Positions 1 through 64,000 of a stretch of DNA of 64,000 bases are shown in pieces. A program made the translations under genes and the position numbers. Under the pieces are notes generated by a model. That model ran no database searches, had not been told where the DNA came from, and was given only the letters and a program-made list of their open reading frames with translations. Source of the stretch: an uncultured Candidatus Nitrosopumilus sp. (GTDB lineage: Archaea; Thermoproteota; Nitrososphaeria; Nitrososphaerales; Nitrosopumilaceae); contig CATOSM010000001.1 of NCBI GenBank assembly GCA_951812645.1, forward strand, positions 1,405,560 through 1,469,559. Direction: 5' to 3'. Within the stretch, counting starts at the first letter, position 1. Each line of letters starts with the position of its first letter.

Positions 1-812
1 GCAGATTTGGCATAAGCTGGCAAACCGTCAGTGATAAATGCCCTAGGTGTCTTTTGTGTCATGTTTACAGTAGATACCAAAAGCTTGTCTGCTTGGTGTT
101 GAAACTTTGTATCTGCCATCTCACCAATCAGCCAGAATCTGGTCTCGTCATCCATCGTACTAAACAGGTAATTCATCTTGCCTGAAACTCGAATAAATGC
201 CTCATCTGCCCTTATCCAGTCTCCGACTCTTGGAACAATTTTATCGACATATTCAGAACCAAGTTTGGAATATTGAGCAACCCATCGGTATATTGTCATG
301 TGAGATATTTTAATTCCCATTCTTCTATACTGTCTTGAAATATCCCGTACACTCATTCCTGAGAAATACATCTCCAAAGAACCTGTAATGGTGCCATCAT
401 TATTTTGTTTTTTCTCAAATCCGAAATTTGTGATAAATCGCTTCTTACAATCTAAACATTTGAATCTCTGAACTTTGTTCTTTTTGGTTTGTCTCATTCC
501 ATCTTTCCTTATCTTGCCAGAATCACAGTATTTGCATAGTTGTAATTTACTTCGTTCCATAATTCTAAAAGTATTGTTTCGATAACATTGATTGTTTTTA
601 ATAATCTCTAAAACTATCTTAATATGCTTGCAATCGGATTTCCTAACAAGGTGATCCTTGCATTGGCAAACCAAACCATTGTCAGTCTTGGATACAATGT
701 AACGATTTTCAGGGTTGGTCTGGGATCTTACGCTAAAAGAATTTGAATCCAGTTGGGAGCAACAACCCCTAGTTTCCATCATCTGCTTGGCTCTTTGATT
801 TCTTGCATTCAT
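1..812 (-). CDS. DDE transposase with SWIM zinc finger (partial, 3' end outside window)
   Basis: The frame is open from an ATG at 812 to the window edge (270 codons seen). Residues about 50-67 hold a SWIM-like CxC...CxH motif. Next comes a CxxC...CxxC zinc ribbon followed by an RF-type stretch, then a helix-turn-helix-like segment. A catalytic-type D follows in a RADEAF context, and a second D in FITDGLPAY. This order matches IS6-like archaeal DDE transposases, which cut and join DNA ends during transposition. The C-terminal catalytic E lies beyond the window. It is divergent from the AbrB-like gene at 907 and shares a repeat-rich intergenic region with it. An internal ATG at 560 would give a form without the SWIM domain. 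Family-level call is fairly sure; activity is unknown. Confidence 0.75.
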   Translation of the reverse strand, partial: MNARNQRAKQMMETRGCCSQLDSNSFSVRSQTNPENRYIVSKTDNGLVCQCKDHLVRKSDCKHIKIVLEIIKNNQCYRNNTFRIMERSKLQLCKYCDSGKIRKDGMRQTKKNKVQRFKCLDCKKRFITNFGFEKKQNNDGTITGSLEMYFSGMSVRDISRQYRRMGIKISHMTIYRWVAQYSKLGSEYVDKIVPRVGDWIRADEAFIRVSGKMNYLFSTMDDETRFWLIGEMADTKFQHQADKLLVSTVNMTQKTPRAFITDGLPAYAKS

Positions 813-815
813 GCA

Positions 816-905
816 ATAAGGTAACATTTACGGTAATATAAGCATAAGGTAACAAATAAGGTAATAAGGTAACAATAAATACCCTTACCTTTTATGTTAC
901 ATTAT
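816..905. promoter_or_regulatory. AAGGTAAC repeat cluster between divergent genes
   Basis: The octamer AAGGTAAC occurs at 818-825, 846-853 and 866-873, with AAGGTAAT at 858-865 and an inverted CCTTACCT at 883-890. The cluster fills the gap between the divergent transposase and the AbrB-like gene. Inference: an operator read by the AbrB-like protein, or an IS end; nothing in the sequence decides between these. Confidence 0.5.
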
Positions 906-906
906 T

Positions 907-1074
907 ATGGTTGAAACTACCAAACTGTCACAGGCAAACACTGCCAAATCCTTGAGAACTATTGTGCCGATTCATATTGTCAACCAGATGGGTTTGAGTC
1001 AGGGTGATCAGATAGACTGGGAGTTGGACAAGGAAGGCAGTCAATGGATGGCAAAGGTGACCAAAAGGAAATGA
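907..1074 (+). CDS. AbrB/SpoVT-like DNA-binding protein
   Basis: A 55-residue protein too short for most gene callers. It has the swapped-hairpin AbrB pattern: a basic stretch, an IVP turn near residue 20, then GLSQGDQIDWEL, which is the usual GxxxGDxLxW core, and a final strand. Such proteins bind DNA as dimers and act as repressors or antitoxins. Its TGA overlaps the ATG of the methyltransferase gene, so the two are probably co-transcribed and translationally coupled. The upstream repeat cluster is a natural target. Inference: it controls the restriction-modification genes, a role normally held by HTH C-proteins. Confidence 0.75.
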   Translation: MVETTKLSQANTAKSLRTIVPIHIVNQMGLSQGDQIDWELDKEGSQWMAKVTKRK

Positions 1075-2321
1075 TGATGAACAAAAAAACTGTCAAACGA
1101 GCACCCACAGCAGGCAAAGTGGAAAAAGTCAGTTTCAGGGATCTTGTCGATATACCATCAACAACACATGCAACCTTTGGACTTTATAATTATCCTGCAA
1201 AATTCATACCTCATGTAATTACACATGTGTTGGAAAACTACACAGATCCTAAAATGTCCGTCTTTGATCCTTTTGGCGGTTATGGGACAGTTGGCACCGT
1301 ATCAAAAATCTCTGGCAATGATTATGAGATGTGGGATTTGAACCCACTGCTTGGGATATTGCATCCAATATCCATCATGAAACCTGTAACCATTGACATT
1401 CAAAACATCATAAAAGGAATGAAAAACTCGAAAGAAAAATTTGTGCCTGATTGGGAAAGGCATCAGAACTGGTTCAAAAAAGAATTTCTGCCCTTCTTGT
1501 ACAGGTTATGGGGGTACTATCACTCACTACAAGATAAAAAAACCAAGATGATTTTGACAATCCCATTACTAAAAACCACTAGATATTTTTCATATGACGA
1601 TATGCAAAGGCAAAAACTGTCAAAATCTCACAGATCAGAAAAACGCGTTGAGAAAATTCTTGCCTCTGATTGGAAGACTCTCTTTTTCCAAATGCTGGAA
1701 AGGGACATAATACGCATACAAAATGGACAGGAAGAATATCAGAGATTGCACCCAAAGAAGACAAAATATAAGATACAAACTGGAATTGATGTGATGCAGC
1801 AAAACCTAAAGGAAAACAAGGACGTATTGATTACCTCTCCGCCCTATGTACAGTCTCAGGAATATATGCGTCAAGCCAAACTTGATTTGTATTGGCTGGG
1901 TTTTTCAGAAGAAAAAATCAGAGAACTAAGTAAATTGGAGATACCTTACCGTAATGTGGAACCGTGTCCGATTTATTCTCCTACCTATGAAAAATGTTTG
2001 AATCGTATTGAAGAAGATCATATCAGAAAAATATTTCAAAGATATTTCTGGTGCATGATTGGAACTTTCACAAGACTACAGGAAAAGATAAACTCTCGGA
2101 TGTTTATCTTTGTAGGGCATAGCAGTACAAGGGGGAGATCCACCCCGATAGACGTAATCTTGATTGAGCATCTTTCAAAATTTGGGTGGATTCATGAAAA
2201 AACATTGAGTGACAAGATAGTTGGGCGCCGCCTGTTTGCATATTCTATAAATCCAGCTTCCAAACGGAAGGATGCACGTACCACCATTGAGAATTTGGTC
2301 ATATTCAAACGGCGGAGTTGA
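1071..2321 (+). CDS. DNA methyltransferase (N4-cytosine or N6-adenine)
   Basis: S-adenosylmethionine-dependent DNA base methylase. Near residue 70 there is the SAM-binding motif I, DPFGGYGT, preceded by a YPAKFIP element typical of this family. The catalytic motif IV, TSPPY, lies near residue 256. The order I then IV separates it from the common beta class, where IV comes first. The start is chosen at 1071, where three ATGs overlap the stop of the AbrB-like gene; an earlier in-frame ATG at 1044 lies inside that gene. About 416 residues. Its 3' end overlaps by 17 bp a convergent gene with a PD-(D/E)XK signature. Together they look like a type II restriction-modification pair. An orphan methylase is the alternative. 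Confidence 0.8.
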   Translation: MMMNKKTVKRAPTAGKVEKVSFRDLVDIPSTTHATFGLYNYPAKFIPHVITHVLENYTDPKMSVFDPFGGYGTVGTVSKISGNDYEMWDLNPLLGILHPISIMKPVTIDIQNIIKGMKNSKEKFVPDWERHQNWFKKEFLPFLYRLWGYYHSLQDKKTKMILTIPLLKTTRYFSYDDMQRQKLSKSHRSEKRVEKILASDWKTLFFQMLERDIIRIQNGQEEYQRLHPKKTKYKIQTGIDVMQQNLKENKDVLITSPPYVQSQEYMRQAKLDLYWLGFSEEKIRELSKLEIPYRNVEPCPIYSPTYEKCLNRIEEDHIRKIFQRYFWCMIGTFTRLQEKINSRMFIFVGHSSTRGRSTPIDVILIEHLSKFGWIHEKTLSDKIVGRRLFAYSINPASKRKDARTTIENLVIFKRRS

Positions 2322-2811
2322 GCTTATTTTTTAGTTCTGTGAGATAGGGCTCATTCCAATTTACTAGGATTTTCCAGTTGTTTTTTAGAATCTGAATCCT
2401 GCTTTTTGCTATGGATTTTCCCCACAAATCTAAAAATGACGTTGGAACTACGTAAATATCGAGTTTGTTCTTGTCTACTCCAAAAATAAGATCAGTGTTT
2501 TCTGGGGAATATTTGTAAACTTTGACATCAGATACATATTCACGGTCTATTCCCCCACGACCTCCACCAGTCAAAGTCAGACTGTTATCCATAGTTTTTA
2601 CCTGAACTCTCAAAAACCGTTTTAAGCCATCCATTTTCTCCATACCGACGATCACGACATCATATGCACTTCCTGACAGGTCAGCTTTTCCAGCCTCCAA
2701 CCCCAGCCTCATCATTATAGATCTTACGAAAAGCTCATGTGCATCACCTAACGGTGCACCTGATTTCTTCTTGATTAGACCTGTTATGTCTATGTCAAGC
2801 AATTCACCCAT
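2305..2811 (-). CDS. Putative PD-(D/E)XK endonuclease
   Basis: A 168-residue protein. An N-terminal helix carries a conserved-type E (GDAHELFVR). A D follows in AYDVVIVG near residue 50, and then RVQVKTM with the Q-x-K pair near residue 70. This D...QxK spacing is the PD-(D/E)XK nuclease core, in which D and Q/E bind the metal and K activates water. It converges on the methyltransferase and overlaps its 3' end. By position it is likely the restriction partner. A Holliday-junction or intron-type nuclease of the same fold cannot be excluded. Confidence 0.6.
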   Translation of the reverse strand: MGELLDIDITGLIKKKSGAPLGDAHELFVRSIMMRLGLEAGKADLSGSAYDVVIVGMEKMDGLKRFLRVQVKTMDNSLTLTGGGRGGIDREYVSDVKVYKYSPENTDLIFGVDKNKLDIYVVPTSFLDLWGKSIAKSRIQILKNNWKILVNWNEPYLTELKNKLNSAV

Positions 2812-2829
2812 AATCCCTGATCTTTGTAG

Positions 2830-3009
2830 ATATTTTTAAACATCACCATAACACCCGAAGATGTTACAGAACCCAACGCAATAATCTTTGAAAACAGGGC
2901 CGATGAAAAATATGCTGCATGCCAGGCAGCATCAGTCATTGGAAGAAAAGAAAGATTGAAAGAGGTGCAAGGCAACAATGAAAGATACAGGATGAATCTG
3001 GAAAAATAA
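2830..3009 (+). pseudogene. Short ORF remnant, charged C-terminal tail
   Basis: The frame is open for 59 codons between a TAG and a TAA, but it has no ATG, GTG or TTG at its head. The composition is protein-like, with an acidic start and a Lys/Arg-rich helical end (IGRKERLKEV). It lies just behind the 5' end of the nuclease gene. I do not recognise the family; it is most likely the tail of a decayed gene. Confidence 0.3.
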
Positions 3010-3285
3010 TCCATCCTGATTCTGGCAACGCAGGCAATCCTCAAACCCGGGAATATTTGGAGGCATTCATCAGACGAAAGAATTTCCTTCATTTGTAAGA
3101 AAAAAACGGGGCAATGTTGAAAAATTATTGCAAGAAAAATCCAATCAGAAGATATCTGAATTCTTTGAAGGATAATTTTTAGAGGTTATCGTCTGAGTCT
3201 AAATTGAAACGTCTGTAAATCCTGTTGGAGTGATTGCAGCCGTACCTGTCTTCTTGCGCGCCAAGTATGCGCCGTCTGACAATGT
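3010..3285. other. Intergenic stretch with no recognisable gene
   Basis: No convincing coding frame, RNA or inverted terminal repeat is visible. The right part (from about 3255) shares a short GCGCCGTCTGACAATG segment with the leader of copy C, so the true left end of beta-helix copy A may lie slightly before 3286. Confidence 0.4.
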
Positions 3286-3417
3286 TGAGCATATGGTACG
3301 GCACATCCTGACGTGAGACGACTTCATACCCGGGGGACAAAACCTACACTTCGGACAGATCAGGCCGGAATGCACCCGCAGCTGGGCCAAAAACAAACGG
3401 CCTCTGCGGAACCAACG

Positions 3418-3426
3418 GTTTATTAA
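3418..3426 (+). promoter_or_regulatory. TATA-like box of beta-helix gene A
   Basis: GTTTATTAA is centred about 27 bp before the ATG at 3449. The same element precedes copies B (offset 20,111) and C (GTTTATTAACCCC near 55587). Spacing fits a leaderless transcript starting at or next to the ATG. Confidence 0.5.
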
Positions 3427-3448
3427 CCCCACTGATCACATGTATTCC

Positions 3449-5170
3449 ATGAAAAAATTGACCGCCTTACAATATACGATATTTATGGTTGCCGCACTGA
3501 CCATCCTGATTACGGTGCCTTCCGCATATGCTGCCACGCTTGTCCTGGATGCATCATGTCCCAACAAGAACGAGGCCAATGGAACATGTCGGGCTCCTGA
3601 TGACGGAAAATATATCTGGCTAATGCCCGCAATTAGAAACGCACAACCGGGTGATACCATATCCATCCTAAATGGAACTTATGATAAGGATCGTAACCAA
3701 ATAGTAATCAGCAAGCCGTTGACAATCCAGTCTGCATCTGCAAGTGACAGGGTGACCTTTAGCGGACCGGTCAATCTCAGAATATCTTCCGATGATGTTA
3801 CCATAAAAGGCATTACCTTTAAGAATACCACAAAAAATGTGCCTAGCACCGATACCCCTGCACCTGTAATTACCCTTGCCAACGGCCTGTCTGACGTAAC
3901 AATACACAACAACACGTTTAGGGATACCAACGGACACGGAATAAGAATCGAACTAAGGCCGCAAACTCCATTACCAATGGAAAACCTGACCGTGTCAGAC
4001 AATGTGTTTAAGAACATTGGAACATTTACTGCGCCACATCATCCTTGGAGGGCCGAAAAAAACTTTACTGCAATACACCTAGTTGGTAACCATGCAGGCC
4101 CGGCCTTGGGAATAAACAATTCCAAAATTATCGGCAACACCATTGATACTACGACAGGCGGCGGGATAGGACTGGGCAATGCCAAAAATATCCTGGTGCA
4201 AAACAACACAATCTCAAACGTTCCCGGCTCTGCAATCGGAGTCAGATTAGGCGGCGACAATATACAGATCCTTGACAATCGCATACATAACGCAAACTCC
4301 GCAGTAGGGCACAATCAAGTCCCTGAAGACGAACGCAAGGGAGGAGCCGTTGTCTTTTGGACGGCAGGCGGCCTGACCAACATTGTCTTTAGCAACAACA
4401 CAATCTCTGGCGGCAACAACGGGCTTGTCTATTGTGGAGGAATATGCGCCGGGGTAAAGCTGTCCGAATTGGCAGATGCCAGAAATAATTTGGACGCACT
4501 CAATGCAACACGGGATACCGACAGGACAAACACGTTTACCCATAACACCTTTGACAACGTAAAGGGCTTTGACATTGTCAACAGGGCACTTGGCACGCTG
4601 GTTGCAACCAACAACTATCACGGAGAGGCAGAGCCTGACTTTACAAAAATATTGGACGGCGACATACGCTACAATCCCTACTATAATGATCCGGAACGCA
4701 GGGTGCTGGTAGATGACGGCACCGGGCCGGTACAAAAGTCAACTGCACATCTTGACGTATCACCGGTGTGTTCCATATCCCTTGGAAGCTACATCATGGA
4801 CTTTACAGACGCAAAATACGGCGCCACGTCCAGCATTATACCAAACCAAATCAAAAATGCCGGCAACCGGGATCTTGATGCAATAAAGTTTACCTCTACC
4901 GGATGGGAAAAGCCTGACGGCTCTGCCCTTCCTGATGCCGTATCCAGGGTCGGCACCGATGTCACCAGTTCGGCATCCTATACACCCATCACCACTGCTC
5001 CGGCCGGCATCAACTTTGATGATACCGACTTTACCGGATCAAACGCGCTTCCAGGCCCAAGTTCCTCCGACTCTGCACGGGTCGGCTTTGTGCTTGACCT
5101 TACCGGCGTTGCAACGGGTGCCGATGTCACCATCACGGAATCCGTAACGTACTCTGCAACCTGCAGCTAG
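3449..5170 (+). CDS. Secreted parallel beta-helix protein, copy A
   Basis: A 573-residue protein with a signal peptide (Lys pair, hydrophobic segment, SAYA cleavage site near residue 27). Residues about 60-400 carry repeating strand-turn units of the type VTIHNNTFRD, KIIGNTIDT and ILVQNNTISN, the signature of right-handed parallel beta-helix (NosD/pectin-lyase-like) proteins. A C-terminal beta-rich domain begins near CSISLGSYIMDF and ends in TYSATCS. It probably acts on the cell surface or is released; adhesion or polysaccharide binding are possible, and no catalytic residues are recognisable. Start: copy C lacks the ATG at 3440 (it has AGG) but keeps the one at 3449. Base composition is visibly richer in G+C than neighbouring core genes. 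An IS5-like remnant follows on the opposite strand. Confidence 0.85.
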   Translation: MKKLTALQYTIFMVAALTILITVPSAYAATLVLDASCPNKNEANGTCRAPDDGKYIWLMPAIRNAQPGDTISILNGTYDKDRNQIVISKPLTIQSASASDRVTFSGPVNLRISSDDVTIKGITFKNTTKNVPSTDTPAPVITLANGLSDVTIHNNTFRDTNGHGIRIELRPQTPLPMENLTVSDNVFKNIGTFTAPHHPWRAEKNFTAIHLVGNHAGPALGINNSKIIGNTIDTTTGGGIGLGNAKNILVQNNTISNVPGSAIGVRLGGDNIQILDNRIHNANSAVGHNQVPEDERKGGAVVFWTAGGLTNIVFSNNTISGGNNGLVYCGGICAGVKLSELADARNNLDALNATRDTDRTNTFTHNTFDNVKGFDIVNRALGTLVATNNYHGEAEPDFTKILDGDIRYNPYYNDPERRVLVDDGTGPVQKSTAHLDVSPVCSISLGSYIMDFTDAKYGATSSIIPNQIKNAGNRDLDAIKFTSTGWEKPDGSALPDAVSRVGTDVTSSASYTPITTAPAGINFDDTDFTGSNALPGPSSSDSARVGFVLDLTGVATGADVTITESVTYSATCS

Positions 5171-5236
5171 GAATCCGACTCCATGGCCCCAAGGTACGGC
5201 GGCACTGCCGCAACGGCAGCATGTTTTCCCCTTTTG

Positions 5237-5750
5237 TCATGATGCCGCAACAGGATACGTCACGGACTCGGCAAAAACATAACCGACCCATTCCAATACA
5301 TCATGCATGCCAGGCAGACTGATCCCGGATGGTTCCCAGTTCCTTTCGTATCCTGCTGCAATTCTATAAAGCCAGGCAAGGAACCTCAACGGCAAACCCT
5401 GCCTTGCCGTACCTGTTTTGCAGATTCCCTGGCACAGCGAATCTGGAATTATTCCTGCAGGGAATGCAGCATCTGATTCCATGACATCTGCAGGTCCGAT
5501 GTATGCCGCATCATAGCCCCGGTCAATCCACCTACAACCGGTAACCAGTACAAACATGATTGCGCTTGTTGTGGTTCTGTCGTCACTTACAGGCCTTCCA
5601 GTTCTTACAGGTTTTGACAGATGCGGTATATGGCACTCCATTCTGAATCTGTCGGTTATTGAAGTTTCATGAAAGCATGCTGTGTTTGGCGATGAACAGA
5701 TCCAGATGGTCATCAGAAATTGCCCGAACGGCTGGTTCTGGGATCAGTTC
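5237..5750 (-). pseudogene. IS5-like transposase remnant with terminal repeat, next to copy A
   Basis: Reading leftwards, the N-terminal part (ITDRF...LSKPVRTGRP...VTGCRW) aligns by eye with the intact IS5-type orfA copies in this window. It is joined directly to the C-terminal part (RGYDAAYIG...FLAWLYRIA...YERN). The middle, with the first catalytic D, is missing, so it cannot encode an active enzyme. The outer end at 5734-5750 (GGTTCTGGGATCAGTTC) resembles, in inverse, the 17-bp IS terminal repeats. The part up to 5520 belongs to the perfect repeat shared with copy B. Confidence 0.7.
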
Positions 5751-5760
5751 ATTGTAAAAA
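5644..5760 (-). repeat. IS5-like end module, inverted copy
   Basis: About 117 bp resembling 23257-23377 and 55314-55434 but in reverse orientation. It includes the first codons of the remnant transposase and the terminal repeat. In copies B and C the same module lies upstream of the beta-helix gene; here it lies downstream. Confidence 0.55.
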
Positions 5761-5810
5761 ACACTGGAAAGAAGAAATCCAGTCAGATTTTGTCACAACA
5801 ATGCGTGATG

Positions 5811-6149
5811 TCATTTTCTGGCAAACAGTCTCCTGAGGAGGGATTTTTTCGGTCTTTGTGGAAGAACTGTCTTGGCAGTCTGTCTTTCCTTTGACAGTGC
5901 CCTGTCCACAATATCATCTAACACGTCCTCAGACAGCATTGCTTTTGGTTTTTTCCTTTTGCCACCTGATAGAATTTCCAGCCTGTCTTCCAGTTCCTGG
6001 TATTTTTGCCTCAGATATTTCTCATCTGTATTGTATAGGGGTTTGTTGCTATGCAGGCATTCTTGTATGAACTGCAGTCTGCCGGCATCGCCCATTCCTG
6101 CATTTAGCAGGTCAGTTGCCATGGTACTGTAATCAACATCCGAATCCAA
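5811..6149 (-). CDS. Conserved hypothetical protein with GRLxFI...KPLYxxDxKYL motif
   Basis: 112 residues. The first half has GDAGRLQFIQECL followed by KPLYNTDEKYLRQK, a short SHOCT-like helical motif that I recall in many thaumarchaeal proteins, often as a C-terminal module. The second half is Lys/Arg-rich and ends in LLRRLFARK, possibly contacting nucleic acid or membrane. The start is uncertain: TTG at 6149 lies about 25 bp after an AT-rich box (leaderless fit), while ATG at 6122 would remove nine residues. No function can be assigned. Confidence 0.6.
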   Translation of the reverse strand: MDSDVDYSTMATDLLNAGMGDAGRLQFIQECLHSNKPLYNTDEKYLRQKYQELEDRLEILSGGKRKKPKAMLSEDVLDDIVDRALSKERQTAKTVLPQRPKKSLLRRLFARK

Positions 6150-6270
6150 GAATCAACGTAACTGTAACACCATTAATAATTTTATCCTGTTCTTTTTGCT
6201 TAAAATGCATCAAGCGATCAAAAATTAATTTTTACAAGTCGGGATAAATCAAAACCTTTGAATCCAAACC

Positions 6271-6713
6271 ATGAAAAAATCACAGCGACAATCGCAAACA
6301 ATTCAGACCCAGAAGCTCGTCAGAGGATGCTTAATATCAGGACTGACTGCTGCGTCCCTGTATGCTGCCTGCCGTGACACTGGAACTCCCGGGACGCCAA
6401 ATGAGATTGCAGGATGCCGCATCGTGGACTGGAAATCGGGATGCCGGTATCCGATCCGGTATCACGCATTGCAGGAATTGCAGGCAGGACAGGCCTGACT
6501 GAAAAGACAGGTAGAATGGCAGATGCAATGCCAGGGAATGCGCAGGAGAAAGGCAAGTCAACCGGCAAGGATCCGACGGGCACGGCAGCTGCCGCACCGT
6601 ACCTGGCATGCATCGGGACCGGAGAGAATGCAGCCCAAAGGGGCATCCCTGATGCCTCGGGGATGAGAGGGGTTACGGCAGGAAACAGATGCAACAGCCT
6701 GAGGCAGAATGTG
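6271..6713 (+). pseudogene. Transcription factor B (TFB) pseudogene, C-terminal core only
   Basis: The first frame (from 6271) encodes a LISGLTAASLYAACR...GTP...NEIA segment, the end of the first TFIIB cyclin repeat. After a frameshift near 6410, a second frame gives DPVSRIAGIAG...GLTEKT...GKDPTGTAAAAPYLACI...TAGNR, the second cyclin repeat. The zinc ribbon, B-reader and most of the first repeat are missing. TFB recruits RNA polymerase to TATA boxes, and extra TFB copies are usual in thaumarchaea. This copy is frameshifted and truncated and therefore dead. It sits in a GC-rich stretch continuous with the ParB-like gene. Confidence 0.75.
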
Positions 6714-6819
6714 GGCTTTTTTAGACCAAGGCACGCGTGCACTGTTGGCCTAAAACTTTCTCCTTTGTCAACAAATTATCACTTTACCATTTTAACAAAA
6801 CAAGGAATCTCATGATGTC

Positions 6820-7626
6820 ATGGCCCGAAAGTACAGTTCCCCGATATCCTATCGCCTGCGGGAGATTCCGGTGGGCCACATTACGGTGTGGCGTGATGCC
6901 CAGGCAAGAAGGCTGGACAGGGACGGCATTGCAGAGCTTGCAAGGTCCATCAAAAACGAGGGGCTGCAGAATCCCCCGATGGTCCAGAAGAACGGGAAGG
7001 ACTCCTATCTGCTCATGTCGGGCCAGAGAAGGCTGGCAGCCCTGAAAAGGCTGGGGGCAAAAAAGATACCCGTACTGCTGCTGACAAACAGCACCAGGTA
7101 TGACCTGGAGGATGCAAAGGCAGCATCAGTCGTCGAGAACCTGCACCGCAACAGGATGAGCACAAAGGACATGGCTGCGGCATGCGTATTTCTGAGCGAG
7201 TCCGTAGGCAGGTCAAAGGCTGCAAAGTCCTTGGGGATTTCACCGCAAACCCTGAGAAAATACCTGGGGTTTGCGGCGGTTCCGGACAGGCTAAGGCAGT
7301 TTGTCCCAGGGGAACTGTCTCGTGATGACTGTGTCAGACTGTATCACGCAGTTCCAAGCGTAACAAAGGCCGTATCCGTTGCAGAGAGGATCATTCCGTT
7401 GGATCGGAAACTGAGAAGAGCGTACCTCAAGGCCCTGGGCAGATCACCAAAGTCATCGCATCCAAAGCTGCTCAAAAAGGCAAAGGCAGGGCTGCTGCAG
7501 CAAAGGGTTGCCATACAGCTGACCAAGGGAAACGCAAGAAAACTGCGCAGCTTGGCTGCAAAAAGGGGGACTGACGTGGCTGAAATGGCAGATGAAATAG
7601 TATCAGGCTATTTGAAAAGAAAATAA
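6820..7626 (+). CDS. ParB/Spo0J-like nuclease-fold DNA-binding protein
   Basis: 268 residues. The N-terminal ParB domain shows IPVGHITV, then GIAELARSIKNEGLQNP and the MSGQRRLAALKRLG box (about residue 65-78), which in this fold binds nucleotide. EDAKAASVVENLHR follows, then a helix-turn-helix-like segment (RSKAAKSLGISPQTLRKYLG) near residue 130-150. The C-terminal part is basic. ParB family proteins bind centromere-like sites for plasmid or chromosome partition; orphan archaeal members also occur on mobile DNA. No ParA lies next to it in this window, and I saw no parS-type palindrome. Composition is clearly GC-richer than the core genes, which suggests acquired DNA. Confidence 0.75.
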   Translation: MARKYSSPISYRLREIPVGHITVWRDAQARRLDRDGIAELARSIKNEGLQNPPMVQKNGKDSYLLMSGQRRLAALKRLGAKKIPVLLLTNSTRYDLEDAKAASVVENLHRNRMSTKDMAAACVFLSESVGRSKAAKSLGISPQTLRKYLGFAAVPDRLRQFVPGELSRDDCVRLYHAVPSVTKAVSVAERIIPLDRKLRRAYLKALGRSPKSSHPKLLKKAKAGLLQQRVAIQLTKGNARKLRSLAAKRGTDVAEMADEIVSGYLKRK

Positions 7627-7696
7627 GAATAAAAAAAGTCAAACTATTTCAGTACTTGGGAAAGTGACCATCTGCACCTTCCAAACGGTATTCTGA

Positions 7697-7862
7697 TTTT
7701 ACTCCGCCAAAGAAATCAACAATAATAATTTCAAAGATGCATTTGAGAATTTCAATTGTAATGATTGTGTTTGTATGACTGATGCGGCAATTATCTCTCA
7801 GCATGCAATTATCCATGATCATAAGAATTTCACTAAATGATTAGTTTTGAGACGAGCTGATA
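7697..7862 (+). other. Gene remnant followed by IS-like end
   Basis: The gap 7627-7932 holds a 48-codon frame without a start (7697-7840; it contains CNDCVCMTDAAI) that looks like the tail of a lost gene. Directly after it, TTAGTTTTGAGACGAGCTGA (7841-7860) resembles the right end of the IS5-type elements at 37624-37643 and 58215-58234. Probably an old IS scar; the protein is not recognised. Confidence 0.35.
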
Positions 7863-7932
7863 AGAAGAAATGGCACATTTCTTAGTCGTACCACAAGTTT
7901 ATCCTTTTATTCTCATTTAATCAATTGATTTT

Positions 7933-8739
7933 ATGAAAGTTGCAGTAATCCAATTCAAGGCATCGACAAGCAAAGAAATCAATTTAAAAAAAATCACTTC
8001 ATACATTTCAAAAGCTGCTTCTAAAAATGCAACATTCTGCGCTTTTCCAGAATTTATGATGTTTTATACAAATTCATCCCAAACTTCCAAACAATTAGCA
8101 TCTTTGTCTGAAACAATTAAAGGAAATTTTGTTACAGCTATTGCAAAAGCTGCAAAGGAAAATAAAATCCAGGTTGTAGGATCATTTTATGAAAAAAGTA
8201 AAACAAAAGACCGTGTTTATGATACAGCGTTCGTAATTGACAAATCAGGAAAAGTAATTTCCACTTATCGTAAAATTCATCTTTATGATGCATTAGGGTT
8301 TAAAGAATCGGATAAAATGAAATCAGGCTCAAAAATTTCAAAACCAATCAACACATCCATTGGAAAAATCGGCATGATGATCTGCTATGATCTAAGATTT
8401 CCGGAAATGTCGCGTTCACTTGCAGCGGCCGGTTCTGAAATTCTAGTTGCGCCTTCTGCTTGGGTAAAAGGAAATATGAAAGAAGAGCATTGGATTACAA
8501 TTAACAAAACGCGTGCAATTGAAAATGGATGCTACGTTATAGCACCTGATCAAGTTGGAAACACCTACTGTGGAAGAAGTTTAGTGGTTGATCCATATGG
8601 AAAAGTTTTACTTGATATGAAAAAGAAACAAGGAATCAGTTTTGTAGATATAGATCCAGATAAAGTAAGACAGACACGAAAAATTTTGCCACTGCTCAAA
8701 AATAGAAGAACCGATGTTTATCCTACCTTGAAGGCCTAG
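7933..8739 (+). CDS. Carbon-nitrogen hydrolase (nitrilase superfamily, Nit1/Nit2-like)
   Basis: 268 residues, the full length for the superfamily. The E-K-C catalytic triad is visible: E40 in AFPEF, K114 in YRKIHLYD and C151 in MICYDLRFPE. Such enzymes hydrolyse amides or nitriles through a thioester on the cysteine. The Nit-type branch cleans up deaminated glutathione or alpha-keto acid amides, and the exact substrate here cannot be read. AT-rich with a TATA-like box before the ATG. Its 3' end overlaps by 17 bp the convergent zinc-finger gene. Confidence 0.85.
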   Translation: MKVAVIQFKASTSKEINLKKITSYISKAASKNATFCAFPEFMMFYTNSSQTSKQLASLSETIKGNFVTAIAKAAKENKIQVVGSFYEKSKTKDRVYDTAFVIDKSGKVISTYRKIHLYDALGFKESDKMKSGSKISKPINTSIGKIGMMICYDLRFPEMSRSLAAAGSEILVAPSAWVKGNMKEEHWITINKTRAIENGCYVIAPDQVGNTYCGRSLVVDPYGKVLLDMKKKQGISFVDIDPDKVRQTRKILPLLKNRRTDVYPTLKA

Positions 8740-9190
8740 TCTTTCTACTGTCGCAATTAAAATTTCCACATTGTTTGGTCCATTTTTGGTTTCGTGAATA
8801 ACGAAAAATGATCATTGGCCATCTGCAGATGTCACATGGTGATTTTGTCGCCCTCATTCTTGCTTTTTGTAATAGCGGTGATGATGCTTTACATCCGCCA
8901 TAAAAATTTGAACAACCCATGAATCGTTTTCTTGTTGCCTTAGATCTAATTACCATTAGTTCTCCGAGTCTGCATTCGGGACATGGAACGAGTCCGTCCT
9001 TTGGGGAATTCGTTCCAAGAATAACGTATTTTTTCTCTTTTGCAGACCAAGAAAGAAATCCGTTACTATCAAAATATTGGATAATTTCTTTTTTGAATAT
9101 GTTGGTTCTTGATTTTGTAGTTTTGACCATGTGTCTGATCACTGGTTTTTTGATCTGAACAGCTCTTGCACTTGATTTCCTTGACGGCAT
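8723..9190 (-). CDS. Topoisomerase-type C4 zinc-finger protein
   Basis: 155 residues. Two C4 fingers of the kind found at the C-terminus of topoisomerase I are visible: CPECRLGEL...RKRFMGCSNFYGGC, then CDICRWPMI...KQCGNFNC. The first 60 residues are basic and include a short YFDSNGFLSW segment. No topoisomerase catalytic domain is present, so it is a free-standing single-strand DNA or RNA binding protein. It converges with the nitrilase gene and diverges from the thiolase gene. Confidence 0.75.
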   Translation of the reverse strand: MPSRKSSARAVQIKKPVIRHMVKTTKSRTNIFKKEIIQYFDSNGFLSWSAKEKKYVILGTNSPKDGLVPCPECRLGELMVIRSKATRKRFMGCSNFYGGCKASSPLLQKARMRATKSPCDICRWPMIIFRYSRNQKWTKQCGNFNCDSRKTRPSR

Positions 9191-9237
9191 TTTAGATGAT
9201 GAATTTACTAAAACGATTTTTATAGGGAAATGGGTCA

Positions 9238-10401
9238 GTGAGATTTGTGGAAAAGGTTTGTGTTCTTGGCGCCGGCAGCACCAAATATGGAAAATTAAGT
9301 GAAAGTATCGCCGATATTACCACTCAGGCGTCAGTTTCAGCCATAGAAAGCGCAGGAATTGATCCAAAAGAGATCCAAGCATCCTACATTTCAAATGTTT
9401 TTGGAGTGGCCGACAAACAGGTCCACATAGGACCAGTTTTAATGAGTAGATTGGGAATTCCCGACAAACCATCATTGACAATAGAATCTGCATGTGGTAG
9501 TGGTTCCGTGTCTTTTAGGGAGGCATATGCAAATGTTGCAGCAGGATTTTATGATTGTCTAGTTGTTACCGGTGTAGAAAAAGTAACACATACCGGAACT
9601 GAATGGACAACGACATACTTTGCATACTGTTCGGACTTTTTCTATGAAGGCCAAGCAGGTGCATCGTTTCCGGGTTTGTTTGCATCAATGGCACGGGCAT
9701 ACTTGACAGAATTTGATGCGACTGAAGAAGACTTTGCAAGTGTTGCAGTAAAGAATCATGATAATGGCTATCTGAATCCCAAGGCACACATGCAAAAGAA
9801 AATTACAGTTGACGATGTAATGAACTCTGCAGTAGTTGCAAGCCCGCTAAAGCTCTATGATTGCTGCCCATTCTCTGACGGTGCAAGTTCTGTCATACTT
9901 TGTTCTGAAAAGTTTGCAAAAGAACATGGTGGTGATTATGTACAAGTAATTGGCTCTGGTAGAGGCGGTTCACCAGCTGCATTACAAGGCCGTGAGCACA
10001 TGACAACAATTCCCAGCACTAAACTTGCAGCATCGGATGCATACAAAATGGCAGGCATAACTGCAAAAGATGTTGACTTTGCAGAAGTACATGATTGTTT
10101 TACAATTGCAGAAGTCGTTGATACTGAAGATTTAGGTTTCTTTGATAAAGGACAAGGTATTCAGGCTGTCCGTGAAGGCAGAACAAAATTGAATTCTGAC
10201 ATTTCAATTAATCCATCAGGCGGTCTCAAATCAAAGGGACATCCAATTGGTGCAACAGGTGTTGGACAAGTAGTGGAAGTGTTTGATCAATTAACTGGTA
10301 GTGCCGGCGAAAGGGCTGTTAAAGATGCAAAAATCGGCTTAACTCACAACTTTGGTGCAACGGGTGCAAGTTGTGCCGTTCATGTATTCCAAAGTGTGTA
10401 A
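9238..10401 (+). CDS. Thiolase family protein (acetyl-CoA acetyltransferase-like)
   Basis: 387 residues from a GTG start. The nucleophilic cysteine is C86 in ESACGSGS. Near the C-terminus are the HDCFTIAE segment, the KSKGHPIGATG box and HNFGATGAS, which complete the thiolase active site. Thiolases split or join acetoacetyl-CoA. The archaeal form works with a small DUF35 partner, and the next gene encodes one. In thaumarchaea such an enzyme is needed for the last step of the 3-hydroxypropionate/4-hydroxybutyrate carbon cycle; an isoprenoid or lipid role is the alternative. Confidence 0.85.
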   Translation: MRFVEKVCVLGAGSTKYGKLSESIADITTQASVSAIESAGIDPKEIQASYISNVFGVADKQVHIGPVLMSRLGIPDKPSLTIESACGSGSVSFREAYANVAAGFYDCLVVTGVEKVTHTGTEWTTTYFAYCSDFFYEGQAGASFPGLFASMARAYLTEFDATEEDFASVAVKNHDNGYLNPKAHMQKKITVDDVMNSAVVASPLKLYDCCPFSDGASSVILCSEKFAKEHGGDYVQVIGSGRGGSPAALQGREHMTTIPSTKLAASDAYKMAGITAKDVDFAEVHDCFTIAEVVDTEDLGFFDKGQGIQAVREGRTKLNSDISINPSGGLKSKGHPIGATGVGQVVEVFDQLTGSAGERAVKDAKIGLTHNFGATGASCAVHVFQSV

Positions 10402-10402
10402 A

Positions 10403-10768
10403 ATGACTGTTGAAGAACAACTCATTGAAAATGCAAAAAATGGCAAAGTCCTAACTCACAGATGCTCCAGTTGCAGCCAACTCCATCTTTCAACTGTTTA
10501 TTATTGCCAAAAGTGTGGTAGCAAAGAATTTGAAGACGCAATTCTAGATGGCGTAGGTTCAGTTGCAACATACACTGTAATCACCGTGCCTCCGGCAGGC
10601 TTTGAAAAATATGTTCCTTATGCCTTTGTTGTACTTCAACTAGATAATGCCGATTTGAGAATTTCTGGGTTTATGGCAAACATTGCCACTCCTGCAGACT
10701 TGCCGGTTGGAACAAGGGCCAAAATTACTGGTTTTGATGAACGCGGAATCATCATCGAAAGACAGTAA
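10403..10768 (+). CDS. DUF35 OB-fold/zinc-ribbon partner of thiolase
   Basis: 121 residues. A rubredoxin-like zinc ribbon (HRCSSCSQL...YYCQKCGS) is followed by an OB-fold rich in beta strands (GSVATYTVITVPP...YAFVVLQL). In archaea such proteins bridge thiolase and HMG-CoA synthase and bind CoA. The ATG lies one base after the thiolase stop, so the two form an operon. The start was placed at the ATG of MTVEEQ; longer readings run into the thiolase gene. Confidence 0.85.
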   Translation: MTVEEQLIENAKNGKVLTHRCSSCSQLHLSTVYYCQKCGSKEFEDAILDGVGSVATYTVITVPPAGFEKYVPYAFVVLQLDNADLRISGFMANIATPADLPVGTRAKITGFDERGIIIERQ

Positions 10769-10838
10769 AATAATTTGTTAGAATTATTAAAAAAATTCAG
10801 AATCGTTTCTTAATTATTTTGCATATCTGATCGTATTC

Positions 10839-11000
10839 ATGTCAGTAGAAATTACATGCGGCAAATGTGGTGAAAAGATCACAAACATGAAGATGCTAAA
10901 ATCTCTAAAGGATGTACTAAATCCGTCAAATGGCAAATGTCCATCATGCGGACAGAAACTTTCCACATCAGAATTTTCACTTGATGTACAAGAAAAATAA
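10839..11000 (+). CDS. Small zinc-ribbon protein
   Basis: 53 residues with two knuckles, CGKCGEK and CPSCGQK, separated by a basic helix (MKMLKSLKDVLNP). A TATA-like run lies about 25 bp upstream of the ATG. A small metal-binding protein of unknown function, perhaps nucleic-acid binding. Confidence 0.6.
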   Translation: MSVEITCGKCGEKITNMKMLKSLKDVLNPSNGKCPSCGQKLSTSEFSLDVQEK

Positions 11001-11112
11001 TTGGAAATGATCATCTTCCAAATTTGTTTTTAGATTTTCTGCAAATCTGATCAAAAATACAAAAATTATCCAGTCACAAGTCTTATTTACTGCATTAATT
11101 TTAGAAACACCA

Positions 11113-13272
11113 TTGAAACAAGCAGAAGAAGATCTAGAATTAGATGTTGATGCTGATTTAGATGATGATTCAGAATTGGACATGGACATTGATGACGACT
11201 CTGATCCAAAGAGAGGCGGAATCTTACAATCTACCTCAAAACGCGTCAGAATGATCTTCTCTGTCATGGCAAGTCCAAACAGAATTGATATCCTCAGAAT
11301 TCTTAATTCCAAAGGCCCGTTGACTTATTCTGAATTAAAGTCTCTGGCAGGTTTCAAATCAAAAAAAGAAAGTGGAAAATTTGCCTATCACTTGAGAAAA
11401 TTACTTAGACAATCCCTTGTCGCATTAAATAAATCTGAAAGACGCTATACCATTACAAATCTTGGAAAGCTTGTCTTGAGCTTGGCAAGACAAATTGAAG
11501 AAAGATCAATTATTGAAAGTGGGAAAATGTATGTCAGAACATCGTCCGAATCCATTGAAGAATTCAACTCGCATAAAATCATTCAATCCCTAGTTCGCGA
11601 AGGAAGTCTTCCATTGGAACTTGCACAAAAAATCACTGAAGAAGTAGAGAATAGGATCTACAAATACCAAACCACCTATCTCACAGGCGCATTAATCCGA
11701 GAAATGGTTAATTCTGTGCTACTTGAGCACGGTCATGAGGAATACAGGAACAAGCTTGCACGCCTGGGCCTGCCTGTCTATGATGTCCAAGAGATGATTT
11801 CTAATCTTGACGATGTAGACAATGGAGCTGAAGGTCTTTTGTTCAATACTGGACAAAAAGTATTCGCAGAACATCTTCTTACAAACATTTTACCAAAAGA
11901 TGTGGCAGATTCTCATCTTTCTGGCGATTTACACATATCCAATCCTGGAATTTGGTCCATGATTCCTGACACGATATTTGTTAACATTAAAGAATTGATT
12001 GAAGACGGCGTTGATCTTGGCGGAAAATATCTTGATGTCTCAAGAATACCTGCATCAAAACAACTAGATGAGATCACAAGTTCATTATCTGTAGTTATTG
12101 CTCTTCTATCAAAAGAAGCCTCACAAGAAATTGTTATTGATGGACTACCTTCATTATTCACAAAACATTCAAAGTCACTACCAGAGCTTGAACAAAAGTT
12201 AACTGATGCATTTGCAACGGCATCAACAACCTCAAAGTATAACAAAACCAGCACCAATGTTTCAATTCGTTTACAATTGGGAAGTGATGCAAAAACAATT
12301 AATGCGATTATCAACGCATACAAAAATTATACAAAGATGACACCTGTTCCAAAGATTGGTTTGATCGTTGACGCTGATAAAGGAAAGATTACTGACGTTT
12401 CACAGGCAGCAGCTGAAATACTCTCACTTGGCGGAAAAGTAATGTTTGCCAAAGGCCAAACATCTAGCTACGGTGTCACAAGCGGTTCTACAAAAACATC
12501 CGGCCCTCTTTCTATCACATTACAATCTGTATCAATTAACCTTCCAAGATTGGCATTTGAATCAAATAAAGACGAAACATACTTTAGAGCAAGACTTGCT
12601 TTATTGATGAAACCCGCTTTAGCCTCTATGGCATTAAGAAAGAAAGAAATCTCGGATCTTACACGAAGAGGCCTTAATCCTATCCTTGCAAAGAACACCC
12701 AGTACATGCAGAAAAGCTCTGTATCCCTTGTGGTGAATTTGGTAGGACTCAAAGAGGCTGTCTTTAACATACTTGGATTCCAAGACAATAAAGAAGGACG
12801 AGACATTCTTCACAAAGTCATTGAGACAGCAGCTGATGTTGGGGCCAAAAAAGGCAAGGAATCAGGCGATATCGTGGCTATATCCATGACTGAAACTGAG
12901 GGCTCTGCCCGTTTTGCCACTCTAGATGGTGAAAAATATGGTAAAAATTCCAGTTTGAACTCTATGGATGCCGATTTCTATTCTCAAGGAATTGTGGTTA
13001 AGGCCTCAGAAGTTTCTGATTTGACTGCCAAAAGCGAGGTCATATCGGAATGTAACAAACTCTCCAAATTACTTAATGGAGGTTTGCTCGTAGGCTTGCA
13101 AATTGACAAGGATGCAAAGATTGAGGATATCAAAAAATCTATAGAAAAGACATCCGGCCTCACATCTTCTTTCAAACCCATGACATCTGCTACAATTTGT
13201 GGTGAGTGTGGTTTCAAAGACGAGCCGTTTGATGACAAGTGTCCAAAGTGCAAGTCCCCTTACGTTGTCTGA
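11113..13272 (+). CDS. wHTH - ATP-cone - NrdD-like protein, putative regulator of ribonucleotide reduction
   Basis: 719 residues from a TTG start. An acidic leader is followed by an ArsR-like winged helix (ASPNRIDILRIL...YHLRKLL, about residue 55-120), then an ATP-cone (about 140-225). A long region resembles anaerobic ribonucleotide reductase NrdD (SHLSGDLHISNPGIW, IPASKQLDE). It ends in a zinc ribbon, CGECGF...CPKCKSP. I find no glycyl-radical motif of the RVCGY type, so catalysis is unlikely. ATP-cones sense dATP/ATP. Inference: a nucleotide-responsive transcription factor made from a reductase scaffold. The next gene on the same strand is nrdJ, about 200 bp away. Confidence 0.7.
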   Translation: MKQAEEDLELDVDADLDDDSELDMDIDDDSDPKRGGILQSTSKRVRMIFSVMASPNRIDILRILNSKGPLTYSELKSLAGFKSKKESGKFAYHLRKLLRQSLVALNKSERRYTITNLGKLVLSLARQIEERSIIESGKMYVRTSSESIEEFNSHKIIQSLVREGSLPLELAQKITEEVENRIYKYQTTYLTGALIREMVNSVLLEHGHEEYRNKLARLGLPVYDVQEMISNLDDVDNGAEGLLFNTGQKVFAEHLLTNILPKDVADSHLSGDLHISNPGIWSMIPDTIFVNIKELIEDGVDLGGKYLDVSRIPASKQLDEITSSLSVVIALLSKEASQEIVIDGLPSLFTKHSKSLPELEQKLTDAFATASTTSKYNKTSTNVSIRLQLGSDAKTINAIINAYKNYTKMTPVPKIGLIVDADKGKITDVSQAAAEILSLGGKVMFAKGQTSSYGVTSGSTKTSGPLSITLQSVSINLPRLAFESNKDETYFRARLALLMKPALASMALRKKEISDLTRRGLNPILAKNTQYMQKSSVSLVVNLVGLKEAVFNILGFQDNKEGRDILHKVIETAADVGAKKGKESGDIVAISMTETEGSARFATLDGEKYGKNSSLNSMDADFYSQGIVVKASEVSDLTAKSEVISECNKLSKLLNGGLLVGLQIDKDAKIEDIKKSIEKTSGLTSSFKPMTSATICGECGFKDEPFDDKCPKCKSPYVV

Positions 13273-13477
13273 TTTTCGTAATTGTTGAACTAGTTCCGAT
13301 CATTTTTCAAAACTTTTTGATCAGTCTCGATCCTGCGATCATCGTCAGCCGCCATCGATATCATGCCAGTATGAAGTTCATAGTAGCGATGTCAATATTT
13401 TTGAACCGGGATTTAAGAAAAAGTTGTGGAATCAGTTATAACCACATTCATTCTAACCATTGCGGGGAGAGATTATA

Positions 13478-16129
13478 ATGGATAATTCACAAATAGAAAA
13501 TACGATCAGTGAGATCCGTAAGCGCAGCGGCGCAGTAACGGCTTTCAATAAAGATAAAATTTCAAATGCCATTTATCAGGCATTGGCAGCCACCTCTAAA
13601 GCCGATCGTGGCGTTGCCGACAAACTAGCAGAAGATGTAGTTAGCAAGTTAGTAGAGCAAGGATTTACAGGCTCTAGATCACCCACAGTTGAGGACATTC
13701 AGGATATTGTAGAATCAACCTTGATCGATAGCGGCAATAGCGATATTGCAAAGGCATACATCGTTTACAGACACGAAAGAAGAAAATTGAGGGACGAAAA
13801 AATGAAGGTCCTAAATCTTAAAGCCCTTGATCCAGTCTCCAAAAAATTTGACTTGAATTGTTTGAGAGTATTGGCTTCTCGATACCTATTTAGAAATTCA
13901 AAGAGCGAGATTATCGAGTCACCAACTCAAATGTTTGAAAGAGTAGCAATTCTAGTCGGAATTGGTGACATGCTATATGATTCACATATATTTGACAAAT
14001 CTGGTAGCCACAAACAAGACATAGAGCAGGCAAACTCTTATCTGGAAAAGCTAGACGCATTTGATTACAAATTCAAAGTGGGGGATTACTTTTTCAACAA
14101 ATGGCATTTTAGAGCACTAATCAACCATTATGTGACTCTAGCAAACAAAGGACAAATGAAAATAAGCTTCAAAGATCTTTTGACATTACTAGCGGGAAAG
14201 AAACTAGAAAGCTGTTCAGAAAAAATTACCGAGTACTTTGAGATGATGACTGCCCAAAACTTTTTGCCAAATTCACCGACTATGATGAATGCAGGCGGAA
14301 GACTGGGTCAGTTATCAGCATGCTTTGTACTTGGAATGAATGATGGCATGGAGGAAATCATGAAATCTACTTCTGACGCGGCATTAATCTTCAAGTCTGG
14401 CGGCGGCGTTGGAATCAACTACTCTGATCTTCGTGAAGAAGGCGATATTGTTGCATCAACATCCGGTGTAGCATCCGGCCCTGTATCCTTCATGAACATC
14501 ATCAATACAGTCACTGAAGTTGTAAAACAAGGTGGCAAGAGGCGTGGTGCAAACATGGGAATTATAGAGGCATGGCATCCCGATGTAGAAAAATTCATCA
14601 CAAACAAAACAGAAGCAGGCGTTTTAGAAAATTTCAACATCAGTGTTGGAGTTTGGGAAGACTTTTGGCATGCCCTTGTTAACACGACTGACGGTAACTA
14701 TGTTTTACGCAGTCCACGTGATAAAAAACCAGTTAAAGAAATCAACGCACACCAGCTAATTGATCTAATCGCATTGTCAGCATGGAAAAGTGCAGAACCT
14801 GGCTTGATCTTCTTTGATCAAATAAACAAATACAATGTATTTGCTAAAGCAAGACAGGGGCCACTAAGAGCAACTAATCCTTGCGGTGAACAAAGTCTCT
14901 ATCCATACGAATCATGCAACTTGGGTTCTATCAACCTGGTAAATCTTGCAAAAAGACAGGCTGACGGTTCTTACGAATTTGATTGGCAAGGATATGAAGA
15001 GATTATCCGAAAGACAACAAGGTTCTTGGATAACATCATCGATGTAAACAATTATCCGGTACAGGAGATCAGCGTAGCCTCAAAAGAATCCAGAAGAATT
15101 GGATTGGGTGTAATGGGAGTAGCTGATTTGCTATACAGACTAAAAATCCCGTACAACTCCAAAGAAGGCTACGAGCTCCAATCAAAGCTATCTGAAGCAC
15201 TTACTTACTATTCAATGGAAGAGAGTGTGGCACTTGCCAGTGCTAGAGGGGAATTCCCGCTTTGCGAAAAGACAGAATACCCTGAAGGAAAGATTCCGGT
15301 ATCTGGATACTATGAGAAATCAAAAGACTCCCATTCATACGAATGGGATCCCCTCATTGAAAAAATCCAAAAACATGGCATTAGAAATGTCTTGACTACT
15401 ACTGTAGCTCCTACTGGAACACTGTCTATGATTGCAGACTGTTCAAATGGAATGGAGCCTGCTTTTGCACTGGTATTTGAGAAAAGAGTTACCGTTGGAA
15501 GATTCTTTTACACAAACAAGATTCTTGAAGAAGTCCTTAAAGAAAGGGGTCTTTACACAGATGAAATCCTTGAAAAGATTGCAGACAATTACGGTTCCTT
15601 GAAAGGAATCGCTGAGATTCCTCAAGACCTGCAAGATGTCTTTGTTACAGCAATGGATATCCATTGGGCTGATCATCTCATGGCTCAAGGCGTCTGGCAA
15701 GATTGGATTGGCAATGCGATTGCAAAAACAATCAACATGCCATATGATGTGACAGTCGAAGATGTAAAATCCGCATATCTACTTGCTCACGAAATCGGCC
15801 TGAAAGGAATGACTGTATATCGTGATGGATCAAGACACAAGCAAGTTCTTCACATGACAAGTGAGAATGCAACAAAGACTTTTGAAGTAGTGCCAAGTGA
15901 ATACATGAATGGCTTTGTAACCGAAAACATTACAAATCCATACATAAAATCTCAAGTCAATGCCGCACTTGCATTAAAGGTTCATGACGAAGAAATTCAA
16001 ATAGAAACCCCAAAGACTGAAGAAATTCCTGAGTACAAACTGTGTCCAACATGCAAAAATGCCCTTGTCTTTGTGGAAGGCTGCAGCACCTGTATCGAAT
16101 GCGGATACAGTGGCTGTACTTCTGGATAA
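13478..16129 (+). CDS. nrdJ: Adenosylcobalamin-dependent ribonucleotide reductase, class II
   Basis: 883 residues. Reduces ribonucleotides to deoxyribonucleotides with B12 as radical source. An N-terminal ATP-cone (residues about 5-95) precedes the ten-stranded barrel. Visible motifs are LPNSPTMMNAG, SCxxG-like ACFVLG, NPCGEQ with the active-site Cys-Glu, CNLGSINL, and PTGTLSMIADCSNGMEP. The C-terminal CPTCKNA...CIECGYSGC carries the cysteines that re-reduce the site. The ATG at 13478 follows GGGGAGAG, a strong ribosome-binding site; an earlier in-frame start at 13460 lies before it. The putative regulator lies upstream, and a cobalamin operon lies at 58.5 kb. Confidence 0.95.
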   Translation: MDNSQIENTISEIRKRSGAVTAFNKDKISNAIYQALAATSKADRGVADKLAEDVVSKLVEQGFTGSRSPTVEDIQDIVESTLIDSGNSDIAKAYIVYRHERRKLRDEKMKVLNLKALDPVSKKFDLNCLRVLASRYLFRNSKSEIIESPTQMFERVAILVGIGDMLYDSHIFDKSGSHKQDIEQANSYLEKLDAFDYKFKVGDYFFNKWHFRALINHYVTLANKGQMKISFKDLLTLLAGKKLESCSEKITEYFEMMTAQNFLPNSPTMMNAGGRLGQLSACFVLGMNDGMEEIMKSTSDAALIFKSGGGVGINYSDLREEGDIVASTSGVASGPVSFMNIINTVTEVVKQGGKRRGANMGIIEAWHPDVEKFITNKTEAGVLENFNISVGVWEDFWHALVNTTDGNYVLRSPRDKKPVKEINAHQLIDLIALSAWKSAEPGLIFFDQINKYNVFAKARQGPLRATNPCGEQSLYPYESCNLGSINLVNLAKRQADGSYEFDWQGYEEIIRKTTRFLDNIIDVNNYPVQEISVASKESRRIGLGVMGVADLLYRLKIPYNSKEGYELQSKLSEALTYYSMEESVALASARGEFPLCEKTEYPEGKIPVSGYYEKSKDSHSYEWDPLIEKIQKHGIRNVLTTTVAPTGTLSMIADCSNGMEPAFALVFEKRVTVGRFFYTNKILEEVLKERGLYTDEILEKIADNYGSLKGIAEIPQDLQDVFVTAMDIHWADHLMAQGVWQDWIGNAIAKTINMPYDVTVEDVKSAYLLAHEIGLKGMTVYRDGSRHKQVLHMTSENATKTFEVVPSEYMNGFVTENITNPYIKSQVNAALALKVHDEEIQIETPKTEEIPEYKLCPTCKNALVFVEGCSTCIECGYSGCTSG

Positions 16130-16140
16130 GTAACAGAATA

Positions 16141-16167
16141 ACAACTTTTTTACTTTCTTTTCGTTTT
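16141..16167 (+). terminator. Pyrimidine-rich stop region after nrdJ
   Basis: T-rich run (CTTTTTTACTTTCTTTTCGTTTT) directly after the nrdJ stop. Archaeal RNA polymerase terminates on such U tracts without a hairpin. It also overlaps the promoter zone of the next gene. Confidence 0.35.
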
Positions 16168-16175
16168 GAACCTAT

Positions 16176-17291
16176 GTGGATAAGAAGTTTCTAGGCGTAA
16201 TTGTAGGCATGGGAGTAATTACCGGTATAATTGGGGCAGTTTTGAGCATTCCCAGTGATGCTGCTTATACGCCACAGACAAACCAAAAAATCGGCCTGGT
16301 AATCAATTCCCCCAATCAATCCACCACATTACAAGAATTAGACGATGTGTATTCTGTGGCATCTGACAGCGGAATTGGAAGAAGCAATGTGTATCTTTTT
16401 TGGAATTCGGTTGAACCTGTACGTGGAGAATATGATTGGAGCCAATCAGACGTATTGATGGGCTTTAACCAGAAAAACAATCTCAAAGTGACCTTGTATT
16501 TTTCTATAATTAACGGTGAAACACTCGGACCGTTTCCAAATTGGATTGGAAAGCCCTCCCTGAATTCTATTGGCGAAGATAGAGTTGTCGGTGTTCTTGA
16601 CGAAATATTATCCAGATATGATCTTGTAGACACCGTCATTCTTGCAGGACAAACAGAATCACAATTCAGATATTACGAGCAAAACATCCCTGTCTATAAA
16701 GAACTCTTTGATGGAGTCTATGAGAAAATCAAAGAGAAACATCCTGATGTAAAGATGGGAAATGCTTTTGCTTTAGATCACGTTTTAAATAAAAATCTTC
16801 GATACATTGTAACTGAGCTATCCATAGGTGATTTTGTTGCTTTTTCATACTCCCCAGTTGACACACTAAATGATATTGTAAAAACCCCCGCGCAAGCAAA
16901 AGATGACCTGTATCAAGTCTTTGATTTGGCAGGAGACAAAAAAGTGGGGATTTTTGAGCTTAGCTGGAGCACATCTGATTTTGTAGGCGGAAACGAAACA
17001 ACACAAACAGAGTTTTTGGAAAAATCCTTCGAATTTTACAGTGAAAATGAATCTGAAATCGAATTCTTCACTTGGTACAGGCAATATGATAGGCCTACGG
17101 GTTCATGCATAGTCGAAGCGCCAGAAATTGGAGGACAGACACTGGAAATCGGAGGCTCCAGCTATGGAACCAGTGAATATGTGGCCGAAAGATTAAGCCA
17201 CTATCTTTGCAGTGCAGGCATGATCGATAATGATGGTAATCCCAAATCCAGTTGGACTGAATTTAAAAAACAAATTGAAACGATAAATTAA
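16176..17291 (+). CDS. Secreted glycoside-hydrolase-like barrel protein
   Basis: 371 residues from a GTG start (the ATG two bases earlier is in another frame and stops at once). An N-terminal hydrophobic segment with SDAAY gives a signal peptide or anchor. The middle reads like a (beta/alpha)8 sugar hydrolase: NVYLFWNSVEPVRGEYDWSQ, a common start of family 5/42-like barrels, then TVILAGQTESQF and IEFFTWYRQYD near strand ends. Acidic residues such as E in QTESQF and in GIFELSW could be catalytic, but this is not proven. Extracellular. It lies between nrdJ and nep1 without obvious functional ties. Confidence 0.55.
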   Translation: MDKKFLGVIVGMGVITGIIGAVLSIPSDAAYTPQTNQKIGLVINSPNQSTTLQELDDVYSVASDSGIGRSNVYLFWNSVEPVRGEYDWSQSDVLMGFNQKNNLKVTLYFSIINGETLGPFPNWIGKPSLNSIGEDRVVGVLDEILSRYDLVDTVILAGQTESQFRYYEQNIPVYKELFDGVYEKIKEKHPDVKMGNAFALDHVLNKNLRYIVTELSIGDFVAFSYSPVDTLNDIVKTPAQAKDDLYQVFDLAGDKKVGIFELSWSTSDFVGGNETTQTEFLEKSFEFYSENESEIEFFTWYRQYDRPTGSCIVEAPEIGGQTLEIGGSSYGTSEYVAERLSHYLCSAGMIDNDGNPKSSWTEFKKQIETIN

Positions 17292-17292
17292 A

Positions 17293-17961
17293 ATGGTTTC
17301 CTTGGTTTTATCTGAATCCTCATTAGAGCTTGTTCCATCGGAATTAGAACGTCATCCGTCAGTTGTCTCACATGCAAGGAAACTTGGAAAGCGTCCATCA
17401 GAAATCCTATTGGATAATTCCTGGCATTTTGCAGCCATGAAAGGAATTGAAAATGAGACGAAGCGAGGACGGCCGGACCTAGTTCATTTCTCAATACTCG
17501 AAGCCACCACAATTCCGCTATACCTTCAAGACAGAATCAGACTTTATGTTCACACTCTTGACGATAACGTGATATCGTTTGCAGAAAATGTCCGCATTCC
17601 CAAATCTTATCATAGATTTGCAGGTGTTATAGAGAAATTGTATCAAGAAAAAGAAATTACTTCCAAAAATGGTATCTTGTTGAAGATGAAAAAACAAAAT
17701 TTTTCTGAGCTAATCAATGAGATCAACCCTTCCAAGATACTTGGTTTTTCTACAAAAGGAATCAAAAGTACATATGAAAAAATTGCCAGGGACGTTGATG
17801 ATGGTGCATGCATTGTAATTGGAGGGTTTCAAAAAGGACACTTTTCCTCTACAATCGAATCTAAAATAACAGATCTTTATTCTGTCGGCGATGAATCTTT
17901 TGAGGGTCACACTGTAGTTGCCAGAATGCTATATGAGTATGAAAAAACCATTTTTATGTAG
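17293..17961 (+). CDS. nep1: rRNA pseudouridine N1-methyltransferase Nep1 (Emg1)
   Basis: 222 residues. Methylates a hypermodified pseudouridine in 16S rRNA and assists small-subunit assembly. The SPOUT fold is recognised from KRGRPDLVHFSILEAT, PLYLQDRIRLYVHT, and the C-terminal knot CIVIGGFQKGHFSS, which binds SAM. The ATG lies one base after the previous stop. A tRNA gene and the RNase P protein gene follow closely, giving an RNA-processing cluster. Confidence 0.9.
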   Translation: MVSLVLSESSLELVPSELERHPSVVSHARKLGKRPSEILLDNSWHFAAMKGIENETKRGRPDLVHFSILEATTIPLYLQDRIRLYVHTLDDNVISFAENVRIPKSYHRFAGVIEKLYQEKEITSKNGILLKMKKQNFSELINEINPSKILGFSTKGIKSTYEKIARDVDDGACIVIGGFQKGHFSSTIESKITDLYSVGDESFEGHTVVARMLYEYEKTIFM

Positions 17962-17983
17962 GAAATAAAATTTTCAGTCTATT

Positions 17984-18057
17984 GCAGTCATAGTATAGCC
18001 TGGTTAGTATTCGGGGTTTCCAACCCTGTGACGCGGGTTCGAATCCCGCTGACTGCA
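17984..18057 (+). tRNA. tRNA-Gly (anticodon TCC)
   Basis: 74 nt. The acceptor stem GCAGTCA pairs with TGACTGC, followed by discriminator A. The T arm is GCGGG-TTCGAAT-CCCGC. The anticodon stem CGGGG/CCCTG encloses the loop TTTCCAA with TCC at positions 34-36. The D arm contains AGCCTGGTTAG. No intron and no encoded CCA. Only 33 bp separate it from the RNase P protein gene. Confidence 0.93.
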
Positions 18058-18090
18058 TCTTTCAATAATTATAAGAACCAATTTTTAGGT

Positions 18091-18408
18091 GTGGTTTCAG
18101 ATAGGGTTGTGAAGCCTGCTGCTAGAAAAATTGCAATGGAAAGAATGCAAATTCTGATTGACAGTGCAATTACAAATGCAAGGGTGGATCCTAAGCTGTC
18201 TCAAAGACAGGCTCTCCTTGCGCGAAGAATCAGTACTAGGCATAAAATTCGAATGCCATACCACCTTAGAATGGCGTTTTGTAAGAAATGCAAATCATTT
18301 ATTGCGCCTGGAATAAACTCTAGAATTCGTTTAGGAAGAACGTCCGTCAAATCGATCAGAATATCTTGTAATTTCTGCGGTCACACTTATCGAAAAATCA
18401 TACCGTAA
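18091..18408 (+). CDS. rnp4: RNase P protein component 4 (Rpp21/Rpr2)
   Basis: 105 residues from a GTG that follows the tRNA; the open frame runs back into the tRNA, so longer starts are unlikely. RNase P removes the 5' leader of pre-tRNAs, and this subunit pairs with Rpp29. Two N-terminal helices (MERMQILIDSA, QRQALLARRIS) are followed by the zinc ribbon FCKKCKSF...CNFCGHTYRK. It lies just downstream of tRNA-Gly and Nep1. Confidence 0.9.
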   Translation: MVSDRVVKPAARKIAMERMQILIDSAITNARVDPKLSQRQALLARRISTRHKIRMPYHLRMAFCKKCKSFIAPGINSRIRLGRTSVKSIRISCNFCGHTYRKIIP

Positions 18409-18441
18409 TGATTTTTTAACGCCTTCAAAATATCCAGAATC

Positions 18442-20046
18442 ATGGTTCCAAAGGCAGTCTTCCTAATTCTTGTAGGATTATCTGTCGTTTCCATTTCTCC
18501 GGCATATGCACAGCATCATTCGGGATCTCCTGCGCCTCCAATAGATTTTGACGGATTAAAAGTGGCACTGACTACGGTCTTGTCCCCCGAAAATTTCTCT
18601 TTTGGCGACTCTGACAGCGTTAATCTGTCTGTAAGATTTTTTGACAGTGATACAAACGAAAACATTCCTAGCGTCACATACAGAATTCAAATTTTCCATG
18701 AGGATTCCCTTGTTGCCAGTGAGTACTTTTTTGATGATGACGGCAGCTTGGAGCTAGAAATCAAGCCTATATCCGGCTGCACAGAACAAAATCTGTGGAA
18801 ATGTACCATCTATAATGGCGAAAGACATGCTATAGCAGGCGCCTATTATGCAAGAGGGGATTCATTACCTGCAATTCAGGGGCCTGTTTTTGACAAAAGC
18901 GGTCAATACAACATTCAAGTTTCGATCGTGGGTGCAACAAATCCAAAAACAATGACTACACAGGATTTGCTCTTTGAAACTTTCTTACATATTCCTCAAA
19001 AACAAACATTTCCAATCAAGGCTGCAAATGCTCAAGAGTCTCCAATACACGTAAAATCCTACAATGACGAAATTTCCAACTTCAATTATGATAAGTCGGC
19101 AGATAAAATCTCGTACGAAATACCATATGCTTGGAATGATCCTGCCCATGGCTCCATTAACCAACTGGTTTTACTTGAAAAAGATTTTTCATCTTTTAAG
19201 CATGGTTATGATGTTGATGTCTTTGTGAAGGGCCACAAGGTAGATGACAGATATTCTGATTTTGATATCACCCAATCTGATGAGAATGTGATTCGTATAG
19301 ACATTCCACACGAAGAACTACTATCGATTAAAAACAAATTAGAGAATACAAGTGATGACATAATAGGCATTGAAATTTTACTTGGGGAACAAATTGATTT
19401 TGATGAGCTTGATTTGACATTTGATAATGGTTTTAGCGCTCAGATACTTTGGAATTCTCAATTAAATGCAGGCGATGACATCCCCCTTACTCTTTCTTTC
19501 TTTGATGTAAATGACAATCCTGCCGAAAATATTTTATTTGCATACAGCGTCACTGATTCTTCTGGCAAAGAAATCTGGTCAAATATAGGGACCTCTGATG
19601 CACATTTGGGAATTTTAGCCTCACATGGAATTTACCAAGAATCCATCTTCATTCCCAATGACGGGCAATATCAATTAAAAGTTATCTTAATCGGTCATGA
19701 TTATGATACCTTTGAAAAATTCTTTGCGTCTGCATCCGAGTTCAGTCTTGCCTCCAAAAATACAATACAGGAAGAAAAGACAACTCTAGTTCCATCCTGG
19801 ATAAAAAGCAATGCCGGCTGGTGGGCAGATGGAATTATCGGCGATGAAGAATTTGTCCAATCAATCCAATTCTTGATTAATGAAGACATTATCAGCATGA
19901 CCGTTGGTAAATCACAACCAACAGAATCTAAAGAAATTCCATCCTGGATAAAAAGCAATGCCGGCTGGTGGGCAGATGGATTGATCTCTGAAAGTGATTT
20001 TGTTAAAGGAATGGAATTTTTGGCTAGTCGGGGAATAATCAGATAG
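18442..20046 (+). CDS. Secreted surface protein with two WIKxNAGWWADG repeats
   Basis: 534 residues with a signal peptide (hydrophobic core, then PAYAQ). Beta-rich, probably Ig-like, domains fill the first 430 residues. The C-terminal part has two tandem repeats of about 40 residues, each with PSWIKSNAGWWADG and then an FV...FL...II pattern. I recall this motif in many exported thaumarchaeal proteins, where it probably serves cell-envelope attachment. The protein lies between rnp4 and rps19e; its partners are unknown. Confidence 0.7.
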   Translation: MVPKAVFLILVGLSVVSISPAYAQHHSGSPAPPIDFDGLKVALTTVLSPENFSFGDSDSVNLSVRFFDSDTNENIPSVTYRIQIFHEDSLVASEYFFDDDGSLELEIKPISGCTEQNLWKCTIYNGERHAIAGAYYARGDSLPAIQGPVFDKSGQYNIQVSIVGATNPKTMTTQDLLFETFLHIPQKQTFPIKAANAQESPIHVKSYNDEISNFNYDKSADKISYEIPYAWNDPAHGSINQLVLLEKDFSSFKHGYDVDVFVKGHKVDDRYSDFDITQSDENVIRIDIPHEELLSIKNKLENTSDDIIGIEILLGEQIDFDELDLTFDNGFSAQILWNSQLNAGDDIPLTLSFFDVNDNPAENILFAYSVTDSSGKEIWSNIGTSDAHLGILASHGIYQESIFIPNDGQYQLKVILIGHDYDTFEKFFASASEFSLASKNTIQEEKTTLVPSWIKSNAGWWADGIIGDEEFVQSIQFLINEDIISMTVGKSQPTESKEIPSWIKSNAGWWADGLISESDFVKGMEFLASRGIIR

Positions 20047-20164
20047 TCAAAATTTGGATTAGAAAATTCCGGCACCGGTCTGATAATTTTAAGCCAGGTT
20101 ATCACAAGCAAACCCCCACCAATGCCTCTATGATTTATAAGACGACTATCGAGTTTTTGATTTG

Positions 20165-20617
20165 ATGGCAAAGGTATACGATGTACCTGCAGGTGTATTG
20201 ATAGAGAGGCTGTCTTCAGCACTAAAGAATGAGGATATCCCTGCACCTTCCTGGATTCCTTTTGTCAAAACTGGAGCTCATGCAGACAAACCCCCGCAAA
20301 ATAGAGACTGGTGGCATACAAGATGTGCATCAATTATGAGAAAAATTTACCTTAATGGCCCAATTGGGATTAATGCTTTAAGAAATGACTATGGCGGTGG
20401 AAAGCCATCTGGATATGGAGCTGCACATCACAAAGATGCTGGCGGTGCAATCATTCGTAATGCAATTCAAGGATTGGAAAAACTTGGTTATGTGGAAAAA
20501 ATTGAGAAGAAAGGGCGCGTCATTTCTAAACAGGGAATGCAAAAACTGGATCGACTGTCAACTGAAATTCTTAAAGAGCTAATCGTCGAAAATCCTCAAC
20601 TGAAAGTATACTCTTAG
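20165..20617 (+). CDS. rps19e: 30S ribosomal protein S19e
   Basis: 150 residues. Small-subunit protein found in archaea and eukaryotes, needed for late 18S/16S assembly. Recognised from DVPAGVLIERL, WWHTRCASIMRKIYLNGPIG, YGGGK and HHKDAGGAIIRNAIQGLEKLGYVE. The winged-helix fold covers the whole length. The ATG is the codon after a TTG; the ATG is preferred. Followed 7 bp later by the PDCD5 gene. Confidence 0.95.
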   Translation: MAKVYDVPAGVLIERLSSALKNEDIPAPSWIPFVKTGAHADKPPQNRDWWHTRCASIMRKIYLNGPIGINALRNDYGGGKPSGYGAAHHKDAGGAIIRNAIQGLEKLGYVEKIEKKGRVISKQGMQKLDRLSTEILKELIVENPQLKVYS

Positions 20618-20624
20618 AGTCAAA

Positions 20625-20909
20625 ATGAGCTTCCCGGAATCCAATGATCAACCCCCCATTGATAACACCAGCAATGAATTGGCTGCACAAAAAGAGCAGC
20701 TTCTCAAACAAATCCTAAGCCCTGAAGCTCGAATGAGACTAAACAACATCAAAATGGTCAAACCCGAATTATCTGATATGGTTGAACAATATCTGATTGG
20801 AATGGCAACGCAAGGAAAGATCCCTGGCCAAATCAGTGACGATCAATTAAAGCAAATTTTGCTCTCGGCTCAGCAGCCCAAACGTGATTTTAAGATAAAT
20901 CGAGTCTAG
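20625..20909 (+). CDS. PDCD5 (TFAR19) family DNA-binding protein
   Basis: 94 residues. A three-helix bundle typical of archaeal PDCD5: KEQLLKQILSPEARMRLNNIKMVKPELSD and VEQYLIGMATQGKI...ISDDQLKQIL. Archaeal members bind DNA and are usually encoded beside S19e, as here. Likely an operon with rps19e. The cellular role is unsettled. Confidence 0.9.
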   Translation: MSFPESNDQPPIDNTSNELAAQKEQLLKQILSPEARMRLNNIKMVKPELSDMVEQYLIGMATQGKIPGQISDDQLKQILLSAQQPKRDFKINRV

Positions 20910-20950
20910 TACAGATAAAATATAATTATGGGAAAAATCACCTATCATTC

Positions 20951-22027
20951 ATGAAAGCTGTAGTATACAATGAATATGCACCAGATGATAATTATGCAAA
21001 GATCCTTAAAGTCCAGGATATAGATGATCCAAAACCAAAACCAGACGAGGTTGTTTTTACAAATAAAGCGTCTGCCCTAAATTATAATGACATTTGGGGA
21101 ATGAGAGGGGTGCCAGTCGCAGTTCCTCTTCCACACGTTTCGGGTTCTGATGTAGCTGGAGACGTTATCGCAGTAGGCGAGGATGTACAAAATTTCAAAG
21201 TTGGAGACAGAGTTGTTTCCCACTCAAATCTTGCATGCAGGGTCTGTAAAGCATGTACAGATGGAAGGGAATTTGACTGTACCCGAAGACAGGTTTGGGG
21301 TTTCCAAACCGGACCACTATGGGGTGCATACTCTGAACAAATTCATTTACCAGAAGTCAACGTTTCAAAAATTCCTGACGGCGTTTCATATGAAGACGCA
21401 GCGGCAGCTTCAATGACTCTTCTGACTTCATGGCACATGTTAGTTGGTAGAGCAAACATCACCCCAGGACAGACAGTACTAGTAATGGGCGGCGGTTCCG
21501 GTGTCGGAAGCTTTGCAATTCAGATTGCAAAATTGTATAACTGTGACGTAATTGCAACCGCAAGTCCTGACAAGTTAGATAAATGTCTGGAACTCGGGGC
21601 AGATCATGCAGTAGATCACAGAAAGGACGACTGGCAAAAGGAAGTCTTCAAAATTTCAAAGGAAATCTCAAAAGCAAAAGGCGAAGCACCCGGAATTGAT
21701 ATTGCATTTGATCATATCGGTCAGACTCATTTCAACAAGCAACTAACCTTGCTCAAGTATGGCGCATCTCTTGTTTCGTGTGGCGCCACAACAGGTTATG
21801 ACGCGCAAATAGATCTCAGACACATATTCTTCAAGGGAATTAACGTCTTAGGTTCAACACAGGGAACCAAAGCCGAACTTGACCAGGGTCTTTACTGGAT
21901 GGGTCAAGGAAAACTAAAATCCGTTGTTGACTCTGTCTATACATTTGAGCAAGCCGCAGAGGCCCACACAAAAATGTTAGACGGAAAATTCTTTGGCAAA
22001 ATCTTAATCAAGCCTGAAGGCGCTTAG
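20951..22027 (+). CDS. Zinc-type medium-chain dehydrogenase/reductase
   Basis: 358 residues. Alcohol-dehydrogenase GroES-like domain, then a Rossmann domain with VLVMGGGSGVGSFAIQIAK. Structural-zinc cysteines lie in CRVCKACTDGREFDC; the catalytic region is NYNDIWG...GSDVAG. The overall pattern resembles crotonyl-CoA/acryloyl-CoA reductase-like enzymes as well as quinone reductases. It is followed 7 bp later by a CitE-like lyase, so both may act on CoA thioesters or C4/C5 acids. Substrate not readable from sequence. Confidence 0.8.
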   Translation: MKAVVYNEYAPDDNYAKILKVQDIDDPKPKPDEVVFTNKASALNYNDIWGMRGVPVAVPLPHVSGSDVAGDVIAVGEDVQNFKVGDRVVSHSNLACRVCKACTDGREFDCTRRQVWGFQTGPLWGAYSEQIHLPEVNVSKIPDGVSYEDAAAASMTLLTSWHMLVGRANITPGQTVLVMGGGSGVGSFAIQIAKLYNCDVIATASPDKLDKCLELGADHAVDHRKDDWQKEVFKISKEISKAKGEAPGIDIAFDHIGQTHFNKQLTLLKYGASLVSCGATTGYDAQIDLRHIFFKGINVLGSTQGTKAELDQGLYWMGQGKLKSVVDSVYTFEQAAEAHTKMLDGKFFGKILIKPEGA

Positions 22028-22034
22028 TCGTTTA

Positions 22035-22889
22035 ATGGCCCGGCTCTTCAGAAGTCTCATTTTTGTTCCCGGAAACAATCCTAGATTTCTAGAGAAGGCA
22101 AAAAAGCTACAATCTGACATTGTATGTTTTGATTTAGAGGATTCTGTTCCTGACAACGAGAAAGCAAATGCAAGAAAGCTAATCAAATCTGCCCTCGAAT
22201 CTAGAAAGTCATACGAATCCTCAATTTTTGTCCGCACCAATTCTCCCTTATCCGGACAAATTCCATATGACCTAAAGGAGGTTGTCCAAAAGGGAATTGA
22301 TGGGATTGTTATTCCAAAAGTCAGTAATGCCAAAGAACTAAAAAAAATCGAAAAAATTATTTCAGGATTGGAAAAAACGCGAAAACTAAAACCGATACGA
22401 CTAATCCCTTCAATAGAGTCTGCAGAGGGCGTTGTTAACACATATCAAATTGCTTCTAGCAGTAAAAGAATAGCTGCAGTAGTGTTTGGCGTATTTGATC
22501 TTCTAAATGATATTGGTGTGGGATATGCCAAAGATGCAGAAGGCGCAAAATATTCCAGAAGAAAAATTCCTGTGGATGCCAGAGCCGCGGGTGTGGCCGC
22601 AATAGATGCCATCTGGCAGGATCTAAAAGATTCAAAGGGGTTGGAGAAAGACTGCAAGATTGGAAAAAGCTTGGGCTACTCTGGAAAGAGCATCATTCAT
22701 CCAGATCACATTTCTGTGACCCACAAATTATTTCATCCAGACAAAAGCGAACTAGCTTGGGCTGAAAAAGTATGCAAAGTTTATCTTGAATCAACAAAGA
22801 AGGGTAAAGGGGCTACGACTGCAGAAGGTAAAATGATAGACGAGGTACATTTCAAGCAGGCAAAAGCACTCCTCGAACTTGTAAAATGA
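22035..22889 (+). CDS. CoA-ester lyase of the CitE/malyl-CoA lyase family
   Basis: 284 residues. HpcH/HpaI aldolase fold: RSLIFVPGNNPRF at the start, CFDLEDSVPDNEK (Mg-binding region), IPSIESAEGV with the metal-binding E, then FGVFDLLNDIG and GKSIIHPDHI. Such enzymes cleave malyl-, citramalyl- or citryl-CoA. A role in removing itaconyl/citramalyl-CoA or making glyoxylate is possible. Co-directional with the dehydrogenase before it. Confidence 0.8.
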   Translation: MARLFRSLIFVPGNNPRFLEKAKKLQSDIVCFDLEDSVPDNEKANARKLIKSALESRKSYESSIFVRTNSPLSGQIPYDLKEVVQKGIDGIVIPKVSNAKELKKIEKIISGLEKTRKLKPIRLIPSIESAEGVVNTYQIASSSKRIAAVVFGVFDLLNDIGVGYAKDAEGAKYSRRKIPVDARAAGVAAIDAIWQDLKDSKGLEKDCKIGKSLGYSGKSIIHPDHISVTHKLFHPDKSELAWAEKVCKVYLESTKKGKGATTAEGKMIDEVHFKQAKALLELVK

Positions 22890-22908
22890 GTGATTTTTGA
22901 AGTCAATT

Positions 22909-23249
22909 TTATTCCAATACTTCCAACATTGCTTTCATACTGGTACTTTTTTCAAACGTTTTTTTGCTTATTGTGCCTAAAATGCCGATACTGCCCTTTT
23001 TGATATCTAATCCTATCTCTTCAAAAACACATTGTAATTTTGATATTTTTCACTTTCACTAGTGACTTTTCCAGATTCTATAATCAAAACATCTAAAATT
23101 AAATTTTCTATTTTTCCATATCCTGATGTCTTTGGAACTTTTGATTCTTTAAGAATTTGTGGGATGGTATATTCATTTTCTAAAAGTACTGGGATAATTT
23201 TTCCTGTTTCGGCTTCTCCGAATAATTCTAAAATCAAATCTCCTAATTC
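22909..23249 (-). pseudogene. ArsR-like winged-helix regulator, broken by the cassette and a frameshift
   Basis: The reverse strand encodes ELGDLILELFGEAETGKII...YTIPQILKESKVPKTSGYGKIENLI, a winged-helix core that I recall in thaumarchaeal regulators. The 5' end is cut at 23249/23250, exactly where an IS5-like terminal repeat begins. A four-A run at 23038-23041 lacks one base. Restoring it would continue the frame as KLQCVFEEIGLDI...MLEVLE to a stop at 22909-22911. Two independent lesions make this a pseudogene. Confidence 0.7.
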
Positions 23250-23377
23250 GAACTCACCCAAAACCGACCATTCGGGCAGTTTTCGATGATCATCTGGGAT
23301 CTGTTCATCACCAAACACAACATGTTTTCATAAAATTTCAAGAACCGACAGATTCACAATGCGTGCAGCGTAGAATC
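23250..23377 (+). repeat. IS5-like end module upstream of copy B
   Basis: GAACTCACCCAAAACC (23250-23265) is close to the 17-bp terminal repeats of the IS5 elements in this window (GAACTTATCCTAAAACC at 37892). The following 112 bp match 55323-55434 well, and in inverse 5644-5733. The module ends inside what would be the first codons of an IS5-type transposase (TDRFTM). Confidence 0.6.
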
Positions 23378-23559
23378 ATTATCAGACGGTGCAGGATGAG
23401 CATATGGTACGGCACATCCTGACGTGAGACGACTTCATACCCGGGGGACAAAACCTACACTTCGGACAGATCAGGCCGGAATGCACCCGCAGCTGGGCCA
23501 AAAACAAACGGCCTCTGCGGAACCAACGGTTTATTAACCCCACTGATCACATGTATTCC

Positions 23560-25281
23560 ATGAAAAAATTGACCGCCTTACAATATACGATATTTATGGT
23601 TGCCGCACTGACCATCCTGATTACGGTGCCTTCCGCATATGCTGCCACGCTTGTCCTGGATGCATCATGTCCCAACAAGAACGAGGCCAATGGAACATGT
23701 CGGGCTCCTGATGACGGAAAATATATCTGGCTAATGCCCGCAATTAGAAACGCACAACCGGGTGATACCATATCCATCCTAAATGGAACTTATGATAAGG
23801 ATCGTAACCAAATAGTAATCAGCAAGCCGTTGACAATCCAGTCTGCATCTGCAAGTGACAGGGTGACCTTTAGCGGACCGGTCAATCTCAGAATATCTTC
23901 CGATGATGTTACCATAAAAGGCATTACCTTTAAGAATACCACAAAAAATGTGCCTAGCACCGATACCCCTGCACCTGTAATTACCCTTGCCAACGGCCTG
24001 TCTGACGTAACAATACACAACAACACGTTTAGGGATACCAACGGACACGGAATAAGAATCGAACTAAGGCCGCAAACTCCATTACCAATGGAAAACCTGA
24101 CCGTGTCAGACAATGTGTTTAAGAACATTGGAACATTTACTGCGCCACATCATCCTTGGAGGGCCGAAAAAAACTTTACTGCAATACACCTAGTTGGTAA
24201 CCATGCAGGCCCGGCCTTGGGAATAAACAATTCCAAAATTATCGGCAACACCATTGATACTACGACAGGCGGCGGGATAGGACTGGGCAATGCCAAAAAT
24301 ATCCTGGTGCAAAACAACACAATCTCAAACGTTCCCGGCTCTGCAATCGGAGTCAGATTAGGCGGCGACAATATACAGATCCTTGACAATCGCATACATA
24401 ACGCAAACTCCGCAGTAGGGCACAATCAAGTCCCTGAAGACGAACGCAAGGGAGGAGCCGTTGTCTTTTGGACGGCAGGCGGCCTGACCAACATTGTCTT
24501 TAGCAACAACACAATCTCTGGCGGCAACAACGGGCTTGTCTATTGTGGAGGAATATGCGCCGGGGTAAAGCTGTCCGAATTGGCAGATGCCAGAAATAAT
24601 TTGGACGCACTCAATGCAACACGGGATACCGACAGGACAAACACGTTTACCCATAACACCTTTGACAACGTAAAGGGCTTTGACATTGTCAACAGGGCAC
24701 TTGGCACGCTGGTTGCAACCAACAACTATCACGGAGAGGCAGAGCCTGACTTTACAAAAATATTGGACGGCGACATACGCTACAATCCCTACTATAATGA
24801 TCCGGAACGCAGGGTGCTGGTAGATGACGGCACCGGGCCGGTACAAAAGTCAACTGCACATCTTGACGTATCACCGGTGTGTTCCATATCCCTTGGAAGC
24901 TACATCATGGACTTTACAGACGCAAAATACGGCGCCACGTCCAGCATTATACCAAACCAAATCAAAAATGCCGGCAACCGGGATCTTGATGCAATAAAGT
25001 TTACCTCTACCGGATGGGAAAAGCCTGACGGCTCTGCCCTTCCTGATGCCGTATCCAGGGTCGGCACCGATGTCACCAGTTCGGCATCCTATACACCCAT
25101 CACCACTGCTCCGGCCGGCATCAACTTTGATGATACCGACTTTACCGGATCAAACGCGCTTCCAGGCCCAAGTTCCTCCGACTCTGCACGGGTCGGCTTT
25201 GTGCTTGACCTTACCGGCGTTGCAACGGGTGCCGATGTCACCATCACGGAATCCGTAACGTACTCTGCAACCTGCAGCTAG
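23560..25281 (+). CDS. Secreted parallel beta-helix protein, copy B
   Basis: Protein identical to copy A (3449-5170), including the signal peptide, the beta-helix repeats and the C-terminal domain ending in TYSATCS. The promoter is also identical, so both copies should be expressed alike unless the different upstream modules matter. Upstream it has the IS-like end module that copy A lacks on that side. Identity of 573 codons including silent sites means very recent duplication, gene conversion or an assembly duplication. Its GC-richer composition contrasts with neighbouring core genes. Confidence 0.85.
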   Translation: MKKLTALQYTIFMVAALTILITVPSAYAATLVLDASCPNKNEANGTCRAPDDGKYIWLMPAIRNAQPGDTISILNGTYDKDRNQIVISKPLTIQSASASDRVTFSGPVNLRISSDDVTIKGITFKNTTKNVPSTDTPAPVITLANGLSDVTIHNNTFRDTNGHGIRIELRPQTPLPMENLTVSDNVFKNIGTFTAPHHPWRAEKNFTAIHLVGNHAGPALGINNSKIIGNTIDTTTGGGIGLGNAKNILVQNNTISNVPGSAIGVRLGGDNIQILDNRIHNANSAVGHNQVPEDERKGGAVVFWTAGGLTNIVFSNNTISGGNNGLVYCGGICAGVKLSELADARNNLDALNATRDTDRTNTFTHNTFDNVKGFDIVNRALGTLVATNNYHGEAEPDFTKILDGDIRYNPYYNDPERRVLVDDGTGPVQKSTAHLDVSPVCSISLGSYIMDFTDAKYGATSSIIPNQIKNAGNRDLDAIKFTSTGWEKPDGSALPDAVSRVGTDVTSSASYTPITTAPAGINFDDTDFTGSNALPGPSSSDSARVGFVLDLTGVATGADVTITESVTYSATCS

Positions 25282-25347
25282 GAATCCGACTCCATGGCCC
25301 CAAGGTACGGCGGCACTGCCGCAACGGCAGCATGTTTTCCCCTTTTG

Positions 25348-25631
25348 TCATGATGCCGCAACAGGATACGTCACGGACTCGGCAAAAACATAACCGACCC
25401 ATTCCAATACATCATGCATGCCAGGCAGACTGATCCCGGATGGTTCCCAGTTCCTTTCGTATCCTGCTGCAATTCTATAAAGCCAGGCAAGGAACCTCAA
25501 CGGCAAACCCTGCCTTGCCGTACCTGTTTTGCAGATTCCCTGGCACAGCGAATCTGGAATTATTCCTGCAGGGAATGCAGCATCTGATTCCATGACATCT
25601 GCAGGTCCGATGTATGCCGCATCATAGCCCC
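25348..25631 (-). pseudogene. IS5-like transposase C-terminal remnant next to copy B
   Basis: Same sequence as the last part of the remnant after copy A (RGYDAAYIG...FLAWLYRIA...YERN). It stops at the repeat border 25631, so the N-terminal half present in copy A is absent here. Non-functional. Confidence 0.7.
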
Positions 25632-25937
25632 TCGATTGTTTGGTGAATTTCTTGAAGAACATGAGAACAATGTAATTGGTAATGGGTTTAATGGAATTAC
25701 AGCTGTTAAACTATTCAAAGAAGCCAAACCTGATCTAGTTTTAATTGGTCTGAATATGCCTAACGGAAGGGCTTTTATGCAATTAAAAAAATTCAAGAAA
25801 TTAATCCTAAAGCACGAACTATAGCTGTAACCGCTGATGGTAGTTTTGCCACTGAAGAAAAATTAGAAAAACTAGACATTTCTCTTATTCAAAAACCCTT
25901 CAAAATGGATCAGGACATCTCTGCCATCAGAAATTAA
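25632..25937 (+). pseudogene. Response-regulator receiver (CheY-like) remnant
   Basis: The frame starts without a start codon inside a receiver domain: FGEFLEEHENNVIGNGFNG, then KPDLVLIGLNMPNG (the position after L is G where the phospho-accepting D is usual). A one-base loss near 25770 shifts the frame. The rest reads AIKKIQEINPKARTIAVTADG...SLIQKPFKMD with the conserved T/A and K positions. The first strand with the acidic pair is missing, cut by the cassette border. A dead two-component receiver. Confidence 0.7.
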
Positions 25938-26006
25938 AACATTTCCATTTTTGGAACTTTTCATATATTCTTATATTTAAACCCTCATACAATATATCAG
26001 ATAAAA

Positions 26007-26150
26007 ATGAGTAAACGTGTAACAATCATGATTGATGAAGATCTTGACAAAAAACTTAGACTGCGTCAAGCAAAACTCATACAACAGGAACAATCATCTT
26101 ATAGTTACTCAAAAGTTTTGAATGAGACTCTTCGCAAGGTTTTGAAATAA
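26007..26150 (+). CDS. Small ribbon-helix-helix-like protein
   Basis: 47 residues: KRVTIMIDEDLDKKLRLRQ, a beta strand plus helix, then SYSKVLNETLRKVL, the second helix. This is the ribbon-helix-helix (Arc/MetJ) pattern of small DNA-binding repressors. TATA-like AT runs lie 25-40 bp upstream. No toxin partner is seen beside it, so an autonomous regulator is more likely than an antitoxin. Confidence 0.65.
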   Translation: MSKRVTIMIDEDLDKKLRLRQAKLIQQEQSSYSYSKVLNETLRKVLK

Positions 26151-26218
26151 TCTCTTTGCTTGTATTATCCCTCTTTAAATTAGAATAGATTAAAGATAAT
26201 GAATTCCAAACTATCTTG

Positions 26219-26920
26219 ATGGTAGATCTGCTTGATCCTTCAAATGTGATAACTAGGATGTTTGAAGCAGAAAAATATGATGAGATGTATGAATATTGTA
26301 AAAAATTGTTAGAGAAAACCCCTGATGATATGCTTGGATTACAGAATGTTTCACTATCATTGCTTTATTTAAAAAAATATGAGGAAGCTATAATTTATTG
26401 CGATAAAGTTCTGCAGATAAAAGATTCTGATACATATGCATTAAAAAATAAAATCTTTGCTCTTGAAAATTTAAAACAATACGAAGACGTTTTAAGATTA
26501 TGTCAAAAAATTCTTTCTACTGATTCTCAGGATATTTGGGCGTTAAACAGCATGGGGTTGTCCTTAAATGAACTAAATCGTCACGATGAAGCTCTAAAAT
26601 GCTACAATACATCCCTCTTAATAGATCCAAGTGACATTACTGCTTTGATGAACAAGGCTATTTCTCTAAGCCATCTGGGTGAATATCTAGACGCTATTGA
26701 TTACTATGATCAGGCGCAGACAATTGATTCTGAATTAAAGGAATTACCTGTGGCCAAATCAAGATTATTTGAAAAATTAGGCATGACTGATGACGCATTT
26801 TTAGCTGCTCAAGGAGTTCTCAATAAAGATATGAAAAAAATTAAAGATGCCGCTAAAGAAAACAAATGCTCTGTTTTTCACCAATTCTGTGATGATGAAT
26901 TCCAAACGTCAAAAAAATGA
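26219..26920 (+). CDS. TPR-repeat protein
   Basis: 233 residues. Tandem 34-residue helical pairs are visible from about residue 15 to 175 (AEKYDEMYEYCKKLLEKTPDDMLGLQN, LKKYEEAIIYCDKVLQIKDS, LNRHDEALKCYNTSLLIDPSD, LGEYLDAIDYYDQAQTID, each partly conserved). TPRs form a superhelix for protein binding. No catalytic domain. The start is the ATG after a TTG. It precedes the riboflavin operon but has its own gap, so a link is unproven. Confidence 0.75.
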   Translation: MVDLLDPSNVITRMFEAEKYDEMYEYCKKLLEKTPDDMLGLQNVSLSLLYLKKYEEAIIYCDKVLQIKDSDTYALKNKIFALENLKQYEDVLRLCQKILSTDSQDIWALNSMGLSLNELNRHDEALKCYNTSLLIDPSDITALMNKAISLSHLGEYLDAIDYYDQAQTIDSELKELPVAKSRLFEKLGMTDDAFLAAQGVLNKDMKKIKDAAKENKCSVFHQFCDDEFQTSKK

Positions 26921-26937
26921 TTTTAGGTGTAAATAAT

Positions 26938-26945
26938 TTTATACA
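26938..26945 (+). promoter_or_regulatory. TATA-like box of the riboflavin operon
   Basis: TTTTATAC is centred about 25 bp before the ATG of MFTGIVEG at 26966. This spacing supports a leaderless start there and disfavours the in-frame ATGs at 26951/26954. Confidence 0.5.
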
Positions 26946-26965
26946 TAATCATGATGAATTCTGTA

Positions 26966-27550
26966 ATGTTTACTGGCATAGTTGAAGGAACTGGAAAGAT
27001 TGAAAAAATCTCAAAAAACACAAAAACTCGAAGTGCTATTCGGATGACTGTAAATCTAGGCAAACATGGAAAAGGATTAAAAATTGGACAAAGTGTCGCT
27101 CTCAACGGCGTCTGTCTTACGGCAGCCAAACTTTCAAAATCTTCCTGTATTTTTGAAATGATTGAAGAGACTACCAAGAAAACTGATCTTGGAAATCTAA
27201 AAGTCGGCGGAATTGTAAATATCGAACGTAGTTTAAGAGCAGGTGATCGACTTGAAGGACATTTTGTTTTAGGCCACGTTGATGGAGTTGCCACCATTAA
27301 AAAAATCTCAAAAAAACCTAAAGAAGTGCAAGTATGGCTTGAAGTTCCTAAATCTCTCTCAAAATTTGTAGTGAAGAAGGGGTCGATTGCGCTGGATGGA
27401 ATTAGTCTGACTGTGGCTAATGTCAAAAGCTCTCTTGCATCAGTATCTTTAATCCCGCATACTATTGATACTACAAATTTTCATACCAAGAAAGTAGGCG
27501 ACAAAGTTAATGTTGAAACTGACATTCTCGGAAAATACATCCTGAAATAA
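26966..27550 (+). CDS. ribC: Riboflavin synthase (trimeric alpha type)
   Basis: 194 residues. Converts two 6,7-dimethyl-8-ribityllumazine molecules to riboflavin. The start MFTGIVEGTG is the classic N-terminus. Two duplicated lumazine-binding barrels follow: first with ALNGVCLT and EGHFVLGHVDG, second with ALDGISLTV and HTIDTTNF. This bacterial-type enzyme is not the RibC of methanogens, but it is usual in thaumarchaea as far as I recall. First gene of the cluster; ribB follows after 77 bp with its own TATA-like box. Confidence 0.93.
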   Translation: MFTGIVEGTGKIEKISKNTKTRSAIRMTVNLGKHGKGLKIGQSVALNGVCLTAAKLSKSSCIFEMIEETTKKTDLGNLKVGGIVNIERSLRAGDRLEGHFVLGHVDGVATIKKISKKPKEVQVWLEVPKSLSKFVVKKGSIALDGISLTVANVKSSLASVSLIPHTIDTTNFHTKKVGDKVNVETDILGKYILK

Positions 27551-27627
27551 AGCCGGTTATCTACAATTTTAGTGGTAATTACCAGTTTTTTAGTAAACTT
27601 TATAATTAGATCAAGAAATTTTTTCAT

Positions 27628-28293
27628 ATGTCGCTTGATTCTGCATTACAATCGCTGAAACATGGAGAATTTGTTTTATTGTTTGATTCAGCTGGTAGAG
27701 AAAATGAAATTGATATGGTTGTTGCAGCAGAATCCGTAACTCCCGAACACGTTGCAAGAATGCGTCAACATGCAGGTGGATTACTATGTGTTGCAATGGA
27801 GCACAATTTTGCGACTTCCCTTGACTTACAATACATGCATGAAATTCTCGCCGAGTCTCCAATGCCTAATAAAGAAATGATTATGGGATCGGCCCCCTAT
27901 GGTGACCATCCAACTTTTTCCTTATCTGTAAATCACTATCAAACTTATACTGGAATTACCGACAAGGACAGGGCATTAACAATTAGCGAAATGGCCAAAG
28001 TCTACAACGTTGAAAATAAACAAAAAAAGTTTGCCTCTTCTTTTAAAACCCCTGGACATGTTCCCCTACTGATTGCCTCAAAGGGTTTGTTAGCTGCCAG
28101 GCAGGGCCACACAGAAATGTCCGTTTATCTATCCCAAATCGCAGGCCTAACTCCCGTCACGGCAATATGTGAGATGATGGATGCTGAGACTTACACAGCG
28201 TTATCTGTAGATAAAGCTGGAAAATTTGCAAAACAAAATGGCATTCCATTAATTGATGGACAAGAGCTTTTAGAATACGCCAAGGTGAATTAA
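27628..28293 (+). CDS. ribB: 3,4-dihydroxy-2-butanone 4-phosphate synthase
   Basis: 221 residues, a stand-alone RibB without the RibA domain. Makes the four-carbon unit of riboflavin from ribulose 5-phosphate. Motifs: GEFVLLFDSAGRENEIDMV (Mg and substrate loop), HAGGLLCVAM, TYTGITDKDRALT, and GHVPLLIA...GHTEMSVYLSQIAGL. TTTATAAT lies about 27 bp upstream of the ATG. Its 3' end contains AAGGTGA, which serves as ribosome-binding site for ribH. Confidence 0.95.
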   Translation: MSLDSALQSLKHGEFVLLFDSAGRENEIDMVVAAESVTPEHVARMRQHAGGLLCVAMEHNFATSLDLQYMHEILAESPMPNKEMIMGSAPYGDHPTFSLSVNHYQTYTGITDKDRALTISEMAKVYNVENKQKKFASSFKTPGHVPLLIASKGLLAARQGHTEMSVYLSQIAGLTPVTAICEMMDAETYTALSVDKAGKFAKQNGIPLIDGQELLEYAKVN

Positions 28294-28295
28294 CT

Positions 28296-28712
28296 CTGAA
28301 TATTGCAATAGTAGTCTCGGAATTTAATGGGGATGTGACATCCAGAATGCTTGCTATATCCAAAGAAAAATCAGAATTAATGAAATTAAAGATTTCCCAT
28401 ACCTGTACGGCTCCAGGTGCATATGACATGCCCATAATTGTCGATTCATTACTGAAAAGGGATGACGTTGACGCCGTAGTCACACTGGGTGCTATCATTA
28501 AGGGACAAACCAAACATGATGAAGTGATCTCCCATGCAGCAGCTCGTACTCTTACCGATTTATCTCTAAAATACCAAAAACCGGTATCTTTGGGGGTTTC
28601 TGGTCCCGGAATGCAGGAAAGACATGCTTATGCTAGAATTAGACCTGTTGCAGAACGTGCAGTAGAGGCCGTTGTAAAAATGTCTGATGAGCTAAAAAGG
28701 ATACAAAAATGA
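28296..28712 (+). CDS. ribH: 6,7-dimethyl-8-ribityllumazine synthase (CTG start)
   Basis: 138 residues. Condenses the ribB product with the diaminouracil to lumazine. Conserved parts: NIAIVVSEFNGDVTSRML, PGAYDMP, TLGAIIKGQTKHDEVIS, and GVSGPGM. The family-conserved N-terminus (IAIVVSEFN) lies upstream of any ATG, GTG or TTG in this frame. The only plausible initiation codon is CTG at 28296, two bases after the ribB stop and about eight bases after AAGGTGA. The length with this start equals that of archaeal homologues. The ATGA at 28709 overlaps the next gene. Confidence 0.9.
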   Translation: MNIAIVVSEFNGDVTSRMLAISKEKSELMKLKISHTCTAPGAYDMPIIVDSLLKRDDVDAVVTLGAIIKGQTKHDEVISHAAARTLTDLSLKYQKPVSLGVSGPGMQERHAYARIRPVAERAVEAVVKMSDELKRIQK

Positions 28713-29461
28713 TTCAACTCAGCATTCTAAAAATTACACAATACGGTCCATGGACGCTGACTCTTGGCAGTGATAGAGAACATGAACTACAGATGCTTCA
28801 GGCGTCACTCTACAAAGAAATCCACAAATTATTTTCCGAAAAAAACTGCATGGTATTTCTAAACAGGGCAGATGAATTTTTTGTGGTCTCAAACGGTTTG
28901 AACTTGGATGATCATATCCAAATTCAAAAGTCACTTGAAAAATCATTCGACGTTGGCTTGACAGCGTCTATTGGATATGGGGATTCTCCGTTTGAAGCAA
29001 ATTTGAAGGCACATGAAGGAAAGCAAAATAATGTCATTTTAGATAAAGAGCACGATGTTTTCGGTTCTGTTTATTCCGAATCTGATTCACAAGTTTCAAT
29101 GATGCATTTAGACGTAGATGATCTTGCATCAACGAGAAAGACAAACTCTCCATATGAAATCTCAGCAATAATTTTTGAGTTGTATTCAAAAATGTCTAAA
29201 TTCTTCTTGGAAAAAAAATCCCTTACATTTTTTATGGGCGGTGACAATTTTATGGTAGTGGCAAACGAAGATGCAAAAAAATCCGTCCAAGATTTTATTA
29301 TTATGATAAAAGACAATGATAAGATTACATTGAATTGTGGGATTGGCAACGCCTCTAACGGCAGGGGCGCAGCAAAATTAGCCACGAAATCCCTTGATAC
29401 TATACGTCAAATCCGAGATTCGGGCAAAGAAAAGCCTGAAGTTTATGAATTGTCATGCTGA
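28709..29461 (+). CDS. arfA: GTP cyclohydrolase III (ArfA)
   Basis: 250 residues. Archaeal enzyme that opens GTP to the formylamino-pyrimidine, the first step of riboflavin and F420 synthesis. Recognised from the N-terminus ILKITQYGPWT, the FLNRADEFFVVSNG segment, and the second half with MHLDVDD and FFMGGDNFMVVAN, the duplicated ferredoxin-like cyclase-type fold with metal-binding Asp. Overlaps ribH by ATGA and the amidohydrolase by 7 bp, so the operon is tight. Confidence 0.9.
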   Translation: MIQLSILKITQYGPWTLTLGSDREHELQMLQASLYKEIHKLFSEKNCMVFLNRADEFFVVSNGLNLDDHIQIQKSLEKSFDVGLTASIGYGDSPFEANLKAHEGKQNNVILDKEHDVFGSVYSESDSQVSMMHLDVDDLASTRKTNSPYEISAIIFELYSKMSKFFLEKKSLTFFMGGDNFMVVANEDAKKSVQDFIIMIKDNDKITLNCGIGNASNGRGAAKLATKSLDTIRQIRDSGKEKPEVYELSC

Positions 29462-30639
29462 TTAAAAATATCAGTATACTATCTGGTGATGACTTAGAGT
29501 ATGTCCCAAACACTGATATCCAAATTAGGAATAACCGATTCAAAAAAATCCAGCCCAACATTGAATCCAAAGAGGAATCCGCCGATTGTGAAGGACTACT
29601 GATGATACCTGGATTCATTAACTCTCATACACACATTGGCGATTCTATAGGAAAGGATATTTCTCTAAACGGAACAGTTGATGAAAAAATCCATCCCGTA
29701 TTTGGTGCCAAATCAAAAATTCTAAAAAACACTTCAAATGAACATTTGGGAAATTTTATGAAAAACACATGTCATTCAATGCTTAGAAAAGGGATTACAA
29801 CTTTTGTTGATTTTCGAGAGGGTGGATTAGAGGGAGCAGTCCTATTGAAAAAAATCCTAAAGGATGTTCCCATTCGATCAATTGTTTTAGGACGTATGGA
29901 ATTCTACCATGATGCCAAAGACATCAAAAGAAATTCCCCATTTCCAAGCTTGGATTCTTCCAAATTATCCACGTTACTCCAAAAATGTGATGGGATTGGA
30001 GTTAGCGGCGCAAATGAGAACAGTACATCCGTTTTGAATCATTATTCAAAGACATCCAAGATTAGAGCAATTCATTCTGCTGAGACCAAAGAAAGCACTA
30101 GCAAATCAAAAAAGATCACTGGAAAGTCTGAAACAATTAGGGCGCTATCCATGAAACCCGATTTTTTGGTTCATATGACTTATGCTTCAAAATCTGATCT
30201 TCAAATGGCATCTAGGAAAACGCGTGGAATTGTAATCTGTCCCAGAGCTAATTCGTCTCTTGCAGAAGGAATCCCTGACATTAAATTGATGCAAGAGTCT
30301 GGTTGTCTGCTAGCCCTAGGCACGGATAACGTCATGATAAATTCCCCTGACATGTTTAGAGAAATGGACTTCATTTGGAAAGTCTCTATGGGATTACACA
30401 AAACAAGAATTGACGCAAAAGAAATTCTCAAAATGGCCACCGTGAACGGTGGAAAAATTTTAAATAAAGAAATTGGCAGTATTCAATCTGGAAAAATCGC
30501 CGATTGCATATTTTTGGATAAACATGCGTTAGATTTAGAACCCATGCATGATCCACATGCGTCAATCGTTCACAGGGCATCCGAATCTGCAATAAAGGCC
30601 GTAATGACTGGAGGAAAGACAATACATGGCAAACTCTAG
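29455..30639 (+). CDS. Metal-dependent amidohydrolase inside the riboflavin operon
   Basis: 394 residues. Amidohydrolase superfamily barrel with PGFINSHTHIGDS (HxH metal pair), RAIHSAET and LVHMTYAS (the later histidines), and LALGTDNVMINSPDMF with the catalytic Asp, then the C-terminal beta sandwich (SGKIADCIFLD). It overlaps arfA by 7 bp and the reductase gene arfC by 14 bp. No ArfB (formamide hydrolase of the creatininase family) is visible in the cluster. Deformylating the ArfA product is chemically within reach of an amidohydrolase. Inference only; guanine or cytosine deaminase-like activity is the alternative. Confidence 0.75.
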   Translation: MLIKNISILSGDDLEYVPNTDIQIRNNRFKKIQPNIESKEESADCEGLLMIPGFINSHTHIGDSIGKDISLNGTVDEKIHPVFGAKSKILKNTSNEHLGNFMKNTCHSMLRKGITTFVDFREGGLEGAVLLKKILKDVPIRSIVLGRMEFYHDAKDIKRNSPFPSLDSSKLSTLLQKCDGIGVSGANENSTSVLNHYSKTSKIRAIHSAETKESTSKSKKITGKSETIRALSMKPDFLVHMTYASKSDLQMASRKTRGIVICPRANSSLAEGIPDIKLMQESGCLLALGTDNVMINSPDMFREMDFIWKVSMGLHKTRIDAKEILKMATVNGGKILNKEIGSIQSGKIADCIFLDKHALDLEPMHDPHASIVHRASESAIKAVMTGGKTIHGKL

Positions 30640-31282
30640 GCCTCGTGTTGTTCTAAGTGCGGCAGTATCCGTTGATGGGAAAATTTCCACTAGAGCGGGG
30701 GATTCAAAGCTTTCTTCCACCAGTGATCTTCATAGATTGCACAAGCTACGAACAAAAGTTGATGGAATTTTGATTGGAAAAAATACACTGATGTCAGATG
30801 ATCCTTTATTAACAGTACGACATACTAAAGGGAAAAACCCTGTTAGAATAATACTGGATTCCAAAGGTGAAATATCCGCCCATTCGAAAATACTACAAAC
30901 GTCGAACAAAATACCCACAATCATCGCCGTGTCTAAATCAGCCAGCAAATCCAATCTACAAAAATTAGATAAATTCCCTGTTGAGGTAATCGTTTCTGGA
31001 GAAAAGAATACAAACATCAGATCATTATTGAAAAAACTTTTTGAAAAAAAAATTAGGACTCTATTGGTAGAAGGTGGCGGTACTGTTAATTGGGAATTTG
31101 TAAGACAAAACCTCTTTGACGAACTAATCATTACACTATCTCCATTTTTGCTAGGCGGGGATAATTCGATTTCTTTTATTCAAGGCGTAGGATTTGACAA
31201 AATAACAAAATCTCCTAATCTGCGACTTAAATCTGCCAAGAGGCTCAAAAATCATCTTGTCTTGAATTATCAAAAAGTGTAA
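30626..31282 (+). CDS. arfC: 2,5-diamino-6-ribosylamino-pyrimidinone phosphate reductase
   Basis: 218 residues. RibD C-terminal/dihydrofolate-reductase-like fold: VVLSAAVSVDGKIST at the start, DGILIGKNTLMSDDPLLTVR, NPVRIILDS, and LLVEGGGTVNWEF. It reduces the ribosyl side chain to ribityl with NAD(P)H in archaea and fungi. Starts inside the amidohydrolase gene. Last gene of the riboflavin operon. Confidence 0.9.
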   Translation: MANSRPRVVLSAAVSVDGKISTRAGDSKLSSTSDLHRLHKLRTKVDGILIGKNTLMSDDPLLTVRHTKGKNPVRIILDSKGEISAHSKILQTSNKIPTIIAVSKSASKSNLQKLDKFPVEVIVSGEKNTNIRSLLKKLFEKKIRTLLVEGGGTVNWEFVRQNLFDELIITLSPFLLGGDNSISFIQGVGFDKITKSPNLRLKSAKRLKNHLVLNYQKV

Positions 31283-31318
31283 GTTATTATACTTTCTTTA
31301 AAATAAAATTACAAGAAA

Positions 31319-31522
31319 TTGGCAGTAAAAAAGAAAACTACGACAAAAAGAAAAGCGACCAAACCAAAAGCAAAGAAACCAGCGTTTGGCGGATATGCAA
31401 TTAGTTTTGCAGGACGTTCTGAAACTGTAGAACAAGTATTTGGTAAGAAACCAATTGCCCCAAGTGAAATGACAAAAAAGATTTGGGCATTTGTAAAATC
31501 AAAAAGCCTCTCTAACCGTTAA
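31319..31522 (+). CDS. Small Lys-rich protein with SWIB-like tail
   Basis: 67 residues from a TTG start with a TATA-like run about 30 bp before. The first 20 residues are almost only Lys, Thr and Ala, like a histone tail. The C-terminal IAPSEMTKKIWAFVKSKSLSNR recalls the end of SWIB/MDM2 folds (TEVTKKLWxYIKxxxL). Probably a chromatin or nucleic-acid binding protein. The fold would be incomplete, so the call is tentative. Confidence 0.5.
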   Translation: MAVKKKTTTKRKATKPKAKKPAFGGYAISFAGRSETVEQVFGKKPIAPSEMTKKIWAFVKSKSLSNR

Positions 31523-31619
31523 ACCCCCATGTTAGCGAATCATCGTTAACTAATTTCTATATTTTAACTATTTTTAAAAACAAGCAAGACGTGGATATTG
31601 GATTTAACTCTAGACAGTT

Positions 31620-32126
31620 ATGCCTACCGCATCATTAAGACGCGATCATGAATTAATCGAGAAGGTTGTCAAAGCTATGGAACCTACCATTCAATTACCA
31701 AGTGACGGTAGGCAGATGCCTGAATCAATCTTGTTACCCGTAATTGATCTTTCAAAAAACTTTACTGATGCCTGCCATCATGGGAAGGAAGAAAAATCAT
31801 CATTTCCTGCATTAGAGAAGGCCGGATTACCTACTAGCACGGGATCCGTTGCTGTGACGTTAATAGATCATCAGCGTTCACGAGAAATTGGCGCTGAAAT
31901 CGAGGCGTCCGCAAAAGAATATCTGCCATCTGGCGATTCGACAAAATTAGCCAGTGATATGCAACGATATGTTGAACATATTACTGAACATTTGCGGAAA
32001 GAGAGTAATAAATTATTCATGGCGGCTGAAGCAGGGTTACAACATGCTTCAGAAAAGGTTGACAAGGAACTGACTGATACTGAAAAATCCAAACTTGACG
32101 AGATCGGAAAAACCCGAGAACACTGA
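31620..32126 (+). CDS. Hemerythrin-like HHE cation-binding protein
   Basis: 168 residues, helical. Iron-ligand candidates lie in RRDHELIEKV (helix 1), DACHHGKEEKSSFPALE (helix 2), TLIDHQRSREIG (helix 3) and YVEHITEHLRKESNKLF (helix 4), the four-helix HHE arrangement that binds a di-iron centre. Possible roles are oxygen, NO or iron handling. A small acidic frameshifted gene follows on the same strand. Confidence 0.8.
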   Translation: MPTASLRRDHELIEKVVKAMEPTIQLPSDGRQMPESILLPVIDLSKNFTDACHHGKEEKSSFPALEKAGLPTSTGSVAVTLIDHQRSREIGAEIEASAKEYLPSGDSTKLASDMQRYVEHITEHLRKESNKLFMAAEAGLQHASEKVDKELTDTEKSKLDEIGKTREH

Positions 32127-32177
32127 ACAATTAGCTGAAGACCTTGCAAAAGGCGTATCCCAGGATGGTAACTAGTC

Positions 32178-32470
32178 TTGCCTAATGGTCCGTTTGGCCA
32201 AGCAACCGTAGCAAGGAAATTTGCCAACGGTGATGTGGAAATTGGTTTTTATCATGATGATCAGATTAACGCATATCGCTACTCAGATCCCAGTAGATTG
32301 GGAAATTTCCCTAAGGGATTAGCTGAAATTTTGATGCCAGCCCTGGCCGCTGATGTCTTTTTTGGAGACGATGGAATCCCCCTCATGTTGAACTAGAGGA
32401 ATGCGATGATGAAGATCTGCAAGAAGATGACGACTTGGATGAAGAATCTGATGATAATTCTGAAGAATAA
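32178..32470 (+). pseudogene. Small protein gene with acidic tail, frameshifted
   Basis: The first frame (TTG at 32178) encodes about 66 residues with NGDVEIGFYHDDQ...YRYSDPSRLGNFP. At a run of five C (near 32380) the frame moves. One more C would join it to a strongly Asp/Glu-rich tail ending at 32470. As read, translation stops at 32396. Function unknown. Either a real lesion or a homopolymer error. Confidence 0.4.
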
Positions 32471-32534
32471 TTCTCTGGTTATAGGCTATTTTTAGAATTT
32501 CAATCAAGCACACCAATTGTTTACAACAATCCAA

Positions 32535-33050
32535 TCAGAACGTCTGTTGCATATCTTTCTTAATTTCATCAATCTTCTTTTGATATGCTTTTTTAGACCT
32601 GTCATTCTTTTTTAGATTTAAAACATTCTGGCATGATGTACATTTGAACATCCCATCAAGAGCGTTTTCAAATGTAACTCTAGGACAATCTTCATTACCA
32701 CAATGATAAAAGTCAGAAGCGTTTTCGTAATCTAGTCTCTGTTGTAGTCTTTCATCGATCTTCTTCTTCTGATTTTCAATAAAATGTTCTACCTCCTCTC
32801 TTCTGGTTCTCCATCTGTAAACAAACCATCCTTTTCTTTCGTCTTTTACTCTAATTCCCGTAATGAGTGACTTTCCAAACAAATCATACAGGACTTTTCT
32901 TACCATGTTAATCCGCAGTCCTGTGGAGCTGGCAATCTCTTCGTCAGTCGCATCTTCAGCTTTTAGAAGGGATCTTGCTACTTTGAGATACTCATCCCCC
33001 CCAATCATTGAAGCAATTCTAACAAAGGGATCCTCGTATTTGTCTACCAA
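32535..33050 (-). CDS. tfe: Transcription initiation factor E, alpha subunit
   Basis: 171 residues. An N-terminal winged helix (DATDEEIASSTGLRINMVRKVLYDLF) is followed by a coiled helix and a zinc ribbon, FYHCGNEDCP...FKCTSCQNVL. TFE helps RNA polymerase open promoters. The ATG is at 33050, upstream of Trm56 and HflX on the same strand but downstream in transcription order. Confidence 0.92.
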   Translation of the reverse strand: MVDKYEDPFVRIASMIGGDEYLKVARSLLKAEDATDEEIASSTGLRINMVRKVLYDLFGKSLITGIRVKDERKGWFVYRWRTRREEVEHFIENQKKKIDERLQQRLDYENASDFYHCGNEDCPRVTFENALDGMFKCTSCQNVLNLKKNDRSKKAYQKKIDEIKKDMQQTF

Positions 33051-33076
33051 CTCTAATCACTCCTAATTTTCTACTA

Positions 33077-33610
33077 TTAATCCCTTGTTTCCCTTACTTG
33101 CACATTTTTGCCATTTTTAGTCGGAATTATCTTTCGCCTTGCATTAGGGAACTCTTTTTCGAATTGATCACCTTCTTGAATGCGATCCAAAAGAACTGCC
33201 AAGGCGCTAATCTCCGAATGCGGTTGGCTTCCTACCCCCACGTTATAGTCTGCTAGTTCATAAATCTCCCTAGGCACCTTCTCAGCCCCTACCACAACTA
33301 ACAAATTTTCTTCATCTCTAATTTTTTCCTGGGCAACACTGATGGCCTCTCCATACATTGACAGGTGGACAATTTTGAATCCTTCTTCTTTTTTCTTTTT
33401 TACAACTGTTTTCCATTTTTCGATAAATTCGATCTCAAAATTTCCTCCCCACACATTATTGATTTTTCCGACGGTTTCTTTAATCTCTGGGTTTATTTCA
33501 GTCATGTAAATCCGTTCAGCACCGAACCCCCTTGCCACAAGTGCAACATGCGTTGTTACCCTATCATCTCTTAGAAGACGCTGTCCTATTCTAACCACCT
33601 CAATTTTCAA
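33077..33610 (-). CDS. trm56: tRNA (cytidine-56) 2'-O-methyltransferase
   Basis: 177 residues. SPOUT enzyme that methylates C56 in the T loop, specific to archaea. Recognised from the start [28 protein letters not shown], then [11 protein letters not shown] and [23 protein letters not shown], the knotted SAM site. It begins at TTG within the last codons of hflX (11 bp overlap). Co-transcribed with hflX and perhaps tfe. Confidence 0.92.
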
Positions 33611-34721
33611 ATGTTTTCTTTACTCCTTCCCATGCATTATTTTTTGGCTTATGAAAATTCTGACTATCGATAATTTCTTTAATCAATTCTTTTAATTGAC
33701 TCACGTTTTTTCCAGTTTTTGCAGAAACTGAAATTACCTTTTTATTTTCAATTAAATTAAGAAATTCAATCTTTCTCTTAACTTCGTCCATTTCTAATAA
33801 ATCTGATTTGTTTAACGCATAAACCACCCTGTCTTTTTCTACTCCTAACTCACTTAATGTTCTCATACAGCTGGAAAACTTCTTTTTTAATTCTGAAATT
33901 GAATCGTTAACATCAACTACTAAAATGATCACATCCGTATGCACCAATTCTTCTAGCGTTGATCTGAAAGCATCTATCATGTATGCTGGCAATTTACTAA
34001 TGAAACCTACTGTATCTGCAATCAAAAATGGCTCCTGATTTATCACCAATCTTCTAGTGGTGGTGGTGAGTGTGGTGAACAGCCCTTCACTTTGAGTTTT
34101 AGTTTCCCCCGTAGTCTTGTTAAACAGTGTTGTTTTACCCGCCGATGTATATCCTGCAAGTGAGATGGTCTTGAATCCCATTCTTTTTCTTCCTTGCCTG
34201 TGAAGCTCTCTTTGCTTTCCGGCTTTTTCAAGTTTTGATTTTATTGTCTGCATTCTATGTTTAATATCATTATAGTATACATCAACTTCAAATTTGCCGA
34301 TCCCCATAAACCCTGGCTGCTCCCCCATGTTTGCTAGCCGAACCTTCTCCTTGGCTCTTGCCATTTCATATCGTAACTGTGCTAATTTCACTTGTAATTT
34401 TGATTCTGCACTTGATGCCCTACTTTCAAAAATCTCCAGAATTAGCGCCTCCCTGTCTAAAACCTCTCTATGTAACACAGTTGCAAGATTATAGTTTTGG
34501 CTTGGCGTTAAAATTTCGTCATAAATAATCACATCTGGCCTTACTCTGTCGGCCGTTTCTTCCAATTTTTCTAACACTCCCCCGCTAATCCCATACTTTG
34601 GTTTCTGCAGATAATTCTGTCTTATCACATGGACTATTTCGTATCCTGCGGCATCGCATAATCCCTTTGCCTCATCTACTGAACCGTCTTGATCATATGT
34701 GATTAAAATTGCTGAATTCAT
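33600..34721 (-). CDS. hflX: GTPase HflX
   Basis: 373 residues. An N-terminal HflX domain ([18 protein letters not shown]) and a coiled linker ([23 protein letters not shown]) precede the G domain: P-loop [12 protein letters not shown], switch [27 protein letters not shown] and SVSAKTG. HflX binds the ribosome and splits stalled 70S particles in bacteria; the archaeal role is similar by inference. First gene of the trm56 unit. Confidence 0.92.
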
Positions 34722-34769
34722 CTCATTTTTTCAATCAGATCCAAGTCAATCGCATTGGGCATCATTCTG

Positions 34770-35822
34770 TTAAACCAATTCAATTTTTTTTAACGTTTTT
34801 TCTATATTCATATTCAAAACTATTTCTGCTATATCGCTGGCATATTCTGATATCCTTCTGATGTTTTCTGTCATTCTTCTAACTCTGTAAATTTCCTCAT
34901 CATCTTTTAACGATTTTGAGGCGTCCCTTACTTTTTTCTCATATTTTGAAATTTCGCCAATTTTTGTGATGGTTTTTTCTGCCTGATTGTAGTCTTCTTT
35001 GAATAGAGCCAAACATGAATCATCCAAAACCGACAGACAAAATTCATTCATATCCTGTATTTTCTGTAAGATCTCTTTCTTTACAGATTTTTTAAATTCC
35101 AACAGATCTTTTGCGATGAATGCAGCATGGTCTCCTGTCCGCTCTATGTTTTTAACAATAAGTCTATACCCCAAACAATTCCTGGCATTTCTGAAACCCA
35201 TTTCTTTAAGCATGTGTTCATTCTGAATTGCGATTTTTAACTGACGAATTATGTAAAATCCAAACCTGTCTACCTCATCGTCCGTGTTGATGACTTCCTG
35301 AGCTAATTCAGGATTGTTTTCTTTAACTGCTAAAATTGCATCACTTGACATTGATTTTGCTAAATGAACCATGCGCTTGAATGCCCCATCCACTGATAAT
35401 TCTAGCAAGTTGACAAGAACCTGTACTGTAATACCCGCACTGGAATCAGCGATTATCTCTGAGCCCATCAGCATTCTTTTTACTGCTTCTTTTACCGTGG
35501 TCCTCTGATGTCCGCTTAATCTGCCATTTTTTGGTTTTACATTAATCGTCTTAAATCCTAAGAAATACAGCGAAATTAATTTTCTAACTATTGAGGATGC
35601 TTCTTCTCCTCCCTCAATCCCTATGACGGCGTCTTCCTTTTTCCGTATTCGCGATTCAAATTTTGGTGGATAAAGCTCCAGCGTGGATGATCCTTTTCTG
35701 ATCATTCTGATTTGATCACCTTGTTTGAGACCCAATTCCATAATCCACTGTTTTGGTAACGAAACTATGTATGATGACTTTCCAGTAAATTGAATTTTCC
35801 TAGTTTCTTCACCGTCTTCCAT
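34770..35822 (-). CDS. PhoU-like regulator with AbrB N-terminal domain
   Basis: 350 residues. The first 50 form an AbrB/SpoVT hairpin (TGKSSYIVSLPKQWIMELGLKQGDQIRM). Two PhoU-type three-helix repeats follow with VDRFGFYIIRQLKIA, NIERTGDHAAFIAKDL and RRISEYASDIAEI, which carry the metal-binding E/D clusters. In archaea this fusion is thought to regulate phosphate uptake. Monocistronic or first of its unit; TATA-like sequence TATATAGT upstream. Confidence 0.85.
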   Translation of the reverse strand: MEDGEETRKIQFTGKSSYIVSLPKQWIMELGLKQGDQIRMIRKGSSTLELYPPKFESRIRKKEDAVIGIEGGEEASSIVRKLISLYFLGFKTINVKPKNGRLSGHQRTTVKEAVKRMLMGSEIIADSSAGITVQVLVNLLELSVDGAFKRMVHLAKSMSSDAILAVKENNPELAQEVINTDDEVDRFGFYIIRQLKIAIQNEHMLKEMGFRNARNCLGYRLIVKNIERTGDHAAFIAKDLLEFKKSVKKEILQKIQDMNEFCLSVLDDSCLALFKEDYNQAEKTITKIGEISKYEKKVRDASKSLKDDEEIYRVRRMTENIRRISEYASDIAEIVLNMNIEKTLKKIELV

Positions 35823-35914
35823 GGTCTAAATGAAGAATCTTGGCTCTATATAGTTAATCTTTGTAATATAGACTGGCATTGAACTAATATTTAGAAAAAA
35901 TTCTACTATGAGTA

Positions 35915-36388
35915 TTGGATCATGTGGAGAAACTCCGGCATTCGCTTGACTCGTTATTTGGAAACGGCACGTCGAAATTTTTGCCCAAAGATGCGGAAAT
36001 GACATTTTCACGCAAAACTGGCAGAATCCGAACCGTTTCCCATAAAGGAAACCTACTTTGTACTCTGAGAATTGATGGAAGCCTGGCTATTAGCACCTAT
36101 TTTGCTCAGATACTATTAAAAAATAAAAAATTTAAAGAAAATTGCGTTGAAATAAATTCCGAAGCTGCTCCTTTTGTAGAGCAGGGACGATCTGTATTCT
36201 GTAGGCATGTTGTAACATGTGGCAAAAATGTTCGAATTTCTGCAGATACTCCCGTGTTGTTTAAAAATAAAGTAATAGCAGTTGGGAGGGCAATCTTATC
36301 TTCTGAGATGATTTCTGATTTTGATAGAGGCGTAGCCATTAAGATCAGAGATAGTTTAAAAAGTCGTAGTGAGAAAATAAAGTCATGA
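35915..36388 (+). CDS. PUA-domain RNA-binding protein
   Basis: 157 residues from TTG (a GTG nine bases on is an alternative). The C-terminal half is a PUA domain: APFVEQGRSVFCRHVVTCGKNVRISADTPVLF, then KVIAVGRAILSSEMI, with RGVAIKIRD at the end. The N-terminal half resembles the accessory region of archaeal tRNA-guanine transglycosylase-type proteins. Probably binds tRNA or rRNA. Overlaps the NAC gene by 4 bp. Confidence 0.75.
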   Translation: MDHVEKLRHSLDSLFGNGTSKFLPKDAEMTFSRKTGRIRTVSHKGNLLCTLRIDGSLAISTYFAQILLKNKKFKENCVEINSEAAPFVEQGRSVFCRHVVTCGKNVRISADTPVLFKNKVIAVGRAILSSEMISDFDRGVAIKIRDSLKSRSEKIKS

Positions 36389-36726
36389 TGCGAGGAGGAA
36401 ACCGCGAAATGCGAAGAATGATGGACAAGATGGGCCTAGACATGAATGAATTATCCAACGTTCAGGAGGTAATAATTAAAACCGATAAAAAAGAAATCAT
36501 TATTTCAAAACCATCTGTTACTGAAATGAAAGCCAAGGATAACTCCATCTTTACCGTAACCGCAGATGGCTATGAAGAAAGAGAATTAGAGGTTCCGATT
36601 TTCTCTGAGGAAGATATACAACTTGTCAGTCAACAAGCAGGGGTTGACGAAGAAAAGGCAAAAAGTGCATTAGAAGAGGCTGAAGGCGATCTTGCTAGAG
36701 CCATACTCTTATTGACTACAGGATAA
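36385..36726 (+). CDS. nac: Nascent polypeptide-associated complex protein
   Basis: 113 residues. Homodimeric archaeal NAC, a ribosome-bound chaperone. N-terminal basic ribosome-binding stretch, NAC beta domain (NVQEVIIKTDKKEIIISKPSV), and a C-terminal UBA domain (EDIQLVSQQAGVDEEKAKSALEEAEGDLARAI). ATGA overlap with the PUA gene. An IS insertion lies 40 bp after the stop. Confidence 0.92.
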   Translation: MMRGGNREMRRMMDKMGLDMNELSNVQEVIIKTDKKEIIISKPSVTEMKAKDNSIFTVTADGYEERELEVPIFSEEDIQLVSQQAGVDEEKAKSALEEAEGDLARAILLLTTG

Positions 36727-36770
36727 TTCCGACGTATTTGTGCCTAAAAATGAATGGTTTGACAATCAAC

Positions 36771-37235
36771 TTATCTTAAAACCCTGCAATACATCAAAAA
36801 TGACGCAATGCTAACGAGCCCGAGATAATTTCCCGCGTTTCTTTCATATCTTATTCTTGTTCTGTGAAACCCGTTTTTCAGCCAGGCAAAGAACCTCTCC
36901 ACTACAAACCTTGTCCTGTTGTAACTGTCCTTGCCCGCATCATCATCTGCCGTCCTGCCGTTTTTTCTAAAGGGAATGCACGGAATGATGTTTCTTGATC
37001 TTGCATAACTGCGGATTGACTTTGAATCGTACCCCCTGTCTGCATAGACTGAAACTATCTGTTCCATCATGGAATGATCTGCAAAATCTGAAATTGATTC
37101 CATCACATCTACGAATTTCGTACTGTCATGCTCATTTGCAGAGCTCATTACGATTGATACTGGCAAGCCGGTACCGTCCACTGCAACATGTAATTTCGTG
37201 CCTGTGACTCTCTTGAACCCGTCAAATCCGATCAC
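36771..37235 (-). CDS. IS5-type transposase, orfB (catalytic part)
   Basis: 154 residues. DDE residues are visible: D in LHVAVDGTG, D in VYADRGYDS, and E in RFVVERFFAWLK with the trailing R/K of the YREK-type signature. The GTG overlaps the TGA of orfA (GTGA). The run of six A before GGGG upstream is a likely -1 slippery site, so an orfA-orfB fusion transposase is expected. Cuts and rejoins IS ends. Confidence 0.85.
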   Translation of the reverse strand: MIGFDGFKRVTGTKLHVAVDGTGLPVSIVMSSANEHDSTKFVDVMESISDFADHSMMEQIVSVYADRGYDSKSIRSYARSRNIIPCIPFRKNGRTADDDAGKDSYNRTRFVVERFFAWLKNGFHRTRIRYERNAGNYLGLVSIASFLMYCRVLR

Positions 37236-37609
37236 GTCGCCCCTTTTTTAGAGGGAACTGACGATGAATCAATCGATATTTTTTGCAGGTCAATCCTGCC
37301 CGATTTGTGTGCGGATTTGATTGCACGTCCCAAAATCTTTTTCCATATGCCAAACTCCTGCCATTTTCTTAGCCTTAGGTTGGCAGTTGAATCATCGCCG
37401 TATGTCTTTGGCATCTCACTCCACCTGCATCCGGAAACAGGCACGCAGATGATTCCATTTAAAACCATTCGGTCATTGCTTCTTGGACGTCCTGTGGCGG
37501 CAGGTTTTGGCAGCAACGGCTCTATCATGTCCCATTGTCTGTCTGTTATCTCAGTGAATTTCATGTATAGTTTGGAAACTAATGGTTCATGGATCCAAAT
37601 GATCCACAA
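37232..37609 (-). CDS. IS5-type transposase, orfA
   Basis: 125 residues or fewer: MKFTEITDRQ (ATG at 37564) is a likely start, with an in-frame TTG at 37609. Contains the N-terminal IS5 domain WDMIEPLLPKPAATGRPR, GCRWSEMP and the end IDSSSVPSKKG. It supplies DNA-binding and the first half of the fused enzyme. Ends at the A6G4 tract. Confidence 0.8.
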   Translation of the reverse strand: MWIIWIHEPLVSKLYMKFTEITDRQWDMIEPLLPKPAATGRPRSNDRMVLNGIICVPVSGCRWSEMPKTYGDDSTANLRLRKWQEFGIWKKILGRAIKSAHKSGRIDLQKISIDSSSVPSKKGAT

Positions 37610-37661
37610 ATATTGTCCAAATGGTTAGTTTTAAGATGAGTTGAATGTCTGGAACTGAACA

Positions 37662-37823
37662 CTATAATGATTTGGTAAACTGATCATTTGGAAATAGTCT
37701 TTTGATGATGACTTTTGCTTCATCTTTTGACAATCCATGTTTGTCATCCATTTTTGTTGCCAGGTGAATGTAGAATTGAGAAGCACCACCACCTATCTCT
37801 TTTTGACATATTTTACAAAGCAT
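37662..37823 (-). CDS. Small CxxC...H zinc-finger protein
   Basis: 53 residues: MLCKICQKEIGGGASQFY, a CxxC knuckle, then IHLATKMDDKHGLSKDEAKVII, with histidines at finger-like spacing. I recall similar short proteins in thaumarchaea. Lies between two IS copies. Probably a single-finger DNA or RNA binder. Confidence 0.55.
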   Translation of the reverse strand: MLCKICQKEIGGGASQFYIHLATKMDDKHGLSKDEAKVIIKRLFPNDQFTKSL

Positions 37824-37891
37824 AACATCTAACGACTTGTATATAATTTAACTATTCTGAAACAGGGGATAAACTTACATTTTGTATTATT

Positions 37892-38748
37892 GAACTTATC
37901 CTAAAACCCTCCAATACATCATGACGCCATGCCAGATACGCAAACCCGAGACAGCTGTCACGGTTCCCTTCGCATCTGACTGCCGTCCCGTAAAGTCCGC
38001 ACCTGGGCCAGGCAAGGAACCGTTCCACGACAAACCCTGCCTTGCCATGATGCTTTTGATTCCTGTTTTGTGCAGTGTCCTTTGGGTTCCTTTTGTATGG
38101 AATGCAGCGGTTAGTCCCATGACATCCCAGACAGCATCTGATGCATGCCGCATCGCATCCCCTGTCGGCATACGCTGATGATCTGCCGTATCAAGCCATC
38201 ACCTGCAGGTCCTGGGATGCCTTCTGGCACACCGATGAATTTCGTACTGTCATGAATGTCAGCAGGGCCGGCCCCAATTGGGATTGGCAGTCCCGTCTGC
38301 TGCAGCGTGAATCTCTGTGCCCAGGATCTTCCTGGACCCGTCATGTCCCCCCCTTTTGGCGGCAGCAGACGATGAACCGACTGAAATTTTTTGCAGGCTA
38401 ATCTTGCCCGATTTGTGTGCGGATTTGATTGAACTGGATAGAATCCTTTTGCATATTCCCTTTTGCTGCAGTCCTGAGAATCTCAGATGCGCGGTGGGTT
38501 TTGAACCGCATCTGTCCGGCATGTCTGCCTGCCTGCATCCGGCTGTCAGGACAAACAATGTTCCGCTGATTGTGTTTCTGTCATTGCGTCCCGGCCTTCC
38601 GGTTTTTGCAGGCTTTGGCAGATGTGATAGAACCGTTCCATTGAATGCCTGACATCTCTGTGAACCATGAGGGATGCATCGGCAGGATCATTCTTGGATC
38701 CCGACTGTCACGAATCGTTTACAAAATGATCGGTTTTAGGATGGATTG
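37892..38748 (-). mobile_element. Degenerate IS5-type element (second subgroup)
   Basis: Ends GAACTTATCCTAAAACC (37892) and inverted CAATCCATCCTAAAACC (38748). The transposase frames (N-terminal TGCRQADMPDRCGS..., catalytic ADGT, C-terminal YWRVLG) are broken by several frameshifts between 37896 and 38558, and the RGYD motif is destroyed. The catalytic E region is also lost. No target duplication is seen. Same subgroup as 54004-54881. Confidence 0.75.
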
Positions 38749-38765
38749 TACCTATCTTTAGGCAT

Positions 38766-38815
38766 ATTAGTATTAATATTTTTTTTGATACTAATTGATA
38801 CTTGAAGATACTAAT
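38766..38815. repeat. GATACTAAT repeats at 10-bp spacing beside an integrase remnant
   Basis: GATACTAAT at 38787-38795, GATACTTGA at 38797-38805 and GATACTAAT at 38807-38815 form a 10-bp period. An inverted ATTAGTAT lies at 38766-38773. Helical phasing and position next to the integrase 3' end suggest arm-type or operator sites. Confidence 0.45.
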
Positions 38816-38817
38816 CA

Positions 38818-39787
38818 TCAGATCAAATATTGTAAAATCCGGATATTTTCTAAAAGTTTTCTATATTTTAGAAAGGGTATGGCCTTTTGAAACTCAAAAA
38901 AACACTGTTCTTTGATAGGTTTGAGATATGAACCATCCAGACCATTTCTGTGAGCCATTAGTTTTTCAGCAATATTGGAATTTACATCATTGTTTAACTT
39001 GAGAATTGTATTGAATCGTTTTCTAAACCCGTAAAGTACTGCCTTCTCATATCTCTTACCTGCCTTTTCTCTTTCAATTCCTGAGGCCTTTAGTAATTTG
39101 GTTAACAATTGTCTAAGTGATCTAGGCTCAAAGTGTTCTTGTTTTTTCTATTTGATTTTGGATGATTTACAAAAACTGGAGATTCTGAAGTTAATTCTTC
39201 CCCATTTAATTTTCTGGAATCAAAATAATGCTTCAAAGATTTTGTAGCCACTGGTGTTTAAAATGCCCAATATCCTTCACGTGAGCCATCATAGATTTTG
39301 ATAGCCTTACAACTTTGTGGCATATCTTCAAGATGTTTGATTCTCAAAACTGGGTCTACTATTGATGCTGGTCTAGCGCCCGTACTGGCCAAGAAATGAA
39401 TCAGCGCTTTTGTTCCAAGTTTTGTTGTAGATGATGGCATTCTTTGAATCTCTTCTGTTGTATATGCAACATCCCCTCCAGGAATATGGTCATTAGCTGG
39501 AATGAGTTTTCTTACTAGTTTGTTGTTAATTGGAATATCATTCATGGCGATGAATAGTTCGATGGGATTGAGTTTTGCCTTGATCGTTGTTCCCTTCCTA
39601 TTCTTATCAGTCACATCTAAAATCCAAATTTTTATCAAATTTTGGTAGTTTTTGGTTGTAAACGAATACAATCATCATATTTATTGACATTTACAAATCT
39701 CATAAACTTGTCAAGGGAATATTTGTAGACCTGCTCAGTTTCTGCCGATCTGATCCCTCCTTTGAATGCCTGATATGCCATTTCCAT
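38818..39787 (-). pseudogene. Tyrosine recombinase (integrase) pseudogene
   Basis: Reading leftwards from an ATG at 39787: an N-terminal core-binding part (MEMAYQAFKGGIRSAETEQVYKYSLDKFMR) stops after a frameshift. The next frame gives TTEEIQRMPSST...ALIHFLASTGARPASIVDPV, with the catalytic Arg in TGARP. A further shift gives SRKLNGEELTSESPVF. The last frame gives GFRKRFNTILK...NSNIAEKLMAHRNGLDGSYLKP, with the R...H...Y residues. At least three lesions. The catalytic set is otherwise complete, so decay looks fairly recent. Marks a former integrated element. Confidence 0.75.
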
Positions 39788-39875
39788 GCTCAATTAAGGT
39801 GGTTTTTCTATTAAAACTAGGGTAGTATGCTAAAGCTGAATGGTTTAAGTAATGGATTGTTAGATTTGGATTATA

Positions 39876-40211
39876 ATGAGCAGTATGGCCGAATCTAAAG
39901 TCACAGGAATAATCAAATCTTTGAATGCTTTGGAGGATGATCTAGATTCCCTAAATGGCAAAGTTGGGGATATGAAAAAACAGCTATCTGTAAAGGCCTT
40001 GGCTGAAATTGATAATTTATTAGAAAAAACCCGTGAGATGGCCACCAAAGAGGCTGAGGTAATTATCAATGATGCAAAGGATAAGGCTACTGCCGAATCT
40101 GCAAAGATTGCTCAAGAAGGAGATGCAAAACTGTCTGAAATTCAATCAAGCATAGATGCTAATTTTGATGAGGCAGTCAAACATGTTGTGTCAACTGTTT
40201 TGAAGGCATAA
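39876..40211 (+). CDS. Coiled-coil protein resembling A-type ATPase subunit H
   Basis: 111 residues, almost entirely helical. Heptad-like stretches such as LNALEDDLDSLNGKVGDMKKQL and LLEKTREMATKEAEVIINDAKDKATAESAKIAQE resemble the peripheral-stalk subunit AhaH of archaeal ATP synthases. No other ATPase subunit is near, so the identity is uncertain; a small structural coiled coil is the alternative. TATA-like box GGTTTAAG about 30 bp upstream. Confidence 0.5.
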   Translation: MSSMAESKVTGIIKSLNALEDDLDSLNGKVGDMKKQLSVKALAEIDNLLEKTREMATKEAEVIINDAKDKATAESAKIAQEGDAKLSEIQSSIDANFDEAVKHVVSTVLKA

Positions 40212-40235
40212 AACTAAATCTAATACTTCATTTTC

Positions 40236-40895
40236 ATAGTTATCGATCCCTTACATAATTCACGTATTGGAATTGCTACCGCTTGCGGCAAGCCGTACTA
40301 TAGATTTTCATCCTATCTTAAAACTCTGAATTTGTCCTTTGACTCTATCTTACCTAAAGACATTCAAGATTATTCTGGCCATCTAATATTTACCACTCAA
40401 AAAGAATTTCCTAAAACCTGTAAAAAAATCATATTCTATGAGGACATCTTGGAATGTCATCCCACTGTATTCAGAGGTCTTATGATACAAAAACTTCATT
40501 TAGATTTTGAAGAAGAGAATTTGATTCTGGGCATTGATCCAGGTCAAAGGATGGGATTATCCGTATTTTACTGCGGCACTGAAATTGAGAGATCTGTTGA
40601 TACTTCTATAGAAAAGTTAGTTCTACATATTATCAGCATACTAAGTGGCCTTCGCGCAAAACGAAAAATCATAAAAGTCGGCGATGGAAATATGCAAATT
40701 GCAAATGAAATTGTTACACTACTTAATCTAAAGTTCTGTTCGTCATTTGAATTAGAATTTGTTGATGAAAGGAAGACTAGTTTGAAAATTAAAAATTTCA
40801 ATCAAAGAGGAAAACGTGACATGCTTTCAGCAAGATACATCTCTCAACGAGAGGGATGCAGGCATTCGATTCTTCCATTGTCTATTACAGGTTAG
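40236..40895 (+). CDS. RuvC/RNase H-fold protein, non-canonical start
   Basis: About 219 residues. LILGIDPGQRMGLSVF near residue 99 is the strand-1 motif of RuvC/YqgF-like nucleases, with the catalytic Asp. Later segments KRKIIKVGDGNMQIANEI and LEFVDERKTS could carry further acidic residues, and RGKRDMLSARYI may be the last. The frame stays coding-like (VIDPLHNSRIGIATACGKPYY) upstream of the first TTG at 40332. The most likely start is ATA at 40236, about 25 bp after an AT-rich box. Possible Holliday-junction or RNA-processing nuclease; not proven. Confidence 0.6.
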   Translation: MVIDPLHNSRIGIATACGKPYYRFSSYLKTLNLSFDSILPKDIQDYSGHLIFTTQKEFPKTCKKIIFYEDILECHPTVFRGLMIQKLHLDFEEENLILGIDPGQRMGLSVFYCGTEIERSVDTSIEKLVLHIISILSGLRAKRKIIKVGDGNMQIANEIVTLLNLKFCSSFELEFVDERKTSLKIKNFNQRGKRDMLSARYISQREGCRHSILPLSITG

Positions 40896-41223
40896 AAAAT
40901 CCAATTTTTGATCATGCATTCATTATTTACTAACTTTTCATAAACTCATAATTGTAAGGATATGTTTTCCCGTAAATTTTTAGTCTTTTTTTAAAGAAAT
41001 ATGAAATTCTTTGTTAAACAACTATATTGCCACTTGCTATTTTTTCAAAAAATAACTTTCTAGAATTAGCTATACATATTTATTGATGTTTTTGGGTTTT
41101 TCTTTGAAAATAATAATTTTGATCGACATATAATATAAAATATTTACAACTTTTTTATATTTTTTTTATCGATTTTATCGATCCATGCTTATATAGTTAT
41201 GAATTCTATATTATAATACCAAG
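40896..41223. other. AT-rich intergenic region with promoter of the zinc-finger gene
   Basis: 328 bp without a coding frame. The palindromic ATCGATTTTATCGAT at 41168-41182 precedes CTTATATAG (41188-41196), a TATA-like box 28-30 bp before the ATG at 41224. The palindrome could be an operator. Nothing else is recognised. Confidence 0.45.
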
Positions 41224-41664
41224 ATGACTTGTAAAGGAATTTGTGTTAGATATAAGGCTCAAAAGCCTGTTGGCACTGGAAGATATGCTTCTGGACAACG
41301 TCGATGCCAAATTTGTGAAATATTCATCAAATGGGAAGGACTTTGGTGTCCATGTTGTGGATATAGATTAAGAACAAAACCACGTAATTTGAAATACAAA
41401 GCAAAGCTACGTGCTAGAGTTGAGGCTGATTCTATGGAAGCTGCAGCAGCTACTGAAATTGAATCAGAAGTTCAAGTACCTGTCAAAGCAAAATCCAAAG
41501 CTAAAACCACTAAATCCAAAGCTGTAACAAAACCTAAAGAAAAAACTCCATGCAAATACTGTGAAAAACTCTTTGTTTATCCAGACAAGCATGAGAAAAA
41601 CTGTAAGAGGAATCCTGAAGTTACAACTTCCCAAAAAAGTGAATCAATAGCAATAAAAGCATAA
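41224..41664 (+). CDS. Thaumarchaeal multi-zinc-finger protein (CKGICxRY family)
   Basis: 146 residues. The N-terminal block CKGICVRYKAQKP, then GQRRCQICEIFIKWEGLWCPCCGYRLRTKP, is a cysteine-rich domain that I recall as abundant and repeated in thaumarchaeal genomes. A Lys/Ala-rich linker follows, and a C-terminal CKYCEKLFVYPDKHEKNC finger of C2HC type. Probably DNA- or RNA-binding, perhaps a regulator. Expression signal: strong TATA-like box upstream. Confidence 0.75.
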   Translation: MTCKGICVRYKAQKPVGTGRYASGQRRCQICEIFIKWEGLWCPCCGYRLRTKPRNLKYKAKLRARVEADSMEAAAATEIESEVQVPVKAKSKAKTTKSKAVTKPKEKTPCKYCEKLFVYPDKHEKNCKRNPEVTTSQKSESIAIKA

Positions 41665-41711
41665 GATCTGTTCATAGCTTGTTGACCTCTCCAAATGGAT
41701 TTTTCCAGAAA

Positions 41712-42023
41712 ATGGTAAATTCGGAGAGTCGTAACTTTTCTTTAAAAATTCAAAAATTTGAAAATGGTCATTTTATTTCTGTCACTGAAGGATCTGACAA
41801 ATTAGGTTCAATGGTGGTTTCACTAGCGACGGGACCAACTCCTATCACTACCACTATCATTCCTTCTAGGTCTGAAGCCCTCTTTCTAAAACTTGTTGCT
41901 GAACGTATCAGTACTCGTATGGGAGGAATTGCTCTAGTTTCAACTTTTATCCAAAAACCCCTGGAAACTGGCACAGCAAAAGCCTTAATGTCTGAAATTA
42001 TGGAGATGACTGAGGATGAGTGA
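41712..42023 (+). CDS. Small alpha/beta protein, PAC3/PAC4-like
   Basis: 103 residues. After two N-terminal strands (FSLKIQKFENGHFISVT) it shows KLGSMVVSLATGPTPITTTIIPSRSEALFLKLVAERIS and GIALVSTFIQ, then a last helix. This order of strands and helices recalls proteasome assembly chaperones 3/4. The call is by pattern only. Overlaps the ubiD-like gene by 8 bp, so the two are co-transcribed. Confidence 0.45.
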   Translation: MVNSESRNFSLKIQKFENGHFISVTEGSDKLGSMVVSLATGPTPITTTIIPSRSEALFLKLVAERISTRMGGIALVSTFIQKPLETGTAKALMSEIMEMTEDE

Positions 42024-43347
42024 TTTAAGAAATTACATTTCACAAATCAAAAAAATTCGTGAACTCAAAACTGTCAAAACTAGAGTCTCAACCAAATATG
42101 AAATTGCTGGAGTTACAGCAAAAGTTGACGGTTCTAACGCTGTATTATTTGAAAATATCAAAGAAAGTGGTTTTAGGCTTGTATCTAATTTAGTAGGAAC
42201 TAGGAAACGGTTTGGTATTGCTGCTGGCGGCACGGAAGCAAGTATTCATGAAAAAGTAATTTCTGCAATTAAAAAAGCAAAAAAACCTAAAATTACTGCT
42301 GGTGGCAAATTTATGGAAAATCAATCAAAAAACCTTCAAACCATGCCTATTGTGACTCATTTTGAAAAAGAATCTGGTCCTTTTATCACATCCTCTATTG
42401 CATATGCAAAAAACCCTGAAACTGGAAAACAAAATTCTTCTTTTCATAGAATGATGCCAATTGATAAAACCCATTTCTCAATAAGGATGGTTGAAGGCCG
42501 TCATTTACACAGATGCTTTGTAGATGCTAAAGAACATGGGGAAGATCTCAAAATAGCAATTACTGTAGGGGTGCATCCTGCAATTTCGATTGCCGGTGCA
42601 TATCAAGCTGATTGGGGCAAGGATGAAATCGACATTGCCAACTCCCTTCTTAATGGAAAACTCACTCTAGCAAAGTTGCCATTTACTGGGTTGAACGTGC
42701 CGTCTGGAGCTGAAATTGTTATGGAAGGAAAAATTCTTCGCGATGAAACTCATCCTGAATGGATGGTAGAAATGTTACAAACATATGATCATGAGCGCTC
42801 TCAACCTGTTTTTGAACTTGAAAACCTATACTTTAGAAACAATCCTATTTTCCACGATGTTTTGTCTGGATATTCAGAACATCGATTGTTAATGGGGATG
42901 CCTATTGAATCTAAATTAAATGGCGAATTAAGAAAGGCTTTCACCCAAACAAGACAGGTGTCGATGACAAATGGAGGATGTAATTGGCTGCATGCAGTTG
43001 TTCAAATCAAAAAGAAAAATGATTCTGATCCAAAGAAAGTTATCAAAAAAACATTCGAGTCTCACCGTTCACTAAAGCAAGTCACCGTAGTTGACGAAGA
43101 CATTGATCCTAATAGTGCGGAATCAGTAGAGTACGCTATGGCTACCAGATTTCAGGCAGATAGAGATCTAGTAATCATCAAAAACGTTCGTGGCTCTAGT
43201 CTTGATCCATCAAGCAGTCAACAAAAACTCCGAACAGCAAAAATGGGCATTGATGCAACAAGGCCCCTTTCTAGACGTCCAGAAGGCTTTGAATTGGCAA
43301 AAATTCCCAAGATTGACAAAATTAAACTAGAAAAATATCTCAAATAA
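42016..43347 (+). CDS. ubiD: UbiD-family decarboxylase
   Basis: 443 residues. Prenylated-FMN dependent (de)carboxylase family. Motifs: GFRLVSNLVGTRKRFGIAAG, PFITSSIAYAKNPETGKQNSSFHRMMPID, HLHRCFVDAKEHGEDLKIAITVGVHPA, GAEIVMEGKI with the R/E pair (RDE), and NGGCNWLHAVVQI. Usual partner UbiX makes the cofactor; none is seen in this window. Substrate may be a quinone precursor (menaquinone route) or another aromatic acid. Confidence 0.85.
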   Translation: MSDLRNYISQIKKIRELKTVKTRVSTKYEIAGVTAKVDGSNAVLFENIKESGFRLVSNLVGTRKRFGIAAGGTEASIHEKVISAIKKAKKPKITAGGKFMENQSKNLQTMPIVTHFEKESGPFITSSIAYAKNPETGKQNSSFHRMMPIDKTHFSIRMVEGRHLHRCFVDAKEHGEDLKIAITVGVHPAISIAGAYQADWGKDEIDIANSLLNGKLTLAKLPFTGLNVPSGAEIVMEGKILRDETHPEWMVEMLQTYDHERSQPVFELENLYFRNNPIFHDVLSGYSEHRLLMGMPIESKLNGELRKAFTQTRQVSMTNGGCNWLHAVVQIKKKNDSDPKKVIKKTFESHRSLKQVTVVDEDIDPNSAESVEYAMATRFQADRDLVIIKNVRGSSLDPSSSQQKLRTAKMGIDATRPLSRRPEGFELAKIPKIDKIKLEKYLK

Positions 43348-43397
43348 TTAGGCCCAACTGATTAAATTAAATTGGATAAATTGGGCCATGTGTTAGA

Positions 43398-43886
43398 TTG
43401 TCCTCTGATAACTCCCACACCCGTGAAAAAAGCCCAGCTGAGTCACATGCTGAAGTAATCGTTAGAATGTTTCCTTCTGATGCAAACCCTGCAGGTAATG
43501 TCTTTGGCGGTGAAATCTTGAAGCATATAGATATGGTGGCAGGCATCGTGGCTCAACGCCATTCACAATCTAATGCAGTTACCGTATCTATGGATAGCGT
43601 TAATTTTCTTAAACCTGTTTTTGTGGGAAACGTTCTTTCACTGAATGCTCGAATTAATTATGTGCACAACTCTTCTATGGAAATTGAAGTGAAAGCAGAA
43701 GCTGAAGACATAGTGACAGGAATTCGAACTGTAACTGGTACTGCCTTTGTCACGTTCATTGCTCTTGACAAAAATGGAAAACCCACCCCCGTACCTAAAT
43801 TGGCCCTTAAAACAGACGATGATAGGACAAAATTTGAGGAAGGTAAGAGTCGTATGGATAATAGATTAAGGAATCGTCAAAAATAG
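43398..43886 (+). CDS. Acyl-CoA thioesterase (hotdog fold)
   Basis: 162 residues from TTG. HVIVRMFPSD-like AEVIVRMFPSDANPAGNVFGGEILKHIDMVAGIVAQRHS contains the catalytic N/D region of YciA/BFIT-type thioesterases, followed by SMDSVNFLKPVFVGNVLSLNARI. Cleaves acyl-CoA to acid and CoA. Lies 50 bp after ubiD and before the phasin-like gene, a location consistent with acyl or polyhydroxyalkanoate metabolism, though not proof. Confidence 0.85.
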   Translation: MSSDNSHTREKSPAESHAEVIVRMFPSDANPAGNVFGGEILKHIDMVAGIVAQRHSQSNAVTVSMDSVNFLKPVFVGNVLSLNARINYVHNSSMEIEVKAEAEDIVTGIRTVTGTAFVTFIALDKNGKPTPVPKLALKTDDDRTKFEEGKSRMDNRLRNRQK

Positions 43887-43935
43887 TTTGGATTCCTATA
43901 GATCCATTTAAGAGCAATGAAACTTATCTTTAGTT

Positions 43936-44349
43936 ATGTCTGAACAACCAAAAAACAATGAATGGGATTCATTATGGGGGGAATATACCAAATCCCTTGA
44001 AAATTGGAAATCTCTTTTTGAGCAAATCCAAAATGCAAGTAAAGATATGCAATCAAAGTTCAATACTGTCTGGGATAAAGCAACTGTAGAATCAAGTGCT
44101 GAAACTATGAAACTGTTTGGAGAAAATTGGCAAAAGGCTCTAAACGACGTTGGTATGAATTCTTTTAAAGAATTCAATGAAAATTGGCAAAAGGCTGTTA
44201 ATGATACCAATGCGGCAACATTCAAACAATTTGCTGAAAATTGGCAAAAATCCCTCAGCTCCTCTGGACTAGAACAAATGAATGCCTATGGTGAAATGAT
44301 GAAAAAATTTGCTGAAACTTGGACTTCAATGTGGCCAAAATCTCAATAA
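43936..44349 (+). CDS. Phasin-like protein with FxENWQKxL repeats
   Basis: 137 residues, all helical, Trp-rich. Three near-repeats read LFGENWQKALND, EFNENWQKAVND and QFAENWQKSLSS. The N-terminal WDSLWGEYTKSLENWKSLFEQIQ resembles helices of phasins and PhaE-type subunits that coat polyhydroxyalkanoate granules. Thaumarchaea carry PhaC/PhaE synthases, so a granule protein is reasonable. A related gene is at 46436-46906. Confidence 0.6.
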   Translation: MSEQPKNNEWDSLWGEYTKSLENWKSLFEQIQNASKDMQSKFNTVWDKATVESSAETMKLFGENWQKALNDVGMNSFKEFNENWQKAVNDTNAATFKQFAENWQKSLSSSGLEQMNAYGEMMKKFAETWTSMWPKSQ

Positions 44350-44352
44350 TCC

Positions 44353-45030
44353 CTATTTAGTCAATTCTTGAATTTTCTTCCTTGATTCCTCCACCAGTCG
44401 TATTATTAGTGGAATGTAAATTTCTGCGGCATAAACAATTTCAACATCTTTATGATTTCCAATATCCATGAATGTGGATGCAACAATCTGATTTCCTTCT
44501 ACTTTAGGCTCATTCCTTTCTTTTCTTTTATGATTAACAACCTCTAAAAACATTGGCGCTTGCCTTTTAATTTCAATATCCAATTCGGCCTTAGAACGTA
44601 ATTTTTCTTGTTTTAATTGAATTTTAATCTCACAACTAATATCATCTCTGTATCTTTCTCTTGCCCTAATCATGATTTTTAGATCTGGCATTTTTTTAAA
44701 TTTATTTTTAAAATTTGATATTTCATCTATAAAGTTTGGATATTGACTTCCATGTTCTTGAATATATTTTTCTTGAAACCATTTTGAAAATATTATCGCG
44801 TCTTTATCATCTTTTGATTTTGCTTTTTCTTCAAAACTTTTTTCAGTAATTTTAACCGTTAAAAATAACCCAAAATCCCTGTTGGCTTCTTCAAATATTC
44901 CGTTTATCGCTTTATCCCTCAAATTGACGTATCGTTCAAAAAAATAATTCACGTAAAACGGATCTGGTTCATGTTGTTTAATTTGTTTTAAGCAAATTTC
45001 ACATTCTTTTATTGTCTCTTCGATATCCAT
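44353..45030 (-). CDS. Hypothetical protein, 225 residues
   Basis: Mixed helical and strand content with many charged residues. Features seen: two cysteines in KECEICLKQ, a YVNYFFERYVNLRDKAINGIFEEANRDFG helix-rich start, a central MIRARERYRDDISCEIKI strand, and a C-terminal helix. No domain recognised. It pairs with 45035-45409 (4 bp gap), in the same orientation, suggesting co-translation. AT-rich like core genes, but not one I know. Confidence 0.6.
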   Translation of the reverse strand: MDIEETIKECEICLKQIKQHEPDPFYVNYFFERYVNLRDKAINGIFEEANRDFGLFLTVKITEKSFEEKAKSKDDKDAIIFSKWFQEKYIQEHGSQYPNFIDEISNFKNKFKKMPDLKIMIRARERYRDDISCEIKIQLKQEKLRSKAELDIEIKRQAPMFLEVVNHKRKERNEPKVEGNQIVASTFMDIGNHKDVEIVYAAEIYIPLIIRLVEESRKKIQELTK

Positions 45031-45034
45031 TGGC

Positions 45035-45409
45035 CTAATTAGATTCTAAACCGACATATCTTGACTGTGATTTTAAACTAGCTGCCAGCTCTTTGAAAAT
45101 TTCGTTTACACTGACATCCACTAAATTTATGGTTGCGTTCTCTTTCACAATTTGCTTTTCAAATTTATCCTTAATGGCAAATGATACTGATGACCAGTGA
45201 AGTATTCCTTTTAATTGTTCTTCAACTGTGGAATTGGTTGTAGGAAAATTTGCTGGGGAAAACACGATACCATTCGTCCATTGCATTGTTGGAATTCCGC
45301 CCCCTCCTGATCGTGTACTAAATGCTATTTGTCTAACCCAATCTTCGAACTTGTATTCAATTACCTCATGAATAATCAATTTTTTCCAAGGTTCGATAGA
45401 AATTTCCAT
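45035..45409 (-). CDS. Hypothetical protein, 124 residues
   Basis: No family recognised. A GGGGIPTMQW loop and an LHWSSVSFAIKDKF strand-helix pair are seen. The C-terminus of this protein and the middle of the 51324-52010 gene share an xSFAxxD/N-type pattern, too short to claim homology. Upstream partner of 44353-45030 in an operon of unknown function. Confidence 0.5.
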   Translation of the reverse strand: MEISIEPWKKLIIHEVIEYKFEDWVRQIAFSTRSGGGGIPTMQWTNGIVFSPANFPTTNSTVEEQLKGILHWSSVSFAIKDKFEKQIVKENATINLVDVSVNEIFKELAASLKSQSRYVGLESN

Positions 45410-45529
45410 TACTTTGAATTATCTCATACTGATTATAACCCTATTTTTTGTGCCTATTTCGTTGTATTTCCGTATCCATACCAGAAAAATCATTGCTTAA
45501 TTAGTAGAAACCAATCACTATCTTTTGCA

Positions 45530-46411
45530 ATGGAGAAATGGGCTGATTATTTAATCCCTGAAGTTAGTTGTGATTCTGAGCATTTAATTTCTGTTGTTAC
45601 CCGACATCAAGATACTGACGGAATACTTCTGGTAAGCCTGTAGACCGTTTAACGATTGCTTCTGATATAAAAAATGGATTACTCTGCATTACAATTTATA
45701 GCAAAAAAACTCTTGGAGTCCCGGCAACAAACTAAAAACATTTTCAATTGGAACCCCCTATCTTCGTATAGCTGGAAATAAAGCTGAACTATATTATTTG
45801 GGGGATTTGCCTGAATCCTCATTTGTTAAAACACTTGCTCCGGAACTAGAGTCACATCCAGTAACTGAAACAGAACCGCATTCTAGTCATAGGGGCTCAT
45901 TGCCAAAGGATTCTACAGAAGAACCTCCTCAGGGGTTAGATCCTGCACCAGAACCAGTAACTGAAACAGAGGGTGAAGCTACCCCTGAACAACTGTCACA
46001 TGCGGATGATCTGCAACCAAAAATAGATGATTCATAGCATGCCTTATCCACTCAAAAGTTATCTGAATCAGAATTAGAGGAAGAAGCTACTGGACAGCTG
46101 TCAAAAGTTCAAGAATTAGAAAAAGAAATTGAAAAATTAGAAGCGGCAGATGCTGAGCATGAAATTATTCAAACATTACGTAAGCAAAATAATAAACTTG
46201 ATGATGTTGAAAACAATCTTGACAATTTTGACAAACCTAAGGGCGCATCTCAAGAATCTTCTAATCAAACAGCATATTGTGTTAGATGCAAAACTAAGAG
46301 AATAATCAAAAATCCTGAAGAAACTATCATGAAAAATGGCAGACCTGCTATTAAAGGAATTTGTCCGACTTGTGAATGCAAAGTCTCTAGAATGGGAAAA
46401 ACGAAAAAATA
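45530..46411 (+). pseudogene. Decayed gene: small beta domain, linker, DUF5679-type zinc ribbon
   Basis: From ATG at 45530: EKWADYLIPEVSCDSEH...HQDTDGILL. A missing G near 45635 and another near 45720 shift the frame; restored, it continues GKPVDRLTIASDIKNGLL...YLRIAGNKAELYYLGDLPESS. An acidic Pro/Glu linker follows, then an in-frame TAG at 46035, a coiled segment (VQELEKEIEKLEAADAE), and CVRCKTKRII...NGRPAIKGICPTCECKV, a zinc ribbon like DUF5679. The first part resembles DUF3892. Three lesions, so probably dead. Confidence 0.6.
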
Positions 46412-46435
46412 AAACTTGTAATTTAACGTTCTAGC

Positions 46436-46906
46436 TTACAGCTGACCCGATTGCCATGCCTGATTAAATTTTTTTATTGCCTCTTGATATGCTATTATCG
46501 AGTCACCCCCGGATGTTTTTAGAAATTTTTCCCATTGAACGTTAAATTTTTTGATTGACTCGATATTGGTTTCTTTAAAGATATTTTCCATCATCTTTGT
46601 TTGCTGTTTAATGTATTCAGGCCCAATCTCTTCCCAGGTATTTTCCCAACTTGAACTGACTTTTTTTAGCATTTCTGCATCTGATTCCAAGGCCTTTTGA
46701 CAAGCATCATGATATGTCATCAGTGTTTCATTGGTAGCTCTTTGCCATTGTGCAAGAGACTCTTTCCATCCATTCAAGGCAGAGTTGTAGTCCTTCCATG
46801 CTTTTTCAAATTCTGGTTTTTTTGATGGGGTTTTAACTTGTTTCTTAGGTTTAGGGGTTGATTTTTTCACTGTTTTTTTAGATTTTGCTTTCTTTTTGTC
46901 TACCAT
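46436..46906 (-). CDS. Phasin-like helical protein, second copy
   Basis: 156 residues. A Lys/Pro-rich N-terminal tail of about 30 residues may bind nucleic acid or granules. The rest is one helical domain with Trp at regular spacing (AWKDYNSALNGWKESLAQWQ, FNVQWEKFLKTSGGDSIIAYQEAIKKFNQAW). The end closely resembles the end of 43936-44349 (ENWQKSLSSSGLEQMNAYGEMMKKFAETW). Likely a paralogous phasin; a histone-like PHA-DNA linker of PhaM type is possible. Confidence 0.55.
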   Translation of the reverse strand: MVDKKKAKSKKTVKKSTPKPKKQVKTPSKKPEFEKAWKDYNSALNGWKESLAQWQRATNETLMTYHDACQKALESDAEMLKKVSSSWENTWEEIGPEYIKQQTKMMENIFKETNIESIKKFNVQWEKFLKTSGGDSIIAYQEAIKKFNQAWQSGQL

Positions 46907-46965
46907 ATTCTAGTTTGAAAATAGTAGGTGTTAAATCTTTCAAGAGTTTTATTCTTTAAATGATA

Positions 46966-47121
46966 TCAAAAATTTGACGCTTTAGAAAATTTTGGCTTGT
47001 GTTTTTCATCCTTGTTTTTAAATAATTTATGGTGTTCTTGACACAGATTCCGTGTTTCTTTAAAACTAATCTGTACTATCCGTATTGCTTTTTCTTTGCA
47101 TTCTGAAATACTGCATTGCAT
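46966..47121 (-). CDS. Small Cys/His protein
   Basis: 51 residues: MQCSISECKEKAIRIV, then ETRNLCQEHHKLFKNKDEKH. The C-x5-C and C-x2-H pairs could hold one zinc ion. Basic C-terminus. Short and unrecognised; supported by a clean frame and by metal-ligand spacing only. Confidence 0.45.
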   Translation of the reverse strand: MQCSISECKEKAIRIVQISFKETRNLCQEHHKLFKNKDEKHKPKFSKASNF

Positions 47122-47187
47122 TACAAAAAATATCTGTTATTTGTTAATAAAACTTTGAAATTATGTCATTACCACTGCTAACTTTTT

Positions 47188-47421
47188 ATGATTGAATTAT
47201 GGAAAAAAATTATGAATGATGAGGAAAAGGGAAAACGATTCTTAAAATTAATAGACGATCAAAATAATATTCAATGGAAAATTGTTGCAAATTTAACATC
47301 ATTGATCTCTTCTGACTGGAATTCTGAAGAATCAAAAACTAAACTCAAAAGTTTGGTAGAAAGCCATACTGAAATTACTAAAGAAATGAATAGCCTGGAT
47401 GAGAAAGAGAGTATCTTATAA
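47188..47421 (+). CDS. Hypothetical helical protein, 77 residues
   Basis: Helical throughout (IELWKKIMNDEEKGKRFLKLID...LVESHTEITKEMNSLDEKES). TATA-like AT-rich run upstream. Convergent with and overlapping by 6 bp the heme O synthase gene. Function unknown. Confidence 0.55.
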   Translation: MIELWKKIMNDEEKGKRFLKLIDDQNNIQWKIVANLTSLISSDWNSEESKTKLKSLVESHTEITKEMNSLDEKESIL

Positions 47422-48345
47422 TGCAGAGTCTACCATTAGTGCAATAAACAATACTGCCAAATATGGACTAGAAAATTTAAACAAAGTCCATGCTGCTTTT
47501 TCCATCGGTTTGATTATTACCCACATTGATAATCCGACCATTAATCCACCTGACGCGATTGCCGTCCATAGATACGTTGCTCCTACCATTTCTTCACCGC
47601 TTTCAGTCAAAATGAAAAATGGCGCAACAGAAAATAATACCATTACTACTGTTGATAACGCTATAGCTCTTGCAGATGTTTTTTCTGATTGGACTGCAGT
47701 TAACATTGGAACATTGACCTTGTTATAATCTTCTTTGAAATGTAAAGTTAATGCCCAAATATGCATAGGAATCCAAATAAACACCAAGCCTGCCATGGCA
47801 AGACCCATTGTCCACAAGTCCGACATACTTATTGCCACCCACCCAATCATCGGCGGTGATCCTCCACACAATCCACCTAGAATTATGTTGGTTCTTGAAT
47901 TTCGTTTTAGAGCATATGAGTAAATCAGAATATTGTTTACCAATCCGAACGCAATGAATGCAGTTGCCCATAGCCCCTGCTCTAATGTTGTAGTAAATGA
48001 AATTCCAAATGCCAAAACTAGTGACGTTCCTGCCAATGCCAATCCAAAGTTTCTTGCTTTTACTGCCGGATGGATTCTTTTTGATGGTAATGGCCTATCT
48101 TTTGTTCTTTCCATAACTGCATCAATATCTCTGTCATGATAATTTGTCAAAGTATTTGCAGCCGCTGATCCGGCTGCCACTGAAAATAGCATCAAAAGCC
48201 ACGTTGCTGGGGAGATTTCTATCCCGTAAATATTAGAAGCTGTTAACGCTGCACCAAATGCTGTAAAGACTAGTAAATACCAAATTTTTGGCTTTGTTAA
48301 TTCATAATATACTGCCATTCTGGATTCTGTTTTCTGTTTTTGCAA
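47416..48345 (-). CDS. ctaB: Protoheme IX farnesyltransferase (heme O synthase)
   Basis: 309 residues, about nine hydrophobic segments, UbiA fold. Motifs: YYELTKPKIWYLLVFTAF, NYHDRDIDAVMERTKDRPLPSKRI with the DxxxD prenyl-diphosphate site, and NNILIYSYALKR...GGSPPMIGW. Adds farnesyl to heme for terminal oxidases. ATG of MAVYYE (residue 10) may be the true start. Located 2 bp after an Lrp-type regulator gene in the same direction. Confidence 0.92.
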   Translation of the reverse strand: MQKQKTESRMAVYYELTKPKIWYLLVFTAFGAALTASNIYGIEISPATWLLMLFSVAAGSAAANTLTNYHDRDIDAVMERTKDRPLPSKRIHPAVKARNFGLALAGTSLVLAFGISFTTTLEQGLWATAFIAFGLVNNILIYSYALKRNSRTNIILGGLCGGSPPMIGWVAISMSDLWTMGLAMAGLVFIWIPMHIWALTLHFKEDYNKVNVPMLTAVQSEKTSARAIALSTVVMVLFSVAPFFILTESGEEMVGATYLWTAIASGGLMVGLSMWVIIKPMEKAAWTLFKFSSPYLAVLFIALMVDSAL

Positions 48346-48347
48346 TA

Positions 48348-48815
48348 TCAGTCACTATCCTTTGATGGCATATATGGCATTGCTTTCATTCTTGATTTCA
48401 TCTCAATAAACGACTCGGAAGATTGAATGCCTTCAATTCTACCAATCCGTTCAGAGACCATTTTATGCATCTGATCCAACGATTTTGAATACATGGTAAC
48501 TAGAATATCAAATCTACCTGTAACCTCGGCAACCTCTCTTACTCCATCAATTTTGAACAATTCTTCAATAATATGATCTCGTTTTTTTGTATCCATGTTA
48601 ATTCCAGTCAGTGCTTTGACACTGTATCCTAACTCTTCGTCATTTACTACAATTGTAAAACGTTCAATCAATTTTCTTTTGACCAGTCTTTTGATTCTAG
48701 AATACACAACAGAGGAATTAACATTGATTTTTTTTGATAAGCGGGGAACTGAGATTGAGGCATCATTAGATAATTCTGATAAAATTTGTAAATCTAAATC
48801 ATCTACTTTTGCCGT
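48348..48815 (-). CDS. Lrp/AsnC-type transcriptional regulator, probable ACG start
   Basis: 155 residues if read from ACG at 48815. The N-terminal HTH (DDLDLQILSELSNDASISVPRLSKKINVNSSVVYSRIKRL) lies upstream of the first GTG at 48707, so an earlier start is needed. ACG follows a TAG, and GGTG six bases before it could be the ribosome-binding site. The RAM domain (KALTGINMD...GRFDILVTMY) follows. Possibly the ATG was mutated. It may regulate ctaB downstream or amino-acid genes. Confidence 0.75.
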   Translation of the reverse strand, partial: TAKVDDLDLQILSELSNDASISVPRLSKKINVNSSVVYSRIKRLVKRKLIERFTIVVNDEELGYSVKALTGINMDTKKRDHIIEELFKIDGVREVAEVTGRFDILVTMYSKSLDQMHKMVSERIGRIEGIQSSESFIEMKSRMKAMPYMPSKDSD

Positions 48816-48886
48816 CTAAAACACCCGAGTCGATCTAGATTTCAGGATCTTATAAAGTTATTATTGTAAAAATTGCAAAAAATTAT

Positions 48887-49963
48887 CTAAATCTTGTCTT
48901 TTTTGTATAACATTTCTGCTAGCAAAACTGCACCTTTTGCAGAACCCATTTTTTTATTATGAGAGAACAGCATGTACTTTAATCCATTATCAAATAATTC
49001 TTCTTTCTCAACTCTTCCTATCGTGGTAGTCATTCCACCGCCAACAGTCCGTTCCATTCTCGGTTGAGGTCTAGTTGGATCTTCGTGAAAAGCATAGTAA
49101 TTATCAGGGGCTGATGGTAATCCTAAGACTGAAATATCTTTGTTGCATTGATTGTAGGTTTCCTTTGCCTTGGAAGGATCAATTTCTTCTGACGTCTCGA
49201 CAAAAACTGATTCTGTATGGCCATCTATTACTGGAACCCTAGTACATGTACAACTAATTCTAATATCCGCATCTTCAATTTTTCCATCTATCAATTTGCC
49301 CAAGATTTTTCTGGTTTCCAATCTAACCTTGCCTTCTTCTTTTGGAATGTAGGGGAGAATGTTATCTGTGATTCCCATTGCAGATACTCCTGATTTACCC
49401 CCGCCAGAAATTGCTTGCATTGAAGTCATCATGACTTTTTTTGCTCCGTATTTTTCAAGTAATGGCTTTAGTGTAATTGCCAAGCCCGTAGTTGTACAAT
49501 TTGGCAGTGGTGCTACAAATCCTTTCCAATTTCGGTTTTTCCTTTGTGTTTCAAGCAATTCAGTTTGTTCATCATTTATTCCTGGAATAAGAATTGGAAC
49601 ATCGTCCTCATATCTATATGCGGAACTTGTTGAAACTACTGGTAATTCTGCAGCCATTTTAGTTTCTATATCTCTAGCAGCCTGAGATTCTACTGCTGAA
49701 AATACTAAATCTAATTGTGATGTATCAAGATCATCAATTTTCTTAACAGTCATTGATTTGATGTATTCTGGGATTTCGCCACCAACATCCCACATGATAA
49801 TTCCACCCTCATTTCTAATAGCATCAAGATAATTTTTACCTGCAGAGCGTTCAGATGCTGCAATTTGAGTTACCTCAAACCATGGATGGTTATCTAAAGA
49901 CTGAACAAATTCTTGTCCTACCGAACCTGTAACTCCTATAATTGCAACCCTTTTTCTCCCCAT
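48887..49963 (-). CDS. asd: Aspartate-semialdehyde dehydrogenase-like reductase
   Basis: 358 residues. NADP-binding GVTGSVGQEF at the start; nucleophilic Cys in LPNCTTTGLA; SMQAISGGGKSG; and the substrate Arg region SCTCTRVPVIDGHTESVFVE. Normally reduces aspartyl phosphate for Lys/Thr/Met synthesis. In Sulfolobales a paralogue is malonyl-CoA/succinyl-CoA reductase of the 3-hydroxypropionate cycle, so that is an alternative here. Confidence 0.9.
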   Translation of the reverse strand: MGRKRVAIIGVTGSVGQEFVQSLDNHPWFEVTQIAASERSAGKNYLDAIRNEGGIIMWDVGGEIPEYIKSMTVKKIDDLDTSQLDLVFSAVESQAARDIETKMAAELPVVSTSSAYRYEDDVPILIPGINDEQTELLETQRKNRNWKGFVAPLPNCTTTGLAITLKPLLEKYGAKKVMMTSMQAISGGGKSGVSAMGITDNILPYIPKEEGKVRLETRKILGKLIDGKIEDADIRISCTCTRVPVIDGHTESVFVETSEEIDPSKAKETYNQCNKDISVLGLPSAPDNYYAFHEDPTRPQPRMERTVGGGMTTTIGRVEKEELFDNGLKYMLFSHNKKMGSAKGAVLLAEMLYKKDKI

Positions 49964-50048
49964 ATCTTGATCAATGATCGGCTTTAATTAATAATCGTTA
50001 GTATTTGCACTTTCATTCATTATTTGTTGTCAGCTCGGGTTTAATGAT

Positions 50049-50249
50049 TTATGCGATAATTATTGATTCTAATTTGGATTTGAGTTCAGGATATAATTTC
50101 ATTGCAGACTGTATCTTTTTTGCAGCCTGATCCCTAGTTTTTCCATATGCCCTAACAGGCTTCATAGATGGACAGTATGCAACATATCCATCATCATCTA
50201 ACGATTGAACTCGTAGGATATGTAGATTGGTTTTATCTATTGTCAGCAT
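50049..50249 (-). CDS. HicB-like small protein
   Basis: 66 residues. DDDGYVAYCPSMKPVRAYGKTRDQAAKKIQSAMKLY is the HicB/UPF0150 half-RNase H pattern (strand, GYVAxCP, helix). HicB antitoxins normally neighbour a HicA toxin, which is absent, so an orphan or a different regulator. ATG at 50249. Confidence 0.6.
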   Translation of the reverse strand: MLTIDKTNLHILRVQSLDDDGYVAYCPSMKPVRAYGKTRDQAAKKIQSAMKLYPELKSKLESIIIA

Positions 50250-50309
50250 CTAAAATATTCTGCGTACCGAATGATGGGTTTACAATATCCAAACTCAATT
50301 TTAATTCGT

Positions 50310-50374
50310 GGGCTGGTGGCTTGAGTCCTCGACTGTCAATTTGAGGGCCTGGGTTTGATTCCAAGCCAGTCGAC
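50310..50374 (+). other. tRNA-like remnant next to an IS
   Basis: 65 bp with GGTTTGATTCC-like T arm (50350-50361). TCGACTG (50329-50335) and CAGTCGA (50367-50373) pair like a 7-bp acceptor stem. The loop CTGTCAA would read GTC (Asp). Too short for a whole tRNA; the D arm is missing. It ends 8 bp before the IS at 50382. A decayed tRNA or a tRNA-derived attachment site is possible. Confidence 0.3.
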
Positions 50375-50381
50375 AATCATT

Positions 50382-51248
50382 CAACTCATCTTAAAACTAA
50401 CCCCTTGGACGATATTTGATGATCATTTGGATCCATGAGCTGTTAGTTTCCAAGCTGTACATGAAATTCACCGAGATGACAGACAAACAATAGGACATGA
50501 TAGAGCCGTTGCTGCCAAAACCTGCCGCCACAGGACGCCCAAGAAACAATGACCGAACGGTTTTAAATGGAATCATCTGCGTGCCGGTTTCCGGATGCGG
50601 ATGGAGTGAGATGTCAAAAACATGCGGTGATGGTTCAGCTGCCAATCCAAGGCTAAGAGGATGGCAGGAGTTTGGCATATGGAAAAAGATTTTGGGACGT
50701 GCAGTCAAATCCGCACACAAATCGGGCAGGATTGACCTGGAAAAAATATCGATTGATTCATCATCGATTCCCTCTAAAAAAGGGGAGACGTGATCGGATT
50801 TGACGGGTTCAAGAGAGTCACGGGCACGAAATTACATGTTGCAGTAGACGGTACCGGCTTGCCAGTATCAACTGTAATAAGCCCTGCAAATGAGCATGAC
50901 AGTATGAAATTCGTAGATGTGATAGAATCAATTTCAGATTTTGCAGATGATTCCATGATGGAATAGTTTCAGCTTGTGCAGACAGGGGATATGATTCGAA
51001 ATCAATCCGTAGTTATGTAAGATCAAGAAACGTCATTCCGTGCATTCCTTTTAGAAAAAACAGCAGGACGACAGATGATGATGCAGGCAAGGACAGTTAC
51101 AACAGGACAGGATTCGTAGTGGAGAGGTTCTTTGCCTGGCTGAAAAACGGATTTCACAGAACAAGACATGAAAGAAACGCGGGAAATTATCTCGGGCTGG
51201 TTAGCATTGCGTCATTTTTGATGTATTGCAGGGTTTTAAGATGAGTTG
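50382..51248 (+). mobile_element. IS5-type element, first subgroup, inactivated
   Basis: 867 bp on the plus strand with ends CAACTCATCTTAAAAC and, inverted, CAACTCATCTTAAAACC. orfA has an in-frame TAG (50492-50494, where the copy at 37.5 kb has TGG). orfB is shifted by a 4-bp deletion just after TCCATGATGGAA near 50964. A short deletion removes residues before the last YLGLVS. The DDE motifs otherwise remain. Copy of 36767-37643. Confidence 0.8.
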
Positions 51249-51323
51249 ATGGTAAAAAACAATGTTTTTTTGTAACTGATTCATTGATAATCTTTTGTGA
51301 TCAGTATATTGTAACACCAGCAT

Positions 51324-52010
51324 CTAAAATTTTAATTTTTTATTTTTATCACGGAATTTCTTAAATTTTTCTCTCAACAAATCCCTGAATGTATCTAAAT
51401 CAAAAGAAATGGTTCCATGAACTGCTGTTTCTCTATCTTCAATATTTGCAAATACCTGTAAAATGAACAAATCAGGTATTGTTAATCCTACCTTGGAATG
51501 TGCCATGTTGTATAATCTTAATGATGTAGTAACGGCTTCCACTCTGCCGTTTGTAGGAGGATCTACCTCGATTAATCATTGTATTTGAAGTAAAAAATCA
51601 GGGTCTTGTATCTCTAAAAGTGTTTTTTGGAATTCCAATAAAAATTTCCGTGCATTTTCTTTCTTCAAAGCCATTCTATCTGCGTTTTCTAATTTTTTCC
51701 TAAGTTCTTCTGCCACCAATGAATTTATTTCGTTTTGAGGTAAAGCGAAATTTAGGGTAAACGTAATATTCCTTACTGCAAAGGATGTAAAATTTGAATA
51801 CCACATATTTGCATAATCTAGCACCAATTCATAATGTGAAACTAATTTTCCATTTTTTATAGAATTCACTTTACTGATTTGCATGTGAACTAACTTATCG
51901 ATGAATTTTGGTGGAAATCTAGTTCTGAATATTATTATCACCAAGCTTGATTTTGCCTCTGCAAAAATCCTGGGGAAATCTATGGTTAGCTTGTTCTCAT
52001 CCCATATGTA
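51324..52010 (-). pseudogene. Unknown gene with in-frame TGA
   Basis: One frame runs from 52010 to 51324, interrupted only by TGA at 51576-51578. The upper part (WDENKLTIDFPRIFAEAKSSLVII...) has no ATG, and GTG at 51944 or TTG near 51947 are the nearest starts. The lower part (LIEVDPPTNGRVEAVTTSL...) continues directly after the TGA. About 228 residues in all. Family unknown. A stop mutation or a recoded codon; the former is likelier. Confidence 0.45.
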
Positions 52011-52046
52011 TCAAATTTTCATTATTCATGTCCGTACCTGTTGCTT

Positions 52047-52274
52047 CTAATGCTTCAAAAGTAATTTTTTTAATGTTTTTGATTTGAGAAAATTTTTAAA
52101 ATTTATGAATCTGGACTTTGGATCACCTATATTCAAATCAATTCTATATTCTACTTCGTTACTATCTTGATAGATTACAAGCCCTTCATGTGAAACTATT
52201 TTTTCAGATTTGAGTTTTTCAACAATGTTTGCAGTGTTGCCTAAAAAACTACTTACGAGTGCTACATCTAACAT
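52047..52274 (-). CDS. Hypothetical protein, 75 residues
   Basis: ATG start. Alternating strands and helices (MLDVALVSSFLGNTANIVEKLKSEKIVSHEGLVIY). No domain known. Lies 6 bp after the next gene's stop in the same direction, so an operon with it. Confidence 0.45.
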   Translation of the reverse strand: MLDVALVSSFLGNTANIVEKLKSEKIVSHEGLVIYQDSNEVEYRIDLNIGDPKSRFINFKNFLKSKTLKKLLLKH

Positions 52275-52280
52275 TTTATT

Positions 52281-53063
52281 TTAATTCGGAATTGTAAGAA
52301 GCTCTGTTTCTTGTTTTTCTATTTGTTCCGAAATAGGAACTGTTTGAAGTTCTTCCTCCTCCACAATTATTGGGATTTCTTTAAAGATATCCTCATATTT
52401 TGCATTATAATCGTCATAATACTCTGCACCCATCCTAATCAAACCATTTCCTTTTCCTTTAATTGTTAATTTTTGAGCAGTCATTTGTTCTGGTTTTAAT
52501 GTAATTTCTTTGGATTTAGGATCTGTTTCAGTTGTAAGTTCTACAGTTAGTTTATCTGTTGTTGTAAATTCAATAAAATATGACAAGTTATGAAGAGCGG
52601 CATTCCCAATATTTTTCATTTTCATTGAGAATGGTTCAACATGTGAACTGCATTTTGATATTTGTATATGATCAGGAGTTGCTTTAACAACTTCTAGCAT
52701 TGGTCTTGTCACAACGTTCTCAAAATGAATAGTCTGTACATTATTTCCAGAAACAATATCTACTGCATAAGAAATTTTTCTTTCATCTGCAGGTATTTCA
52801 GTATAATATGATGTAAATCCAAAAAAACCATCCACTTGAATCACATTCTTTGGAATAGTGATTTTTCCACTCCACTTATCTTTACTATCAAATACTTTAT
52901 CATCAATATTGAATAGACGATGTATATCAATATCTGCTTCATAACGAAGAATAATTTTATCAAAAGTAACACCTTTTTTCCATTTTATCCAACATGAAGA
53001 ATACTCGGTAGGCAAAACTTTGGGACTGATGTATTTGTCCGTTATTGAAATTAGGTTGCCCAA
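52281..53063 (-). CDS. Hypothetical beta-rich protein, 260 residues
   Basis: TTG start. Mostly strands: KYISPKVLPTEYSSCWIKWK, ILRYEADIDIHRLF, WSGKITIPKNVI, then a domain with FSMKMKNIGNAALHNLSYFIEFTTTD, which looks like an Ig- or CARDB-type sandwich. No signal peptide, so intracellular. An acidic tail ends the protein. Not recognised; together with 52047-52274 and 51324-52010 it forms a block of unknown genes between IS copies. Confidence 0.5.
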   Translation of the reverse strand: MGNLISITDKYISPKVLPTEYSSCWIKWKKGVTFDKIILRYEADIDIHRLFNIDDKVFDSKDKWSGKITIPKNVIQVDGFFGFTSYYTEIPADERKISYAVDIVSGNNVQTIHFENVVTRPMLEVVKATPDHIQISKCSSHVEPFSMKMKNIGNAALHNLSYFIEFTTTDKLTVELTTETDPKSKEITLKPEQMTAQKLTIKGKGNGLIRMGAEYYDDYNAKYEDIFKEIPIIVEEEELQTVPISEQIEKQETELLTIPN

Positions 53064-53149
53064 TTAGTCTAAAATGCATATTTCAGTCAATTAAGGGTTG
53101 TGTAGTATTTTTGAGGAATTCTCAGAACAATCGTGATTTTATATCAAAT

Positions 53150-53427
53150 TCAACGATCTTTTCCCAATTCCTTATCTAACATATCCAGCAATTCTCTTCC
53201 AGGTTTATCCTCATTTTTAGGGTCATCATCCAATCTACTGCGATGCATCCTAGATATCATAGTATCATCTTCAGTTATCTGCATCCTATCTTCCTCTTTG
53301 CCACCATATCTACAATACTCATTACCACCATCCAAAAATAATGGGTTTGGACATGAGCATTTTACAAAATCATGTACGGATTTGCTTTCTAGAATTCTCC
53401 ACAATCTAAACATTTTATGAAGGTCAT
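53150..53427 (-). pseudogene. Small Cys-rich protein with DGGxxYxRxGG motif, frameshifted
   Basis: From ATG at 53427 the frame gives MTFIKCLDCGEF and hits TAG. Adding one A (GAATT to GAAATT) would join it to LESKSVHDFVKCSCPN...FLDGGNEYCRYGG, a motif of small archaeal and phage proteins (CxxC, CxC, DGGxxYxRxGG). As read it is broken near 53405. Confidence 0.5.
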
Positions 53428-53613
53428 ACTAGATTATTTTTTTGTAGTTTGAAATAGACTGTGTATTGTATTATCAAAATATGCAAATAATAAAAAAACA
53501 AAACAGATTATGGAATTATCGGTTTAATTTTACAACATCTAAACAATCGAGAAGCACAAGGAGAATTTGGATTTTCTGTATTTGCAATAATGATATAATT
53601 TTTTATAATTGTC

Positions 53614-53721
53614 ATGACCAATCCTATAGATCCGGGCATTAAAGTCTGGTTGTTTTTTGGTATGGGATTGGGTATTTTTCTAATCCATCTCATACTTACA
53701 GAATTCACAGAGATACAATAG
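53614..53721 (+). CDS. Single-TM microprotein
   Basis: 35 residues: MTNPIDPGIKVWLFFGMGL followed by a hydrophobic helix and the polar end TEFTEIQ. Clean ATG frame with an AT-rich promoter zone. Short, so only weakly supported. The flanks 53428-53613 and 53722-54003 hold nothing recognisable. Confidence 0.35.
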   Translation: MTNPIDPGIKVWLFFGMGLGIFLIHLILTEFTEIQ

Positions 53722-54003
53722 AGGAATAAAGATAGTAATTACAAATATTTTTACAATACAGGACCAAATTAATTCTAGCTCCATAACTCAACAAAAGCAA
53801 TATTGAAAGAGATTTACAAAATCCCTATTTTTATGAAATCCGGTTTTAGGTTCAAGTATGATCAAGTGATCACCAACATTCAAACAATACTTTTGAAAGA
53901 TAGATGAATATCTCAATCCAATAAAACCTAATTGCCGTAAGATATCATATGATTTTAAATCAAATTATATTCCAAGATTTTTGTAATCTCCAATCAATAT
54001 CAT

Positions 54004-54881
54004 GAACTTATTCTAAAACCCTCCAATACGTCATGACGCATGCCAGATACACAAACCCGAGACAGTCGTCACAGTTCCTTTCGCATCTGACTGCCGTCCC
54101 GTAAAGTCCGCACCTGGGCCAGGCAAGGAACCGCTCTACGACAAACCCTGTCTTGCCATAATGTCTTTGGCTCCTGTTTTGTGCAACGTTCCTTGAGTTC
54201 CTTTTGTATGGAATGCAACGGTCAATCCCATGGGATCCCAGATAGTCTCTGATGCATGCCGCATCGTATCCCCTGTCGGCATACGCTGAGATGATCTGCC
54301 GTATCAAACCATCACCTGCAGGTTCTGAGATGTTCTCTAACACACCAATGAATTTCGTACTGTCATGGACATTTGCAGGGCTGGACCTGATTGGGATTGG
54401 CAGTCCTGTCCTGTCTACTGCAGCGTGAATCTTTGTGCCCAGGATCTTCCTGAACCCGTCATATCCTGTTTTGTCCCCCCCTTTTTGGCGGCAATTGACG
54501 ATGAATCAATCGATATTTTTTGCAGGCTGGTTTTTCCCTGTCTGTGTGCGGATTTTATCAGTCCTGACAGAATCCTTTTCCATATTCCCTTTTGCTGCAG
54601 CTCTGAGAATCTCAGATGCGCGGTGGATTTTGAACCGTATCTGTCCGGCATGTCTGCCCACCTGCAGCCGGTTGTTAGGACAAACAATATTCCGTTGATT
54701 GTGTTTCTGTCATTGCATCCTGGCCTTCCGGTTTTTGCAGGCTTTGGGAGATGTGATGCAACCGTGTTCCATTGAGTGTCTGACATTTCTTTGTGAATCA
54801 TGAAGGATACATCGGCAGGGTCATTCTTAGATCCCGATTGTCATGAATTATTTACAAAATGATTGGTTTTAGGATGAGTTG
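54004..54881 (-). mobile_element. IS5-type element, second subgroup
   Basis: 878 bp with ends GAACTTATTCTAAAACC and inverted CAACTCATCCTAAAACC, and a 3-bp duplication CAT at 54001-54003 and 54882-54884. orfA (54415-54801) has DTQWNTVASHLPKPAKTGRP and TGCRWADMP. orfB continues near the A5G7 tract as KIHAAVDRTGLP...AYADRGYDAAC...FVVERFLAWPR to 54008. DDE residues are kept, and an orfA-orfB frameshift is needed. A long G run makes the reading frame at the junction uncertain. Confidence 0.8.
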
Positions 54882-54884
54882 CAT

Positions 54885-55166
54885 AATGTAACAACTACAA
54901 TGAAGATAAATGAGTCAGAATCATACGTGGTTCTTGATCATATAGCTGCTACTTATACATCTAAACCTGGCGATAGTGGCGAACCTGTTTTTATAAATCA
55001 TAAAAATGGTACTGCTAGCATGCTTGGTGTTATTGTAGGTGTTTCCTGTATATTTGATGCAGATGGTATACAAATTGATATGAGAAATTCATATGGTGCA
55101 TGTGATAACCAACTAAATATTTTTAGTTCTTGGGAAAACATCGCACGTGATCTATCTATCAAGTAA
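54885..55166 (+). pseudogene. Serine-protease-like C-terminal fragment (GDSG)
   Basis: Frame without proper start right after the IS duplication. It contains AATYTSKPGDSGEPVF, the GDSG box with the catalytic Ser of trypsin-like proteases, then LGVIVGVSC and an amphipathic end. The His and Asp parts are missing; the IS sits where they should be, but no N-terminal half is found beyond it. Truncated gene. Confidence 0.55.
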
Positions 55167-55305
55167 CCGCCTCCCTTTTTTATTAACAACCCATTTTTGA
55201 TATTTTTTGATCAATACTTTTACTTTTCTTCTTGTAAAAATTATACAAAGAAACACAGCCTCACCAATCATAATTATCACTGCATAAGTCCCAAAATTTG
55301 ACAAT
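55152..55305 (-). pseudogene. Small membrane-protein fragment cut by cassette C
   Basis: Reverse frame LSNFGTYAVIIMIGEAVFLCIIFTRRKVKVL..., a TM helix followed by a basic tail. The 5' end runs directly into the IS-like end at 55306, so the gene lost its start. Overlaps the protease fragment's 3' end by 15 bp. Confidence 0.45.
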
Positions 55306-55434
55306 GAGCTGATCCCAAAACCGACCATTCGGGCAGTCTCCGATGACCGTCTGGGATCTGTCCATCGCCAAACACAGTACATTCCCGTGAAATTTCAAGA
55401 ACCGACAGATTCACAATGCGTGCAGCGTAGAATC
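55306..55434 (+). repeat. IS5-like end module upstream of copy C
   Basis: GAGCTGATCCCAAAACC (55306-55322) resembles the IS terminal repeats. The rest matches the module of copy B (23266-23377) closely and, inverted, 5644-5733. Ends at TAGAATC as in copy B. Confidence 0.6.
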
Positions 55435-55614
55435 CCGCACCGCTTGACAGTGTCGGGCATTGTACGGACATCCTGACGTGAGACGATTTCATATCGGGGG
55501 GCAAAACCCGCATCCCTGACAGATCATGGTATAGAATGCACCGCAGCTGGACAAAAAACAAACGGCCTCTGCGGAACCGACAGTTTATTAACCCCTCTGA
55601 TCACAGGTATTCCA

Positions 55615-57286
55615 TGAGAAAATTCACCGCCTTACACTATACGATGCTTATGGTTGCGGCACTTGCCGTGCTGGTTGCGGTTCCTTCCGCATATGCTGAT
55701 ACACTTACTGTAAATCCAGGATGTGCTGATGGTGATCGTGGGACACCAGTTTGTGATGATCCTACTATACACCGTACCATAAAGTCTGCAATTATGGCAG
55801 CAGCTAATGGTGATACCATATCAATCTCAGCTGGAACTTATGATGAAGGTAGAATAAATGTCAACAAAGCACTGACAATAGAGCCTGCTGCAAATGAAAG
55901 GGTAGTCCTTGACGGAGCATCCAGGCTTTATGTATATTCTAATGATGTTACCATAAGGGTATCACGTTTAAGAATACTACGTCAGTCTATGCAATAACCA
56001 TTTGGAAAACTGCATCTGATGTAACAATACACAACAACACGCTAGCAGACACTAGGGGGGGCGGAATAAATACGTCCAATGCAGCTGACACTCTGATACG
56101 AAACCTGAATGTGACAGATAACGTGTTTAAGAACATTGGAACATTTTACGAGCCCGGATTGAATGCTACTCAAAAGGCCAAGAAATTGATGAGTGCAATG
56201 TATTTTATTACTCTTAAGTCAAACGCAGGCGGCCTGCAGGATTCCAAAATTACCGGCAACACCATTGACACTGTGACATTTGCCGGAATAAACTTTGTTA
56301 ACGGTGAAAATATCCTGATACAGGACAACACATTCTCAAATATTCCTGCCGCCGCAATTGATCTTCGAGCAGGTAAGCACATAAGGGTTCTTGAGAATCA
56401 CATACATAATGCAAGCAATACGCTAGAATTCCTTAACGGAGTCAAAGACGATACCCTGCGAGGAGCTATCAAGTTGTCGGGAGGAGAGCCCATGTCTCAT
56501 GTTACCGTTGGTAACAACACCATCTCTGGAGGCAATAACGGAATTGCCTTTTGTACAGGAAAATGTGGGGTATCTCCAAACGAACTGGGTAATACCAAAT
56601 ATCATCTGCATATAACTGATGAAGCAACAAAGATTGACAGCACAAACAGATTTACCCATAACACCTTTGATAACATAAAAGGCTTTGATATTATCAATAG
56701 GGCAGTAGGAGTGATGGTTGCAACGCACAACTATTACGGAGAAGCAGAGCCTGACTTTACAAAAATATTGTCCGGAGACATAAACTACAATCCATACTAT
56801 AATGATCCGGAACTCAAGGTACTGGTAGATGATAAAAAAGGGACGGTACAAAAGTCAATTGCAGACCTTGCCGTATCAGACGTGTGCTCCATATCCCTTG
56901 GAAGCTACATCATGGACTTTGATGACGCAAAATACGGCGCCACGTCCAGTATCGTACAAAACCAAATCAAAAATGCCGGCAACCAGGACCTTGGGGGAAT
57001 AAAGTTTACCTCTAGCGGATGGCAAAAGCCTGACAAAACTGCCCTTTCTGGTGCCGTATCCAAGGTCGGCACTGATGTCACCAGTTCGGCATCCTATAGC
57101 ACTATCAACGCTGGTACGGCCGGCATCACCCTTAATGCTGCCGACTTTACCGGACCAAACGCGCTTCCAACCTCAGAATCCTCCGGTTCTGCATCGGTCG
57201 GCTTTGTGCTTGACCTTACCGGCGTTGCAACGGGTGCCGATGTCACCATCACGGAATCCGTAACCTATTCAGCAACCTGCAGCTAG
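55615..57286 (+). pseudogene. Secreted beta-helix protein, copy C, frameshifted
   Basis: Same layout as copies A/B: signal peptide (MRKFTALHYTM...PSAYA), beta-helix repeats (VTIHNNTLAD-like, KITGNTIDT, ILIQDNTFSN) and C-terminal domain ending in TYSATCS. The middle differs by many substitutions, while the last 100 codons are very close. At 55957 the run GGG would need one more G to continue (AGG GGT ATC); as read, the frame stops at 55995-55997. The second frame resumes by 56111 and runs to 57286. A pseudogene, or a gene switched off by a slip at that run. Confidence 0.75.
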
Positions 57287-57299
57287 GAATCCGACTGCA

Positions 57300-58234
57300 C
57301 GGCCCCAAGGTACGGCAGCCATGTTTTCCTTCTCTGCCATGATGCCGCAATAGGATACGTCACGGACTTGGGAAAAACATAACCGACCCATCCCAATACT
57401 CTCCAATACACCATGATGCATGCCAGGCAGGACTAATCCGGGATGGTTCCCACAGTTTCTTTTCATGCCTTGCCACGGTTCTTCTCAGCCCGTACCTGAG
57501 CCAGGCAAGGAAACCTCTCAACGGCAAATCCTGCCTGTACCTGTTTTGTACTTCCCTGGCACAACGAATCAGGAATTCTTGCAGGAAATACAGCATCTGA
57601 TTCCGTGACATCTGCAGGTATCCGATGTATGCCGCATCATAACCGCCCCTTTTTGGCAGCAACTGATGAATATGGAAAAGGATTCCATCAGAACCAATCA
57701 AATCCGTACACAGGGAGGGACGGATTTGCCTGCAAAAAAATTTTCGGTTGATTCGTCCTTTTTGTCGCAGTTCTGAGAATCTCAGATATGCAGTGGATTT
57801 TGAACCGTATCTGTCTGGCATGTCTGCCCGCCTGCATCCTGTTGTTAGGACAAACAATATGCCGTTGATTGTGTTTCTGTCATTGCATCCCGGCCTTCCG
57901 GTTTTTGCAGGCTTTGGCAGATGTGATAGAACGGTTCCATTGAATGTCCGGGCCATTTTCTTAGCCTTAGGTTGGCAGTTGAGTCATCGCCGTATGTTTT
58001 TGGCATCTCACTCCATCCGCATCTGGAAACCAGCACGTAGATGATTCCATTTAAAACCATTCGGTCGTTGCTTCTTGGACGTCCTGTGGCGGCAGGTTTT
58101 GGTAGCAACGGCTCTATCATGTCCATTGTTTGTCTGTTATCTCGGTGAATTTCATGTACAGCTTGGAAACTAATGGTTCATAGATCCAAATGATCATCAA
58201 ATATTGTCCAAAGGGTTAGTTTTAAGATAAGTTG
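57300..58234 (-). mobile_element. Chimeric IS5-type remnant after copy C
   Basis: 57360-57955 is a decayed second-subgroup transposase (HLPKPAKTGRP, TGCRRADMPDRYG, then RGGYDAAYIG joined after a deletion, FLAWLRYG). 57956-58234 is the N-terminal end of a first-subgroup element (MIEPLLPKPAATGRPR, SGCGWSEMP-like) with the end GGTTAGTTTTAAGATAAGTTG at 58214-58234. The join suggests recombination between two IS copies. Confidence 0.65.
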
Positions 58235-58344
58235 ATGGAGATTTTAATCTACGTGGATCATATATCTCAAATCCAAATGAATCAGTTAAAGCTTTTTGGG
58301 CATTTGATGAACTAACAAAAATATCAGAATTGTACTACTCGTAA
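58235..58344 (+). pseudogene. Gene 3' fragment behind cassette C
   Basis: Open frame of 36 codons (DGDFNLRGSYISNPNES...ELYYS) starting at the IS end and closing at TAA 58342-58344. No start codon. The tail of a gene cut by the cassette. Not recognised. Confidence 0.4.
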
Positions 58345-58534
58345 TGCCACTCAAAAAACGACTATACGACCTAAAATTCTTAGATTGAATTTCAGCACAT
58401 TCTAACGGTTTTTCTTTTATTCTCACTAAACTAGGTATTTTAAGCGATAATGCTTAATGTATGCTTTTATCTAAAACAATAATCGTTTTCTGAATTACCA
58501 AAACATACTAAATCGGCTAATTCTATTTGGAACT

Positions 58535-59617
58535 GTGAAAATAAGAATAAAATCCTCTCTCATCAGGCATACACCTGTAGTTCATGGAGGAAAAAATTCT
58601 ATAAAAAACATCGATCCCCAAATTATCGATTTTAGCTCAAATGTGTCTCCTATAGGAGCCCCACCATCAATCAAAAAAACTCTTAAAAAAAATATTGACA
58701 GTATTCAGAATTATCCTGATTTTAATTCATCATCGGTAATTTCCAGCCTAGAAAAATATACTCGATTAGAAAAATCCAATCTCTTGGTTGGAAACGGAGC
58801 AATTGAAATACTTTATAATTTTTCTTTTGCATTTTTGTCAAAAAAAACTAAAGTCTTGATTCCTATTCCAACATTTCAAGAATATGAAACAGTTGCTAAA
58901 CTTGGTGAGTGTAAAATTTCCTATTTTAAAACTATGAATCTATCCGAAAATCTAGATGATTTTATTTTAAAAATTCCAAAAAATGGCTGTGTATTCATTT
59001 GCAATCCGAATAATCCTACAGGAAATTTATTATCAAAAAATCAACTACTAAAAATAATCAAAAAGGCAAAAAAACTCTCTACGTTTGTATTTGTAGATGA
59101 GTGTTTTATTGAAATGGTTCCCGAATCAAACGAATCTGTAATATCATATGTTAAGAAATATGACAACCTTTTCATTTTGCGCTCATTAACAAAATCTTTT
59201 GCATTACCTGGTATCCGTATTGGATATGCAGCAGCATCAAATAAAACGATTAAAATTTTACAAAAAATAAAAATCCCTTGGAGTGTGAATTCGCTAGCTC
59301 AAGATGCCGCAAATACTGCCCTTACAAATAAATCCCACCTTTTAAAATCTAACTTGGTTATTAAAAAAGAATTAAACTATTTAACAAATAAAATTAACAG
59401 ATTAAACGGATTTGATTGTAACAACTCTTCCACAAATTTTATCTTAATCAAAACTAAAAAAAATTCCACGCAACTACAGAAATTTTTGTTAAAACAAAAA
59501 ATCTTGGTTCGTGATTGCAAAAATTTTAGGGGACTGACTAATCACCACATTCGAATTGCTGTTAAATCCCATCATGACAACCTAAAACTTGTAAAAGAAT
59601 TGGAGAAAATTCAATGA
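58535..59617 (+). CDS. cobD: Threonine-phosphate decarboxylase-like aminotransferase
   Basis: 360 residues from GTG. PLP-dependent fold type I: VHGGKNSIKN at the start as in CobD/HisC, LVGNGAIEILYNF, NPNNPTGNLL, FVDECFIEM and the PLP-lysine in RSLTKSFALPGIRIGYA. In B12 synthesis it makes aminopropanol phosphate from threonine phosphate. Histidinol-phosphate transaminase is the close alternative; the operon favours the B12 role. ATGA overlap with the next gene. Confidence 0.85.
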   Translation: MKIRIKSSLIRHTPVVHGGKNSIKNIDPQIIDFSSNVSPIGAPPSIKKTLKKNIDSIQNYPDFNSSSVISSLEKYTRLEKSNLLVGNGAIEILYNFSFAFLSKKTKVLIPIPTFQEYETVAKLGECKISYFKTMNLSENLDDFILKIPKNGCVFICNPNNPTGNLLSKNQLLKIIKKAKKLSTFVFVDECFIEMVPESNESVISYVKKYDNLFILRSLTKSFALPGIRIGYAAASNKTIKILQKIKIPWSVNSLAQDAANTALTNKSHLLKSNLVIKKELNYLTNKINRLNGFDCNNSSTNFILIKTKKNSTQLQKFLLKQKILVRDCKNFRGLTNHHIRIAVKSHHDNLKLVKELEKIQ

Positions 59618-60453
59618 AGCCTTTAATGATTCAAGGGACTTCATCTGGTGCAGGAAAGACTACGCTAGTAGCTGCACTTTGTAGGATTTTTTCTGATAAA
59701 GGCTACAGAGTCGCTCCCTTCAAGTCACAAAACATGTCAAATTTTTCTTATATCGCGCCTGAATTTGAAATATCCCGGGCTCAAGCAATTCAGGCCATTG
59801 GCGCTCGTTGTGAAATCACGCCTGATCTAAATCCTATTTTGTTAAAGCCCATAGGAAGTTACAACAGCATTGTATACCTTAACGGAAAACGATACAAGAA
59901 AATGCATGCCAAAGAATACTATGAAAAATTTGTAAATTCTAAAGGAATTGATATTGCAACAAAATCTCTTAAAACATTACAAAAAAACTATGATTTGGTC
60001 ATTTTAGAGGGTGCTGGTTCTCCTGCTGAAATTAACTTGCAAAAATTTGACATTGCAAATATGAGGATTGCCCATAATGCAAATTCTTCCGTATTGTTGG
60101 TTTCAGATATAGATCGAGGGGGGTCCTTTGCAGGCCTTGTCGGAACTATGGCCTTGATTGAAAAAAAATATCAAAAATTGGTAAAAGGTTTTGTCTTTAA
60201 CAAATTCCGTGGGGATCTAGATGTGTTAAAACCGGGATTTCAAAAACTCAAAAGCATCACAAAGATACCTGTTGTAGGCACAATTCCCCTGATGACTTTT
60301 AATCTACCCGAAGAAGATTCCCTCAATACCGCACCTAAAGATTTCAAATGGACAAAGAAAAATATTTCAAAAATCGACGATGAATTAACTAAATTGGCAA
60401 AAACCATCAAATCAAGTATCGATTTAGAATCTGTTGAGAGGATGTTAAAATGA
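59614..60453 (+). CDS. cbiP: Cobyric acid synthase, N-terminal ATPase part only
   Basis: 279 residues, while typical CbiP/CobQ has about 480-500. The dethiobiotin-synthetase-like domain is complete: MIQGTSSGAGKTTLVAALCRIF, PFKSQNMSNFS, ARCEITPDLNPILLKP, VILEGAGSPAEINL, VSDIDRGGSFAGLVGT and GFVFNKFRGD, plus PLMTFNLPEEDS. The class I glutaminase domain with its Cys is absent, and the gene ends cleanly in an ATGA overlap with cbiB. It amidates the corrin ring, perhaps with free ammonia or a separate glutaminase. Confidence 0.85.
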   Translation: MKPLMIQGTSSGAGKTTLVAALCRIFSDKGYRVAPFKSQNMSNFSYIAPEFEISRAQAIQAIGARCEITPDLNPILLKPIGSYNSIVYLNGKRYKKMHAKEYYEKFVNSKGIDIATKSLKTLQKNYDLVILEGAGSPAEINLQKFDIANMRIAHNANSSVLLVSDIDRGGSFAGLVGTMALIEKKYQKLVKGFVFNKFRGDLDVLKPGFQKLKSITKIPVVGTIPLMTFNLPEEDSLNTAPKDFKWTKKNISKIDDELTKLAKTIKSSIDLESVERMLK

Positions 60454-61421
60454 TTGCCGAATCTTTAATTGTAATTGGATTTGCTATCTTACTTGATTTT
60501 AAATTTGGAGATCCTAAGAATAAATATCATCCCACTGCTTGGATTGGAACCCTCATTGCAAGACTAACTCCCATAGCTAAAAACCAACATCCTGTAATTG
60601 AAAAATTTGGCGGTGCTTGTGTTGTTGCTGCTATCTCTGGCTTGGCAATCTCATTACTTTTTGTATTAGATATTGGAATATCACTATTGACAACTGATTA
60701 TATATCCCTGATTGTCTCTGTAATTGCTGGTGGATTATTACTAAAGACAACAATTGCCATTCGTGGAATGGAAAAACATGCAAAATCAGTGTTGGAATCT
60801 TTAGACGATGAAAATCTGGATATGGCCAGAGCCCATTTATCTATGATTGTTAAGAGAAATACCGAAAATTTAGATAAAAACCATGTAATTTCAGGCGTAC
60901 TTGAGAGTATTAGTGAAAATACTGTTGATGGAATAACTGGACCCCTGTTTTATTATGCTATTTTTGGTTTGCCTGGCGCTTTTGTCTACCGTGTAGTAAA
61001 CACTGCAGATTCTATGATTGGATACAAGAATAATCTTTTTAAAAACGTTGGTTGGTTTGCAGCAACATGTGATACCATTTTAAATTACATCCCATCTCGT
61101 TTGACAGGTTTGATAATGGTTATTTCTGCAGCCATTTTACAAAACAATTGGAGGGAATCTTACAAAATAATGATTAGAGATGGCAACAAAACTGAAAGTC
61201 CAAATGCTGGATATCCGATGGCTGCTTTAGCGGGTGCCTTAGAAACAAAATTTGAAAAAATTGATCATTACAAATTGGGTGATGGAGAAATCATCCTAAC
61301 AAAAGAACACGCACATTCTGCAATGTCTATGATGAAACTTACCTCGATACTTTTCTTTGGAATAACATGCGTTCCAATAATCTATATCTTATCGCTTGCA
61401 GGTTGGTGGACACATGCTTAA
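60450..61421 (+). CDS. cbiB: Adenosylcobinamide-phosphate synthase
   Basis: 323 residues, membrane protein with about five hydrophobic segments. Motifs: DFKFGDPKNKYHPTAWIGTLI, LSMIVKRNTENLD, VLESISENTVDGITGPLFYY, YRVVNTADSMIGYKN and GDGNKTESPNAGYPMAALAG-like. Attaches aminopropanol (phosphate) to cobyric acid. Overlaps cobS by 8 bp. Confidence 0.93.
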   Translation: MIAESLIVIGFAILLDFKFGDPKNKYHPTAWIGTLIARLTPIAKNQHPVIEKFGGACVVAAISGLAISLLFVLDIGISLLTTDYISLIVSVIAGGLLLKTTIAIRGMEKHAKSVLESLDDENLDMARAHLSMIVKRNTENLDKNHVISGVLESISENTVDGITGPLFYYAIFGLPGAFVYRVVNTADSMIGYKNNLFKNVGWFAATCDTILNYIPSRLTGLIMVISAAILQNNWRESYKIMIRDGNKTESPNAGYPMAALAGALETKFEKIDHYKLGDGEIILTKEHAHSAMSMMKLTSILFFGITCVPIIYILSLAGWWTHA

Positions 61422-62139
61422 AGAGGTCGGATCTGTTTTTTCGTTCCTGACAATTTTCCCATCATCAAGTGCAACATTGGATGACATTGCAAAATACATG
61501 TTTGTGTTTCCCCTTGTTGGAATTGCCATTGGACTAGCAGCCGGTTCTCTGGGTTTTGGATTGTCTTTTTTCTTAGAACCCCTGTTGGCCAGTTTGCTAG
61601 TTGTGGCATCTGTTGCTATTGTTACTGGAATACACCATGCAGACGGTTTAGCTGATTTTGCAGATGGGCTGATGGTAAAAGGCTCCAAAGAGAAAAAACT
61701 CAAAGCCATGAAAGATCTTTCTACTGGGTCTGCAGGCATCGTTGCAATAGTTTTGTATTTGATTGGCCTGACAGTTGCTATTTCTCTCACCACTGGTTTT
61801 GATTTATTCAAAGCACTACTAATCAGTGAAATTCTGGCTAAATTCTCAATGGTGCTAATGGCCAGCTTGGGTAATTCTGCTGCATTAGGCTCAAATTCAC
61901 CATTTCTAGAATTCATGAAAGACAAGAGAAGGCTTTTAGCTGCATTTCTAATCATGATTATACCTGTAGTGATGATTGGAGAAACTGCTGGATTGATTAT
62001 GCTTGGCGTAACTGTTGCTTTAACTCTGTCCATTCTGGCCATATCTGCTCGAAGTTTTGGCGGAATTACTGGTGATGTGTTGGGAGCAACCAATGAGCTT
62101 GCTAGGTTGGCTGCTTTGATGGCGTTTGTTTCATTATGA
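61414..62139 (+). CDS. cobS: Adenosylcobinamide-GDP ribazoletransferase (cobalamin synthase)
   Basis: 241 residues from MLKEVG (an in-frame start at 61396 adds six residues). Membrane protein with GSVFSFLTIFP, FPLVGIAIG, and TGIHHADGLADFADGLM, the conserved Asp cluster that binds metal, then KAMKDLSTGSAGIVA and GGITGDVLGATNEL. Joins the nucleotide loop to cobinamide. ATGA overlap with cobY. Confidence 0.93.
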   Translation: MLKEVGSVFSFLTIFPSSSATLDDIAKYMFVFPLVGIAIGLAAGSLGFGLSFFLEPLLASLLVVASVAIVTGIHHADGLADFADGLMVKGSKEKKLKAMKDLSTGSAGIVAIVLYLIGLTVAISLTTGFDLFKALLISEILAKFSMVLMASLGNSAALGSNSPFLEFMKDKRRLLAAFLIMIIPVVMIGETAGLIMLGVTVALTLSILAISARSFGGITGDVLGATNELARLAALMAFVSL

Positions 62140-62720
62140 TTGGCATTGTTATGGCCGGTGGCAAAGGGACTAGGATGAATTCAGATAATGAAAAGTTGTT
62201 ACTTGAATATGGAAAACCCATAATTTTACATGTAGTTGATTCGTTAAAAAACTCAAAACTGTTTTCAAAAATACTAGCTGTCACTAGCTGTAATTCACCG
62301 AAAACAAAAAAATTACTCGAAGAAAACGGCATAGAAACTTTTGACACGTCGGGAACTGGCTACGTCGAAGATCTAAATTCTGCACTAAAGACAATCAATG
62401 ATCATGTTTTAGTTACTTCAGGTGATTTGCCATTGCTTGATGAGGAAATAATTCAAACCATAATAACCCAATTTAACCCTGACAAAATTTGGACTAGCGT
62501 TCTTGTGACTCGCAAATTTCTGATATCCCTAGGCCTTGAATCTGATTGTTCGGTCAATTTTCAAGATCAAACGTGTCACTATACCGGCATTTCATTAGTC
62601 AACTCTAAAAAAATCTCTTCTTTAGAAAATTTGGATGAAAATTATGTTATAATCGATGATAGGAGAATTGCATTTAATCTAAACTCTGAAAAAGATTATG
62701 ACTTACTCGGCACTGCCTGA
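62136..62720 (+). CDS. cobY: Adenosylcobinamide-phosphate guanylyltransferase (archaeal)
   Basis: 194 residues. Nucleotidyltransferase fold with IVMAGGKGTRM, then VLVTSGDLPLLD. Archaeal replacement of bacterial CobU; produces adenosylcobinamide-GDP used by CobS. Last gene of the operon; its end overlaps the convergent rps27e by 18 bp. Confidence 0.92.
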   Translation: MIGIVMAGGKGTRMNSDNEKLLLEYGKPIILHVVDSLKNSKLFSKILAVTSCNSPKTKKLLEENGIETFDTSGTGYVEDLNSALKTINDHVLVTSGDLPLLDEEIIQTIITQFNPDKIWTSVLVTRKFLISLGLESDCSVNFQDQTCHYTGISLVNSKKISSLENLDENYVIIDDRRIAFNLNSEKDYDLLGTA

Positions 62721-62900
62721 GATTTTGCCGTTGATTTGAGCTCTAGATCCAGTTGGTTCTGAAATAGTATTTCCACACGAATTGCATGCGATCTGTGTGG
62801 ATGCGTGCGAATAGACTATTTGTAATTCACCGCACTCGTTGCAATTAACTTTTTGAAACGTGCTGGATGGCTTTGGAATTTCGATGTGATCCTTCTTCAT
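62703..62900 (-). CDS. rps27e: 30S ribosomal protein S27e
   Basis: 65 residues. C4 zinc ribbon: VNCNECGELQIVYSHASTQIACNSCGN, then an IS-type basic end. Encoded with L44e (4-bp overlap), the usual archaeal pairing. Confidence 0.94.
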   Translation of the reverse strand: MKKDHIEIPKPSSTFQKVNCNECGELQIVYSHASTQIACNSCGNTISEPTGSRAQINGKISGSAE

Positions 62901-63178
62901 GCTGCTACCAACTCAAACTTCTTAATTCTAACGCCTTTTTTATTGTATTTCTTTTTACATGCTGTACATGTCATAAGCGGTGTAACTTTCTTTGTAACTT
63001 TGGCCGGCTTTGCCAATTTTGGGAATTTTTGTCCCCCGTATCCCTGTTTACGTTCTGCGTGTCTGCGTTCGCCTCTAGCAGAACCACGCCTTTTTCCGGC
63101 CTTGTAAATGGAGACCCTTTGTTCTGTATGTGTTTTGCATTTTGCACAATACTTTCTGATCACCTTGGGGATGTTCAT
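62897..63178 (-). CDS. rpl44e: 50S ribosomal protein L44e
   Basis: 93 residues, basic. Zinc finger formed by YCAKCKTHTEQ and MTCTACKKKYNKKG, with the central GQKFPKLAKPAKVTKK. Located at the E site of the ribosome. Divergent from the adenine deaminase gene; ATG at 63178. Confidence 0.94.
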   Translation of the reverse strand: MNIPKVIRKYCAKCKTHTEQRVSIYKAGKRRGSARGERRHAERKQGYGGQKFPKLAKPAKVTKKVTPLMTCTACKKKYNKKGVRIKKFELVAA

Positions 63179-63248
63179 ATCAACAAAACCTCTCCAACCG
63201 TAATTTAAGCATTGAATCTATAATAGGCGCAAAATCCAACTAGGCGTA

Positions 63249-64000
63249 GTGACTTTGAGCCTGGCAAATTCAATTCTGTCCCTTAACTCGGTGGCAACGG
63301 GTGACAAAAAAGCCGATCTAATTTTAAAAGATTGCAATCTGTTATCTGTCTATACAAGAGAAATAATTCCAAAAATACAGGTTGCTATCATCCATGATAG
63401 AATAGCATACGTTGGGCCTGATGCATCGCACGCAATTGGTCCTAAAACCGCCGTAATTGATGTCAAGGGGAAATATGTCAGTCCTGGCCTTGCAGATCCG
63501 CATTTGCACATTGATCAGTTTGTACTGCCATCTGAATTTGCCAAAAAAGCATTACTCTGTGGTGTAACTTCTCTTTTCTCTGATCCAATTGATATTGTTA
63601 GTGTGGGTGGGTACCGCGGCTTTCAAGAATTTTTAAAGCTGGGTGAAAATCTTCCGATTAGGGTTTTTCAAGCAGTTCCAGGGGGCTTGCCTGTTGACGC
63701 AAAATTTAGCAGCAGTAACTCATTAACATTATCGCAAGAAAAAACTGCAGCAAAGCATCCGCATGTTGTTGGATTGGGCGAGGTTTTCTCATGGACCAAA
63801 GTTACACTCCGTGAACCAAAAACAATGAAATCCCTTTCATCAATGCTTGAGTGTGACTGCATAATTAATGGACATACTGCAGGTGCAAGTGATAAAAAAC
63901 TAAATGCGTATGTTTCATCTGGAATTTTATCTTGTCATGAGCCAACCGATTTTGATCAAGTCTTAGAAAGGCTTCGTCTTGGTATGTGGATAATGATTAG
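63249..64000 (+). CDS. ade: Adenine deaminase-like amidohydrolase (partial)
   Basis: Open from GTG at 63249 to the window edge (250 codons). Motifs: DLILKDCNLLSVYT, GKYVSPGLADPHLHID (metal-binding HxH), VPGGLPVDAKF, VVGLGEVFSW, and INGHTAGASDKKLNAYVSSGILSCHEPT, typical of adenine deaminase. Converts adenine to hypoxanthine for purine salvage. C-terminal domain lies outside the window. Confidence 0.85.
   Translation, partial: MTLSLANSILSLNSVATGDKKADLILKDCNLLSVYTREIIPKIQVAIIHDRIAYVGPDASHAIGPKTAVIDVKGKYVSPGLADPHLHIDQFVLPSEFAKKALLCGVTSLFSDPIDIVSVGGYRGFQEFLKLGENLPIRVFQAVPGGLPVDAKFSSSNSLTLSQEKTAAKHPHVVGLGEVFSWTKVTLREPKTMKSLSSMLECDCIINGHTAGASDKKLNAYVSSGILSCHEPTDFDQVLERLRLGMWIMI

Follow-up and report, generated by a model that had tools for sequence, protein, structure and literature searches.

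Which reaction is catalyzed by the metal-dependent amidohydrolase that is encoded between ArfA and ArfC in archaeal riboflavin gene clusters? The question is raised by a locus in a 64,000-nucleotide stretch of DNA from an uncultured Candidatus Nitrosopumilus sp. (hereafter the window), where the position of the gene invites its assignment to the ArfB step, i.e., the hydrolysis of the formamide that is formed by ArfA. This assignment was proposed in an earlier note on the window, and it is examined here by comparison of protein families, catalytic residues and gene neighbourhoods.

The riboflavin gene cluster

As the earlier note had stated, the cluster encodes ArfA, ArfC, RibB, RibH and riboflavin synthase (Table 1), each of them borne out by NCBIfam or Pfam profiles, and the amidohydrolase gene indeed occupies the slot between ArfA and ArfC and overlaps both, the former by 7 bp and the latter by 14 bp. 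Its reading frame starts with ATG and encodes 394 amino acids. The description of the cluster as one overlapping operon applies to ribH-arfA-amidohydrolase-arfC only and not to ribE and ribB, which lie 77 bp apart. The start of ribH is likely a CTG codon (window position 28296), since this triplet stands where the ribH genes of relatives start with TTG or ATG (20 loci compared) and since a start at 28335, upstream of which there is no ATG, GTG or TTG, would remove the conserved NIAIVVSEFN motif.

Table 1. Genes of the riboflavin cluster, in window coordinates.
Feature	Position	Strand	Evidence
Riboflavin synthase, ribE type, two lumazine-binding domains	26951..27550	+	NF006767 (222 bits), PF00677
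ribB	27628..28293	+	TIGR00506 (216 bits), PF00926
ribH, lumazine synthase	28296..28712 (start approximate)	+	TIGR00114 (107 bits); start compared in 20 loci
arfA, GTP cyclohydrolase III; product, 5-formylamino pyrimidine nucleotide	28709..29461	+	PF05165 (152 bits); closest solved structure 2QV6 (GTP cyclohydrolase III)
Amidohydrolase, ATZ/TRZ deaminase group, NF005552; proposed 2,5-diamino-6-ribitylamino-4(3H)-pyrimidinone 5'-phosphate deaminase	29455..30639	+	Profiles, residues, tree
arfC	30626..31282	+	TIGR01508 (192 bits, over cut-off), PF01872; match to 2AZN

Family and catalytic residues of the amidohydrolase

The protein matches Pfam PF01979 with 127.8 bits, and PF07969 is also matched. 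Over its full length (residues 1-385, model positions 2-377 of 382) it exceeds the curated cut-off of NCBIfam NF005552, "PRK07213 chlorohydrolase" (323.8 bits, cut-off 294), an archaeal family of COG0402 type with which it shares a clade as well as catalytic and family-specific residues. The name chlorohydrolase is misleading and is backed by no gene context. Most of the named profiles that neighbour it describe deaminases, namely of guanine, deoxyadenosine/SAH or 8-oxoguanine. In the Pfam scan there was no match to PF02633 (creatininase), and NF033501 (ArfB) was not among the 25 NCBIfam families listed for the protein. Relatives of the amidohydrolase were not found in viral contigs, and from an AlphaFold2 model, which was built from a three-row alignment and reached a mean pLDDT of 34.6, no structural support was drawn.

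The HxH/H/H/D motifs that had been noted as complete are intact (H58/H60, H207, H240, D291), and to this list has to be added E210, the glutamate of an HxxE motif, so that the protein carries the ATZ/TRZ-type catalytic set HxH + H + HxxE + H + D. In enzymes of this type the HxxE glutamate hands a proton to the ring. The set, HxxE included, is invariant in the alignment, being present in 27 of 27 family members, in all seven orthologues of family f21 and in all 13 paralogues. The likeness to ATZ/TRZ deaminases such as guanine deaminase, 5'-deoxyadenosine/SAH deaminase, 8-oxoguanine deaminase and TM0936 thus consists of profile similarity and of the HxH, H, HxxE, H, N, D set, whereas the window family forms a separate clade with invariants of its own (D63, K86, E122, R147, R264, N292 and R374) that are missing from the 13 paralogues; in the f21 orthologues R147 is replaced by Glu. 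In the tree, the window protein and those of Methanocaldococcus/Methanothermococcus type stand together on one side of a branch with 100/99 support, away from other ATZ/TRZ paralogues.

Conservation of the gene neighbourhood

In every locus examined from the order of the window's genome the amidohydrolase gene lies between ArfA and ArfC, and in 30 related loci (L002-L031) the three genes are consecutive, some 1 kb separating the amidohydrolase gene from ArfC in L004; the arrangement, being kept in all of these, is not due to chance. Linkage of the gene to ArfA, ArfC or CofGH holds across lineages. In family f10 it is part of an FO-type operon, CofG-CofH-ArfA-amidohydrolase-ArfC (L102-L106), and in family f30 the order RibH-ArfA-amidohydrolase is found (L139, L142-L144, L146), while other loci contain ArfA-amidohydrolase (L145), amidohydrolase-ArfC (L141), amidohydrolase-ArfC-CofG (L126) or CofG adjoining the amidohydrolase (L101). 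Conversely, in the three genomes of the window's order that have neither ArfA nor ArfC (G096, G146 and G132), no member of the amidohydrolase family was detected, the searches giving only matches at E about 1e-4 to 1e-3, or none at all. Because it is kept in pathway gene contexts and lost together with ArfA and ArfC, the amidohydrolase is a member of the riboflavin/F420 pathway. The pathway might instead be entered through GTP cyclohydrolase II, but this enzyme was absent from the eight genomes tested.

The three genomes without ArfA, ArfC and the amidohydrolase are rated 95-100% complete, and their relatives otherwise retain the operon; G096 and G146 belong to family f4. Judging by their gene content, all three are probably riboflavin auxotrophs.

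Coexistence with ArfB-type enzymes

The earlier proposal was right in so far as the amidohydrolase is a riboflavin/F420 pathway gene that fills a step without an obvious enzyme, but this is probably not the ArfB step, as orthologues coexist with ArfB-type enzymes. Three genomes of Methanocaldococcus/Methanothermococcus type, one of them Methanocaldococcus sp. SG1, contain NF005552 members (537-574 bits) together with ArfB proteins that exceed the cut-off of NF033501 (336-340 bits). In L099 both kinds of enzyme are encoded in one operon, ArfA-amidohydrolase-ArfC-creatininase-CofG-CofH, and in L149 RibH and a convergent creatininase gene lie beside the amidohydrolase gene. In family f21 the creatininase is part of the ArfA-ArfC cluster (L038, L044, L050, L051) and the amidohydrolase orthologue, with most family-specific residues intact, is encoded elsewhere (L160-L166). 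Finally, 113 genomes were sampled from the window's order; the amidohydrolase was found in 110, of which 108 also contain a creatininase, and the two remaining genomes (G118 and G139) are drafts.

The known enzymes of the ArfB step, ArfB of MJ0116 type (NF033501) and BrbF of S. meliloti (SMc02977), belong to the creatininase family, and for BrbF, deformylation of the ArfA product has been demonstrated in vitro (PMC9478397), in a study where this formamide was made from GTP with recombinant ArfA of M. jannaschii. They resemble the amidohydrolase in pathway and as metal-dependent hydrolases, yet their family is unrelated to it, with no similarity in the scans. Since there are two enzymes for two hydrolytic steps and the creatininase matches the known ArfB family, the amidohydrolase is left for the other step.

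It is very unlikely that in this lineage the amidohydrolase has replaced ArfB and deformylates the ArfA product. Such a replacement would agree with the position of the gene between ArfA and ArfC, with the 101 genomes of the window's phylum in which no member of the strict ArfB model exceeds the cut-off, and with the presence of the amidohydrolase in family f10 and in G012, where no creatininase is detectable; besides, members of the amidohydrolase superfamily can cleave amide C-N bonds. However, orthologues occur together with bona fide ArfB and share operons or genomes with creatininases, the deaminase step would be left empty in genomes without CDA-fold deaminases, and the nearest named relatives are deaminases rather than formamidases. 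On account of the coexistence, identity of the amidohydrolase with ArfB is not the best reading.

The creatininase-family protein

ArfB was said to be absent, and this is correct within the window; genome-wide, a single creatininase-family (ArfB-fold) gene is present (contig C1, 989237-989881). Its protein contains all creatininase metal ligands (E, H, D, H, E), invariant as E12, H14, D22, H87 and E137 in alignment A1 (L099 numbering). The earlier note named a true ArfB outside the cluster as grounds for refutation; this applies in part, as an ArfB-fold protein is encoded, but it reaches only 33.8 bits against the strict model NF033501, the cut-off of which is 180. The creatininase tree is star-like, and in it the window genome's protein does not group as sister with ArfB-type proteins that are known or operon-linked; orthology by this tree was not used as proof. 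A purU-like formyltetrahydrofolate deformylase gene adjoins the only creatininase gene of the genome (L001:587-2184; contig C1, about 988,300-989,960), and the two genes are also side by side in nine further loci of the order, among them that of G132. The creatininase of the order may have another or an additional job, since G132 retains it, along with the purU-like neighbour, despite the loss of ArfA, ArfC and the amidohydrolase. These doubts, together with the f10 and G012 genomes described next, bear on which protein is ArfB more than on the argument against the amidohydrolase in that role.

In the f10 genomes searched (all but G038) and in G012, which are drafts (completeness 73-95% where a cluster was mapped), neither Pfam nor a profile with riboflavin-linked members detected a creatininase, and no hydrolase other than the amidohydrolase was seen there for the two steps. 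A second creatininase group is present in family f3, where a broken copy lies divergent to the riboflavin operon (L100:6743-7207) and broken matches occur in G070 and G109; the broken f3 gene is possibly what remains of an operon-linked gene of ArfB type.

The amidohydrolase as a probable pyrimidine deaminase

Once ArfC has acted, a deaminase and a phosphatase are still required. In archaea and fungi, deamination follows reduction (PMC13028884). In RibD and fungal Rib2, for which the proposed reaction class is the same, the deaminase domain has the CDA fold, which is unrelated to the amidohydrolase. CDA-fold/RibD-type deaminases (PF00383) were not found in Methanocaldococcus SG1 (G237) or in the two deep relatives G008 and G012. 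The window's genome contains one intact PF00383 match, which is ComEB/dCMP-deaminase-like, and one broken fragment; a match of similar score persists in G132, which has neither ArfA nor ArfC. An ArfB-type enzyme without a RibD-type deaminase is the state of G237 and G008, and nearly so of the window's order; in f10 and G012 no creatininase was found.

Based on its membership in the ATZ/TRZ group, the invariant E210, the separate clade and the failure to find a RibD-type deaminase in the three genomes named, the amidohydrolase is likely to be the enzyme that deaminates the pyrimidine in archaeal riboflavin and F420 synthesis, acting on 2,5-diamino-6-ribitylamino-4(3H)-pyrimidinone 5'-phosphate in the step after ArfC. 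From the gene, its conserved operon, its residues, its clade and its coexistence with ArfB-type enzymes, all of them observed, we infer the reaction, the step and the roles of single residues, which would be as follows. GTP is opened by ArfA to the formamidopyrimidine nucleotide, the formyl group would be removed by a creatininase-fold enzyme of ArfB type that is encoded elsewhere in the genome, and the ribose is reduced by ArfC. The amidohydrolase would then hydrolyze the exocyclic 2-amino group, yielding 5-amino-6-ribitylaminouracil 5'-phosphate and ammonia, and a phosphatase would act next, followed by RibH and riboflavin synthase or by CofG and CofH. In the active site, one metal ion would be held by H58, H60, H207 and D291 and would activate water, E210 may serve as proton shuttle to a ring nitrogen and H240 may stabilize the tetrahedral intermediate, while the family-specific K86, R147, R264 and R374 are candidates for binding of the phosphate and ribityl groups.

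Two other roles have to be weighed against this deaminase. ATZ/TRZ enzymes are diverse and a reaction is not given by gene position alone, so the protein could have another flavin- or F420-linked function, such as restoring or removing a damaged intermediate, or act as a related purine or pyrimidine deaminase; this is even less probable than a replacement of ArfB, as the gene is absent from the genomes of the order without ArfA and ArfC and a required pathway step would otherwise be without an enzyme. Least probable is a lineage-dependent, bifunctional enzyme, a deaminase everywhere that also hydrolyzes the formamide of the ArfA product where creatininase is missing (f10, G012), which would explain one hydrolase for two hydrolytic steps in the f10 FO operons, but the catalytic residues are identical in lineages with and without creatininase, the f10 genomes are drafts and a third formamidase family could exist.

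Relation to earlier predictions

If the deaminase assignment is true, an ATZ/TRZ-type amidohydrolase, of a fold unrelated to RibD/Rib2, is the deaminase of both the archaeal riboflavin and F420 pathways, a step that, as far as the literature search showed, is apparently still unproven; an assay of this role for MJ0699/HVO_2483 was not found in that search. The ArfA-amidohydrolase-ArfC and CofG-CofH-ArfA-amidohydrolase-ArfC operons provide a concrete enzyme and substrate for testing, and their comparison corrects the mis-step towards ArfB that is invited by gene order alone. The role itself appears to have been predicted already. In Table 6 of PMC8305020, HVO_2483, which is 34% identical to MJ0699, is placed in a row between arfC and the gap of EC 3.1.3.104, with the prediction credited to Rodionova 2017, and HVO_1235 is given as the arfB candidate; the deaminase reaction is read here from the row order of that table. 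The Methanocaldococcus gene of the present comparison does not adjoin arf genes, in contrast to the window gene, and has a divergent neighbour of MscS type. Given this neighbour, and MJ0700, which we take to be MscMJLR, the Methanocaldococcus amidohydrolase is probably MJ0699.
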